Below the pieces are notes generated by a model. The model was not told where the DNA came from. It saw nothing but the letters and a program-made list of their open reading frames with translations, and did not search any database. A stretch of DNA of 64,000 nt from Lysobacterales bacterium (lineage in GTDB: Bacteria > Pseudomonadota > Gammaproteobacteria > Xanthomonadales > Xanthomonadaceae), in NCBI GenBank assembly GCA_019510125.1, contig JAEKKX010000003.1:1-64000 (forward strand), given 5' to 3'. This document shows, one piece after another, positions 1-64,000 of the stretch. The position numbers and the translations under genes are program-made. Each line of letters begins with the position of its first letter. Position 1 is the first letter of the stretch.

Positions 1-139
1 GATGGTCATGCCCGGCGACAACATCAAGATGACGGTGTCGCTGATCAACCCGGTGGCGATGGACGAAGGCCTGCGCTTCGCGATCCGCGAAGGCGGCCGC
101 ACGGTCGGCGCCGGCGTCGTCGCGAAGATCATCAAGTGA
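1..139 (+). CDS. tuf: Elongation factor Tu, C-terminal end (partial)
   Basis: The last 45 codons of EF-Tu, the GTPase that delivers aminoacyl-tRNA to the ribosome. The reading frame begins at base 2 and ends with TGA at 137-139. It encodes the end of the third beta-barrel domain, with the typical VMPGDNIKM segment and the terminal [14 protein letters not shown]. The gene starts before the window. Its position just upstream of rpsJ is the usual str-S10 junction in gammaproteobacteria. A GC-rich hairpin follows the stop codon. Identification is secure from the C-terminus alone. Confidence 0.97.
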
Positions 140-148
140 CGTAACGGC

Positions 149-179
149 GCGCGGGCGCAGTTTCTGCGCCCGCGCCTTT
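149..179 (+). terminator. Hairpin terminator after tuf
   Basis: A perfect 12-bp stem pairs 149-160 with 164-175 around a TTT loop and is followed by CTTT. It begins 10 bases after the tuf stop. The T tract is short, so termination may be partial or Rho-assisted. Confidence 0.7.
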
Positions 180-187
180 GCCGGCAC

Positions 188-220
188 GTCATCCCGGCGC
201 AGGCCGGGATCCAGCTTGAC
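188..220 (+). repeat. REP-like palindromic repeat, copy A
   Basis: A GTCATCCCGGCG core, then AGGCCGGGATCCAGCTT, forms a small hairpin (CCCGGC/GCCGGG). Closely related copies lie at 39898-39930 in the same orientation and at 40278-40309 and 40418-40450 in the opposite orientation. This is a dispersed extragenic repeat family seen widely in Xanthomonadaceae. Confidence 0.7.
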
Positions 221-306
221 CTAGCGATCGCCCCCTCGGGCGATCGCCCCCCGGATCCCCGCCGCCCCGCGGGGCGGTTCCGGGAGCAGGGCAGGGCGGG
301 GCGCGC

Positions 307-335
307 TTGCGCGGCCCGGAAAGCCTCCCTATAAT
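307..335 (+). promoter_or_regulatory. Sigma70-type promoter for the S10 operon
   Basis: A consensus -10 box TATAAT lies at 330-335, 17 bases after a weak -35 box TTGCGC at 307-312. Transcription would start near 342, leaving a leader of about 355 nt before rpsJ. The perfect -10 in this GC-rich setting is the main evidence. Confidence 0.75.
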
Positions 336-699
336 GTGCGACCTTTCGCGGCCCCGACCTCGGTCAGGCGCCGCGGAGACAGCGAAATGAGGCACAGGAT
401 GCGCCTCGTCTTCGCCGGACAGGGAACTGTCGCGACGGCATCGCCCCGCCCGCTCCGAAACTTGTTCGGGGCACCACGGCAGGGGCGGGTTGCCACGTTC
501 GCGCATCTCCGTCTGGCGGGCCGGGCAACCGGCCTGCCTTTGCTTGTGGGTTCATTTGCCCTTCGGGGCGTCTTTCCGGGGTCTGACTCTTTCCGGAAGG
601 CCATTGGCAACAACGAGTTAGGCGTCACCAGCGGTACAAAAGGGGGTTCGGCGCACCCAGCCGTCGAGCCTGTCGCTCTTTCTACGAGGAATTTCCGTC
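336..699 (+). promoter_or_regulatory. Long untranslated leader of the S10 operon
   Basis: No convincing gene lies between the promoter and rpsJ. An open frame at 336-788 overlaps rpsJ in another frame and has no family features. The length and position recall the S10 leader through which ribosomal protein L4 represses the operon in other gammaproteobacteria, but I did not recognise the known L4-binding hairpin. The GAGGAA ribosome-binding site for rpsJ lies near 687-692. Confidence 0.45.
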
Positions 700-1011
700 A
701 TGGCGGATCAGAAAATCCGGATCCGGCTGAAAGCGTTCGATCATCGTCTGATCGACCGCTCGGCCAGCGAGATCGTCGAGACGGCTAAGCGGACGGGCGC
801 CCAGGTGCGCGGCCCGATCCCGCTGCCGACCAAGATCGAACGCTACACCGTCCTGGTGTCGCCGCACGTCGACAAGGACGCGCGCGACCAGTACGAGACC
901 CGCACGCACAAGCGCGTGCTCGACATCGTCGACCCCAACGACAAGACCGTGGACGCGCTGATGAAGCTCGAGCTCGCGGCTGGCGTCGACGTCCAGATCA
1001 AGCTGACCTGA
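700..1011 (+). CDS. rpsJ: 30S ribosomal protein S10
   Basis: 103-residue S10, a 30S head protein that also acts as NusE in transcription antitermination. The typical [14 protein letters not shown] start and the [26 protein letters not shown] core are intact, and the length is the family norm. It is the first gene of the S10 operon, behind a promoter and a long leader, and is followed 11 bases later by rplC. The start at 700 has a GAGGAA site upstream. Confidence 0.98.
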
Positions 1012-1022
1012 GGCATCGGACC

Positions 1023-1673
1023 ATGACCGCGAAGAAATATTCGTTGGGCATCGTCGGCCGCAAGGCCGGCATGAGCCGCATGTTCACCGAGGACGGCAAG
1101 TCGATCCCGGTGACCCTGATCGAGGCGACGCCGAACCGCATCGTCCAGATCAAGACCCCCGACACCGACGGCTACAGCGCCGTGCAGGTGACCGCGGGCG
1201 TGAAGCGCGCCTCGCTGATCAACAAGCCGGAAACCGGTCACCTCGCCAAGGCGAAGGTCGAAGCCGGCCGCGGCCTGTGGGAGCTGCGCGTGGAAGCCGA
1301 CCAGATCGGCGGTTTCGAGGTCGGCGGCGAGATCAAGGCCGACATCTTCGAGGCCGGCCAGATCGTCGACGTCCAGGGCGTGACCAAGGGCAAGGGCTTC
1401 CAGGGCACGATCAAGCGCTGGAACTTCACCATGGGCGACGCCACCCACGGCAACTCGCTGTCGCACCGCTCGCCGGGTTCGATCGGCCAGCGCCAGACGC
1501 CGGGCCGCGTGTTCCCGGGCAAGAAGATGTCCGGCCACATGGGCGCCGTGACGCAGACGACGCAGCGCCTGGAAGTGGTCAAGGTCGACGCCGAGCGCGG
1601 CCTGATCGCGATCCGCGGCGCGGTCCCCGGCGCGCCGGGCGGCGACGTCATTGTCCGTCCGACCACGAAGTAA
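1023..1673 (+). CDS. rplC: 50S ribosomal protein L3
   Basis: 216-residue L3, one of the two assembly initiators of the 50S subunit; its central loop reaches the peptidyl-transferase centre. The [15 protein letters not shown]-terminus and the Gly/Lys-rich loop ([14 protein letters not shown], then [28 protein letters not shown]) are conserved. That loop carries the glutamine methylated by PrmB in E. coli. It sits 11 bases after rpsJ and 11 bases before rplD. Confidence 0.98.
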
Positions 1674-1684
1674 GGGAGACGACA

Positions 1685-2290
1685 ATGGAACTCGCCATCA
1701 ACGGTAGCAACAACAAGCTCAACGTCTCCGACGCGATCTTCGGCCGCGATTTCAACGAGGATCTGGTCCACCAGGTCGTCGTCGCCTATCGCAACGCCGG
1801 CCGCGCCGGCACCAAGGCGCAGAAGACCCGCGCCGAAGTCAACGGCACGACCAAGAAGTCGAAGAAGCAGAAGGGCGGCGGCGCCCGCCACGGCGCCCTG
1901 ACCGCGCCGATCTTCGTCGGCGGCGGCCGCGCCTTCGCCGCGAAGCCGCGCAGCTTCGCGCAGAAGGTCAACCGCAAGATGTACCGCGCCGCGATCGCCG
2001 CGATCCTGTCGGAACTGAACCGCCAGGGCCGGATCACGATCGTCGAAGCCTTCGACGTCGACGCGCCGAAGACCAGCGGCCTGGTGTCGAAGCTGAAGGG
2101 CTTCGAGCTCGGCCAGCGTCCGCTGATCGTCACCGAAGACGCCTCGGAGAACCTGTTCCTGTCCGCCCGCAACCTGCCGTACGTGCAGGTCCGCGACGTG
2201 CAGGGCCTGGACCCGGTCGCGCTCGTCGGCGCCGACAGCGTGCTCATGACCGCCGATGCGGTGAAGAAGATCGAGGAGTGGCTGGCATGA
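1685..2290 (+). CDS. rplD: 50S ribosomal protein L4
   Basis: 201-residue L4, which lines the exit tunnel and is the autogenous regulator of the S10 operon in E. coli. The start at 1685 gives [16 protein letters not shown] with GGGAG at 1674-1678. The tunnel loop (residues about 40-100: [20 protein letters not shown], then [15 protein letters not shown]) is intact. The frame stays open far upstream of 1685, but that part overlaps rplC and is not coding. Its stop overlaps the rplW start (ATGA at 2287-2290). Confidence 0.97.
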
Positions 2291-2589
2291 CCATGACCGA
2301 CGCCAAGCTCTACAGCGTGATCCGTGCGCCGCGCGTGTCCGAAAAGACCGTCCGCGGCCAGGAAATGAACCAGTACGCCTTCGAGGTCGCCACCGACGCC
2401 ACCAAGGCCGACATCAAGACCGCCATCGAAAAGCTGTTCGATGTCCAGGTCAAGGCGGTCAACGTGGTGAACGTGAAGGGCAAGACCAAGGCCTTCCGCT
2501 ACCGCAACGGTCGCCGCGGCGACTCGCGCAAGGCGTACGTGACGCTGGCCGAAGGCCAGTCGATCGACGTCACCGCGGTCAAGCTCTGA
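2287..2589 (+). CDS. rplW: 50S ribosomal protein L23
   Basis: 100-residue L23, the protein at the tunnel exit that docks SRP and trigger factor. I start it at the ATG at 2287, giving [21 protein letters not shown], because it overlaps the rplD stop as ATGA and has GAGGAG at 2273-2278 at ideal spacing. The ATG at 2278 is too close to that site. The length matches the family. Confidence 0.95.
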
Positions 2590-2599
2590 GGAACCGACG

Positions 2600-3427
2600 A
2601 TGCCATTGATGACTTTCAAGCCCACCTCCGCCGGCCGCCGCAGCGCGGTCCGCGTGGTGACGCCGGGCCTCCACAAGGGCGCCCCGCACGCCGCGCTGGT
2701 CGAGAAGCAGGGCAAGACCGGCGGCCGCAACCACCACGGCCGCATCACCACCCGCCACATCGGCGGTGGCCACAAGCAGCACTACCGCATCATCGACTTC
2801 AAGCGCGACAAGGAAGGCATTCCGGCGAAGGTCGAGCGGATCGAATACGATCCGAACCGCACCGCGCACATCGCGCTGCTGTGCTACGTCGACGGCGAGC
2901 GTCGCTACATCATCGCGCCGAAGGGCCTGAAGGCCGGCGACCAGGTGATCTCCGGCAACGACGCCCCGATCAAGGCCGGCAACACCCTGCCGCTGCGCAA
3001 CATCCCGGTCGGTTCGACCGTGCATTGCATCGAGATGAAGCCCGGCAAGGGCGCCCAGATCGCCCGCGCCGCCGGCGCCGGCGTGCAACTGGTCGCCCGC
3101 GAAGGCACCTACGCGATGCTCCGCCTGCGTTCGGGCGAGATGCGCAAGGTCCCGTCCGAGTGCCGCGCCACCATCGGCGAGGTCGGCAACGACGAGCACA
3201 ACCTCGAGAAGCTGGGCAAGGCCGGTGCCGCCCGCTGGCGCGGCGTCAAGCCGACCGTCCGCGGCGCCGCCATGAACCCGGTCGACCATCCGCACGGCGG
3301 TGGCGAGGCGAAGGCCGGCCAGGGCAACCCGCACCCGGTCACCCCGTGGGGCGTGCCGACCAAGGGTTACAAGACGCGCAAGAACAAGCGCACCCAGAAG
3401 TTCATCGTGCGCGATCGCAGGAGCTAA
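2600..3427 (+). CDS. rplB: 50S ribosomal protein L2
   Basis: 275-residue L2, a 23S rRNA-binding protein needed for subunit association and peptidyl transfer. The [21 protein letters not shown] segment and the C-terminal [18 protein letters not shown] loop are intact. The loop contains the histidine (DHPHGGG) implicated in peptidyl-transferase function. It lies 10 bases after rplW and 6 before rpsS. Confidence 0.98.
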
Positions 3428-3433
3428 CCGACC

Positions 3434-3700
3434 ATGGCACGTTCACTCAAGAAGGGTCCGTTCGTCGATCACCACCTGCTCAAGAAGGTGGAGACGGCCG
3501 GCTCCAGCAAGAAGCCGATCAAGACCTGGTCGCGTCGTTCCACCATCCTGCCGGAAATGATCGGGTTCACGATCGCCGTGCACAACGGGAAGAACCACAT
3601 CCCGGTGCTCGTCAACGAGAACATGGTCGGCCACAAGCTCGGCGAGTTCGCCCTGACCCGTACGTTCAAGGGTCACGGCGGCGACAAGAAGGGCAAGTAA
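3434..3700 (+). CDS. rpsS: 30S ribosomal protein S19
   Basis: 88-residue S19, which forms a complex with S13 in the 30S head. It starts [20 protein letters not shown] and contains [23 protein letters not shown], both diagnostic. The AGGAG at about 3419-3423 lies within the end of rplB. rplV follows after 10 bases. Confidence 0.97.
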
Positions 3701-3710
3701 GGAGATCATG

Positions 3711-4046
3711 ATGGAAGCGAAAGCAATCCTGCGCACCGCGCGCATCTCCCCGCAGAAGGCCCGCCTGGTCGCCGACCAGGTGCGCGGCCTCCCGCTCGCC
3801 CGCGCCCTGAACCTGCTGAAGTTCTCGGACAAGAAGGCCGCGGCCATGATCTACAAGGTCGTGTACTCCGCTGCCTCCAACGCCGAGAACAACCTCGGCG
3901 CCGACGCCGACGAGCTCAAGGTCAAGACCATCATGGTCGACGAGGGTCCGGTGCTGAAGCGCTTCATGGCGCGCGCCAAGGGCCGCGGCACCCGCATTCT
4001 GAAGCGCACCAGCCACATCACCGTGGTCGTGGGCGAGGGGAAATAA
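3711..4046 (+). CDS. rplV: 50S ribosomal protein L22
   Basis: 111-residue L22, which lines the exit tunnel; changes in its hairpin can affect macrolide response. Tandem ATGs lie at 3708 and 3711. I choose 3711 because it is 6 bases from GGAG (3701-3704) and gives [19 protein letters not shown], the usual Xanthomonadaceae start. The tunnel hairpin [22 protein letters not shown] is complete. It ends one base before rpsC. Confidence 0.95.
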
Positions 4047-4047
4047 G

Positions 4048-4821
4048 ATGGGTCATAAAGTTCATCCCACCGGTATCCGCCTCGGCATCGCCAAGGACTG
4101 GAACTCCAAGTGGTACGCCGGCAAGAAGGAATACGCCGAGTACCTCGCCGCCGACCTCAAGGTCCGCGAGATGCTGCGCAAGAAGCTGGCCGCGGCCGGG
4201 ATCAGCAAGATCCTGATCGAGCGTCCGGCGAAGACCGCCCGCGTCACCGTCCACACCGCCCGTCCGGGCGTGGTGATCGGCAAGCGCGGCGAGGACATCG
4301 AGAAGCTGCGCAAGGAGATCAGCGACGTGATGGGCGTTCCCGCGCACATCAACGTCACCGAAGTCCGCAAGCCGGAACTCGACGCCCAGCTCGTCGCCGA
4401 GTCGATCGCCCAGCAGCTCGAGCGCCGCATCATGTTCCGCCGCGCGATGAAGCGCGCCGTCGGCAACGCGATGCGCCTCGGCGCCCTCGGCATCAAGGTA
4501 AACGTCGCCGGTCGCCTCAACGGCGCCGAAATCGCCCGCTCGGAGTGGTACCGCGAAGGTCGCGTGCCGCTGCACACCCTGCGCGCGGACGTCGACTACG
4601 GCTTCGCCGAGGCCCACACCACCTACGGCGTGATCGGCATCAAGACCTGGATCTACAAGGGCGAGATCTTCGACTTCGCCCAGGTCGGCCAGGAAAAGCA
4701 GGACGACTCCCCGCGCGGCGAGCGCGGTGACCGCGGCGACCGCAACGATCGCGCCGACCGTCCGCGTGGCCCGCGCCGCGATCGCGGCGACCGTGCCGAC
4801 CGCGGCGAAGCGAGGGAATAA
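4048..4821 (+). CDS. rpsC: 30S ribosomal protein S3 with Arg/Gly/Asp-rich tail
   Basis: 257-residue S3, at the mRNA entry tunnel of the 30S subunit. [13 protein letters not shown], the KH domain with [15 protein letters not shown], and the C-terminal domain are complete. After about residue 212 comes a low-complexity acidic/basic tail of RGD, NDR and ADR units to the end. Such tails occur in S3 of related bacteria but vary in length, and nothing suggests a frame problem. The next gene starts 3 bases later. Confidence 0.97.
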
Positions 4822-4824
4822 ACC

Positions 4825-5238
4825 ATGCTGCAACCCAAGCGCACCAAATACCGCAAGGTCTTCAAGGGCCGCAACGAGGGCCTGAGCTGGAACGCCAACC
4901 AGGTCAGCTTCGGCGAATACGGCCTGAAGGCGACCGCCACCGGCCGTCTCACCGCCCGCCAGATCGAGGCCGCGCGCCGCACCATCAGCCGCTACGTCAA
5001 GCGTGGCGGCAAGATGTGGATCCGCGTGTTCCCCGACAAGCCGATCACGCAGAAGCCGATCGAAGTCCGCATGGGCTCCGGCAAGGGCAACGTCGAGTAC
5101 TGGGTCGCCCAGATCCAGCCCGGCCGCATGATCTATGAAATCGAGGGTGTGGACGAAGCCACCGCGCGCGAGGCGTTCCGCCTGGCGGCCGCCAAGCTTT
5201 CGGTCACCACCACTTTCGTGACCCGGACGGTGAAGTGA
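4825..5238 (+). CDS. rplP: 50S ribosomal protein L16
   Basis: 137-residue L16, which helps position A-site tRNA near the peptidyl-transferase centre. [19 protein letters not shown] and [20 protein letters not shown] are diagnostic. The length is standard. Its TGA (5236-5238) overlaps the rpmC ATG by one base, implying translational coupling. Confidence 0.97.
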
Positions 5239-5423
5239 TGGAACTCAAAGAACTCAAAGCCAAGTCGGCCGCCGAGCTGCAGGCCCATCTGACCGAGCTG
5301 CACAAGGAGCAGTTCTCGTTCCGGATGCAGAAGGCCACCGGCCAGCTCGCCAAGACCCACGACATCCGCCGCGTGCGCCGCGAAATCGCCCGCGTCAACA
5401 TGTTGCTCGGTCAGAAGAAGTAA
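5238..5423 (+). CDS. rpmC: 50S ribosomal protein L29
   Basis: 61-residue L29, next to L23 at the tunnel exit. The ATG at 5238 overlaps the rplP stop and gives [18 protein letters not shown], the length typical of this family. An in-frame GTG at 5235 is possible but less likely. The conserved [15 protein letters not shown] and [10 protein letters not shown] segments are present. Confidence 0.95.
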
Positions 5424-5435
5424 GGAACCGACGCC

Positions 5436-5699
5436 ATGAATACCAACGAAAAGAAGCAGCGCACGGTCCAGGGCCGGGTCGTCAGCAACAAGATGGACAA
5501 GACGGTCACCGTGCTGGTGGAGCGCCAGGTCAAGCACGAGCTGTACGGCAAGTACATCCGCCGCTCGACCAAGCTGCACGCGCACGACGCGGACAATAGC
5601 TGCAACGAAGGCGACATCGTGCGGGTGGCCGAGTGCGCCCCGCTTTCCAAGACCAAGAACTGGCGCGTCGTCGAAATCGTCGAACGCGCGGCCGAATAA
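5436..5699 (+). CDS. rpsQ: 30S ribosomal protein S17
   Basis: 87-residue S17, a primary 16S rRNA binder with an OB fold. [22 protein letters not shown] and [29 protein letters not shown]-type features are intact. This ends the classical S10 operon in E. coli; here rplN follows after only 15 bases, with GAGGAG as its ribosome-binding site, so co-transcription is likely. Confidence 0.97.
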
Positions 5700-5714
5700 C
5701 GAGGAGGGCTGATC

Positions 5715-6083
5715 ATGATCCAGATGCAAAGCCATCTCGAAGTGGCCGACAATTCCGGTGCGAAGGAAGTGATGTGCATCAAGGTGCTGGGCGGCTCCAA
5801 GCGCCGCTACGCCGGCATCGGCGACATCATCAAGGTGTCCATCAAGGACGCCATTCCCCGCGGCAAGGTCAAGAAGGGCGAGGTCTACAACGCCGTCGTG
5901 GTGCGTACCCGCAAGGGTGTGCGTCGCGCCGACGGTTCGCTGATCCGTTTCGACGCCAACGCCGCCGTGCTGCTGAACAACAAGCATGAGCCGATCGGCA
6001 CCCGTATCTTCGGGCCGGTCACTCGCGAGCTCCGCTCCGAGAAGTTCATGAAGATCGTTTCGCTCGCGCCCGAAGTGCTCTGA
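5715..6083 (+). CDS. rplN: 50S ribosomal protein L14
   Basis: 122-residue L14, at the subunit interface and the docking site for the silencing factor Rsf[28 protein letters not shown] and the C-terminal [13 protein letters not shown] are diagnostic. It is the first gene of the spc-type cluster and continues directly from rpsQ. Confidence 0.98.
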
Positions 6084-6097
6084 GCGGAGGAGCCCAC

Positions 6098-6412
6098 ATG
6101 AATCGCATCAAGAAAGGCGACCGCGTGGTCGTCATCGCCGGCAAGGACAAGGGCAAGCAGGGCGACGTGGTGAGCATCCACGGCGACCGCGTCGTGGTGG
6201 CCAACATCAACATGGTCAAGCGCCACACCAAGCCCAACCCCCAGGCCGGCCAGCCCGGTGGCGTGATCGAGCGCGAAGGCTCGATCCACGTGTCCAACGT
6301 CATGCTGTTCAACCCTGCCTCCGGCAAGGGCGAGCGCATCGGTATCAAGAAGCTGGAGGATGGACGCAAACTGCGTGTGTTCCGCTCCAGCGGTGAGGCG
6401 GTCGACGCCTGA
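6098..6412 (+). CDS. rplX: 50S ribosomal protein L24
   Basis: 104-residue L24, an assembly initiator of the 50S subunit with a KOW motif at the N-terminus ([19 protein letters not shown]). [22 protein letters not shown] matches the family, and the length is normal. It follows rplN after 14 bases with GGAGGAG upstream. Confidence 0.97.
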
Positions 6413-6423
6413 GGAATGCAGAA

Positions 6424-6966
6424 ATGACGACTCGTCTGGAACAGTTCTACAAGGATGAAGTGGTGCCGAAGCTGATGAAGCAGTTCGGCTACACCAATCC
6501 GATGGAAGTGCCGAAGCTGGTCAAGATCACGCTGAACATGGGCGTGGGCGAAGCGGCGGCCAACAAGAAGGTGCTCGAGAACGCCGTGGCCGACATGGCC
6601 AAGATCTCCGGCCAGAAGCCGGTGGTCACCAAGGCGCGCGTCTCGGTCGCCTCGTTCAAGATCCGCGACGGCTGGCCGATCGGCTGCAAGGTCACCCTGC
6701 GCCGCGCCAAGATGTACGAGTTCCTCGATCGCCTGGTGAACATCTCGCTGCCCCGCGTCCGCGACTTCCGCGGCGTCTCGGGTCGCGCGTTCGACGGTCG
6801 CGGCAACTACAACATGGGCGTGAAGGAACAGATCATCTTCCCGGAAATCGACTTCGACCAGGTCGACGCGCTCCGCGGCATGGATATCGCCATCACGACC
6901 ACGGCCAAGACCGACGCCGAAGCCAAGGCGCTGCTCGAAGCCTTCCGCTTCCCCTTCCGCAACTGA
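6424..6966 (+). CDS. rplE: 50S ribosomal protein L5
   Basis: 180-residue L5, which binds 5S rRNA and contacts P-site t[39 protein letters not shown] and the C-terminal [26 protein letters not shown] are conserved. In E. coli the S8 repressor site lies at the start of this gene; I could not confirm such a site here. Confidence 0.97.
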
Positions 6967-6982
6967 TCCGGGACCCCACGCA

Positions 6983-7288
6983 ATGGCCAAGACCTCGATG
7001 GTGAACCGCGAAACCAAGCGGGCCAAGCTGGCGAAGAAGTACGCCGCCAAGCGCGAAGCGCTGAAGAAGATCATCAACAGCCAGGACGGCGACTTCGACG
7101 AGAAGATGGCGGCCGCCGCCAAGCTCCAGAAGCTGCCGCGCGACTCCTCGCCGAGCCGCCAGACCCTGCGCTGCGCCCTGACCGGCCGTCCGCGCGGCGT
7201 CTACCGCAAGTTCGGCCTGGGCCGCAACAAGCTGCGCGAAGCCACCATGCGCGGCGACGTGCCGGGCCTGCGCAAGGCGAGCTGGTAA
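6983..7288 (+). CDS. rpsN: 30S ribosomal protein S14 (zinc-independent form)
   Basis: 101-residue S14. It is the long form without the CxxC pairs of zinc-binding S14, ending with the [24 protein letters not shown] signature. It lies 16 bases after rplE. Its TAA (7286-7288) is followed at once by a chain of hairpins that fills the unusually long gap to rpsH. Confidence 0.97.
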
Positions 7289-7442
7289 GCAGCCCCCCAG
7301 GGCTGCTAGACTAGGCGGCTGCTAGTCCGTAGTACCCCGCAGGCCGGCCCGTCCGGCCTGCCGCCGTCTCCGACGGCAGGCCCCGCGAGGGGCGACCGCC
7401 GGGCTTCGGCCCGACGCCACAACCCAAGCAGATTTCGCGAAA
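7288..7442 (+). promoter_or_regulatory. Structured rpsN-rpsH spacer with competing hairpins
   Basis: Five inverted repeats follow rpsN. H1 pairs 7288-7295 with 7300-7307. H2 pairs 7339-7347 with 7353-7361. H3 pairs 7355-7363 with 7374-7382 and shares 7355-7361 with H2, so the two cannot form together. H4 is CCCC-GCGA-GGGG (7381-7392), a GNRA tetraloop, and shares 7381-7382 with H3. H5 is a UUCG tetraloop stem (7400-7413). There is no T tract. The layout resembles an attenuator or a protein-binding leader inside the spc cluster; its function is inferred only. Confidence 0.5.
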
Positions 7443-7475
7443 GCGGATATCGGTGCTACTCATAGGTGAATTGCA

Positions 7476-7871
7476 ATGAGCATGACTGATCCCATCGCCG
7501 ACATGCTGGTCCGCATCAAGAATGCGGCCGCGGTCGGCAAGCAGACGGTGAAGATGCCGTCGTCCAAGATCAAGGTCGCGATCGCCAAGGTCCTGAAGGA
7601 CGAAGGCTACATCGGCGACCTGCGCGTGACCGAGGAAGGCGCCAAGGTCGAACTCGAGATCGTCCTCAAGTACTACGAAGGCAAGCCCGTCATCGAGCGC
7701 CTGCACCGCGTGTCGCGTTCGGGCCTGCGCCAGTACCGCGGCAAGGCCGCGCTGCCGAAGGTCCTCGGTGGCCTCGGCGTCGCCATCATTTCCACCTCCA
7801 AGGGCATCATGACCGATGCGCAGGCGCGCCAACAGGGCGTCGGCGGCGAGGTCCTGTGCTTCGTGGCGTAA
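7476..7871 (+). CDS. rpsH: 30S ribosomal protein S8
   Basis: 131-residue S8, a central 16S rRNA binder and the autogenous repressor of the spc operon in E. coli. [17 protein letters not shown] is the usual start in this family, although an ATG at 7482 is also in frame. The C-terminal [27 protein letters not shown]-type segment is intact. It is separated from rpsN by 187 bases of hairpins and lacks a strong Shine-Dalgarno site, which fits regulated initiation. Confidence 0.96.
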
Positions 7872-7884
7872 GGAGAACAGACCC

Positions 7885-8412
7885 ATGTCCCGCGTCGCCA
7901 AGAAGCCCATCGCCCTGCCCAAGGGCGTCGAATTCAACGTCCAGTCCGACAGTGTGAGCGTCAAGGGCCCCAAGGGCACCCTGTCGATCGCCAAGCCGGC
8001 CGGCATCGACGTCGCCATCGACAACGGTGTCGCCCAGCTCTCGGCCAACGACGAGTCGCTGGTCCCGCTGACCGGCACCCTCCGCGCCATCCTCTCGAAC
8101 ATGGTCCACGGCGTCAGCCAGGGCTTCGAGCGCAAGCTCGAGCTCGTCGGCGTCGGTTACCGCGCCGCGATGCAGGGCAAGGACCTGAGCCTGTCGCTCG
8201 GATTCTCGCACCCGGTCGTGTTCCCGGCGCCGGAAGGCATCACCATCGCCACGCCGACCCAGACCGAGATCCTGGTCTCGGGCGCCGACAAGCAGCGCGT
8301 CGGTGAAGTCGCCGCCAAGATCCGCGCCTTCCGTCCGCCGGAACCCTACAAGGGCAAGGGCGTGAAGTACTCCGACGAAACCATCATTCGCAAGGAAGCC
8401 AAGAAGGCCTAA
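7885..8412 (+). CDS. rplF: 50S ribosomal protein L6
   Basis: 175-residue L6, near the sarcin-ricin loop. The start at 7885 ([17 protein letters not shown]) lies 9 bases after AGGAG at 7871-7875; the frame is open upstream but overlaps rpsH. The two L6 domains end with the diagnostic [19 protein letters not shown] segment. Length is normal. Confidence 0.97.
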
Positions 8413-8468
8413 TGCCCGTGCGGCGCCACGCGCGCCGCCGGCATCCTTCAGCTTCCGAGGACACCGCA

Positions 8469-8822
8469 ATGGAAAAGAAAATCGCCCGCCTGCGTCGCGC
8501 CAAGTCGACCCGTGCGCACATCCGCGAACTCGGCGTGCCGCGCCTGTCGGTGCTGCGCACCGGCCAGCACATCTACGCCCAGGTCTTCACCGCCGACGGT
8601 TCCAAGGTGCTGGCCGCGGCCAACACCCAGCAGGCCGACGTCCGCGACGGCCTGAAGAACGGCAAGAACGCCGACGCCGCCGTCAAGGTCGGTCGCCTGA
8701 TCGCCGAGAAGGCGAAGGCCGCCGGCATCGAGAAGGTCGCGTTCGACCGTTCCGGTTATCGCTACCACGGTCGCATCAAGGCGCTGGCCGATGCGGCCCG
8801 CGAAGGCGGCCTGCAGTTCTGA
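8469..8822 (+). CDS. rplR: 50S ribosomal protein L18
   Basis: 117-residue L18, the main 5S rRNA-binding protein. The start at 8469 ([21 protein letters not shown]) has GAGGA at 8457-8461. [16 protein letters not shown] and [26 protein letters not shown] are diagnostic. The 56-base gap from rplF is moderate. After the stop a 185-base structured spacer precedes rpsE. Confidence 0.97.
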
Positions 8823-8828
8823 TCTCCC

Positions 8829-8913
8829 GGGCGGGTTTCGGCCCGCCCCGCGGAACTCCGCTCCGGCCGCAAGGTCAGACGGATTCCCAGCCGCCGGCAC
8901 GGTCGTGTGCCGG
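8829..8913 (+). promoter_or_regulatory. Hairpins in the rplR-rpsE spacer
   Basis: A 7-bp GGGCGGG/CCCGCCC stem (8829-8835 with 8842-8848) carries a TTTCGG loop. A second 7-bp stem pairs 8894-8900 with 8907-8913. Neither is followed by T residues, so they may be processing or attenuation sites, or RNA-stability elements. The 185-base gap (8823-9007) holds no gene. Confidence 0.4.
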
Positions 8914-9007
8914 GCGCGCCATCCGGTTCCGGGTCGCGCGATCCACCCGAGTCGCATCACAACCATAAGCGGCCAAGCCGCAAATCCTTCAATCACCGAG
9001 AATCGAA

Positions 9008-9547
9008 ATGGCAGAACAACGTGAACCGCGGGGCCGCGATCGGGATCGCAACCGCGAAGAGATCGACGACGGCATGATCGAGAAGCTGATCGCGGTCAAC
9101 CGCGTCAGCAAGACCGTCAAGGGCGGTCGCCAGTTCACCTTCACCGCGCTGACGGTGGTGGGCGACGGCGCCGGCAAGGTCGGCTTCGGCTACGGCAAGG
9201 CGCGCGAAGTGCCGGTCGCGATCCAGAAGTCGATGGAATACGCGCGCAAGAACATGAGCAACGTCGACCTGAACAACGGCACCCTGTGGCACGCCGTCAA
9301 GTCGGGCCATGGCGCGGCGCACGTGTTCATGCAGCCCGCCTCGGAAGGTACCGGCGTGATCGCCGGCGGCGCGATGCGCGCCGTGCTCGAAGCGGTCGGC
9401 GTCAAGAACGTGCTGGCCAAGGCCACCGGTTCGCGCAATCCGATCAACCTGGTCCGCGCGACCCTGAAGGGCCTCGTGTCCATGCAGTCGCCGGCCCGCA
9501 TCGCGGCCAAGCGCGGCAAGAAGGCGGAGGATCTGATCCATGGCTAA
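9008..9547 (+). CDS. rpsE: 30S ribosomal protein S5
   Basis: 179-residue S5, involved in decoding accuracy and mRNA unwinding. The N-terminal [26 protein letters not shown] is followed by the double-stranded RNA-binding fold ([16 protein letters not shown], then [14 protein letters not shown]). The C-terminal [17 protein letters not shown] is conserved. Its end overlaps rpmD by 8 bases, which suggests coupled translation. Confidence 0.97.
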
Positions 9548-9731
9548 CAACGCATCCGGCACCGTCAAGGTCCGCCTCGTGAAGGGCCTCCGCGGCACCC
9601 AGGCGCGTCACCGTCTCTCGGTGAAGGCGCTGGGCCTGAACAAGCTCAACGACGTGCGCGAACTCAAGGACAGCCCGCAGGTGCGCGGTCTGATCACCCA
9701 GTTGCACTACCTGGTTCGCGTCGAGGAGTAA
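9540..9731 (+). CDS. rpmD: 50S ribosomal protein L30
   Basis: 63-residue L30, a small 50S protein. [25 protein letters not shown] and the ending [16 protein letters not shown] match the family, and the length is normal. The ATG at 9540 overlaps the end of rpsE, and rplO follows after 5 bases. Confidence 0.96.
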
Positions 9732-9736
9732 TCACC

Positions 9737-10171
9737 ATGCGTCTCAACACTCTCAAGCCCGCCGACGGCGCCCGCAAGGAGCGTGTCCGCGTCGGTCGCG
9801 GCATCGGTTCGGGCCTCGGCAAGACCGCGGGCCGCGGCCACAAGGGTTCGTTCGCGCGCGCCGGCAAGGGCAAGATCAAGGCCGGCTTCGAAGGCGGCCA
9901 GATGCCGATGCAGCGTCGCCTGCCGAAGATTGGCTTCCGCTCGGCGATGGCCAAGGACACCGCCGAAGTGCTGCTGTACCAGCTCGACAAGCTGGACGGC
10001 ACGATCGACTTCGCCGCGCTCCGCGCCGCCAAGCTGGTGCCGACCACCGCGAAGAAGGCCAAGATCGTCAAGAAGGGCGAGCTGACCAAGAAGCTCGTGA
10101 TCAAGGGCATCGCCGCCACCGCGGGCGCCAAGGCGGCGATCGAAGCCGCCGGCGGCTCCGTCGAGGAGTGA
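9737..10171 (+). CDS. rplO: 50S ribosomal protein L15
   Basis: 144-residue L15, a late-assembly 50S protein. It starts [22 protein letters not shown] and has the Gly-rich [12 protein letters not shown] and [14 protein letters not shown] segments of the family. The C-terminal L18e/L15P fold is complete. secY begins 7 bases later. Confidence 0.97.
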
Positions 10172-10178
10172 TCGAAGG

Positions 10179-11540
10179 ATGGCGCGCAGCGCGAATGCGA
10201 TGAGCGGGGCGGGTGGCCTCGGCGGTCTCGGCAAGTTCACCGAGCTTCGGCAGCGCCTGCTGTTCGTGGCCGGCGCACTGCTGGTGTACCGCATCGGGTG
10301 CTTCATCCCGGTGCCGGGCGTCAATCCCGAGGCCATGCTGAAGCTGATGGAGTCCCAGAAGGGCACCATCGTCGACATGTTCAACATGTTCTCGGGCGGC
10401 GCGCTGCACCGCTTCAGCCTGTTCGCGCTGAACGTCGTCCCGTACATCTCGGCGTCGATCATCGTCCAGTTGCTGGTGCAGATCGTGCCCAGCCTCAAGG
10501 CGATCCAGAAGGACGGCGAGTCCGGCCGCCGCCGCATCAACCAGTGGTCGCGCATCGGCGCGATCCCGCTGGCGGCGTTCCAGGCGGCGGGCATCGCCAG
10601 CGGCCTGCAGGCGATGGGCGCCAGCAACGGCATCCCGGTCGTCTACGCGCCGGGCATGGGCTTCACCCTGACCGCCGTGGTCGCGCTGACCGCCGGCACC
10701 ATGTTCCTGATGTGGCTGGGCGAGCAGATCACCGAGCGCGGCGTCGGCAACGGTGTGTCGCTGATCATCTTCTCGGGCATCGTCGCCGGTCTGCCGACCG
10801 CGGTCTTCCATACGCTCGAACAGGTCAGCAACGGCGACATGAGCCCGCTGGCGCTGATCTTCATCATGGTCATCGTGCTCGGGTTCACCTACTTCGTGGT
10901 GTTCGTCGAGCGCGGCCAGCGCCGGATCACGGTCAACTACGCGCGACGCCAGGCTGGCCGCAACGCGTACATGAACCAGACCTCGTTCCTGCCGCTCAAG
11001 CTGAACATGTCCGGCGTGATCCCGGCGATCTTCGCCTCGTCGATCATCATGTTCCCGGCCACCGCCTCGACCTGGTTCAGCCAGAGCGGCAACGTCGGCG
11101 TGCTGCAGAAGGTCGCCCAGATGCTGTCGCCGGGCGAACCGCTGTACATGATCCTGTATGCGGCGCTGATCATCGGCTTCGCCTTCTTCTACACCGCGCT
11201 GGTGTTCAATTCCCAGGAAACCGCGGACAACCTGAAGAAGTCGGGCGCGCTGATCCCGGGCATCCGCCCCGGCAAGGCCACCGCCGACTACATCGACGGC
11301 GTATTGACCCGCCTCACCGGCGCCGGTGCGCTGTACCTGGTGATCGTCTGCCTGCTGCCGACGTTCATGCAGCAGGAACTGAAGGCCTCCTTCTACTTCG
11401 GCGGCACCTCGCTGCTGATCGTGGTGGTGGTCGTGATGGACTTCATCGCCCAGATCCAGGCCCACCTGATGTCGCATCAGTACGAAAGCCTGCTGAAGAA
11501 GGCGAACCTGAAGGGCGGCAGCCGGGGCCTGACCCGGTGA
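10179..11540 (+). CDS. secY: Preprotein translocase subunit SecY
   Basis: 453-residue SecY, the pore of the Sec translocon in the inner membrane. Ten hydrophobic segments alternate with basic loops. Diagnostic pieces are the start [31 protein letters not shown], the second-helix region [26 protein letters not shown], and the ribosome/SecA-binding loop [16 protein letters not shown]. It is the last gene of the spc cluster. The rpmJ (L36) gene that follows secY in E. coli is absent; a hairpin begins 9 bases after the stop. Confidence 0.98.
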
Positions 11541-11548
11541 TCCGCGCG

Positions 11549-11572
11549 CGGGACGGCAGCCGCCGTCCCGCA
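11549..11572 (+). terminator. Hairpin after secY
   Basis: A perfect 10-bp stem pairs 11549-11558 with 11563-11572 around an AGCC loop, directly after the secY stop. The following AAGG has no T run, so it may slow, terminate or protect the spc transcript rather than act as a classical intrinsic terminator. Confidence 0.5.
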
Positions 11573-11864
11573 AGGTGCCGAAGGCGCTCCGCGCCCCCGG
11601 CACCGACCGTCGAGGCCTCCGGCCCCGGCGTTTCCCCGGCCAGAAGCCGGGGCATGGGCGACTCGCGCGGCGGTCTCGCGCGCGGGTGGGCCCGGAGCCT
11701 GTGCCGGCACCTGAGGAGTGCCGGACGGCGGATCGGGGCGTCTGCGGACGCATCGGGCCGCCAGCTTCGGGACCGTCGCCGGAGCATGGGCACTCTCCCC
11801 ATGCCGAAGGGACCGCCGACACCCGCGAGGGCGCCGGCGGTGCATGGCTTCGGCCGTGCGCCCC
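11573..11864 (+). other. GC-rich spacer after secY without a gene
   Basis: Together with its flanks, the 424-base secY-rpsM gap holds no credible reading frame. In particular there is no L36 or IF-1 gene. A further 7-bp stem pairs 11633-11639 with 11645-11651. The open frames that cross it have the composition of random high-GC DNA. Confidence 0.6.
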
Positions 11865-11893
11865 TTCCCAGTAGATCGAGGCCCTGTTAGAAT
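11865..11893 (+). promoter_or_regulatory. Promoter for the alpha operon (rpsM-rplQ)
   Basis: A -35 box TTCCCA (11865-11870) lies 17 bases before a -10 box TAGAAT (11888-11893). The start would be near 11900, giving a leader of about 65 nt. That leader contains a CACTT/AAGTG stem (11902-11915) and a GAAA-looped 6-bp stem (11924-11939), candidate sites for S4 autoregulation of this operon. Confidence 0.65.
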
Positions 11894-11964
11894 TTCGAGT
11901 TCACTTAGTCAAGTGCCCCAGCCGCCGGGGAAACCCGGCCGCCAAACCAGTTGGAGATCCGCGC

Positions 11965-12321
11965 ATGGCGCGTATTGCAGGTGTCAACCTGCCTGCCCAG
12001 AAGCACGTCTGGGTCGGGCTGCAAAGCATCTACGGCATCGGCCGTACCCGTTCGAAGCTCGTCTGCGAAGCCGCGGCCGTGTCCTCGAACACCAAGATCC
12101 GCGATCTGTCCGAAGCCGAAGTCGAGCGCCTCCGCGCCGAAGTGGGCAAGTACACGGTCGAGGGCGACCTCCGCCGCGAGGTCGGCATCGCGATCAAGCG
12201 CCTGATGGACCTCGGCTGCTACCGCGGCCTCCGTCACCGCCGCGGCCTGCCGCTGCGCGGCCAGCGCACCCGGACCAATGCCCGTACCCGCAAGGGTCCG
12301 CGCAAGGCCATCAAGAAGTAA
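11965..12321 (+). CDS. rpsM: 30S ribosomal protein S13
   Basis: 118-residue S13, which bridges the subunits and contacts P-site t[29 protein letters not shown] and the C-terminal [24 protein letters not shown] are diagnostic. It is the first gene of the alpha operon, behind its own promoter and a short hairpin leader with GGAG upstream of the start. Confidence 0.97.
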
Positions 12322-12333
12322 GGGGCACAGACC

Positions 12334-12726
12334 ATGGCCAAGCCGGCAGCCACCAAGACCAAGAAGAAGATCAAGCGCGTCGTCACCGACGGCATCGCCC
12401 ACGTCCACGCTTCTTTCAACAACACCATCGTCACCATCACCGACCGCCAGGGCAATGCGCTGTCGTGGGCGACCTCGGGCGGCGCGGGTTTCCGCGGTTC
12501 GCGCAAGTCGACCCCGTTCGCCGCGCAGGTCGCCGCCGAGAAGGCCGGCAAGGCCGCCCTCGACTACGGTCTGAAGGCGCTGGAAGTGCGCATCAAGGGC
12601 CCGGGTCCGGGTCGCGAATCGGCCGTGCGTTCGCTGAACGCCGTCGGCTACAAGATCACCAACATCATCGACGTGACGCCCATCCCGCACAACGGGTGCC
12701 GTCCGCCGAAGAAGCGCCGCGTCTGA
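12334..12726 (+). CDS. rpsK: 30S ribosomal protein S11
   Basis: 130-residue S11, on the 30S platform near the E-site m[40 protein letters not shown] and [18 protein letters not shown] are conserved. The NGCR asparagine-glycine pair, which forms isoaspartate in E. coli S11, is present. It follows rpsM after 12 bases. Confidence 0.97.
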
Positions 12727-12754
12727 CGCGGCGGCCTGAGGAGCAGACAACACC

Positions 12755-13381
<627 letters not shown>

Positions 13382-13458
13382 GACCTGGCGAGGCGTCTCC
13401 GGTGTCCCGGCGACGCGGCTCCCCGCCCCCCACGGCCGTCGTGCCCCGCATGGCGGCC

Positions 13459-13481
13459 GCCTCCCTCGTGTAGGGGGAGGC
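13459..13481 (+). promoter_or_regulatory. Hairpin in the rpsD-rpoA spacer
   Basis: A 7-bp GCCTCCC/GGGAGGC stem pairs 13459-13465 with 13475-13481, 50 bases upstream of rpoA. There is no T run. The 153-base gap (13382-13534) has no gene. The hairpin may set the level of RNA polymerase alpha relative to ribosomal proteins; this is inference. Confidence 0.35.
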
Positions 13482-13534
13482 CCACAGAAACACCGCCGCG
13501 GCCGCGAGGCCCCGGCCCCAGGAGACACCACAAG

Positions 13535-14533
13535 ATGACGGTATCCGCCAACCAGGTTCTGCGTCCGCGCGCTCCGCAGATCGAGCGCCTCGCCGGCAAC
13601 CGCGCCAAGGTCGTGATCGAGCCGCTGGAGCGCGGTTACGGGCACACCCTGGGCAACGCGCTGCGCCGCGTGCTGCTGTCTTCGATCCCCGGCTACGCCA
13701 TCACCGAAGTCGAGATCGACGGCGTGCTGCACGAGTACACCACGGTCGAAGGCCTGCAGGAAGACGTGCTGGAAGTGCTGCTCAACCTCAAGGACGTCGC
13801 GATCCGCATGGGCACCGGCGAGTCCGCCACCCTGAGCCTGAACAAGCAGGGTCCGGGCATCGTCACCGCCGGCGACATCAAGACCGACCACAACGTCGAG
13901 ATCCTCAACACCGACCACGTGATCGCGCACCTCACCAAGGACGCGGCGCTGAACATGCGCCTGAAGATCGAGCGCGGCTTCGGCTACCAGCCGGCCGCCG
14001 CCCGTCGTCGTCCCGACGAGGAAACCCGCGCCATCGGCCGCCTGATGCTGGACGCCAGCTTCTCGCCGGTCCGTCGCGTGGCCTACGAAGTCGAAGCCGC
14101 CCGCGTCGAGCAGCGCACCGACCTCGACAAGCTGGTCCTCGACATCGAGACCAACGGCACGATCGACGCCGAGGAAGCCGTCCGCACCGCGGCCGACATC
14201 CTGACCGACCAGTTGTCGGTGTTCGGCGACTTCACCCACCGCGATCGCGGCGCCGCCAAGCCGGCCGCGACCGGCGTGGATCCGATCCTGCTGCGTCCGA
14301 TCGACGATCTGGAGCTGACCGTGCGTTCGGCCAACTGCCTCAAGGCCGAGAGCATCTACTACGTCGGCGACCTGATCCAGAAGACCGAAGTCGAGCTGCT
14401 GAAGACCCCGAACCTCGGCAAGAAGTCGCTGACCGAGATCAAGGAAGTCCTCGCCCAGCGCGGCCTCTCGCTCGGCATGAAGCTCGAGAACTGGCCGCCG
14501 GCCGGCATCGCCGCCCACGGCATGCTGGGCTGA
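13535..14533 (+). CDS. rpoA: DNA-directed RNA polymerase subunit alpha
   Basis: 332-residue alpha subunit. The N-terminal domain has the assembly motif [35 protein letters not shown]-type sequence. The C-terminal domain (from about residue 245) has [31 protein letters not shown] and [13 protein letters not shown], the surface that contacts UP elements and activators. The length is near the E. coli value. The AGGAG near 13518 supports the start at 13535. Confidence 0.98.
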
Positions 14534-14599
14534 GCCCCCGTCCGCAACGAATGAATCGACGCCGGCACCGGGTGCCGGCCTGAACCAGGAATCACGACC

Positions 14600-14971
14600 A
14601 TGCGTCACCAGAAGTCCGGCCGCAAATTCAGCCGCACCAGCGCCCACCGCGAAGCGATGTTCCGCAACATGGCGGCCTCGCTGATCAAGCACGGCCTGAT
14701 CCGCACCACCCTGCCGAAGGCCAAGGAACTCCGTCGCGTCGCCGAGCCGCTGATCACGCTCTCGAAGATCGACGGCGTCGCCAACCGCCGCCTCGCGTTC
14801 GCCCGCCTCCGCGACAAGGAAGCGGTCGGCACGCTGTTCACCACCCTCGGCCCGCGCTACCGCGAGCGCCCGGGCGGCTACCTGCGCATCCTGAAGTGCG
14901 GGTTCCGCGACGGCGACAACGCGCCGATGGCGTACGTCGAGCTGGTCGACCGCCCCGAAGCAGCGGCCTGA
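14600..14971 (+). CDS. rplQ: 50S ribosomal protein L17
   Basis: 123-residue L17, at the tunnel exit. [31 protein letters not shown] and the [27 protein letters not shown] ending are diagnostic. It is the last gene of the alpha operon, 66 bases after rpoA, and is followed by an intrinsic terminator at 15047. Confidence 0.97.
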
Positions 14972-15046
14972 TCCCGGCCGGTTGCGCGCCGCCGGTCGCG
15001 CGACCGTTCGGTCGGCACCGCGCCGGGCATCGTCCGGCGCACTCCG

Positions 15047-15073
15047 AAAACCCCGGCCCGTGCCGGGGTTTTT
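15047..15073 (+). terminator. Intrinsic terminator of the ribosomal protein cluster
   Basis: A CCCCGGC/GCCGGGG stem (15051-15057 with 15062-15068) is extended by AA/TT pairs and followed by a T5 run. It lies about 80 bases after rplQ and closes the cluster. Confidence 0.9.
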
Positions 15074-15194
15074 GCTATCTTCGGACTCCGGTCCGCGTGC
15101 GCCGACCCGAGCGCGCGCCGCGCGAACCGACGGAACCCTCGCCGCCGCAGCGGGGTCTGTCCTCCCAGAATTCCCTTCCCGAACGCCAGACCGC

Positions 15195-15701
15195 ATGCGC
15201 CCGAATCCCTTCCAGTGGTCCTTCCGCCTCCAGTTCCTGGCCGGCTTCCTGCTGTGCGCGGCCTTCATCGGCTATGCGATCTACACCCAGTTCCACGACG
15301 GGCTCAAACCGTGCCCGCTGTGCATCTTCCAGCGCATCGCCTTCGCCGCGATGGGCGTGGTGTTCCTGCTCGGCGGCCTGCATGCGCCGAAGGGACGCCT
15401 GGGGCGCCGGCTGTACGGGCTGCTCGCGCTGGTCCCGGGCGGCACCGGCCTGGGCATCGCGGCGCGCCACGTCTGGCTGACCCACCTGCCCGCGGACCAG
15501 GTGCCGGAGTGCGGCCCGCCGCTGCAGTTCATGATGGAGACCAACCCGCTGACCGACGTGATCCGCAAGGTGTTGACCGGCTCGGGCGAATGCGCGAAGG
15601 TCGATTGGACCTTCCTCGGCATGTCGATGCCGGCGTGGAGCCTGACCTGCTTCATCGCGCTGGTCCTGTGGGCGCTGTACGCCGCCTTCCGCCCGCGCTG
15701 A
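15195..15701 (+). CDS. dsbB: Disulfide bond formation protein B
   Basis: 168-residue DsbB, the inner-membrane enzyme that reoxidises periplasmic DsbA and passes electrons to quinone. Four hydrophobic segments are visible. The first periplasmic loop has the redox pair CPLC (about residues 36-39). The second loop has the other pair, one Cys in PECGPPLQFM and one in SGECAKVDW. The ATG at 15195 gives the normal length; the open frame upstream overlaps the terminator and is not coding. It is alone between the ribosomal cluster and aroG. Quinone-linked DsbB fits the aerobic and bd-oxidase gene set nearby. Confidence 0.93.
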   Translation: MRPNPFQWSFRLQFLAGFLLCAAFIGYAIYTQFHDGLKPCPLCIFQRIAFAAMGVVFLLGGLHAPKGRLGRRLYGLLALVPGGTGLGIAARHVWLTHLPADQVPECGPPLQFMMETNPLTDVIRKVLTGSGECAKVDWTFLGMSMPAWSLTCFIALVLWALYAAFRPR

Positions 15702-15741
15702 CCCGTTCCGCCCCCACCGATTCCCCCCCACGGATCGCCCC

Positions 15742-17136
15742 ATGACCCGCTCCGAACCGCTCCAGGCCGTCCCCATCCCGCCCACCGGCTGGTCGCCCGC
15801 CAGTTGGCGCAAGCGCGAGGCGCTGCAGCAGCCGGTGTACGGCGACGCGTCGGCGCTGGAAGAGGTGCTCGACGAACTCCACGCGCTGCCGCCGCTGGTG
15901 ACCTCCCGCGAGGTGCTGAACCTCAAGCAGCAGATCGCCGAAGCCCAGGAGGGCCGGCGCTTCCTGCTCCAGGGCGGCGACTGCGCCGAGACCTTCAGCG
16001 ACTGCACCCCCGAGGTGATCTCCAACCGCCTCAAGGTGCTGCTGCAGATGAGCCTGGTGCTCGTCCACGGCCTGCGCCTGCCGGTGGTGCGCGTCGGCCG
16101 TTTCGCCGGCCAGTACGCCAAGCCGCGCTCGGCCGACACCGAGACCCGGGGCGACGTCACCCTGCCGAGCTACCGCGGCGACCTGGTCAATGCGCCCGAG
16201 TTCACCGCCGCGGCGCGCGAACCCGACCCGCGCCGGATGATCAAGGGCCATGCGCGCTCGGCGATGACGATGAACTTCATCCGCGCGCTGATCGACGACG
16301 GCTTCGCCGACCTGCACCATCCCGAGTACTGGAACCTGAGCTGGGTCGGGCATTCGCCGCTGGCCGAGGAGTACCAGACGATGGTCGCCGGCATCGGCGA
16401 CGCCGTGCGCTTCATGGAGACGCTGTCCGGCGAGTCGATCCACAACCTGCGCAGCGTCGAGTTCTACACCTCGCACGAGGCGCTGCTGCTGCCGTACGAG
16501 GAGGGCGTGACCCGCCAGGTGCCGCGCCAGTCGGGCTGGTTCAACCTCGGCACGCATTTCCCGTGGATCGGCATGCGCACCGCGGCGGTCGACGGCGCCC
16601 ACGCCGAGTACTTCCGCGGCATCCGCAATCCGATCGCGATCAAGCTCGGCCCGTCGGTGACGCCCGACCAGTTGCTGCGGCTGATCGACACGCTCAACCC
16701 GCACGACGAGCCGGGCCGGCTGACCCTGATCCATCGGATGAGCGCCGGCTCGATCGCGGCGAAGCTGCCGCCGCTGCTGGAGGCGATGAGGCGCGACGGC
16801 CGCCGCGTGCTGTGGATCTGCGATCCGATGCACGGCAACACCGAGTCGACCGCGAACGGCTACAAGACCCGGCGTTTCGAGAACATCCGCAGCGAGCTGG
16901 AGCAGGCGTTCGAGATCCACGCCGCGATCGGCACCCGCCTCGGCGGCGTGCACCTGGAGCTGACCGGCGAGGACGTCACCGAGTGCACCGGCGGCGCCCG
17001 CGAACTGACCGAGACCGATCTCGAGCGCGCCTACCGCACCACCGTCGATCCGCGCCTGAACTACGAGCAGGCGCTGGAGATCGCCATGCTGATCGTGCGC
17101 AAGCAGGCGCAACTGAGCGCGCCCACGCCGCTCTGA
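15742..17136 (+). CDS. aroG: Class II 3-deoxy-7-phosphoheptulonate synthase
   Basis: 464 residues, the class II (plant-like) DAHP synthase family that condenses PEP with erythrose 4-phosphate in the first step of the shikimate pathway. Diagnostic features are the LLQGGDCAETF motif near residue 80, RVGRFAGQYAKPR, LPSYRGDLVN, and the metal/PEP-binding region ending in WICDPMHGNTE. It shares no similarity with the short E. coli AroF/G/H class. The length matches the family. It starts 40 bases after dsbB with no clear terminator between, so read-through is possible. Gene naming in this family varies; the class assignment is secure. Confidence 0.93.
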   Translation: MTRSEPLQAVPIPPTGWSPASWRKREALQQPVYGDASALEEVLDELHALPPLVTSREVLNLKQQIAEAQEGRRFLLQGGDCAETFSDCTPEVISNRLKVLLQMSLVLVHGLRLPVVRVGRFAGQYAKPRSADTETRGDVTLPSYRGDLVNAPEFTAAAREPDPRRMIKGHARSAMTMNFIRALIDDGFADLHHPEYWNLSWVGHSPLAEEYQTMVAGIGDAVRFMETLSGESIHNLRSVEFYTSHEALLLPYEEGVTRQVPRQSGWFNLGTHFPWIGMRTAAVDGAHAEYFRGIRNPIAIKLGPSVTPDQLLRLIDTLNPHDEPGRLTLIHRMSAGSIAAKLPPLLEAMRRDGRRVLWICDPMHGNTESTANGYKTRRFENIRSELEQAFEIHAAIGTRLGGVHLELTGEDVTECTGGARELTETDLERAYRTTVDPRLNYEQALEIAMLIVRKQAQLSAPTPL

Positions 17137-17177
17137 TCACATGCCGCGGCGCGCCGCCCGCCCGGCGGCGTCCGCGG

Positions 17178-18068
17178 TCACGGATTGCAGCGATCGCACG
17201 TCGCCGGGTCGGCCTGGCGACGGCCGTCGCTGCGCGGGCGCTCGCGGCGCTCGCCGCAGACGCCGCAGCCCAGCACGTCCGCCAGCAGGCCCCGGGTCGG
17301 CGTCGCGCAATCCGCGCACGGCAACCCCGTGCGGACCTCGATCCGGCCGAACCCCGGCGCCGCGCAGGCCGGGCAGCGCACCTGCAGGCGTTCGACCAGG
17401 CGCAGGCCCAGCGCCCCGATGTGGCGCATGCGCGTGGGATTGCAGTGCGCGCGCATGTCGGTGTCCACCCGCACCCAGCCTTCCGGCGATGCCTTCGCGC
17501 ACTCGTCGATCGCGGCGTCGAGCGCGGCGCGGTCGCGCAGGCCCTTGAGCACGCGCGCGCCGGGGCCGAACGGTTCGCTGCGCACCAGCAGCGCATGCGC
17601 CGGGAAGCCCCAGCGCGCCAGGTCCGCGGCCTGCGGGCGATGGCCGGGCGGATAGACCAGGCCGCCGTGGTTGGTGTCGTGGGTGTGCATCGATTCGCAG
17701 ACCACCTGTCCATGCACATCGTCCACCAGCACCGCCAGTTCGCGATGCAGCGCGACGAAGCCGATCGCCGGATCCGGGCCGAAGCTGCCCTCGGTCGCCA
17801 GCCCCAGCGGCAGCCCGGTCGCAGCCATCCCCAGCCGCGCCTTGGCGATGGCGGTCTCCAGCGCCGTGCCCGTGCGCGGTACCTCGCCGCTGAAGGTGCC
17901 CAGCGCGTCGGTATCGACGTCGTCGGCGACCACCAGTCGCGCGCCGAGCGCCGCGAAGGCCGGCGCGAGCGCGCGGGCCTTGTCGTGGAGCGTCGCCAGC
18001 GCGACCCGGCTCCCGGCGTAGGGATGCGGGTCGCGCCCGGCCGTCGCCGCGCGCGATCCTGCGCTCAT
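17178..18068 (-). CDS. DUF6671-type protein with a C-terminal zinc-ribbon-like tail
   Basis: 296 residues of unknown function that I match to the DUF6671 family. The first 200 residues contain GSRVALATLHDKARALAPAF, a Gly-rich stretch and CESMHTHDTNHGGLVYPPG. The C-terminal third holds four CxxC-type pairs (CPAC, CADC, CGVC, CDRC), consistent with one or two zinc ribbons. The start at 18068 overlaps the stop of the upstream isocitrate dehydrogenase as ATGA, so the two are translationally coupled. That coupling suggests a link with isocitrate metabolism, but no activity can be assigned. It converges on aroG with only 41 bases between. Confidence 0.75.
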   Translation of the reverse strand: MSAGSRAATAGRDPHPYAGSRVALATLHDKARALAPAFAALGARLVVADDVDTDALGTFSGEVPRTGTALETAIAKARLGMAATGLPLGLATEGSFGPDPAIGFVALHRELAVLVDDVHGQVVCESMHTHDTNHGGLVYPPGHRPQAADLARWGFPAHALLVRSEPFGPGARVLKGLRDRAALDAAIDECAKASPEGWVRVDTDMRAHCNPTRMRHIGALGLRLVERLQVRCPACAAPGFGRIEVRTGLPCADCATPTRGLLADVLGCGVCGERRERPRSDGRRQADPATCDRCNP

Positions 18069-37085: not shown

Positions 37086-38987
37086 ATGCGCTACGAGGAC
37101 GAACATCGCCGATCGGTCGAAGAGCCGGAGGCGTTCTGGGCCGAGCAGGCGAAGGCCATCCACTGGCACGTGCCGCCGCACACGATCCTGCAGTACGACG
37201 AGCCGCCGTTCCGCAAATGGTTCGTCGGCGGCGAGACCAACCTCTGCTACAACGCCGTCGACCGGCACCTGGAAGCGCGCGGCGACCAGCTCGCGCTCGT
37301 CGCGATCTCCACCGAGACCAACGTCACCCGCGAGATCACCTACCGCGAACTGCATCGCGAGGTGAACGCCTTCGCCGCCGTGCTGCGCCGGCTCGATGTC
37401 GGTCGCGGCGATCGCGTCGTCATCTACATGCCGAACATGGCCGAGGCGGTGTTCGCGATGCTCGCCTGCGCGCGCATCGGCGCGATCCACTCGGTGGTGT
37501 TCGGCGGCTTCGCCGCGCACAACCTCGCGCTGCGCATCGACGACGCCCGGCCGAAGCTGCTGATCGCCGCCGACGCCGGCATCCGCGGCGGCAAGGTCAT
37601 CCCGTACAAGCCGCTGGTCGACGCCGCCTGCGCCGAAGCGGAATTCGCGCCGCCGAAGGTGCTGATCGTCTCGCGCGGACTCGACCCGGCCGAACCGAAG
37701 GCCGCCGGTCGCGACGAGGACTACGCCGCGCTGCGCGCGGACGTCGGCGATGCGCAGGTCCCGGTCGAATGGCTGGAGTCGAACGAACCCAGCTATCTGC
37801 TCTACACCTCCGGCACCACCGGCAAGCCCAAGGGCGTGCAGCGCGACGTCGGCGGCCACGCGGTGGCGATGGCGCTGTCGATGCGCACCGTCTACGACGT
37901 CGGCCCGGGGCAGGCGATGTTCTCCACCTCCGACGTGGGCTGGGCCGTCGGCCATTCCTACAACGTCTACGGTCCGCTGATCGTCGGCGCGACCTCGCTG
38001 CTGTACGAAGGCCTGCCGGTGCATCCAGACCCGGGGGTCTGGTGGGCGCTGTGCGAGAAGTACCGCGTGCGCACGATGTTCTCCTCGCCGACCGCCGCGC
38101 GCGTGCTCAAGAAGCACGACGTCGACCATATCCGCCGCCACGACCTGTCGTCGCTGCAGTACCTGTTCCTCGCCGGCGAACCGCTGGACGAGCCCACCGC
38201 GCAGTGGATCACCGACGCGCTCGGCAAGCCGGTCATCGACAACTACTGGCAGACCGAGACCGGCTGGCCGGTGCTGTGCCTGCTGCCCGGCCTCGACATG
38301 AAGCCGGTGAAGTTCGGCTCGCCCGGATTCCCCAACCTCGGCTACCGCACGAAGATCATCCACGAATCCACCGGCGAGGAAGTCGGCCCGGGCGAGAAGG
38401 GCGTGCTGGTGCTGCAACCGCCGCTGCCGCCGGGCTGCATGAGCACCCTGTGGCACGACGACGCGCGCTTCCTGCGCAGCTACTTCGGCCACTTCAAGGA
38501 ACTGCTGTACAGCTCGCTCGACTGGGCGATCCGCGACGCCGACGGCTACACCTTCATCCTCGGCCGCACCGACGACGTCATCAACGTCGCCGGCCATCGC
38601 CTGGGCACGCGCGAGATCGAGGAGGCCGTGTCGAGCTGCCCCGCCGTCGCCGAAGCCGCGGTCGTCGGCGTCGCCGATGAACTCAAAGGGCAAGTGCCGG
38701 TCGTCTTCGCCACCCTGCGCCAGGCCACCACCGAACCCGACGCCCGCGTCGCCGCCGCCGACGGCATGCGCAAACAGGTCGAACACAGCCTTGGCGCTGT
38801 CGCCCGTCCGGCCCGCATCTACGTCGTCGGCGCGTTGCCCAAGACCCGCTCCGGCAAACTCCTGCGCCGCTCCCTGCTCGCCCTCGCGCAGGGCGGCGAC
38901 CCCGGCGACCTGTCCACGCTGGATGATCCGAATGCGCTGGAAGAAGTGAAGCGTGCGCTGGCGCGCGGGCCGGAGTTCGGGGGGTGA
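37086..38987 (+). CDS. prpE: Propionate--CoA ligase (propionyl-CoA synthetase)
   Basis: 633-residue acyl-CoA synthetase of the acetyl/propionyl-CoA family. The adenylation motifs are YTSGTTGKPKGVQRD (A3), DNYWQTETGWP (A5), GRTDDVINVAGHRLGTREIEEAV (A8) and LPKTRSGKLLRR with the catalytic lysine (A10). The short N-terminus (MRYEDEHRRSVEEPEAFWAEQAKAIHWH) is typical of PrpE rather than Acs. It activates propionate for the methylcitrate cycle; prpB and prpC lie 3 kb downstream. The start at 37086 follows GGGAGGGG. Confidence 0.92.
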   Translation: MRYEDEHRRSVEEPEAFWAEQAKAIHWHVPPHTILQYDEPPFRKWFVGGETNLCYNAVDRHLEARGDQLALVAISTETNVTREITYRELHREVNAFAAVLRRLDVGRGDRVVIYMPNMAEAVFAMLACARIGAIHSVVFGGFAAHNLALRIDDARPKLLIAADAGIRGGKVIPYKPLVDAACAEAEFAPPKVLIVSRGLDPAEPKAAGRDEDYAALRADVGDAQVPVEWLESNEPSYLLYTSGTTGKPKGVQRDVGGHAVAMALSMRTVYDVGPGQAMFSTSDVGWAVGHSYNVYGPLIVGATSLLYEGLPVHPDPGVWWALCEKYRVRTMFSSPTAARVLKKHDVDHIRRHDLSSLQYLFLAGEPLDEPTAQWITDALGKPVIDNYWQTETGWPVLCLLPGLDMKPVKFGSPGFPNLGYRTKIIHESTGEEVGPGEKGVLVLQPPLPPGCMSTLWHDDARFLRSYFGHFKELLYSSLDWAIRDADGYTFILGRTDDVINVAGHRLGTREIEEAVSSCPAVAEAAVVGVADELKGQVPVVFATLRQATTEPDARVAAADGMRKQVEHSLGAVARPARIYVVGALPKTRSGKLLRRSLLALAQGGDPGDLSTLDDPNALEEVKRALARGPEFGG

Positions 38988-39011
38988 AGATTCGAGTGCC
39001 CGTGTTGCCTG

Positions 39012-39113
39012 AGTAGCCCGGGTAAGCGAAGCGCACCCGGGACACCGCGAGTGGCAGCTTCGGATTGAAGGCCGAGAACCCCGGGTGCGGCCTTCGGCCT
39101 TGCCCGGGCTACT
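39012..39113. repeat. Nested inverted-repeat element
   Basis: An 11-bp perfect outer inverted repeat (39012-39022 with 39103-39113, AGTAGCCCGGG) encloses an inner ACCCGGG/CCCGGGT pair (39035-39041 with 39080-39086). The whole is about 102 bp and resembles a doublet of REP units (BIME) or a tiny MITE. It sits 24 bases after prpE. Related AGCCCGGGTAAGCGAAGCGC-type repeats are scattered in other proteobacterial genomes. Confidence 0.65.
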
Positions 39114-39189
39114 TACTACTCGCTGCGCGAAATGATCGGAGAAATGCCACTCTCGGTGCTCACTTGTGCGGAATTTGACGCCGACGATT

Positions 39190-39207
39190 GGTGGGCTGAA
39201 GCCCACC
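39190..39207. repeat. GGTGGGCT palindrome, second copy
   Basis: GGTGGGCT (39190-39197) pairs with AGCCCACC (39200-39207). It differs from the copy at 34774 by a compensating base-pair change at the top of the stem, which argues for a selected hairpin. Confidence 0.45.
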
Positions 39208-39215
39208 TTGCGGGC

Positions 39216-39701
39216 CTAGTAGCCATCCGCTGTCAGCTTGAAGACCATGCCGCCGATATGGGGGTCTTCATTGAACTGTATGTCTATCAGCGCCCCCCTG
39301 TGATCGGAGCCGTAAGTGAAAGAGAAATCTCCGCTGTTGATGCGCAGCAACGGCTCGAACCTGGTCTTCCTCGAAAGACAGGAAATCGCGTCCTTGACAT
39401 CGATCCAGGTAAACTCGATAGAGCCATGCTTCGCCAAATATCTGCAAACCGCCTTGGCTGGATCGTAGCCATCATGTTCACACCGCATCGCGTAAAGCGC
39501 AGGCTTCTGATCATCTTTGAAATTCGAACCCCATGAGGTGCGAAACATGAAAGATCGCTTTTCATCGGGCTGAACCGACTCCACGAAGTCACGCAGTGCT
39601 CTGCAGAATTCCACGGGAGGTCTGGCGTGAACCGTCGGGATCGCGATGGACGCGACGAGAAGCAGAAGGCGTGATTGAGTGCGAATGCTCATTTGCCGCA
39701 T
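39216..39701 (-). CDS. Exported protein of unknown function, lower GC
   Basis: 161 residues; the N-terminus (MRQMSIRTQSRLLLLVASIAIPTVHA) reads as a signal peptide. An ATG at 39692 is an alternative start. The mature protein has four cysteines and segments such as SFMFRTSWGSNFKDDQKPALYAMRCEHDG and DISFTYGSD-like stretches, but no family I recognise. Two 60-base rows counted inside the gene (39361-39480) are 48 and 52 percent GC, well below the neighbours, which suggests recent acquisition. It lies between two intergenic repeat clusters. Confidence 0.6.
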   Translation of the reverse strand: MRQMSIRTQSRLLLLVASIAIPTVHARPPVEFCRALRDFVESVQPDEKRSFMFRTSWGSNFKDDQKPALYAMRCEHDGYDPAKAVCRYLAKHGSIEFTWIDVKDAISCLSRKTRFEPLLRINSGDFSFTYGSDHRGALIDIQFNEDPHIGGMVFKLTADGY

Positions 39702-39962
39702 GACTGCCAGTAGCCCCCAAGCTGGAGTATGCGTGCGAGCCTGCCACGCGCTTCCGAGACGGTCAATCGCAGAAAATCGAGGAAAAAAGCGGATTTCATC
39801 CTCTTCAAGGTGATTGCCATCGTGCGGGGTTCCGATGCGTGGAGGGGTGGCCTTTCGTCATCGACTCCTGTTGTGAAATGGCGAAAGGCAAAGAGCCGTC
39901 GCCCCGGCGAAGGCCGGGGTCCAGCTTCTGACTTTCCGCTGTCCTTGCAAGCATTCCTGGAT
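39702..39962. other. Lower-GC spacer containing a REP-like copy
   Basis: 261 bases without a convincing gene between the exported orphan and the GIY-YIG gene. It includes REP-like copy B at 39898 and the likely promoter region of the orphan gene. No other signal is clear. Confidence 0.4.
39898..39930 (+). repeat. REP-like palindromic repeat, copy B
   Basis: A CGTCGCCCCGGCG core followed by AAGGCCGGGGTCCAGCTT. It has the same orientation as copy A (188) and is inverted relative to copy C (40278). It lies 33 bases beyond the 3' end of the GIY-YIG gene. Confidence 0.7.
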
Positions 39963-40250
39963 TCAAACGATCGTAGGGTACAAATCCTTCCATTCCGGAT
40001 TCATCGTCTCGATCAATCGAATCTTCCATGCCCGTCGCCACTCCTTGATTGCCTTCTCCTGAGTGATCGCGGCGGGCATGTCACCGTGTTGTTCGTACCA
40101 GACGAGATCGTGCACGCGGTAGCGTCGGGTGAAGCCCTCGATGGCGCCGTTGCGGTGCTGCCAGACACGTTTGATGAGGTCGGAGGTGACGCCGACGTAG
40201 AGGGTGCCGTGGTAGTGGTTGGCGAGGAGGTAGACGCAGGGTTGCTTCAT
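39963..40250 (-). CDS. GIY-YIG family nuclease-like protein
   Basis: 95 residues, a single GIY-YIG domain. VYLL at 6-9 and YVG at 18-20 are the variant GIY...YIG strands, R28 (LIKRVWQH) is the conserved arginine, and E65 in [13 protein letters not shown] the metal-binding glutamate. These stand-alone proteins (YhbQ/UvrC-N type) are predicted DNA endonucleases. I start it at 40250 (MKQPCVYLL). It is bracketed by inverted REP-like copies B and C, with the CCAG ends of both pointing toward the gene, which resembles a REP-associated mobile module. Confidence 0.88.
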
Positions 40251-40277
40251 GCTTCCAAGCATGGAAGCAGAGCGCAC

Positions 40278-40309
40278 AAACTGGGTCCCGGCTTTCGCCG
40301 GGATGACGG
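40278..40309 (-). repeat. REP-like palindromic repeat, copy C
   Basis: Reads on the minus strand as GTCATCCCGGCGAAAGCCGG and then GACCCAG. It lies 28 bases upstream of the GIY-YIG start. It and copy D share about 70 bases of flanking similarity on the same side, with a 140-base period. Confidence 0.75.
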
Positions 40310-40417
40310 GTGGGGAAAGGTTGCGGTGGGGTGTCGGGGAATTCCCCGGGAGGCTTGGTGGTTTCGGTCCGGCGCTGGCGCGCGAATCTGTTGCATTCGA
40401 TGCATGGGCAGTGCGTA

Positions 40418-40450
40418 CAAGCTGGGTCCCGGCCTTCGCCGGGATGACGG
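40418..40450 (-). repeat. REP-like palindromic repeat, copy D
   Basis: Same family and orientation as copy C, 140 bases further on. The adjoining 40449-40460 reads GGGTGGGGGAAG, identical to the unit of the tandem repeat at 49241. Copies C and D with their flanks form a degenerate direct duplication (40271-40343 and 40411-40483). Confidence 0.75.
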
Positions 40451-40560
40451 GTGGGGGAAGGTCGCGCTGGTCGTCGGGGAAGTCGCTGGGTGATGTCAGG
40501 GAGGTCCCGGGGATTTCGGGAACGACAGCGCCGACGCTTGCGCGCGTGCGCGCCCCGAGG

Positions 40561-41775
40561 TCATTCGGTCGCCCCCGGCTCCACCCCCGTATACCGCGCC
40601 CGTGGCCGAATCAGCTTCCCCTCCGCCTGCTGCTCCAGCGCATGCGCGAGCCAGCCGGCGAGCCGTCCCGCGGCGAACAGTACCAGCGCCGGGGTCGCGG
40701 GCAGGGCGTTGGCGTGGCAGATGGCGGCGAGCAGGAAGTCGATGTTCGGATGCTGGCCGCTGACGTCTTCGGTGGCGGCGACGAGCGCGTCGAGTTCGCG
40801 CATCGCGGGCGCGCCCGCGTGCTGCGCGCGCAGGCGTGCGAGGAGTTCGGCGGCGCGGGGGTCGCCGTGGGGATACAGGGCGTGGCCGAAGCCAGGGAGG
40901 TCGTCGCCGCGTTGCAGCCGGGTTTCGATGAAGTCGCGCGGCGAGGCGGTGTCGCGGGCGTCCGCGATCAGCGCGTAGGCGCGGGCGGTCGCGCCGCCGT
41001 GGCGCGGGCCCGAGAGTGCGGCCAGGCCGGCGCAGACGGTCGCGTGCAGGTGCGCGCCGGTGGAGGCGACCACGCGCGCGGCGAAGGCGGAGACATTGAG
41101 TTCGTGGTCGGCGCACAGCACCAGCGCGGCGCGGACGAGATCGGCGAAACCGGCATCGCCGGGTTTCCACAGGTCGGCCAGCAGTCGATGCACCGGGCCG
41201 GCCGGCGGCGGGCGGCCGACCAGCAGTGCGGCGTTCTGGCGGAGCAGGGCGGCGGCGATCTCGTGGCGCGCGCGCGGCGTCGAATTCAGCGCGCCGCGGG
41301 CGCCGAGCGCCAGCAGCGGGATCGCGGCCATCGCGCGTTCCAGCGGCGGCAAGGCGTCGGCCCCGGCGATGGCGGCGACGTGCGCCGGCCACGCGCCGCC
41401 TTCCAGCGCGGCGAACGGGTCGTGGTCGCCGCAGTCCCAGAGCTGGCGGGCGGTGTCCTCCAGGGTCGCGCCGGCACGCACCATCGCGATGGCGGAGCGG
41501 CCGCGGTAGTACGGGCCGTCGGGGCGGATCAGCGAGATCCGCGTCTCCAGCACCGGCAGGCCGCGATCGAGGCTGTGCGCGGCGGCGGCGGCGGCGCTGC
41601 GGCCGACCTGCTTGCGCTGCGCCAGGCGCTCCACGTCCAGCCGCGGATACAGCCGCGTGCGGTGGTCGGGGCCGGGGCGCGATTCCAGCAGGCCGCGGCT
41701 GACGTAGGCGTACAGCGTGGCCTGGCTGATGCCGAGCAGCTTGCAGGTTTCGCGGGCGGTGAGCAGGTCGGCCAT
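40561..41775 (-). CDS. HTH-citrate synthase fusion, putative methylcitrate-locus regulator
   Basis: 404 residues. Residues 1-56 are a MerR/excisionase-like DNA-binding helix-turn-helix ([30 protein letters not shown], then [10 protein letters not shown]). Residues about 70-404 are a citrate synthase fold with the active-site residues kept: H224 in ADHELN, H259 in GPRHGGA, H298 in GFGHALY and D346 in NIDF. It is divergent from prpB-prpC, and clustered TTGAT/ATCAA half-sites lie 10-36 bases upstream of its start. No PrpR-type activator is in the window. I infer a regulator that senses a citrate-synthase ligand such as propionyl-CoA, oxaloacetate or 2-methylcitrate. It could instead be an enzyme with DNA-binding capacity. 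Domain calls are firm; function is inferred. Confidence 0.85.
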
Positions 41776-41784
41776 GGCGACAGA

Positions 41785-41811
41785 TTGATTCACTCGATCA
41801 AGATTGATCAA
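41785..41811. promoter_or_regulatory. Candidate operator between the HTH-citrate synthase gene and prpB
   Basis: TTGAT (41785-41789) faces ATCAA (41797-41801) across 7 bases, and a compact TTGATCAA palindrome follows at 41804-41811. Four half-sites in 27 AT-rich bases, just upstream of the HTH gene and 112 bases before prpB, suggest binding of the fused HTH protein to control both directions. Confidence 0.65.
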
Positions 41812-41881
41812 CCCTCCGGATGGTGCCAGATTTGCGCCCCGACAGGCGTCGCCGGCGATTCCCGCGCGACGATGCCTGCGG

Positions 41882-41900
41882 CCCGGGGCGCCGCCCCGGG
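41882..41900 (+). promoter_or_regulatory. Hairpin just before the prpB ribosome-binding site
   Basis: CCCGGGGC (41882-41889) pairs with GCCCCGGG (41893-41900) around a 3-base loop, 12 bases before GAGGAG. It could modulate translation or stop short transcripts of prpB. Confidence 0.4.
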
Positions 41901-41922
41901 GCCGTCGACACGAGGAGTTCCG

Positions 41923-42807
41923 ATGAGCCATCCGTCCGCAGGGGCACGCTTCCGTGCCGCCCTCGCCGAAGAATCCCCGCTGCAGGTGATCGGCGCGATC
42001 AACGCCAACCACGCCCTGCTCGCCAAGCGCGCCGGTTACCGTGCGATCTACCTGTCGGGCGGCGGCGTCGCCGCCGGCTCGCTGGGGCTGCCGGACCTCG
42101 GCATCAACACGCTGGAGGACGTGCTGATCGACGTCCGCCGGATCACCGATGTCTGCGACCTGCCGCTGCTGGTCGACATCGACACCGGCTTCGGTCCCAG
42201 CGCGTTCAACATCGAGCGCACGGTGAAGTCGCTGATCAAGGCCGGCGCCGCCGCCTGCCACATCGAGGACCAGGTCGGCGCCAAGCGCTGCGGCCACCGT
42301 CCCGGCAAGGAAATCGTCACCACCGGCGAGATGGTCGATCGGGTGAAGGCCGCCGCCGACGCGAAGACCGATCCCGACTTCTTCCTGATCGCGCGCACCG
42401 ACGCCATCGCCGTCGACGGCGTGGACGCGGCGATCGAGCGCGCCATCGCCTGCGTCGAGGCCGGCGCCGACGGCATCTTCGCCGAGGCCGCGTACGATCT
42501 GCCGACCTACCGCCGCTTCGTGGATGCCGTGAAGGTGCCGGTGCTCGCCAACATCACCGAGTTCGGCAAGACCCCGCTGTTCACCCGCGACGAACTGGCC
42601 TCGGCCGGCGTCGCGATCCAGTTGTTCCCGCTGTCGGCGTTCCGCGCCATGAACAAGGCCGCGGAGAACGTCTACCAGGCGATCCGCCGCGACGGGCACC
42701 AGCAGGCCGTGGTCGACACGATGCAGACCCGCGAGGAACTCTACGACCGCATCGGCTACCACGCCTTCGAACAGAAGCTCGACGCGCTCTTCGCGCAGAA
42801 AAAGTGA
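41923..42807 (+). CDS. prpB: 2-methylisocitrate lyase
   Basis: 294 residues of the isocitrate lyase/PEP mutase superfamily. [26 protein letters not shown], the metal-binding DIDTGFG, and the lyase signature [12 protein letters not shown] (catalytic Cys) are diagnostic of PrpB. It splits 2-methylisocitrate to pyruvate and succinate. GAGGAG at 41912-41917 fixes the start at 41923. prpC follows after 14 bases. Regulation by the divergent HTH-citrate synthase protein is likely. Confidence 0.96.
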
Positions 42808-42821
42808 GAGGACCCCCCACC

Positions 42822-43976
42822 ATGAGCGATTCCCAGCAAGTGCTTCCGAAAGCCAAGAAGTCCGTCGCCCTCAGCGGCACCGCCGCGGGCAACACCGCGC
42901 TGTGCACCGTCGGCCGCAGCGGCAACGACCTGCACTACCGCGGCTACGACATCCACGACCTGGCGACGAAATCGACCTTCGAGGAAGTCGCGCACCTGCT
43001 GGTGCACGGCGCGCTGCCGACCGCCTCGCAGTTGAAGGCGTACAAGGCCAAGCTCAAGCGCCTGCGCGGGCTGCCGGCGATCGTCCAGGAAGCGCTGGAA
43101 CTGGTGCCGGCCAACGCCCACCCGATGGACGTGATGCGCACCGGCTGCTCGGTGCTGGGCACGGTGCTGCCCGAGCGCGAGACGCATCCGGAGAACGAGG
43201 CCCGCGACATCGCCGACCGCCTGATCGCGAGCTTCGGCTCGATGCTGCTGTACTGGTGGCACTTCACCCGCAACGGCCGGCGCATCGACTGCGAGACCGA
43301 CGACGATTCGGTCGCCGCGCACTTCCTGCACCTGCTCCATGGCGAGCCGCCGTCGAAGCTGCACGCGGACGCGCTCGACAAGTCGCTGATCCTCTACGCC
43401 GAGCACGAGTTCAACGCCTCGACGTTCACCGCGCGGGTCATCGCCGGCACCGGCAGCGACCTGTTCAGTTGCATCACCGGCGCGATCGGCGCGCTGCGCG
43501 GTCCCAAGCACGGCGGCGCGAACGAAGTGGCGATGGACATCATCAGCCGCTACGCCACCGCCGACGAGGCCGAGGCCGACATCCGCGCAAGGATGGAACG
43601 CAAGGAGATCATCATCGGCTTCGGCCACCCGGTGTACACCATCGGCGACCCACGCAATCCGATCATCAAGGAACTCTCGCGCGCGCTGTGCCGCGACGGC
43701 GGCAACAAGACGCTGTTCGACGTGTCCGAGCGCATCGAGACGCTGATGATGGACACCAAGAAGATGTTCCCGAACCTCGACTGGTACAGCGCCTCGGCCT
43801 ACCACATGATGGGCATCCCGACGCCGATGTTCACGCCGCTGTTCGTGATCGCGCGCACCACCGGCTGGAGCGCGCACGTGATCGAGCAGCGCGAGGACGG
43901 CAAGATCATCCGCCCGAGCGCGAATTACGTCGGTCCGGAAGATCGCGCCTACGTGGCGATCGACCAGCGCGGCTGA
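42822..43976 (+). CDS. prpC: 2-methylcitrate synthase
   Basis: 384 residues of the short citrate synthase type used as methylcitrate synthase. [33 protein letters not shown] is the PrpC-type start. Catalytic residues lie in GPKHGGANE (His), [14 protein letters not shown] (His; P in place of the Arg of true citrate synthase) and NLDWYSA (Asp). It condenses propionyl-CoA with oxaloacetate. A terminator follows 19 bases later; the acnD/prpF or prpD genes expected next are absent, so the dehydratase must be encoded elsewhere. Confidence 0.94.
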
Positions 43977-43995
43977 TCGTCGCCGTGCGGTCCCG

Positions 43996-44032
43996 GACGG
44001 GGCGCCCCTCGGGCGCCCCGTCGCGTTTGCGG
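43996..44032 (+). terminator. Terminator after prpC with a CGTTTGCGG tail
   Basis: A perfect 12-bp stem (43996-44007 with 44011-44022) has a CTC loop; CGTTTGCGG follows at 44024-44032. It ends the prpBC transcript. Confidence 0.85.
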
Positions 44033-44098
44033 GGCGGTTCCGCGCGCGATCCGTCTCGCTTACCCTAAACGGCGTTCTCCGTGGATCCCGCCCGACCG

Positions 44099-44575
44099 AT
44101 GGACATGTCCTGGCTCATTCCCGACGGCCAATGGGGCGTGCACGTGCTCGTCGCCGTCGCCGCGTTCTCGATCACCGGCCTGGTGGTCCTGATCCACTAC
44201 GAGGGCCTGCATGCGCTGGCCCGGCGCTATTCGGGACGCGCGCCCAGCCGCGACCGCCGGGTGATGCTGAAGATCATCTTCGCGCTGCTCGCGCTGCACA
44301 TCGTCGAGATCTGGTGCTACGGGCTGACCTTCTGGGCGCTGCTGCAGGTGCCGGACACCGGCTTCGTCCACGGCGAACACGCCGTCGACAACGTGTTCGA
44401 CACGATCTACCTCTCCGCCACCACCTACACCACGCTGGGCCTGGGCGACCTTGCGCCGGTCGGCGCGATCCGGCTGCTGTCGGGCATGGAATCGCTGACC
44501 GGCTTCCTGCTGGTGACGTGGTCGGCGTCGTTCACCTACCTGGAGATGTCGCGGTACTGGCGGCACGAGAACTGA
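44099..44575 (+). CDS. Two-pore-domain-like ion channel with atypical filter
   Basis: 158 residues with three hydrophobic segments (about 14-33, 57-81 and 126-147) and a pore loop of the Ion_trans_2 type before the last. The filter reads TTLGLGD (111-117) where K+ channels have TVGYGD or TVGFGD, so the aromatic residue is Leu. The helix-pore-helix layout still matches bacterial channel proteins. A GTG at 44081 would add six residues. It stands alone after prpC. Ion selectivity is uncertain. Confidence 0.75.
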
Positions 44576-44613
44576 CCGCGCCGGCGGCGAAGACGCGACA
44601 TCGGGATGCGCGC

Positions 44614-45174
44614 ATGACCGAACTCTACGTCAGCACCGATGTCGAGACCGATGGCCCGATCCCCGGGCCGCACTCGATGCTCAGCCTGGGCGCCGCCGCC
44701 TACACCGCCGACAAGCGCCTGGTCGCGACCTTCTCGGTCAATCTCGACACGCTGCCCGACGCCGCGCCCGACCCGCGCACCGCGGCGTGGTGGGCGACCC
44801 AGCCGGCGGCGTGGGCGGCCTGCCGGCGCGATCCCGAGCCGCCGCAGGTCGCGATGCCGCGCTACCGCGACTGGCTGAAGGCGCTGCCGGGCCGGCCGGT
44901 GTTCGTGGCGTATCCGGCGGGGTTCGACTTCACCTTCGTCTACTGGTACCTGATCCGCTTCGCCGGCGAGTGCCCGTTCGGCCATTCCGCGCTCGACATC
45001 AAGACGCTGGCGATGGCGGCGCTGGGCAGCGACTATCGCGACGCGGTGAAGCGCCGCATGCCGAAGCGCTGGTTCGACCCGATGCCGCACACCCACGTCG
45101 CGCTGGACGACGCGATCGAACAGGGCGCGATGTTCTGCAACCTGCTGCGCGACCTGCACGGCGATCGATCCTGA
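44614..45174 (+). CDS. DEDD-type 3'-5' exonuclease domain protein
   Basis: 186 residues. The acidic motif [21 protein letters not shown] (D9, E11) is exonuclease motif [18 protein letters not shown] is motif II, and [13 protein letters not shown] near residue 165 is motif III with its His and Asp. This is the DnaQ/RNase T-like fold, often annotated as exoribonuclease. It starts 38 bases after the ion channel on the same strand. A bidirectional hairpin follows. Substrate (RNA or DNA) is not evident. Confidence 0.85.
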
Positions 45175-45231
45175 TCGCGGACGCCCTGATCGCCGATGTC
45201 CTGAGCACGGATGCCCCGACCCCGGACGCGA

Positions 45232-45255
45232 CGAAGCCGCCCGGAGGCGGCTTCG
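45232..45255. terminator. Bidirectional terminator hairpin
   Basis: A perfect 10-bp stem pairs 45232-45241 with 45246-45255 around CGGA, between the converging exonuclease and GST genes. On the minus strand the loop reads TCCG, as at other terminators here. Confidence 0.7.
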
Positions 45256-45279
45256 GTGTGGGCATGCGGAGGCGGGACG

Positions 45280-45894
45280 TCAGGCCAGGCCTTCGTCCTG
45301 CAGCACGCGCTGCACCGCCGGGTCGGCCTCGAAGGCGGCGACGAAGCGGGCGAGGTTGTCGAAGCCCGACAGGTCCACGCCGGTGGCGCGGGCCCAGCGC
45401 AGGACCACGTACAGATAGGGGTCGGCGATGCTGCGGCGGTTGTCGGCGAGCCAGTCGCGGCCGGCGAGGTGGGCGTCCACCCGCGCGTAGAGGTCGCGCA
45501 GCTTCGCGCGCGCGTCGGCCTTGCTCTTCTCGATCAGCGCCGCGTCCTCGAGATACGCGGTGCTGCCGAACAGCGGCTTGTAGGCCGGGTGGATGTCGGA
45601 ATTGCAGAACGCCAGCCAGCGCATCGCTTCGGCGCGGCCGCGCGCGCTGCCGTCGCCGCACAGGCCGGCTTCGGGCGCAGTGTCCGCGAGATAGGTGAGG
45701 ATCGCCGCGTTCTGGGTCAGCACCCAGTCGCCGTCGACCAGCGCCGGCACCGCGCCCGCGGGATTGATCGCGAGGAACTCGGGCGTCTTGCGCTCCTCGC
45801 GGCCGACGCGGACGGCCTCGTAGGGCCTGCCGATCCATTCCAGGACGATGTGGTCGGCCAGCGAACAGGCGCCGGGAGAGTAGTAGAGCTTCAT
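45280..45894 (-). CDS. Glutathione S-transferase, beta class
   Basis: 204 residues, close to bacterial beta-class GST. MKLYYSPGACSLADHIVLEWIG carries the CSLA site with the beta-class cysteine at residue 10. NPAGAVPALVDGDWVLTQNAAIL is the glutathione-binding region with the cis-proline, and the alpha-helical C-terminal domain ends at residue 204. It conjugates glutathione to electrophiles or acts in redox defence; the substrate is unknown. It is a single gene between hairpins. Confidence 0.93.
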   Translation of the reverse strand: MKLYYSPGACSLADHIVLEWIGRPYEAVRVGREERKTPEFLAINPAGAVPALVDGDWVLTQNAAILTYLADTAPEAGLCGDGSARGRAEAMRWLAFCNSDIHPAYKPLFGSTAYLEDAALIEKSKADARAKLRDLYARVDAHLAGRDWLADNRRSIADPYLYVVLRWARATGVDLSGFDNLARFVAAFEADPAVQRVLQDEGLA

Positions 45895-45989
45895 GCGCGA
45901 CTCCGGATGAGGTGGCGGACAGCATGGGGACGCCCTCGCAGCGGCTCAACCGCCGCCCCCGCAACGCAGTGTCGTCGCAGCGGGCGAGC

Positions 45990-46021
45990 CCGCAAACGAC
46001 AGGCCGCCCGGAGGCGGCCTG
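45990..46021 (-). terminator. Terminator of the SleB-like gene with a CGTTTGCGG tail
   Basis: A 9-bp stem (46000-46008 with 46013-46021) has a TCCG loop on the minus strand; TCGTTTGCGG follows (45990-45999). It serves the SleB-like gene that ends at 46052. Confidence 0.75.
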
Positions 46022-46051
46022 CGGATGCCCTGCCGTGGCGCCCGGTCGCGA

Positions 46052-46525
46052 TCAGCCGCGGCCGGCCCTGGGCTTCTGCGGCTTCAGCGACTGCACCTTG
46101 AAGAAGCTGTGGTCGCCGATCGTCGCCACCTGGTAGGCGTTGCGCCAGCTCGGCTGGGCGATGCTCAGGGCGGCGAAGTGGCTGGCGCCCGGGACGATCT
46201 CCTTGCGCTCGCCGGGCGGCAGCGCCCAGTTGCGCTCCGACTCCAGGGCGATGGTGACCGCCCGCGACCAGGCTTCGGCATTGCCCAGCTCGGTCCGCGG
46301 CGACACCAGCCCGGGGGCGAACTGCTTGCGTGCGGTGACGACTTCGCACATCGAGTCGCCCCAGAGGCCGCTGTCCTCGCGACGGAGGGCGACTTCGGCG
46401 ACGGCCTGCTGGCCCCGGACCGGCTGGTCGCGGGCCTCGAGGTACAGGGTGGTGCTCAGACACAGGGAGTCGGCGGCCTGTGGGGGCAATACCGACGCGA
46501 TCCAGAGGATCCATGCGAGCTTCAT
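46052..46525 (-). CDS. Cell wall hydrolase of the SleB family
   Basis: 157 residues with a hydrophobic N-terminus (MKLAWILWIASVLPPQAADS) that acts as a signal or anchor. SLCLSTTLYLEARDQPVRGQQAVAEVALRRED contains the catalytic glutamate (E30) of the Hydrolase_2/SleB family, which cleaves the glycan strands of peptidoglycan. APGASHF-like and SFFKV segments complete the small domain. It is alone, with GGAG before the start at 46525. Its role in growth or remodelling is inferred from the family. Confidence 0.82.
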   Translation of the reverse strand: MKLAWILWIASVLPPQAADSLCLSTTLYLEARDQPVRGQQAVAEVALRREDSGLWGDSMCEVVTARKQFAPGLVSPRTELGNAEAWSRAVTIALESERNWALPPGERKEIVPGASHFAALSIAQPSWRNAYQVATIGDHSFFKVQSLKPQKPRAGRG

Positions 46526-47013
46526 GTTGACTCCTTGCTCCGTTGCTTCGGGCCGAGGCTCGGCGCTGTCAGGCAGCGTGCTGCGAAACAGGACCGTTCG
46601 ACGGGACGACATGGCGTACTGGGGAGGGCTGCGTGCTCTATGGCCGCTTGTAGCCCAAACGTGGACCGCATCGGGGTGGCACCCGCCTTGGGGGTGCGAC
46701 ATCGCCGGGCGATCGCGCGCTGGTCCCGCATCCGGTGGCGGGAAAGCGGGCGTAGGGTAGTGTCCGAAACGTAACGCCCGCTGAATGCAAATTCAGAAGC
46801 GCCTGATTCGATTGGAGTTTTTGTTCAAAAGGTCGCGTAAGCCCCTGTCGCGGCAGGGGCCGGAGGCCGTGCGAAGGCGTGCCAGCGGGAATGTGACGCC
46901 GGTCCGCCCGACCCCGTCGGCGCGGGAGGCGGGGGCCGGAATGCGCGCGTTTCGGCCCGGGTGCGGCCGCTTCGTTCAGGATGGGCGCGCCGGGAAAGAC
47001 GCGCCGGAAACGA
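46526..47013. other. 488-base region without a supported gene
   Basis: It lies between the start of the SleB-like gene and the end of fadH, both minus-strand. CTGAAT/ATTCAG with a GCAA loop (46781-46796), a 7-bp GCCCCTG/CAGGGGC stem (46841-46860) and a weak GGCGCG/CGCGCC stem next to the fadH stop (46984-47005) are visible. Around 46780-46840 the DNA is less GC-rich than its surroundings and has a T5 run. A small RNA or the fadH terminator is possible; I cannot decide. Confidence 0.35.
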
Positions 47014-49170
<2,157 letters not shown>

Positions 49171-49240
49171 TCAAGTAGTCGCGCAGCCGCGATGCGGGCG
49201 TCCGCCACGGACGGCCGGAGGCGGGGATGGGCGCGGGAAC

Positions 49241-49284
49241 GGGTGGGGGAAGGGGTGGGGGAAGGGGTGGGGGAAGGGGGCGGG
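49241..49284 (+). repeat. G-rich 12-bp tandem repeat
   Basis: GGGTGGGGGAAG is repeated three times exactly (49241-49276) and trails into GGGGCGGG. Every unit has two G runs of at least three, so the plus strand could fold into a G-quadruplex. It lies in the 465-base divergent region between fadH and ompA. The same 12-mer occurs beside REP-like copy D at 40449. Confidence 0.8.
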
Positions 49285-49566
49285 CAATCGGCGGGCGAGG
49301 GGCGGGCCGGCTTTTGCACGGTGCCGGGGTGTTCCGCATGAATGAATCGGTTCAGCTTGGACCGCCGATCATAGCCATCAGGGTGGGACAATGATCCGGA
49401 TTCGGGGGTTCCCCGGGAACCTGAACTGTGCTTGGATTCCCCAAACTGTTATGCTAGTGTTAACAACTGCGACGCGGCCGAACGATGAAGCGGAAGGCCC
49501 CCGTGTGCCGTCCCGTCACCGATCTACCGAAGTTACCTGTCAATTCCTCCAAGGAGCATTGAGTCA
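49277..49566. promoter_or_regulatory. Upstream region of ompA
   Basis: No gene is seen. An AT-richer part (49425-49470) contains TATGCT (49450-49455), TAGTGT (49455-49460) and GTTAAC, any of which may mark the ompA promoter; TTGGAT at 49432 is 17 bases before TAGTGT. The ribosome-binding AAGGAG lies at 49551-49556. Confidence 0.4.
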
Positions 49567-50682
49567 ATGAACAAGAAACTCCTCTGTGCCGCACTGCTGA
49601 GTGGGCTGGCTGTGGCCCAGGCCGCCTCCGCGCAGGATTTCGATAACCGCTGGTACCTGACCACTTCCGCTGGCTTCAACCACCAGGACAGTGATCGTGG
49701 CACCCACAACGCCCCGTTCGGTACGATCGGCTTCGGCAAGTTCATCAGCGACAAATGGTCGCTCGATGGCGAGTTCAACTACCAGAACCCGCGCTTCGTC
49801 CAGAACACGCTGCCGCAGCGTCCGCTGGTCAGCAAGAACAACCTGAACTGGAGCCAGTACGGCGTGTCGGTCGACCTGCGTCGCCACTTCATCGCCGAAG
49901 GCCGCAACTGGAACCCGTACCTGCTGGCCGGCCTCGGCTACCAGCGTTCGGAAGAAGAGTTCGACGCCTTCCCGAACCCGAACTCCCCGGGACAGCGCAC
50001 CGACGGCAATCTCGCCGCGAAGGTCGGTGGCGGTCTGCAGGGTGACCTGGGCCGCGTCGGCGTCCGCGCCGAACTCGCCTACCGCGCCGATTTCGACGAC
50101 AGCAGCGTGAACGCCGCCGGCGAAGACTGGTTCGGCGACGTGCTCGCCTCGGTCGGCTTCATCATCCCGCTGGGCCCGGAACCGGCCGCCCCGGTCGTCG
50201 AAGCCCCGACCCCGCCGCCGGCCCCGAACTGCGCCGACAAGGACAGCGACGGCGACGGCGTCAACGACTGCAACGACCAGTGCCCGAACTCGGTCGCCGG
50301 TGAGACCATCGGTCCCGACGGCTGCAAGGTCAAGATCTCGATCGACCTGAAGGGCGTGAACTTCAACTTCGACAAGGCCACCCTGCGTCCGGACGCCGTC
50401 GCGATCCTGAACGAGGCCGTCGAAATCCTGAAGCGCTACCCCGACATCCGCGTCGAAGTGGCCGGCCACACCGACCTCTGCGGCAACGATGCGTACAACC
50501 AGGCCCTGTCGCAGCGTCGCGCCCAGGCCGTGTACGACTACCTGACCAGCAACGGCATCGACGCCGGTCGCCTGGCGGGCCCGAACGGCTACGGCGAGAG
50601 CCGTCCGCTGGTCCAGACTCCGCAGACCCTGCCGGAGTGCAAGAACGAGACCAACCGCCGCACCGAGCTCAACGTCCAGTAA
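49567..50682 (+). CDS. OmpA family outer membrane protein
   Basis: 371 residues. A signal peptide ends at AASAQ (about residue 23). Residues 24-205 form the outer-membrane barrel with alternating aromatic strands. A proline linker (PTPPPAPN) and a calcium-binding thrombospondin-3-type repeat (DKDSDGDGVNDCNDQCPN) follow. The C-terminal OmpA domain binds peptidoglycan (FNFDKATLRPDAV, then VEVAGHTDLCGNDAYNQALSQRRAQAV). It ties the outer membrane to the wall and ends in a strong terminator. Confidence 0.94.
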   Translation: MNKKLLCAALLSGLAVAQAASAQDFDNRWYLTTSAGFNHQDSDRGTHNAPFGTIGFGKFISDKWSLDGEFNYQNPRFVQNTLPQRPLVSKNNLNWSQYGVSVDLRRHFIAEGRNWNPYLLAGLGYQRSEEEFDAFPNPNSPGQRTDGNLAAKVGGGLQGDLGRVGVRAELAYRADFDDSSVNAAGEDWFGDVLASVGFIIPLGPEPAAPVVEAPTPPPAPNCADKDSDGDGVNDCNDQCPNSVAGETIGPDGCKVKISIDLKGVNFNFDKATLRPDAVAILNEAVEILKRYPDIRVEVAGHTDLCGNDAYNQALSQRRAQAVYDYLTSNGIDAGRLAGPNGYGESRPLVQTPQTLPECKNETNRRTELNVQ

Positions 50683-50706
50683 TTCCGGACGCACGCTCCG
50701 CAATCC

Positions 50707-50742
50707 CCGAAGCCCGGCCTCGTGCCGGGCTTCGGCATTTCC
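50707..50742 (+). terminator. Terminator after the OmpA gene
   Basis: A perfect 12-bp stem pairs 50707-50718 with 50724-50735 around CTCGT, followed by CATTTCC. It ends the OmpA transcript. Confidence 0.85.
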
Positions 50743-50933
50743 GGGCCCATGGTTCCCGAAGCCGTCGCTGCGGGGAGCGTCGCTGCGGAAGCGCGGGCCG
50801 CGGTTTCCCGCACCCGCACCGGCTTCGCGTTTCCGGCGGCCGGTCACGCTCTGCACGCCGCGCGCCGGCGCCGGGTTGTCCGCGACCTGTGCGCCGACCT
50901 ACACTCGCCGGATCGATCCACGGGAGAGTCCCC

Positions 50934-51452
50934 ATGCGTTTCCCTGCGGCTTCGCGCGCGCTGCGCGCGATCCCGGCCCGCGGCCTGTTCGGCCTGTCGG
51001 TCCTGTGCTGTCTCTCCTTCACTGCGCAGGCTTCGGTCGATTGCGCCACCCTCAAACCGCAGGGGCCCGTCGCCTCGGGCAACGTGCTGCAGGACCTGCC
51101 GCTGGCCAGCGAACTGGCCGCGCCCGACGCCCAGATCGGCAGCGGCGTGGGTTTCGCCGAGCTGTTCGCCGAGGGCACGACGGTGGAGCTGGCGCTCGCC
51201 CGGGCCAAGCACAGCGAGTGCCTGGCGACGGCGGTGGCGACCAAGCCGCTGTCGGGCGCCTACCAGCCGGCGTCGAACGACCCGCAGGCCTGGCGCTTCA
51301 ACATGACCCAGAACGGCAAGCGGATGACCGCGGACGAGTTCGACGCCTGGATGAAGGCCCGCGGCGTGCGTGTCGTGCAGGGGCCGAAGCCGGCCACGCC
51401 GCCGCCGCCCCCGCCGCCGCCGCCGGAACCCCCGAAGAAGAAGCGGCGCTGA
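50934..51452 (+). CDS. Exported protein with the FDAWMKARG motif and proline-rich tail
   Basis: 172 residues. A signal peptide (residues 1-34) precedes a small mature protein. Residues 121-150 contain the motif MTQxG and MTADEFDAWMKARG, and the C-terminus is a run of about ten prolines plus KKKRR. A second gene at 52861 repeats the motif with 21 of 30 positions identical. I know no domain name for it. The mature part has two cysteines (37 and 96). Its location between OmpA and a DUF3592 gene gives no function. GGGAGAG precedes the start at 50934. Confidence 0.7.
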   Translation: MRFPAASRALRAIPARGLFGLSVLCCLSFTAQASVDCATLKPQGPVASGNVLQDLPLASELAAPDAQIGSGVGFAELFAEGTTVELALARAKHSECLATAVATKPLSGAYQPASNDPQAWRFNMTQNGKRMTADEFDAWMKARGVRVVQGPKPATPPPPPPPPPEPPKKKRR

Positions 51453-51519
51453 CCGGGTCGTCCGGTTCCACGCGCGGGGCGGGTGCGTCGTGGTGTCGGT
51501 GAGGACAGGGGGACGAGTC

Positions 51520-52008
51520 GTGCTCTACGCGTTCTTCGCGCTGTTCCTCGCCGTCGGCCTGGCGATCCTCGGCTACGGCGTGCGGTCGCTGCTGAAATCG
51601 CGGCAGGTCGAGCAGTGGCCGACCACCTGGGGCACGCTCGAGCGTCGCGAACTGGTCGAGAGCAGCGACTCCGACGGCTCGACCTGGCGGGTCGAGGTCC
51701 TTTACCGCTACCGCGTCGCCGGCGTCGAACACGTGTCCGATCGGCTCGCCTACGGCTACGCCGGCAGCAGCGCGCGAAGCATGCACCAGGCGATCCTCGA
51801 CAAACTCCTGCGCGGCGACACGGTGCTGGTGCGCTACGACCGCGACGCTCCGGGCGAGGCCGCGCTGGTCTACGGCCTGCACCAGTCGACGATTGTCCTG
51901 CTCGTGTTCGGTGGCGTGTGGACGATGTTCACGCTCGGGCTGTTCTCGCTGTTCTTCCTGTCCAGCCGTCCGGATACGGCGCTGCTGGAACGCCTGATCG
52001 TCCAATGA
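51520..52008 (+). CDS. DUF3592-type membrane protein
   Basis: 162 residues with an N-terminal (about 3-22) and a C-terminal (about 131-152) membrane segment and a beta-rich middle (WPTTWGTLERRELVE, YRYRVAGVEHVSDRLAYG, VRYDRDAPGEAALVYG). This is the DUF3592 layout of unknown function. I choose GTG at 51520 after AGGGGGA; GTG at 51493 is an alternative. Its stop overlaps the rluE-like start (ATGA at 52005). Confidence 0.75.
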   Translation: MLYAFFALFLAVGLAILGYGVRSLLKSRQVEQWPTTWGTLERRELVESSDSDGSTWRVEVLYRYRVAGVEHVSDRLAYGYAGSSARSMHQAILDKLLRGDTVLVRYDRDAPGEAALVYGLHQSTIVLLVFGGVWTMFTLGLFSLFFLSSRPDTALLERLIVQ

Positions 52009-52757
52009 CCGGATCGCGCGGGGAGGGGCCGCCCCGGTACGGCCTGGCGCGCGTGCTGTCCAAGCGCGGCCTGTGTTCGCGCACGCAGGCCGCGCAGTGG
52101 GTGCGCGAGGGGCGCGTGCGCGTGGGCGGGCGCGTGGTCCGCGATCCGGAGTCGCCGACCGCCCTGGATCGCGACGACATCCGCGTCGACGGTCTCGCCA
52201 ACGCCGACGCCGCGCCGGTGTACCTGATGCTCAACAAGCCGCGCGGGCTGGTCACCACCGCACGCGACGAACGCGGCCGCGACACGGTCTATCGCTGCTT
52301 CGAGAGTGCGATCCTCGACGGCGGCCCGCTGCCGTGGATCGCGCCCGTCGGGCGGCTGGACCGGGCCAGCGAGGGACTGCTGCTGTTCTCCAACGACCCG
52401 ACGTGGGCCGCGCGCATCACCGATCCCGACAGCGGCCCGCCGAAGACCTACCGCGTGCAGATCGATCGGCTCCCGGACGAGGCGCTGCTCGCCGCGCTGC
52501 GCGCCGGCGTCGTCGACGCCGGCGAGCGGCTGTCGGCGGTCTCGGCGAGCGTGGTCCGCAGCGGCCAGCGCAACGCCTGGCTCGAACTGGTGCTCGACGA
52601 GGGCCGCAACCGGCACATCCGGCGGCTGCTGGCGGCGTTCGACATCGCCACCCTGCGCCTGATCCGCGTGGCGATCGGCGATCTGGCGCTGGGCGACCTG
52701 CCCAAGGGCGCGTGGCGCGCGCTGGGCGAGGACGATCTGCGCCGACTCGGCGCCTGA
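52005..52757 (+). CDS. RsuA/RluB/RluE/RluF-family pseudouridine synthase
   Basis: 250 residues. An S4 RNA-binding domain (YGLARVLSKRGLCSRTQAAQWVREGRVRVGGRVV) is followed by the catalytic domain: LMLNKPRGLVTTARDERGRDTVY, then PVGRLDRASEGLLLFSNDP with the catalytic aspartate in GRLD, and LVLDEGRNRHIRRLLAAF. It modifies uridine in rRNA; which site cannot be told from sequence alone, though the S4-domain, long form favours RluB/F-like members. The start overlaps the DUF3592 stop as ATGA, so the two are coupled. Confidence 0.9.
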   Translation: MTGSRGEGPPRYGLARVLSKRGLCSRTQAAQWVREGRVRVGGRVVRDPESPTALDRDDIRVDGLANADAAPVYLMLNKPRGLVTTARDERGRDTVYRCFESAILDGGPLPWIAPVGRLDRASEGLLLFSNDPTWAARITDPDSGPPKTYRVQIDRLPDEALLAALRAGVVDAGERLSAVSASVVRSGQRNAWLELVLDEGRNRHIRRLLAAFDIATLRLIRVAIGDLALGDLPKGAWRALGEDDLRRLGA

Positions 52758-52860
52758 TGTCGCGAACCGTGCGCCCGGTCACCGGCGCATTCATGCACTG
52801 CGCGCGCGCAGTCCCTAGACTCCCCGCGGGGGATCCGGGCCGTACTCGAAGGGTCCATCC

Positions 52861-53205
52861 ATGCGCATCGTCATCTCCGCGGCCGTGTTCGCCGCCGTTC
52901 TGCTGTCCGGCTGTGCCGGACACGCCACGCCCGCCGCCGTGAAGGCCGCGCCGCCGCCGCCGGTATCGACCAAGGGCGGCAACCGTTTCGAGATGACCCA
53001 GCACGGGCGGCAGATGACCGCCGACGATTTCGACGCCTGGATGAAGGCGCGCGGCATCCGCATCGCGAAGGGGGCGCAGGCCGCCGGCAGGCCACCGGCC
53101 GGGCGCAGCCCGAAGCCGGCCGCGAAACCGGTGCGCGCGACGGCAGCGAAGGCGGACGCGAAGGCCGATCAGGCACGCGGCGCGGCCGCACCGAAACGCC
53201 GCTGA
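52861..53205 (+). CDS. Small lipoprotein with the FDAWMKARG motif
   Basis: 114 residues. The lipobox LLSGC places the lipidated cysteine at position 18. Residues 42-71 repeat the motif of the gene at 50934 (MTQHG and MTADDFDAWMKARG). The tail (residues 72-114) is Ala/Lys/Arg/Pro-rich and ends in PKRR, as the other ends in KKKRR. It lies 103 bases after the pseudouridine synthase gene and converges with an HNH gene. Function unknown; the pair defines a candidate small envelope family. Confidence 0.72.
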   Translation: MRIVISAAVFAAVLLSGCAGHATPAAVKAAPPPPVSTKGGNRFEMTQHGRQMTADDFDAWMKARGIRIAKGAQAAGRPPAGRSPKPAAKPVRATAAKADAKADQARGAAAPKRR

Positions 53206-53210
53206 GCGCG

Positions 53211-53597
53211 TCAGTCGGCGGCGGGCGCGCGCCAGCGTGCGAGCCGGCGCTCCAGCAATTGCGACACGACTTCCAGCGCGCGTGCATCGCTCGGACCGCG
53301 CGCGTCGTGGGACATGCCCTTGCCGTGGTTGCAGCCGGCGCAGGCGAGGGCGAGGTTGCGCGCGTCGTCGGCGTCGTCGCCGACCTGCGCGGTCAGCGCC
53401 GCGGCGGCACGCTTGCCGAACCAGGCCTGCGGCACCACGTGCTCCAGGGTCGCGCGCCCCAGCGCTTCGCCGTCGGCCCGCACCTGCAGCCGGCGCCGGC
53501 AGTGCAGGCAGCGCGTCTCCCACGCCCCGTCGCGCAGGGTGGCCGCGCCGTCGGTCGACAGCGCGCGCAGGAACAGCCGGCGCAGGGCGGGGCGCAC
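53211..53597 (-). CDS. HNH endonuclease domain protein
   Basis: 128 residues with the zinc-ribbon HNH fold. C30 and C33 (CLHC) and C86 and C89 (CAGC) form the zinc knuckles; EHVVPQ (H53) is the first catalytic block and N90-H91 in CNHGKG the second. It starts with GTG at 53597, 11 bases downstream of the kbl stop, so it may be co-transcribed with kbl. Such genes are often orphan nucleases. The target is unknown. Confidence 0.78.
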   Translation of the reverse strand: MRPALRRLFLRALSTDGAATLRDGAWETRCLHCRRRLQVRADGEALGRATLEHVVPQAWFGKRAAAALTAQVGDDADDARNLALACAGCNHGKGMSHDARGPSDARALEVVSQLLERRLARWRAPAAD

Positions 53598-53607
53598 GTG
53601 GCCGGGG

Positions 53608-54810
53608 TCAGGCCTCGATCACGCCCAGTTCGCGACCGATGCGGACGAACGCGTCGATCGCGCGGTCGAGGTGTTCGCGGGTGTGCGCCGCGCTCATCTG
53701 GGTGCGGATCCGCGCCTGGCCCTGCGGCACCACCGGGAAGAAGAAGCCGATGGCGTAGATGCCTTCCTCCAGCAGGCGTTCGGCGAAGCGCTGCGCCAGC
53801 GGCGCGTCGTACAGCATCACCGGACTGATCGGATGCACGCCGGGTTTGATGTCGAAGCCGGCGGCGGTCATCTTCTCGCGGAAATGGCGGGTGTTCGCGG
53901 CCAGGCGCTCGCGCAGGTCGCCGGCGGCGGCGAGCATCTCGAACGCCTTGATGCCGGCGGCGACGACGTGCGGCGGCAGCGAATTGGAGAACAGGTACGG
54001 CCGCGAGCGCTGGCGCAGCATCTCGATCACTTCCCTGCGCGCTGTGGTGAAACCGCCGAGCGCGCCGCCCATCGCCTTGCCGAGGGTGCCGGTGAAGATG
54101 TCGATGCGATCCATCACGCCCTTCACTTCGGCGGAACCGCGGCCGGTCGCGCCGAGGAAGCCGGTGGCGTGGCATTCGTCGATATGGACCAGCGCGCCGT
54201 ACTTCGCCGCGAGCGCGGTGATCTCGTCCAGCGGCGCGATGAAGCCGTCCATCGAGAACACGCCGTCGGAGGTGATCAGGATCGTGCGCGCGCCGTCGGC
54301 CCTGGCCTGCTGCAACTGCTTCTCCAGGTCGGCCATGTCGCAGTTGGCGTAGCGGTAGCGCTTCGCCTTGCACAGGCGCACGCCGTCGATGATCGAGGCG
54401 TGGTTGAGCGCGTCGGAGATGACCGCGTCGCGTTCGTCCAGCAGCGGCTCGAACAGGCCGCCGTTGGCGTCGAAGCAGGCGGCGTAGAGGATGGTGTCCT
54501 CGGTGCCGAAGAAATCGGCGATGGTCCGCTCGAGCTGTTTGTGCAGGTCCTGGGTGCCGCAGATGAAGCGCACCGAGGCCATGCCGAAGCCGTGGCTGTC
54601 CAGCGCATCCTTAGCCGCGGCGATGATGTCCGGATGGTCGGCCAGGCCGAGGTAGTTGTTGGCGCAGAAGTTCAGCACCCGGCGGCCGTCGGCGAGCGCG
54701 ATCTCGGCCGACTGCGGGCTGGTGATGATGCGTTCGGCCTTGAACAGGCCCTGGTCGCGGATCCGGTCGAGTTCGTCGGCGTAGCGGGCGGTGGGGCGTT
54801 GATCGGTCAT
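53608..54810 (-). CDS. kbl: Glycine C-acetyltransferase (2-amino-3-ketobutyrate CoA ligase)
   Basis: 400-residue PLP enzyme of the alpha-oxoamine synthase family. [34 protein letters not shown], the cofactor-binding [15 protein letters not shown], and the PLP lysine in [15 protein letters not shown] are diagnostic of Kbl. It forms glycine and acetyl-CoA from 2-amino-3-oxobutyrate in threonine breakdown. The partner tdh is not in the window. Length and start ([27 protein letters not shown]) match the family. Confidence 0.94.
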
Positions 54811-54890
54811 GGCGGCGCGCGGCGGGCGGACCCGCGGTTGGACGTGGCCCGCTAGTGTACGCGGCGCCCGGCGACGGGGCCGTGCGCCGG

Positions 54891-54963
54891 CGTATTCCGT
54901 GCCTCAGTCCGTGCGCCTCAGTCCGCGCACCTCAGCTCCCGCGCCTCAGCTCCCGCACTTCAG
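54891..54963. repeat. 14-bp tandem repeat between kbl and chpA
   Basis: CAG recurs at 54905, 54919, 54933, 54947 and 54961, exactly 14 bases apart. The units are variants of CAGTCCGTGCGCCT and CAGCTCCCGCGCCT. The last unit runs into the chpA stop codon (54960-54962). It occupies most of the 149-base gap before kbl. Confidence 0.8.
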
Positions 54964-57900
54964 CCGGCGACGGATTCGGCCGGCTTCGCGGCGGCCTGGG
55001 CCGCGATCAGCTCGCGGACGAGGCCGACCAGCGCGTCTTCGGCGAACGGTTTGCCGAGCAGCCGGGTCACGCCGGCCTGTTCGGCCATCGCGCGGTGCTT
55101 GTCGGTGGCGCGCGAGGTGATCATCACCACCGGCAGGTCGCGGGTCCCGGCCTGGTTGCGCAGGGTGCGCACGACCTCCAGCCCGTTCATGCGCGGCATT
55201 TCCAGATCGATCAGCAGCGCGTGGGTCGGCTTGTCGTGCACCGCGGCCAGGGCCTCGAAGCCGTCGCGCGCGGTGCCGACCTCGAAGCCGGCGTCCTGCA
55301 TCAACTGCTCCAGCGCGCGGCGCACGCTGAGCGAGTCGTCGGCGACGACGACGCGCACCGCGGGCGCGCCGGCCTGCGCGAGCGAAGCGACGTCGAACCG
55401 GCGCTCGCCGGCGGCGCGCAGCAGCACGTCGAGGTCGATCACCGGGGCGAGGCCGCCGTCGCCGAGCTGGGTGATGCCGCGGACCGCGGGGATCGGCGGC
55501 AGGTAGGCGGCCAGCGGTTTCACGACGACGCTGCGCACTTCCTCGATGGCGCGCACCAGCACGACGTGGGCAAGGCCGTCGGCGTCGCGCAGCAGCAGCC
55601 CGGTGCCGCCGCCGGTCCACAGCGCGGGATCGGCGGTCTCGTCGTAGAACGCTTCGATGGGCAGCGCCGGCAGCGACTCGCCGTCGACGACCGCCACCAG
55701 GCGTCCGCCGTCCTGGCGGCACTCGCCGGCGCCGAAGCTGACCACGCGTTCGATCGAGCCGGCGACCACCGCGCTGGCCTGGCGCTGGCCCCGGGCGACG
55801 ATGACGTTGGCCAGGGTCCGGGTGACCGGCAGCCGCAACTGCACGCGAGTGCCCTGGCCCGGTTCGGACGCGAGCGTGAGCGTGCCGCGCAGCGCGGCGA
55901 CGCGGCGCTCCGCCACGTCCATGCCGATGCCGCGGCCGGAGGTTTCGGTGGCCGCGGCGCGGGTGGAGAAGCCGGGGAGCAGGACCAGACGCGCGAGCAT
56001 GCGCTGGTCGACCAGTTGGTCGGCGTCGATCAGCCCGGCCTCGATGCCGCGGCGACGGATCGCGACGTAGTCGAGGCCGGCGCCGTCGTCCTGCACGTCG
56101 ATCAGCGCGGCGTCGCCCTGCAGGCCAACGCGCAGGGTCAGGCGGCCGGTCGCGGGCTTGCCCGCGGCGACCCGCGCCTCGGGCGGCTCGATGCCGTGGT
56201 CGACCGCGTTGCGCAGGATGTGCGCCAGCGGCTCGACGACGCGTTCGAGCAGCTCCGCGTCGACCGGGATGTCCTCGCCGACGATCTCCAGTTCGACCGG
56301 CTTGGACAACTGTTTCGCGGTCTGGCGCACGATGCGCTGCAGGCGCGCGGACACCTGTCCGAACGGCACCGTGCGCGTGCGCAGGATCGTGCGCTGGAGG
56401 TCGCGGCCCAACTGCTCCTGCTCGCTGCGCAGGTCGCCGAGCGCATTCATGATGCGGTCGATGCGGCGCACGAATTCGGCGCTGTCGGCGTGCGATTCCA
56501 GCAACTGCCGCGAGATCACGTGCAGTTCGTTGTACTGGTCGATCTCCAGCGGATCGAGCTCGGCACCGCCCTTCTGCGCGGTCGATTGCAGGGCCGCGCC
56601 GCGCAGCGCCACCAGGTCGTCGAGCCGCGACATCAGGTCCTGGGTGCCGCGCACCCACTGGCGCTGGTCGCGGTGGATCGCGCCGAGGCCTTCGAGCTGG
56701 CGGTCGATCTGGCGCGCGGTGACCAGGCTTTCGCCGGACAGGCGCTGCAGTTCGTCGAGCAGCGCGCTCGGCACGTTGAGGCTCTGGATGCCGGTGTCCG
56801 CCATGCCCGCGGGGTCCTGCGTCGCCGCGGCCGGCGGCGACGTGGGCGGCGACATGGCCGGCGCGACTGCGGCCGGCGCGACGGGCGCCTCTTCAACGAT
56901 GTCCTCGGGGATGCCGTCCGCAGACGCCGCCGCCGCGGGGACCCGGCCGTCGGCGAGGGCGTTGGCGGCGTCGAGCACCCGCTGGTAGACGACCACGAGG
57001 TCGTCCGGCGCCGGGCCGCGGCCGAGCAGGTGGTCGGCGATCTCCTCGACCGCGTCGCTGGCGGTGGTCAGCAGGTCCGCGCAATCGTCGTCCAGCAGTT
57101 CCGGGCGCCTGGCGAGCGCCAGCAGCACGTCTTCGAGGGCATGGGTGAGGTTGGCCAGGCCGCGGATGCCGACGGTGTTGGCGTCGCCCTTGAGCGTGTG
57201 GGCGACGCGGCGGGCCTCGTCGATCGGTTCCGGCGAGCGGGTAGCGACCAGTTCGCGCACCGACGCGCCGAAGCGCGCGGCGTTGCCCGGAAGTTCGCGG
57301 TACATGCCGTCGAGCACGCTCGGCAGCACGTCGTCGGCGGGCGCGAGCTGCGTGTCCTCGGCGGTCGCCAGGGTCTTGCGCTGGGCGATCAGGGCCGGAT
57401 CGACGCCGATCGCGATCCGCTCCAGTTCGTCGCCCAGCGCCGCCGCCCACGCGGCGTCGAAGCCCGGCAGGTCCTCGGACACCATCGCCAGCAGTTCGCC
57501 GGCATCGCGCCCGGGGGCCTCGAAGACGCCGAGGAGCGCGCTGCACCAGGCGGCGAGCGCTTCCGGGCCGAACGCCGGATCGCGGCGCTCCAGACCGGCG
57601 TTCACGCACAGCATCCCGCGTTCGAGGGTGCGGGTGCCGATCAGCTCCATCACGTTCGCGATCAACCGGGTCTGGTAGACCAGCTCCTCGACGATCGCGT
57701 CGGCGGTCGCGGCCGCGTCCGACGCCGCGACGTCCGACCAGGCGCGGGTCAGCGGCAGCACCTGTTCGGCGATCGCCTGGCGGGTGAGGTCGAGTTCTTC
57801 CTGGCCGATCCAGAGCACGTCGTCCAACGGCGTGCCGTCCAACGGCACGCCATTCAACAGCGCGCCATTCGACAGCGCCCCATTCAACAGCATGCCGTCG

Positions 57901-58664
57901 TCGGCGGACGGCGCGGCGGGCGCATCGAAGCTCGCGACGGCCTCGTCGGCGACCGCCGGGCCGGTGTCGCCGGGCATGTCGGCCGCGTCGCCCGCATCGG
58001 CGATGCGGGCGGGCGCTGCGACGGGCTGCGCGGCATCGACGGCAGCAGCATCGAACGCCGGCGCATCGACCGCTTGCATGTCCGGCGTCGCCATGTCCGA
58101 TGCCGGCATCGCGAACGCAGCCGTGTCGAACGCGATCGCGTCGCGTGCGAAGGCGTCGTCGACCGGCGTGTCCTCCGGGACCGCGTCCTCCGGGATCGCG
58201 TCGAGCGGTTCGAGGTCCGCCGGCGGCGCTGCGAGCACCAGCCGGCGGGCGAGCGCATGCACGAAGCCCGGCGACAGCCTGGGCAGCCAGCGGATGCCGT
58301 CGGGCAGTTCCGCCAGCATCCGGCAGCCGTCGTGGTCGAGCCGTCCGGCCAGGTATTCCTGCAGGCCGGCGAACCACAGGTTCATCCGCACCAGGTCGTG
58401 CTCGTCCGGCGTGCCGCCGCTGCGGACCAGGTCGCCCAGCGCGGCGTGCCAGCTACGCAGCAGTTCGGCGACGCCGGGCAGCGGGATCGCCGACGCATCG
58501 CGATGCAGCGCCTCCAGCATCTGTTCCAGCAGCGCGGCGTCGGCCATCGCCGGCGAGGCGTTGGCCGCGCGCAGCAGCGACAGCAGGGTGTCGAGCCGCG
58601 CGCGGACGCCCGCCAGCGTCGGGAGGCCGGCGGCGGCGTGCGACGAGGACATGGTGGGCTCCAT
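54960..58664 (-). CDS. chpA: ChpA/PilL-type hybrid sensor kinase
   Basis: 1234-residue CheA-like hybrid kinase of the Chp/Pil system. Only one clear HPt is seen, H489 in AHTLKGDANTVG. Earlier residues (about 150-280) are low-complexity with a 15-bp repeat (57826-57900). The kinase core follows (HILRNAVDHGIEPPEAR, DVQDDGAGLDY, GRGIGMDVA), then a CheW-like domain and a receiver with D1153 (LLIDLEMPRMNG). It phosphorylates PilG/PilH to steer type IV pilus motility. It is much shorter than many Xanthomonas ChpA, which have several HPt domains. It is last in the pilGHIJ-chpA operon. Confidence 0.9.
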   Translation of the reverse strand: MEPTMSSSHAAAGLPTLAGVRARLDTLLSLLRAANASPAMADAALLEQMLEALHRDASAIPLPGVAELLRSWHAALGDLVRSGGTPDEHDLVRMNLWFAGLQEYLAGRLDHDGCRMLAELPDGIRWLPRLSPGFVHALARRLVLAAPPADLEPLDAIPEDAVPEDTPVDDAFARDAIAFDTAAFAMPASDMATPDMQAVDAPAFDAAAVDAAQPVAAPARIADAGDAADMPGDTGPAVADEAVASFDAPAAPSADDGMLLNGALSNGALLNGVPLDGTPLDDVLWIGQEELDLTRQAIAEQVLPLTRAWSDVAASDAAATADAIVEELVYQTRLIANVMELIGTRTLERGMLCVNAGLERRDPAFGPEALAAWCSALLGVFEAPGRDAGELLAMVSEDLPGFDAAWAAALGDELERIAIGVDPALIAQRKTLATAEDTQLAPADDVLPSVLDGMYRELPGNAARFGASVRELVATRSPEPIDEARRVAHTLKGDANTVGIRGLANLTHALEDVLLALARRPELLDDDCADLLTTASDAVEEIADHLLGRGPAPDDLVVVYQRVLDAANALADGRVPAAAASADGIPEDIVEEAPVAPAAVAPAMSPPTSPPAAATQDPAGMADTGIQSLNVPSALLDELQRLSGESLVTARQIDRQLEGLGAIHRDQRQWVRGTQDLMSRLDDLVALRGAALQSTAQKGGAELDPLEIDQYNELHVISRQLLESHADSAEFVRRIDRIMNALGDLRSEQEQLGRDLQRTILRTRTVPFGQVSARLQRIVRQTAKQLSKPVELEIVGEDIPVDAELLERVVEPLAHILRNAVDHGIEPPEARVAAGKPATGRLTLRVGLQGDAALIDVQDDGAGLDYVAIRRRGIEAGLIDADQLVDQRMLARLVLLPGFSTRAAATETSGRGIGMDVAERRVAALRGTLTLASEPGQGTRVQLRLPVTRTLANVIVARGQRQASAVVAGSIERVVSFGAGECRQDGGRLVAVVDGESLPALPIEAFYDETADPALWTGGGTGLLLRDADGLAHVVLVRAIEEVRSVVVKPLAAYLPPIPAVRGITQLGDGGLAPVIDLDVLLRAAGERRFDVASLAQAGAPAVRVVVADDSLSVRRALEQLMQDAGFEVGTARDGFEALAAVHDKPTHALLIDLEMPRMNGLEVVRTLRNQAGTRDLPVVMITSRATDKHRAMAEQAGVTRLLGKPFAEDALVGLVRELIAAQAAAKPAESVAG
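57826..57900. repeat. 15-bp tandem repeat inside chpA
   Basis: Five 15-base units (starts 57826, 57841, 57856, 57871, 57886) encode a five-residue repeat of the type N/D-G-x-L/P-x near residues 255-280. The period of 15 keeps frame. It lies in the linker before the kinase core. Confidence 0.8.
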
Positions 58665-58685
58665 CGGCGTCGGGACCGGTGCGGA

Positions 58686-61214
58686 TCAGAGGTTGGCGGG
58701 CAGCTTGAACCCGCCGACGGTGCGCACCAGCGCCGTCGCCGACGCGTTAAGCGATTCGGTGTCGCCGCGCTGTTCCTCGATTTCCTCCAGCGTGCGCTGC
58801 GACGCCTCGATCAACTGGTTCGCGCGCACCAGCAGGCGCTGCGAGGTCTCGGCCTGCGCCCGGGTGGCCTGGGAAATGCTGCGCACCGAGTTCACCAGCG
58901 CCTCGGTCGCCGCGCGGGTGTCGCCCATCTGCGTCCCGGCCCGGTCGGCGAGCCGGGTGATGTCCACGACCTGGGCGATGGTGCCGTTCATCGCCTGCAG
59001 GGTTTCGGTGGTGTCCGACTGGATCGCGCCGACGAGGCCGGCGATCTGCTGGGTCGCCTCGCGGGCGTTCTCGGCGAGGCGCTTCACTTCGTCCGCCACC
59101 ACCGCGAAGCCGCGACCGGCCTCGCCGGCGGCGACCGCCTGCATGGAGGCGTTCAGCGCCAGCACCGAGGTGCGCTCCGCGATCTGGCCGATGATGCTGA
59201 CCGCCGAGGAGATTTCCTGCGAGCGTTCGGCCAGGCGCTTGACCCGCTTTTCGGTCTCGCGGATCTGGTCGCGCGAACTGGTGATGCCGTCCACCGTGGC
59301 GCGCACCACCGACATCGCCTCGGCGGTCGCGGTGAGCGCGCGCTCGGCCTCGCGGCCGGCGTCCTGCGCCTGGTCGCCGATCTGGCGCAGCGCGTCCGCG
59401 GTGTCGCCCAGTTCGGCCGAGGCCGCGCTGGCCTGGTCGCTGGCTTCGCCGGCGAGCCTGAGCACCGACTCGGCGCGCTCCTTGACGCGCACCGAGCTGT
59501 CGGACACCTGCGAGGAAATGGTGTTGACCTCGCGCAGCGCGCGCGCGGTCGAAGTGGACATCATGTTGATGGCGTCCGACACCGCGCCGGTCACGTCCTC
59601 GGACACCGGCACCTTGACGTCCAGGTCGCGCTGCGCGAGCTGCGCCACCGACATCATGATCTCGATCACCGAGTTGTTGAGCTGGTCGTTCTCCTTCTGC
59701 GCGCGCGCCAGTTCGGCGACCTTCTCGTCGAGCAGGGTGTCGAACGCGCCCGCGAGCTGGCCGATCTCGTCCTGGCCGCGCAGGCCGGTGCGCGCGTCGA
59801 GGTCGCCGGCGCCGACCTTGCGCACCGTTTCCTGGACCACGCCCAGCGGCTCGCTGATCGAGCGGGCCAGGCGCAGGCCCGCCAGCAGCGCGACCAGGCC
59901 CACCAGCAGCACGCCCGCCAGCGCCGCCAGCAGGATGCCGCGGCGCAGCGCGACGATCGGCGCCTTCGATTCGGCGTCGTCGATTTCCGACAGCAGCGCC
60001 CAGCGCAGGCCGAGCACGTCGATCGGCGCGTACGCGCCCAGCACCGGGACGCCGCGGTAGTCCGGGTACACCGCGACGCCGGTCTGCCCGGCCAGCGCGT
60101 TGCGCACGCCGACCGTGTCCACGGGCATCAGGCCGATGTTGGAGTCGCGCGAATCCATCGCCGCGAGTCTGGTCTGCGCCAGTCCGGTGGCGCGCATCGT
60201 GTTCACGAACGCGCCCGGGTCCTGGCGCATGAAGCGCGAGATCGAGCGCGGGGTCTTGTCGGGGCCGACCAGGTAGGTTTCGCCGGAGTCGCCCAAGCCG
60301 ACCGCCTTCCACTTGCCGTCGAAGGTCATGATCTGGTTGACGCGGTCGATCGGCAACTGCACCACGAACACGCCGACGGTGTCGCCCTGTTCGACGATCG
60401 GGATGCTGACGAACGACGCCTGGTCGTCGTAGGACGGGCGGTAGGGCGCGTAGTCGGTGATCGAGACCTCGCCGGACGCCTTCGCGGCCATCGCCTTCGC
60501 GAACGCCTGGCCCAGGCCGGTGGCGGCCCAAGGGCCGTCGCGCAGGCTGGTGCCGTAGTCGAGTTCCTTGAAGTAGGTGTAGACCACGAAGCCGGTCCTG
60601 GCGTCGACCAGGAAGAAGTCGTACAGGCCGTAGTCCTGCACGATCCTGCGCGCGAACGGATGGAAGCGCGCGTGCATCTCGTTGTACGCGGCCGCGTCCG
60701 GCGCGCGCGGCAGTTCGTTCTTCTTGCCCAGCGGATTGGGATTGGCGGCGATGTAGGTGTACTGCGCGGCGACGGTCTGCGTCGGCAGGCTGGCGACGAT
60801 GGCGGAGATGTCGGCGCGCTGGCCGGGGTTGCGCGCCGCGAACTGGCGACCGAAATCGTCGCGGTAGTAGCCGGTCAACGCGGCGCGGGCCTTGTCCAGA
60901 TCGAGCCCGGTCGCCAGCAGCGGCTGCTGCTCGGCGCCTTCGCGCAGGGCGCGATGGACCTCGTCGGTGTCGGCCACGGTGCGCATCAGGTTGGCGACGT
61001 TGTCGAAGTAGGCGCGGATCTCTTCCTGCTTGCCGGCGCGGATCGACGCCATCTGGTCGGACGCGCGCTGGTCGAGCGAGGTCGACGATTCGCGGTTGGC
61101 GTACCAGCCCAGCGCGGCGGCGAGCAGCAGCAGCGGGATCAGCGCCAGCGCCGCCGTGCCGAGCACCAGGCGTCCGCGGATGCTGCCGAGAAACGACGTT
61201 GAGGAACGGGCCAT
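58686..61214 (-). CDS. pilJ: Pilus methyl-accepting chemoreceptor
   Basis: 842 residues. A first membrane helix (about 12-34), a large periplasmic dCache-like sensor (about 35-400), a second helix (LAALAGVLLVGLVALLAGLRLA, about 425), a HAMP domain (SEPLGVVQETVRKVGAGDLDART) and a long coiled-coil signalling domain with the hairpin tip SVLALNASMQAVAAGEAGRGFAVVADEVKRLAE. It is the receptor for the Chp/Pil kinase and sits between pilI and chpA. The big sensor domain is unlike the small PilJ of Pseudomonas, so its ligand may differ. Start at 61214 (MARSSTSFLGS). Confidence 0.88.
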   Translation of the reverse strand: MARSSTSFLGSIRGRLVLGTAALALIPLLLLAAALGWYANRESSTSLDQRASDQMASIRAGKQEEIRAYFDNVANLMRTVADTDEVHRALREGAEQQPLLATGLDLDKARAALTGYYRDDFGRQFAARNPGQRADISAIVASLPTQTVAAQYTYIAANPNPLGKKNELPRAPDAAAYNEMHARFHPFARRIVQDYGLYDFFLVDARTGFVVYTYFKELDYGTSLRDGPWAATGLGQAFAKAMAAKASGEVSITDYAPYRPSYDDQASFVSIPIVEQGDTVGVFVVQLPIDRVNQIMTFDGKWKAVGLGDSGETYLVGPDKTPRSISRFMRQDPGAFVNTMRATGLAQTRLAAMDSRDSNIGLMPVDTVGVRNALAGQTGVAVYPDYRGVPVLGAYAPIDVLGLRWALLSEIDDAESKAPIVALRRGILLAALAGVLLVGLVALLAGLRLARSISEPLGVVQETVRKVGAGDLDARTGLRGQDEIGQLAGAFDTLLDEKVAELARAQKENDQLNNSVIEIMMSVAQLAQRDLDVKVPVSEDVTGAVSDAINMMSTSTARALREVNTISSQVSDSSVRVKERAESVLRLAGEASDQASAASAELGDTADALRQIGDQAQDAGREAERALTATAEAMSVVRATVDGITSSRDQIRETEKRVKRLAERSQEISSAVSIIGQIAERTSVLALNASMQAVAAGEAGRGFAVVADEVKRLAENAREATQQIAGLVGAIQSDTTETLQAMNGTIAQVVDITRLADRAGTQMGDTRAATEALVNSVRSISQATRAQAETSQRLLVRANQLIEASQRTLEEIEEQRGDTESLNASATALVRTVGGFKLPANL

Positions 61215-61269
61215 TGCGACTTTCCTTGGAAGCGAATCGGGGACCGGAGGGAAGGGTGGGGCGGTCGGA

Positions 61270-61767
61270 TCAGGCCGTCGCGCCGCCGTCGATGCGGGAG
61301 GCCGCCGTCGCCAGCCAGCGCGCGATGTCGAATTCGCGCGCCATGCCCCGCGAGGTGGCGTAGGCAAGGCCGAGGAAGGGCGACAGCGCGCCTGCGGCTT
61401 CGACCCGGTCGGTTTCGGCGATGACCGCGATCAGCGACGGCGCGATGCCGCAGACCACCGCGCAGGCCTGCGCGCCCTGTCCGACCGAGACGATCTGCGG
61501 CCGCTCCATGCCGGTGTCGTCGAGCCCGGCCCAGCGGGCCAGGTCGAAGACCGGCAGCAGGTTGCCGCGCTGGCTGACGACGCCGCGGAACCAGGCGGGC
61601 GTGTTGGGCACGCGCACCGGCGCGGCTTCGATCAGCACCTGCAGCGGAACGCCGGGCGCGGCCAGCAGCCACGGCAGCCGCGGATGCGGGCGGAACCCGA
61701 TCCGCGTCGCCGCCTGCGAAGCGCCCCCGGCATCGCCCGCGCGGTCGTCGGTCGCCGACGTGCTCAT
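61270..61767 (-). CDS. pilI: CheW-like adaptor PilI
   Basis: 165 residues with a CheW domain from about residue 20: VPLQVLIEAAPVRVPNTPAWFRGVVSQRGNLLPVFDLARWAGL is the typical adaptor core. It couples the receptor PilJ to the kinase ChpA. It lies between pilH (10 bases upstream) and pilJ. The N-terminal 20 residues are extra and polar. Confidence 0.85.
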   Translation of the reverse strand: MSTSATDDRAGDAGGASQAATRIGFRPHPRLPWLLAAPGVPLQVLIEAAPVRVPNTPAWFRGVVSQRGNLLPVFDLARWAGLDDTGMERPQIVSVGQGAQACAVVCGIAPSLIAVIAETDRVEAAGALSPFLGLAYATSRGMAREFDIARWLATAASRIDGGATA

Positions 61768-61777
61768 GCCGGCGCGC

Positions 61778-62137
61778 TCAGCCGTAGGCGCGCAGCGTTT
61801 CGAGGATCTGGTCGGCGGAGTAGGGCTTGCCGATCAGCGCCTTGCCGCCTTGCATCTTGGCCCAGATCTGGTCGGCCTTCTGGTTCTTGCTGGAGACGAA
61901 CACCACCGGGATGCCCTTGGTGTCGCCGTTGGACTGCAACTGGCGGCAGGCCTCGTAGCCGTCCATGTCCGGCATGATGATGTCGAGGAAGATCAGCGCC
62001 GGCTTCTCGGCGTTGGCCTTCTGCACGGCTTCGGCGCCGTTGCTGGCGGTGACCGAATGCCAGCCGGCATTGCTGAGGATGTTGCGGAGATTCGCGAGTT
62101 CGGCGGCGGAGTCGTCGCAGATCAGGGCCTTGGGCAT
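61778..62137 (-). CDS. pilH: Response regulator PilH
   Basis: 119-residue stand-alone receiver domain. The acidic pair D8/D9, the phospho-acceptor D52 (FLDIIMPDMDG), a serine in FVSSK and the lysine in IGKPY are complete. PilH acts with PilG downstream of ChpA to tune pilus extension and retraction. It follows pilG by 48 bases. Confidence 0.9.
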   Translation of the reverse strand: MPKALICDDSAAELANLRNILSNAGWHSVTASNGAEAVQKANAEKPALIFLDIIMPDMDGYEACRQLQSNGDTKGIPVVFVSSKNQKADQIWAKMQGGKALIGKPYSADQILETLRAYG

Positions 62138-62185
62138 GGACGGGAATCCTGTCGGGGAAGTGCGTGGGCGCGCGGGCGCGCGGCG

Positions 62186-63043
62186 TCAGAGCCGGTAGCC
62201 GCGCGCGATCATCTGCGCGCGATCGTTGCGGAAGTGCTTGAGCAGCGCCTTGTCGACCGCCTGGCTGAAGATGTCCCAGGTGATCGGCTTGACGAGGTAG
62301 CTGTCGCAGCCGGACAGCGCGCCGCGGGCGCGGTCGAACGGCGAGGAGCGGCTGGTGAGCATCAGCACCGGCATCCCGCGCAGGTAGTTGTTGTGCTTGA
62401 TCTTGCGGCACAGCTCGTAGCCGTCGGTGCCGGGCATGACCACGTCGAGGAACGCGAGGTCGTAGGTGCCGTGCTCGAGCAGGCGCATCGCGGCCTCGGC
62501 GCTGTCGGCCTGGTCGCTGGCGATGCCCAGGCGCTGCAGGGCCTGGCGCATCTGTTCGCGCACGGTGAGGCTGTCGTCGACGACCAGCGCGCGCAGCGGC
62601 CGCGGCTCGCCGGCGCGGCCTTCGACGAACGCCGCTTCGGCCGCGCCGCCGCCGGCCTGCGCCGCAGGGGCGGCGGCCTGGGCGGTGGCGGTCGGGTGCG
62701 GGCTGACCTTGCTGCCGACGAACTCGTGGTCCGCCAGGTCGTCCAGGACCTTGAGCACCTGCAGCAGCAGCGAGCGGCGCTGGATCCGGTAGCGGGTGTC
62801 GCCGGCCATGCCGTGGTCGGAGATCGTCAGCGAGATCACCCCCGGATGGCGGTGGCGCAGCGCCTCGTACATCTGCATGGACCGGGGCGATCCGGCATCG
62901 ACGATCACCGCCCGCGGGTCGGGGAGGTTGTCGCTCTCGGCGGCGCGGAAGGCGTGCCGGCCGTTGTTCGCCCGGTTGATCACGATTTCCAGCAGGCGGG
63001 CGTCCCTGGCCGTCAGGCCGCAAAGCGCGACGTGGTAGGTCAT
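62186..63043 (-). CDS. pilG: PilG-type response regulator with an extra N-terminal domain
   Basis: 285 residues. The C-terminal receiver (about 150-270) has D156/D157, D200 (FLDVVMPGTDG) and K252. Ahead of it lies a 110-residue domain (ALCGLTARDARLLEIVINRANNG, then RAVIVDAGSPRSMQMYEAL) that looks like a degenerate receiver without the usual phosphorylation site, and an Ala/Pro-rich linker. Typical PilG is a 130-residue receiver, so this is an expanded form. It is the first gene of the Chp/Pil operon, with the start at 63043. Confidence 0.82.
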   Translation of the reverse strand: MTYHVALCGLTARDARLLEIVINRANNGRHAFRAAESDNLPDPRAVIVDAGSPRSMQMYEALRHRHPGVISLTISDHGMAGDTRYRIQRRSLLLQVLKVLDDLADHEFVGSKVSPHPTATAQAAAPAAQAGGGAAEAAFVEGRAGEPRPLRALVVDDSLTVREQMRQALQRLGIASDQADSAEAAMRLLEHGTYDLAFLDVVMPGTDGYELCRKIKHNNYLRGMPVLMLTSRSSPFDRARGALSGCDSYLVKPITWDIFSQAVDKALLKHFRNDRAQMIARGYRL

Positions 63044-63254
63044 GCGTACGATTCCTCGATCGATTTGTGATGGCGCACTCCGGCGACTGCAAAGCAAGTT
63101 CGATGCCAAAGATGACGGAGGTCGCAAAAACCGCGGCGCGGACAGGGCGGCCCTTCAGTCGCGCAAAGGGTTAAATATGAGTTGATCTCGGGCCGGAGCC
63201 GTCCCCGATGGCCCCCTGCTCCCCCATCCCCACACCCTTACACTGGAGGTTCCC

Positions 63255-63962
63255 GTGCACAAACACCTGATCGCGCTCGCCCTCCTGGCCGCCGCGCCGT
63301 TCGCGGCGCAGGCCCAGGAAGAAGACAGTTCCGGCTTCAACTGGAACGCCGCCGCCACGTCCGAGTACCTGTTCCGCGGCATTTCCCAGACCGACGACCA
63401 TCCGGCGCTGCAGGGCGGCATCGGCTATAGCTGGGACAACGGCCTGTACGTCGGCGGCTGGGCGTCCAACGTGGACTTCGGCCACGGCGATCCGACCGAT
63501 GCCGAGATCGACACCTTCGTCGGCTGGAACGGCGACGTCTCCGACCAGGTCAATCTCGACGTCCAACTGGTCCGCTACAACTACGCGGGCGAGCCGGACG
63601 GCGTGAACTACGCCTACAACGAGCTGGTCGGCAAGGCCACCATCGCCAAGGACTACAGCGTCACCCTCGGCTTCACCAACGACTACCTCAACACCGACAC
63701 CAACAGCACCTACCTGGGGCTGGACGGGAGCTGGGGCGTCGGCCACGACATCAACCTGACCGCCGGCGTCGGCTACACCACGATCGACAAGGACATCGCG
63801 TCCGAGAGCGGCTACGCCACCTATTCGGTGGGCGTGAACCGCGACTTCGGCCCGGTCAACATCGGTCTGGGCTATGTCGGCAACGACAGCAAGGCCGACA
63901 ACGTGTTCGGCAAGGACAACGCCGAGAACAAGTTCGTCCTGACCTTCTCGGTCGGCGGCTGA
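63255..63962 (+). CDS. TorF-type putative outer-membrane porin
   Basis: 235 residues with a signal peptide (MHKHLIALALLAAAPFAAQAQ) and a barrel-like pattern of alternating strands. NAAATSEYLFRGISQTDDHPALQGGIGYSWDNGLYVGGWASNVDFG and the ending NKFVLTFSVGG match the TorF/gcw_chp family of putative porins. It starts with GTG at 63255 after GGAGG at 63246-63250. It is divergent from pilG. The transported solute is unknown. Confidence 0.85.
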   Translation: MHKHLIALALLAAAPFAAQAQEEDSSGFNWNAAATSEYLFRGISQTDDHPALQGGIGYSWDNGLYVGGWASNVDFGHGDPTDAEIDTFVGWNGDVSDQVNLDVQLVRYNYAGEPDGVNYAYNELVGKATIAKDYSVTLGFTNDYLNTDTNSTYLGLDGSWGVGHDINLTAGVGYTTIDKDIASESGYATYSVGVNRDFGPVNIGLGYVGNDSKADNVFGKDNAENKFVLTFSVGG

Positions 63963-64000
63963 TCCCGGAGTCTCGCGGTTCCCGACGGGCGCCCTCGCGG

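Follow-up and report, generated by a model that had tools for sequence, protein, structure and literature searches.

Within the 64,000-nucleotide stretch of Lysobacterales DNA analyzed here (the window), a gene of the kind that is labeled citrate synthase very probably encodes a regulator that binds DNA and derives from that enzyme, judging from its sequence and that of its relatives. It appears to belong to an ancient family of one-component regulators that was recruited in the Lysobacterales to the methylcitrate operon. The protein architecture, the synteny, the operator, the lack of that operator where the gene is lacking, the exclusion of PrpR, and the single origin of the fusion were all computed here. 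The features of the locus are as follows.

37083..38987, plus strand: prpE, propionate-CoA ligase, on the side of the fusion gene away from prpB (TIGR02316 over cut-off)
40561..41775, minus strand: HTH-citrate synthase fusion gene (404 aa), an ORF with its ATG at 41775 and its stop at 40561 (Pfam)
40600..41565, minus strand: citrate synthase domain, residues 71-392, active-site residues retained (Pfam and alignment)
41611..41766, minus strand: HTH_17/MerR-type DNA-binding head, residues 4-55, recognition helix at about residues 19-28 (Pfam)
41785..41811, no strand assigned: predicted operator TTGA-N9-TCAA-N2-TTGA, 23 bp at 41785-41807 with a flanking TCAA to 41811 (conservation)
41804..41832, plus strand: predicted prpB core promoter, -35 TTGATC, 17 bp, extended -10 TGC-CAGATT (pattern in 30/30 loci)
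41923..42807, plus strand: prpB, methylisocitrate lyase, predicted target (TIGR02317 and NF008455 over cut-off)
42822..43976, plus strand: prpC, 2-methylcitrate synthase, predicted target (NF009006 over cut-off)

A MerR-type HTH is fused to a citrate synthase fold

The first-pass annotation of this DNA had proposed an HTH at residues 1-56 followed by a citrate synthase at residues 70-404. Pfam bore out both halves with slightly narrower boundaries, as HTH_17 matched residues 4-55 (35.7 bits, cut-off 27), MerR_1 matched residues 6-53 (22.0 bits, cut-off 21.6), and Citrate_synt matched residues 71-392 (206.9 bits, cut-off 27). PF00376 (MerR) stayed below its cut-off (23.5 vs. 28.2 bits), and the protein belongs among the MerR-type HTH proteins by way of MerR_1 and HTH_17. 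Curated NCBIfam enzyme models gave 21 matches, none of them over cut-off, the best being NF009005 (153.5 vs. 332), a model that is over cut-off in 1 of 14 control genomes. The PRK12350 cut-off was also missed. Both Pfam and the relatives described below indicate a DNA-binding head on a metabolic-enzyme fold, which is the make-up of an enzyme-derived one-component regulator. The source genome holds three citrate-synthase-like genes, namely the fusion, PrpC, and GltA.

The fusion gene is divergent from prpB and never accompanies PrpR

We surveyed 198 genomes of the taxonomic family for the fusion (E ≤ 1e-50) and for a PrpB relative (E ≤ 1e-70), which were present in 44 and 195 genomes, respectively. 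Full-length fusions occur in 43 of the 44 genomes and none of the 44 has internal stops. An artefact of reading frame or assembly can therefore be ruled out, since 44/198 genomes carry the gene. The divergent arrangement with prpB-prpC that had been noted initially was confirmed by coordinates and NCBIfam identities, and it recurs widely: prpB is divergent beside the fusion in 43/44 fusion-bearing genomes from 10 genera (30 loci read, the source genome included, plus 13 judged from coordinates with gaps of at most ~320 bp). In the 44th genome, G104, a contig end truncates the fusion gene, and prpB is found where a different contig begins. Similarly, among 80 genome-contig loci, 50 are at least 57% identical, with titles naming Lysobacteraceae or Dyella and some unplaced MAGs, and prpB is adjacent and divergent in 46 of these. 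In two Dyella loci of this set prpB lies ~1.2 kb from the fusion, in another an aconitase-family gene (L074) takes the place of prpB, and in L081 prpF is found ~3 kb upstream of the fusion.

The fusion and its operator persist even where prpB is only 66-67% identical to that of the window (L015, L016, L017, and L019). Variation of this kind was noted in these four loci and in L042, L058, L060, and L111: in some relatives a prpB type of ~67% identity takes the position of the usual >85% type, and prpC likewise comes in ~92% and ~71% types, with the fusion gene retained throughout. Such a pattern suggests repeated exchange of the enzymes next to a single regulator. Two further ORFs were seen near the locus. 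A GIY-YIG ORF of 104 aa (39963-40277, minus strand, Pfam 9e-13) lies between prpE and the fusion gene and is flanked by inverted copies of a 32-35-nt GC-rich repeat, adjoining a 63-nt direct repeat (repeat coordinates 39896-39930, 40275-40309, and 40419-40450); this is perhaps a small repeat-associated nuclease unit. A SUFU-domain protein (35896-36996, plus strand, Pfam 2e-39) is encoded between malate dehydrogenase and prpE. Rfam gathering scores gave no known RNA element at 40000-45000.

Canonical PrpR, defined as TIGR02329 over cut-off, is encoded in 22/198 genomes of the family and in none of the 44 with the fusion. It is divergent from prpB and within 0.6 kb of it in 20/22 of these genomes by coordinates, while in G022 and G067 it lies 3.5 kb away. 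Within a single genus (g29), one sampled member carries the fusion (G029) and seven others carry PrpR. The best TIGR02329 match in the source genome scores 308.7 bits vs. a cut-off of 499.2, in agreement with the earlier remark that a PrpR-type activator is absent, and an ordinary PrpR-controlled operon was rejected on this basis. It should be noted that the fusion is dispensable, because 151 further genomes of the family have a prpB relative without it.

A conserved operator overlaps the predicted prpB promoter

The 30 intergenic regions between the fusion and prpB share TTGAT-N7-ATCAAGATTGATC, with each specified position present in 30/30 and the following AA in 29/30. The 23-bp site occurs in 30/30 fusion loci vs. 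0/19 sampled fusion-less prpB promoters. For the latter figure, we read the prpB surroundings in 19 of the 154 fusion-less genomes of the family and found no operator within 300 bp upstream of prpB in any of them, while it was present in the fusion-bearing positive control (G113). Within the 4.08-Mb source genome, the 15-bp operator core occurs once at ≤2 mismatches, and at that threshold no copy accompanies prpE. The 23-bp form has 12 matches at ≤3 mismatches, namely this exact one, one with 2 mismatches, and ten with 3.

On the prpB side, all 30 fusion loci contain TTGATC-N14-TGn-[CG]A[GC]ATT at a conserved spacing to the operator, and we read this as a -35 overlapped by the operator plus an extended but poor -10, the latter being CAGATT, CACATT, or GAGATT in 30/30. 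A generic sigma-70 promoter and terminator scan, stricter than this pattern, found nothing at 41600-42000, so the promoter reading draws upon conservation. TAAAAT, TAGAAT, and TATAAT are all missing from the 30 fusion-bearing intergenic regions. Among the 19 fusion-less genomes, TAAAAT lies within 100 bp of prpB in 12, TAGAAT or TATAAT is found in 2 more, and 5 have none of the three. Several of these 19 loci have prpE or mdh adjoining prpB, and in several no regulator gene was seen near prpB. In one PrpR genome (L173 of G195), a sigma-54-like TTGGCACG...CTTGC element and TTTCA/TGAAA dyads were observed by eye upstream of prpB, which would place the same prp operon under another promoter class. 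On the opposite side, the operator is situated 10-32 nt upstream of the fusion start codon. Given the synteny in 43/44 genomes, the site in 30/30 vs. 0/19 promoters, and the complete lack of co-occurrence with canonical PrpR, the original proposal that the fusion controls prpBC is very probably correct.

The operator follows the protein across distant relatives

We next consider 118 HTH-citrate synthase (HTH-CS) genes matching the model over its full length, a set in which the same genome can recur; the protein alignment has 119 rows. Seen from the HTH-CS gene side, the site reads TCAA-N2-TTGA-N9-TCAA, and it occurs within 150 bp upstream of 110/118 genes and of 26/32 representatives that are <70% identical, with the exact site missing from the other 6 of these distant representatives. 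In 200 rounds of dinucleotide-preserving shuffles of each upstream set, no site arose. Of the eight genes without the exact 23-bp site, L115 and L151 have it with a shorter spacing, L113 and L114 retain TTGAT-N7-ATCAA, and L107, L109, L138, and L153 have neither the exact site nor either of these forms. Spacing varies among 20 Actinomycetota loci, with N9 in 2, N8 in 10, N6 in 1, N5 in 3, N0 in 1, and no site in 3.

The recognition helix is conserved alongside the operator. T20, Y22, A23, S26, and R27 are present in 119/119 rows, Y24 and V25 in 118, and L21 in 116. The recognition helix has a mean pairwise identity of 68% among the 32 representatives, more than the whole HTH (49%), residues 206-400 (48%), or residues 56-205 (34%). 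Operator and helix are conserved jointly in organisms whose flanks are unrelated, and no other finding argues as strongly for binding of the site by the protein.

The family is widespread and its divergent partners differ

In total, 48/398 Pseudomonadota genomes contain a match at E ≤ 1e-75, all of these matches covering the HTH, and 24/246 genomes from the phylum of Nonomuraea contain one at E ≤ 1e-70, of which 23 reach into the HTH. In the latter sample, the match in G619 does not reach the HTH and that in G633 stops short. Plasmid records gave 68 matches at E ≤ 1e-40, with 58 covering at least 80% of the query; these come most often from Agrobacterium, Roseomonas, and Burkholderiales, with Deinococcus among them, and the public records annotate HTH-CS members as citrate synthase family protein.

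Outside the Lysobacterales, the divergent neighbor is mostly a stand-alone citrate synthase gene. Of the 30 genome-contig loci that are <57% identical, 25 have a divergent citrate synthase. The two such partners tested (L089 and L086) both pass PRK12350, and the sequence in L090 was too short to score. Other neighbors include a DinB-like ORF in L085 (by eye) and a CoA-transferase-like ORF in both L113 and L114, followed further on in L113 by an isomerase of the PrpF/oxalomesaconate-tautomerase kind (below cut-off), while L115 has a homocitrate/isopropylmalate-synthase-like gene (below cut-off). We also examined the upstream neighbor of the fusion in nine annotated plasmid loci. The divergent gene encodes a citrate synthase in Agrobacterium, a CoA transferase in Azospirillum, a GudP transporter with a hydroxyacid dehydrogenase in Paraburkholderia, a hydroxyacid dehydrogenase in Comamonas and a Comamonadaceae plasmid, an MFS transporter with a hydroxyacid dehydrogenase in Thioclava, a pyruvate carboxyltransferase in Deinococcus, and a DUF2332 protein in Pseudoroseomonas. 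The Paraburkholderia sprentiae locus has a co-directional neighbor and lacks the operator site. Pfam assigned ten more neighbors to CoA_transf_3 (4), citrate synthase (3), aconitase (1, L074), cation efflux (1, in L138, a locus without the site), and DUF2332 (1, L147, already counted).

Partners elsewhere differ, so the family at large cannot be called a propionate family; within the Lysobacterales it can. The idea of an enzyme-derived regulator of propionate breakdown therefore survives in part: it fits the Lysobacterales, where prpB lies divergent beside the fusion in 43/44 genomes, but not the wider family, in which the partners are mostly citrate synthase genes, otherwise CoA-transferase, hydroxyacid-dehydrogenase, or other genes, and the spread is partly unrelated to propionate genes. 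Propionate control would be a lineage-specific use of an older regulator derived from citrate synthase. In a tree of 55 synthase domains taken without the HTH and rooted on GltA, all 35 HTH-CS rows form one clade (100/100) with a long stem (1.32), 16 partner synthases form another (99/98), and PrpC groups with the partners (96/81). The simplest reading is a single fusion event that was followed by re-targeting.

The active site is retained

H224, H259, H298, and D346, which had been listed initially as kept, are indeed present, and the alignment matches them, like R307, R371, and R390, to active-site residues of PrpC and GltA. Across the relatives, H259, R307, D346, and R371 occur in 119/119 rows, H224 in 117, and H298 in 116. 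The three exceptions at H298 are Asn in L086 and L131, both of which have intact operators, and Gln in L138, where the site is lacking. In the partner synthases, the position of the catalytic Asp is occupied by Glu in 16/16 rows (for example L089:3812-4903 and L146:2288-3388), whereas PrpC, GltA, and the HTH-CS rows have Asp. The almost complete retention of these residues in the HTH-CS rows favors an intact ligand site and also allows catalysis, and some residual catalysis by the fusion protein is possible because its active site appears intact. The Asn at H298 in L086 and L131 alongside intact operators suggests that catalysis is not needed. In Caulobacter, CitA loses its activity when H303, equated with the oxaloacetate-binding H306 of E. 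coli GltA, is replaced (PMC7083601), and by our own mapping fusion H298 would correspond to this residue. The same source reports that E. coli gltA can be replaced by Caulobacter CitB and not by CitC, which are encoded by consecutive locus tags (PMC7083601). As several Pseudomonadota genomes pair the fusion with a divergent synthase, we suspect that CitC is an HTH-CS member; the relevant passages of PMC7083601 mention no HTH.

Proposed mechanism and alternatives

We consider it probable that the protein is a one-component regulator with a citrate synthase dimer as its effector, which would bind the shared site, activate prpBC, repress its own gene, and sense a ligand. Dimerization, DNA binding, the sign of control, the ligand, and the domain movement are what we infer in this model. 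The dimer would present its two N-terminal MerR/HTH_17-type heads to the dyad TTGA-N9-TCAA, with a third TTGA half-site joining the dyad in the region shared by the fusion gene and prpB. Activation of prpBC by the bound protein is most likely because the -35 on which the site ends belongs to a poor core promoter, and self-repression is most likely because the site lies so close upstream of its own start codon. The citrate synthase domain would keep an oxaloacetate/acyl-CoA site, the ligand most likely being propionyl-CoA with oxaloacetate, or methylcitrate, and when the two lobes close on this ligand, the DNA-binding heads would be repositioned. In a broader scenario, towards which we lean only slightly, the family in Pseudomonadota, Actinomycetota, and Deinococcota would share an intact synthase-dimer sensor and the near-universal operator TCAA-N2-TTGA-N8/9-TCAA; its single origin would probably lie next to a citrate synthase gene, with later re-targeting to methylcitrate, CoA-transferase, and hydroxyacid operons, and lobe closure on oxaloacetate plus acyl-CoA would be the switch.

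The catalytic residues are conserved more than a pure sensor might need, which counts against the sensor reading and lends some weight to a trigger enzyme, that is, a still active citrate or methylcitrate synthase that also regulates prpBC, with flux through its own active site setting transcription. All of the tested active-site residues are retained in the window protein and nearly all across the 119 rows, including the catalytic Asp, where the partner synthases have Glu. Nevertheless, we regard this as a minority possibility, as the genome already encodes PrpC and GltA, no NCBIfam enzyme model exceeds its cut-off, H298 is Asn in two members with intact operators, and a long branch leads to the fusion clade. 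Far less credible is an ordinary enzyme whose vestigial HTH no longer binds DNA. The annotation in public plasmid records would suit it, but the recognition helix is the best conserved of the four regions compared, and the operator is conserved along with it.

As for the sign of control, promoter strength is the one argument that favors activation, and binding on the -35 might just as well cause repression. A repressor would use the same operator to block the prpB -35 and its own promoter until released by propionyl-CoA or methylcitrate, in keeping with the overlap of the operator and the predicted -35. There is also a parallel in a different regulator, X. citri PrpR, which represses prpB through GTTGCAA-N2-TTGCAAC (PMC12153269). 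We prefer activation and hold repression to be the less likely option, because the prpB core promoter is poor in 30/30 fusion loci, compared to the TAAAAT found in 12/19 fusion-less ones. Lastly, the fusion could be a self-contained passenger that regulates only its own gene, its closeness to prpB having no regulatory meaning. Across the wider family the operator does follow the fusion gene rather than prpB, and many genomes of the taxonomic family do without the fusion. This seems improbable, though, against its position divergent from prpB in 10 genera, the mutual exclusion with PrpR, and the conserved promoter-operator spacing on the prpB side.

Significance and comparison with known systems

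A literature search of titles and the beginnings of abstracts, with subscription papers mostly outside its scope, returned no description of a transcription regulator with a citrate synthase fold among the matches listed; this leaves novelty unproven, and a widespread regulator family seems to have gone unrecognized so far. If the model is correct, this family of sensor-regulators, whose members are commonly labeled enzymes, derives from an enzyme of central metabolism, and among the citrate synthases annotated as a genome's second or third, some would be regulators. The reading of acyl-CoA and oxaloacetate levels into transcription would become directly testable, and the conserved operator would make regulons predictable.

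The closest likeness in design is to the MocR/GabR regulators, which join a winged HTH to an aminotransferase-fold domain and similarly employ a whole metabolic-enzyme fold as the effector domain (PMC6917764). The fusion differs in having a citrate synthase fold and a MerR/HTH_17-like HTH; Pfam found only HTH and Citrate_synt families in it and no aminotransferase domain. Regarding prp control, a 2012 proteobacterial study on malonate and propionate regulation, as relayed by PMC9765439, has all analyzed Xanthomonadales using a Fis-family PrpR, and the same source relays that Gammaproteobacteria typically use a GntR-type regulator (PMC9765439). PrpR (sigma-54, Fis-family, TIGR02329) fills the same slot divergent from prpB in 20/22 PrpR genomes, but it consists of other domains than the fusion and is not over cut-off in the source genome. 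The PRK12350-type synthases resemble the fusion insofar as many of its relatives are divergent from such a synthase, although the window protein itself scores below the PRK12350 cut-off. With the MerR family, the fusion shares the HTH type, a dyad operator, and a divergent layout. Classical MerR operators lie inside a 19-20-bp spacer between -35 and -10. The fusion site, in contrast, is upstream of and on the predicted prpB -35, and the spacer at prpB is 17 bp in 30/30 loci rather than elongated.
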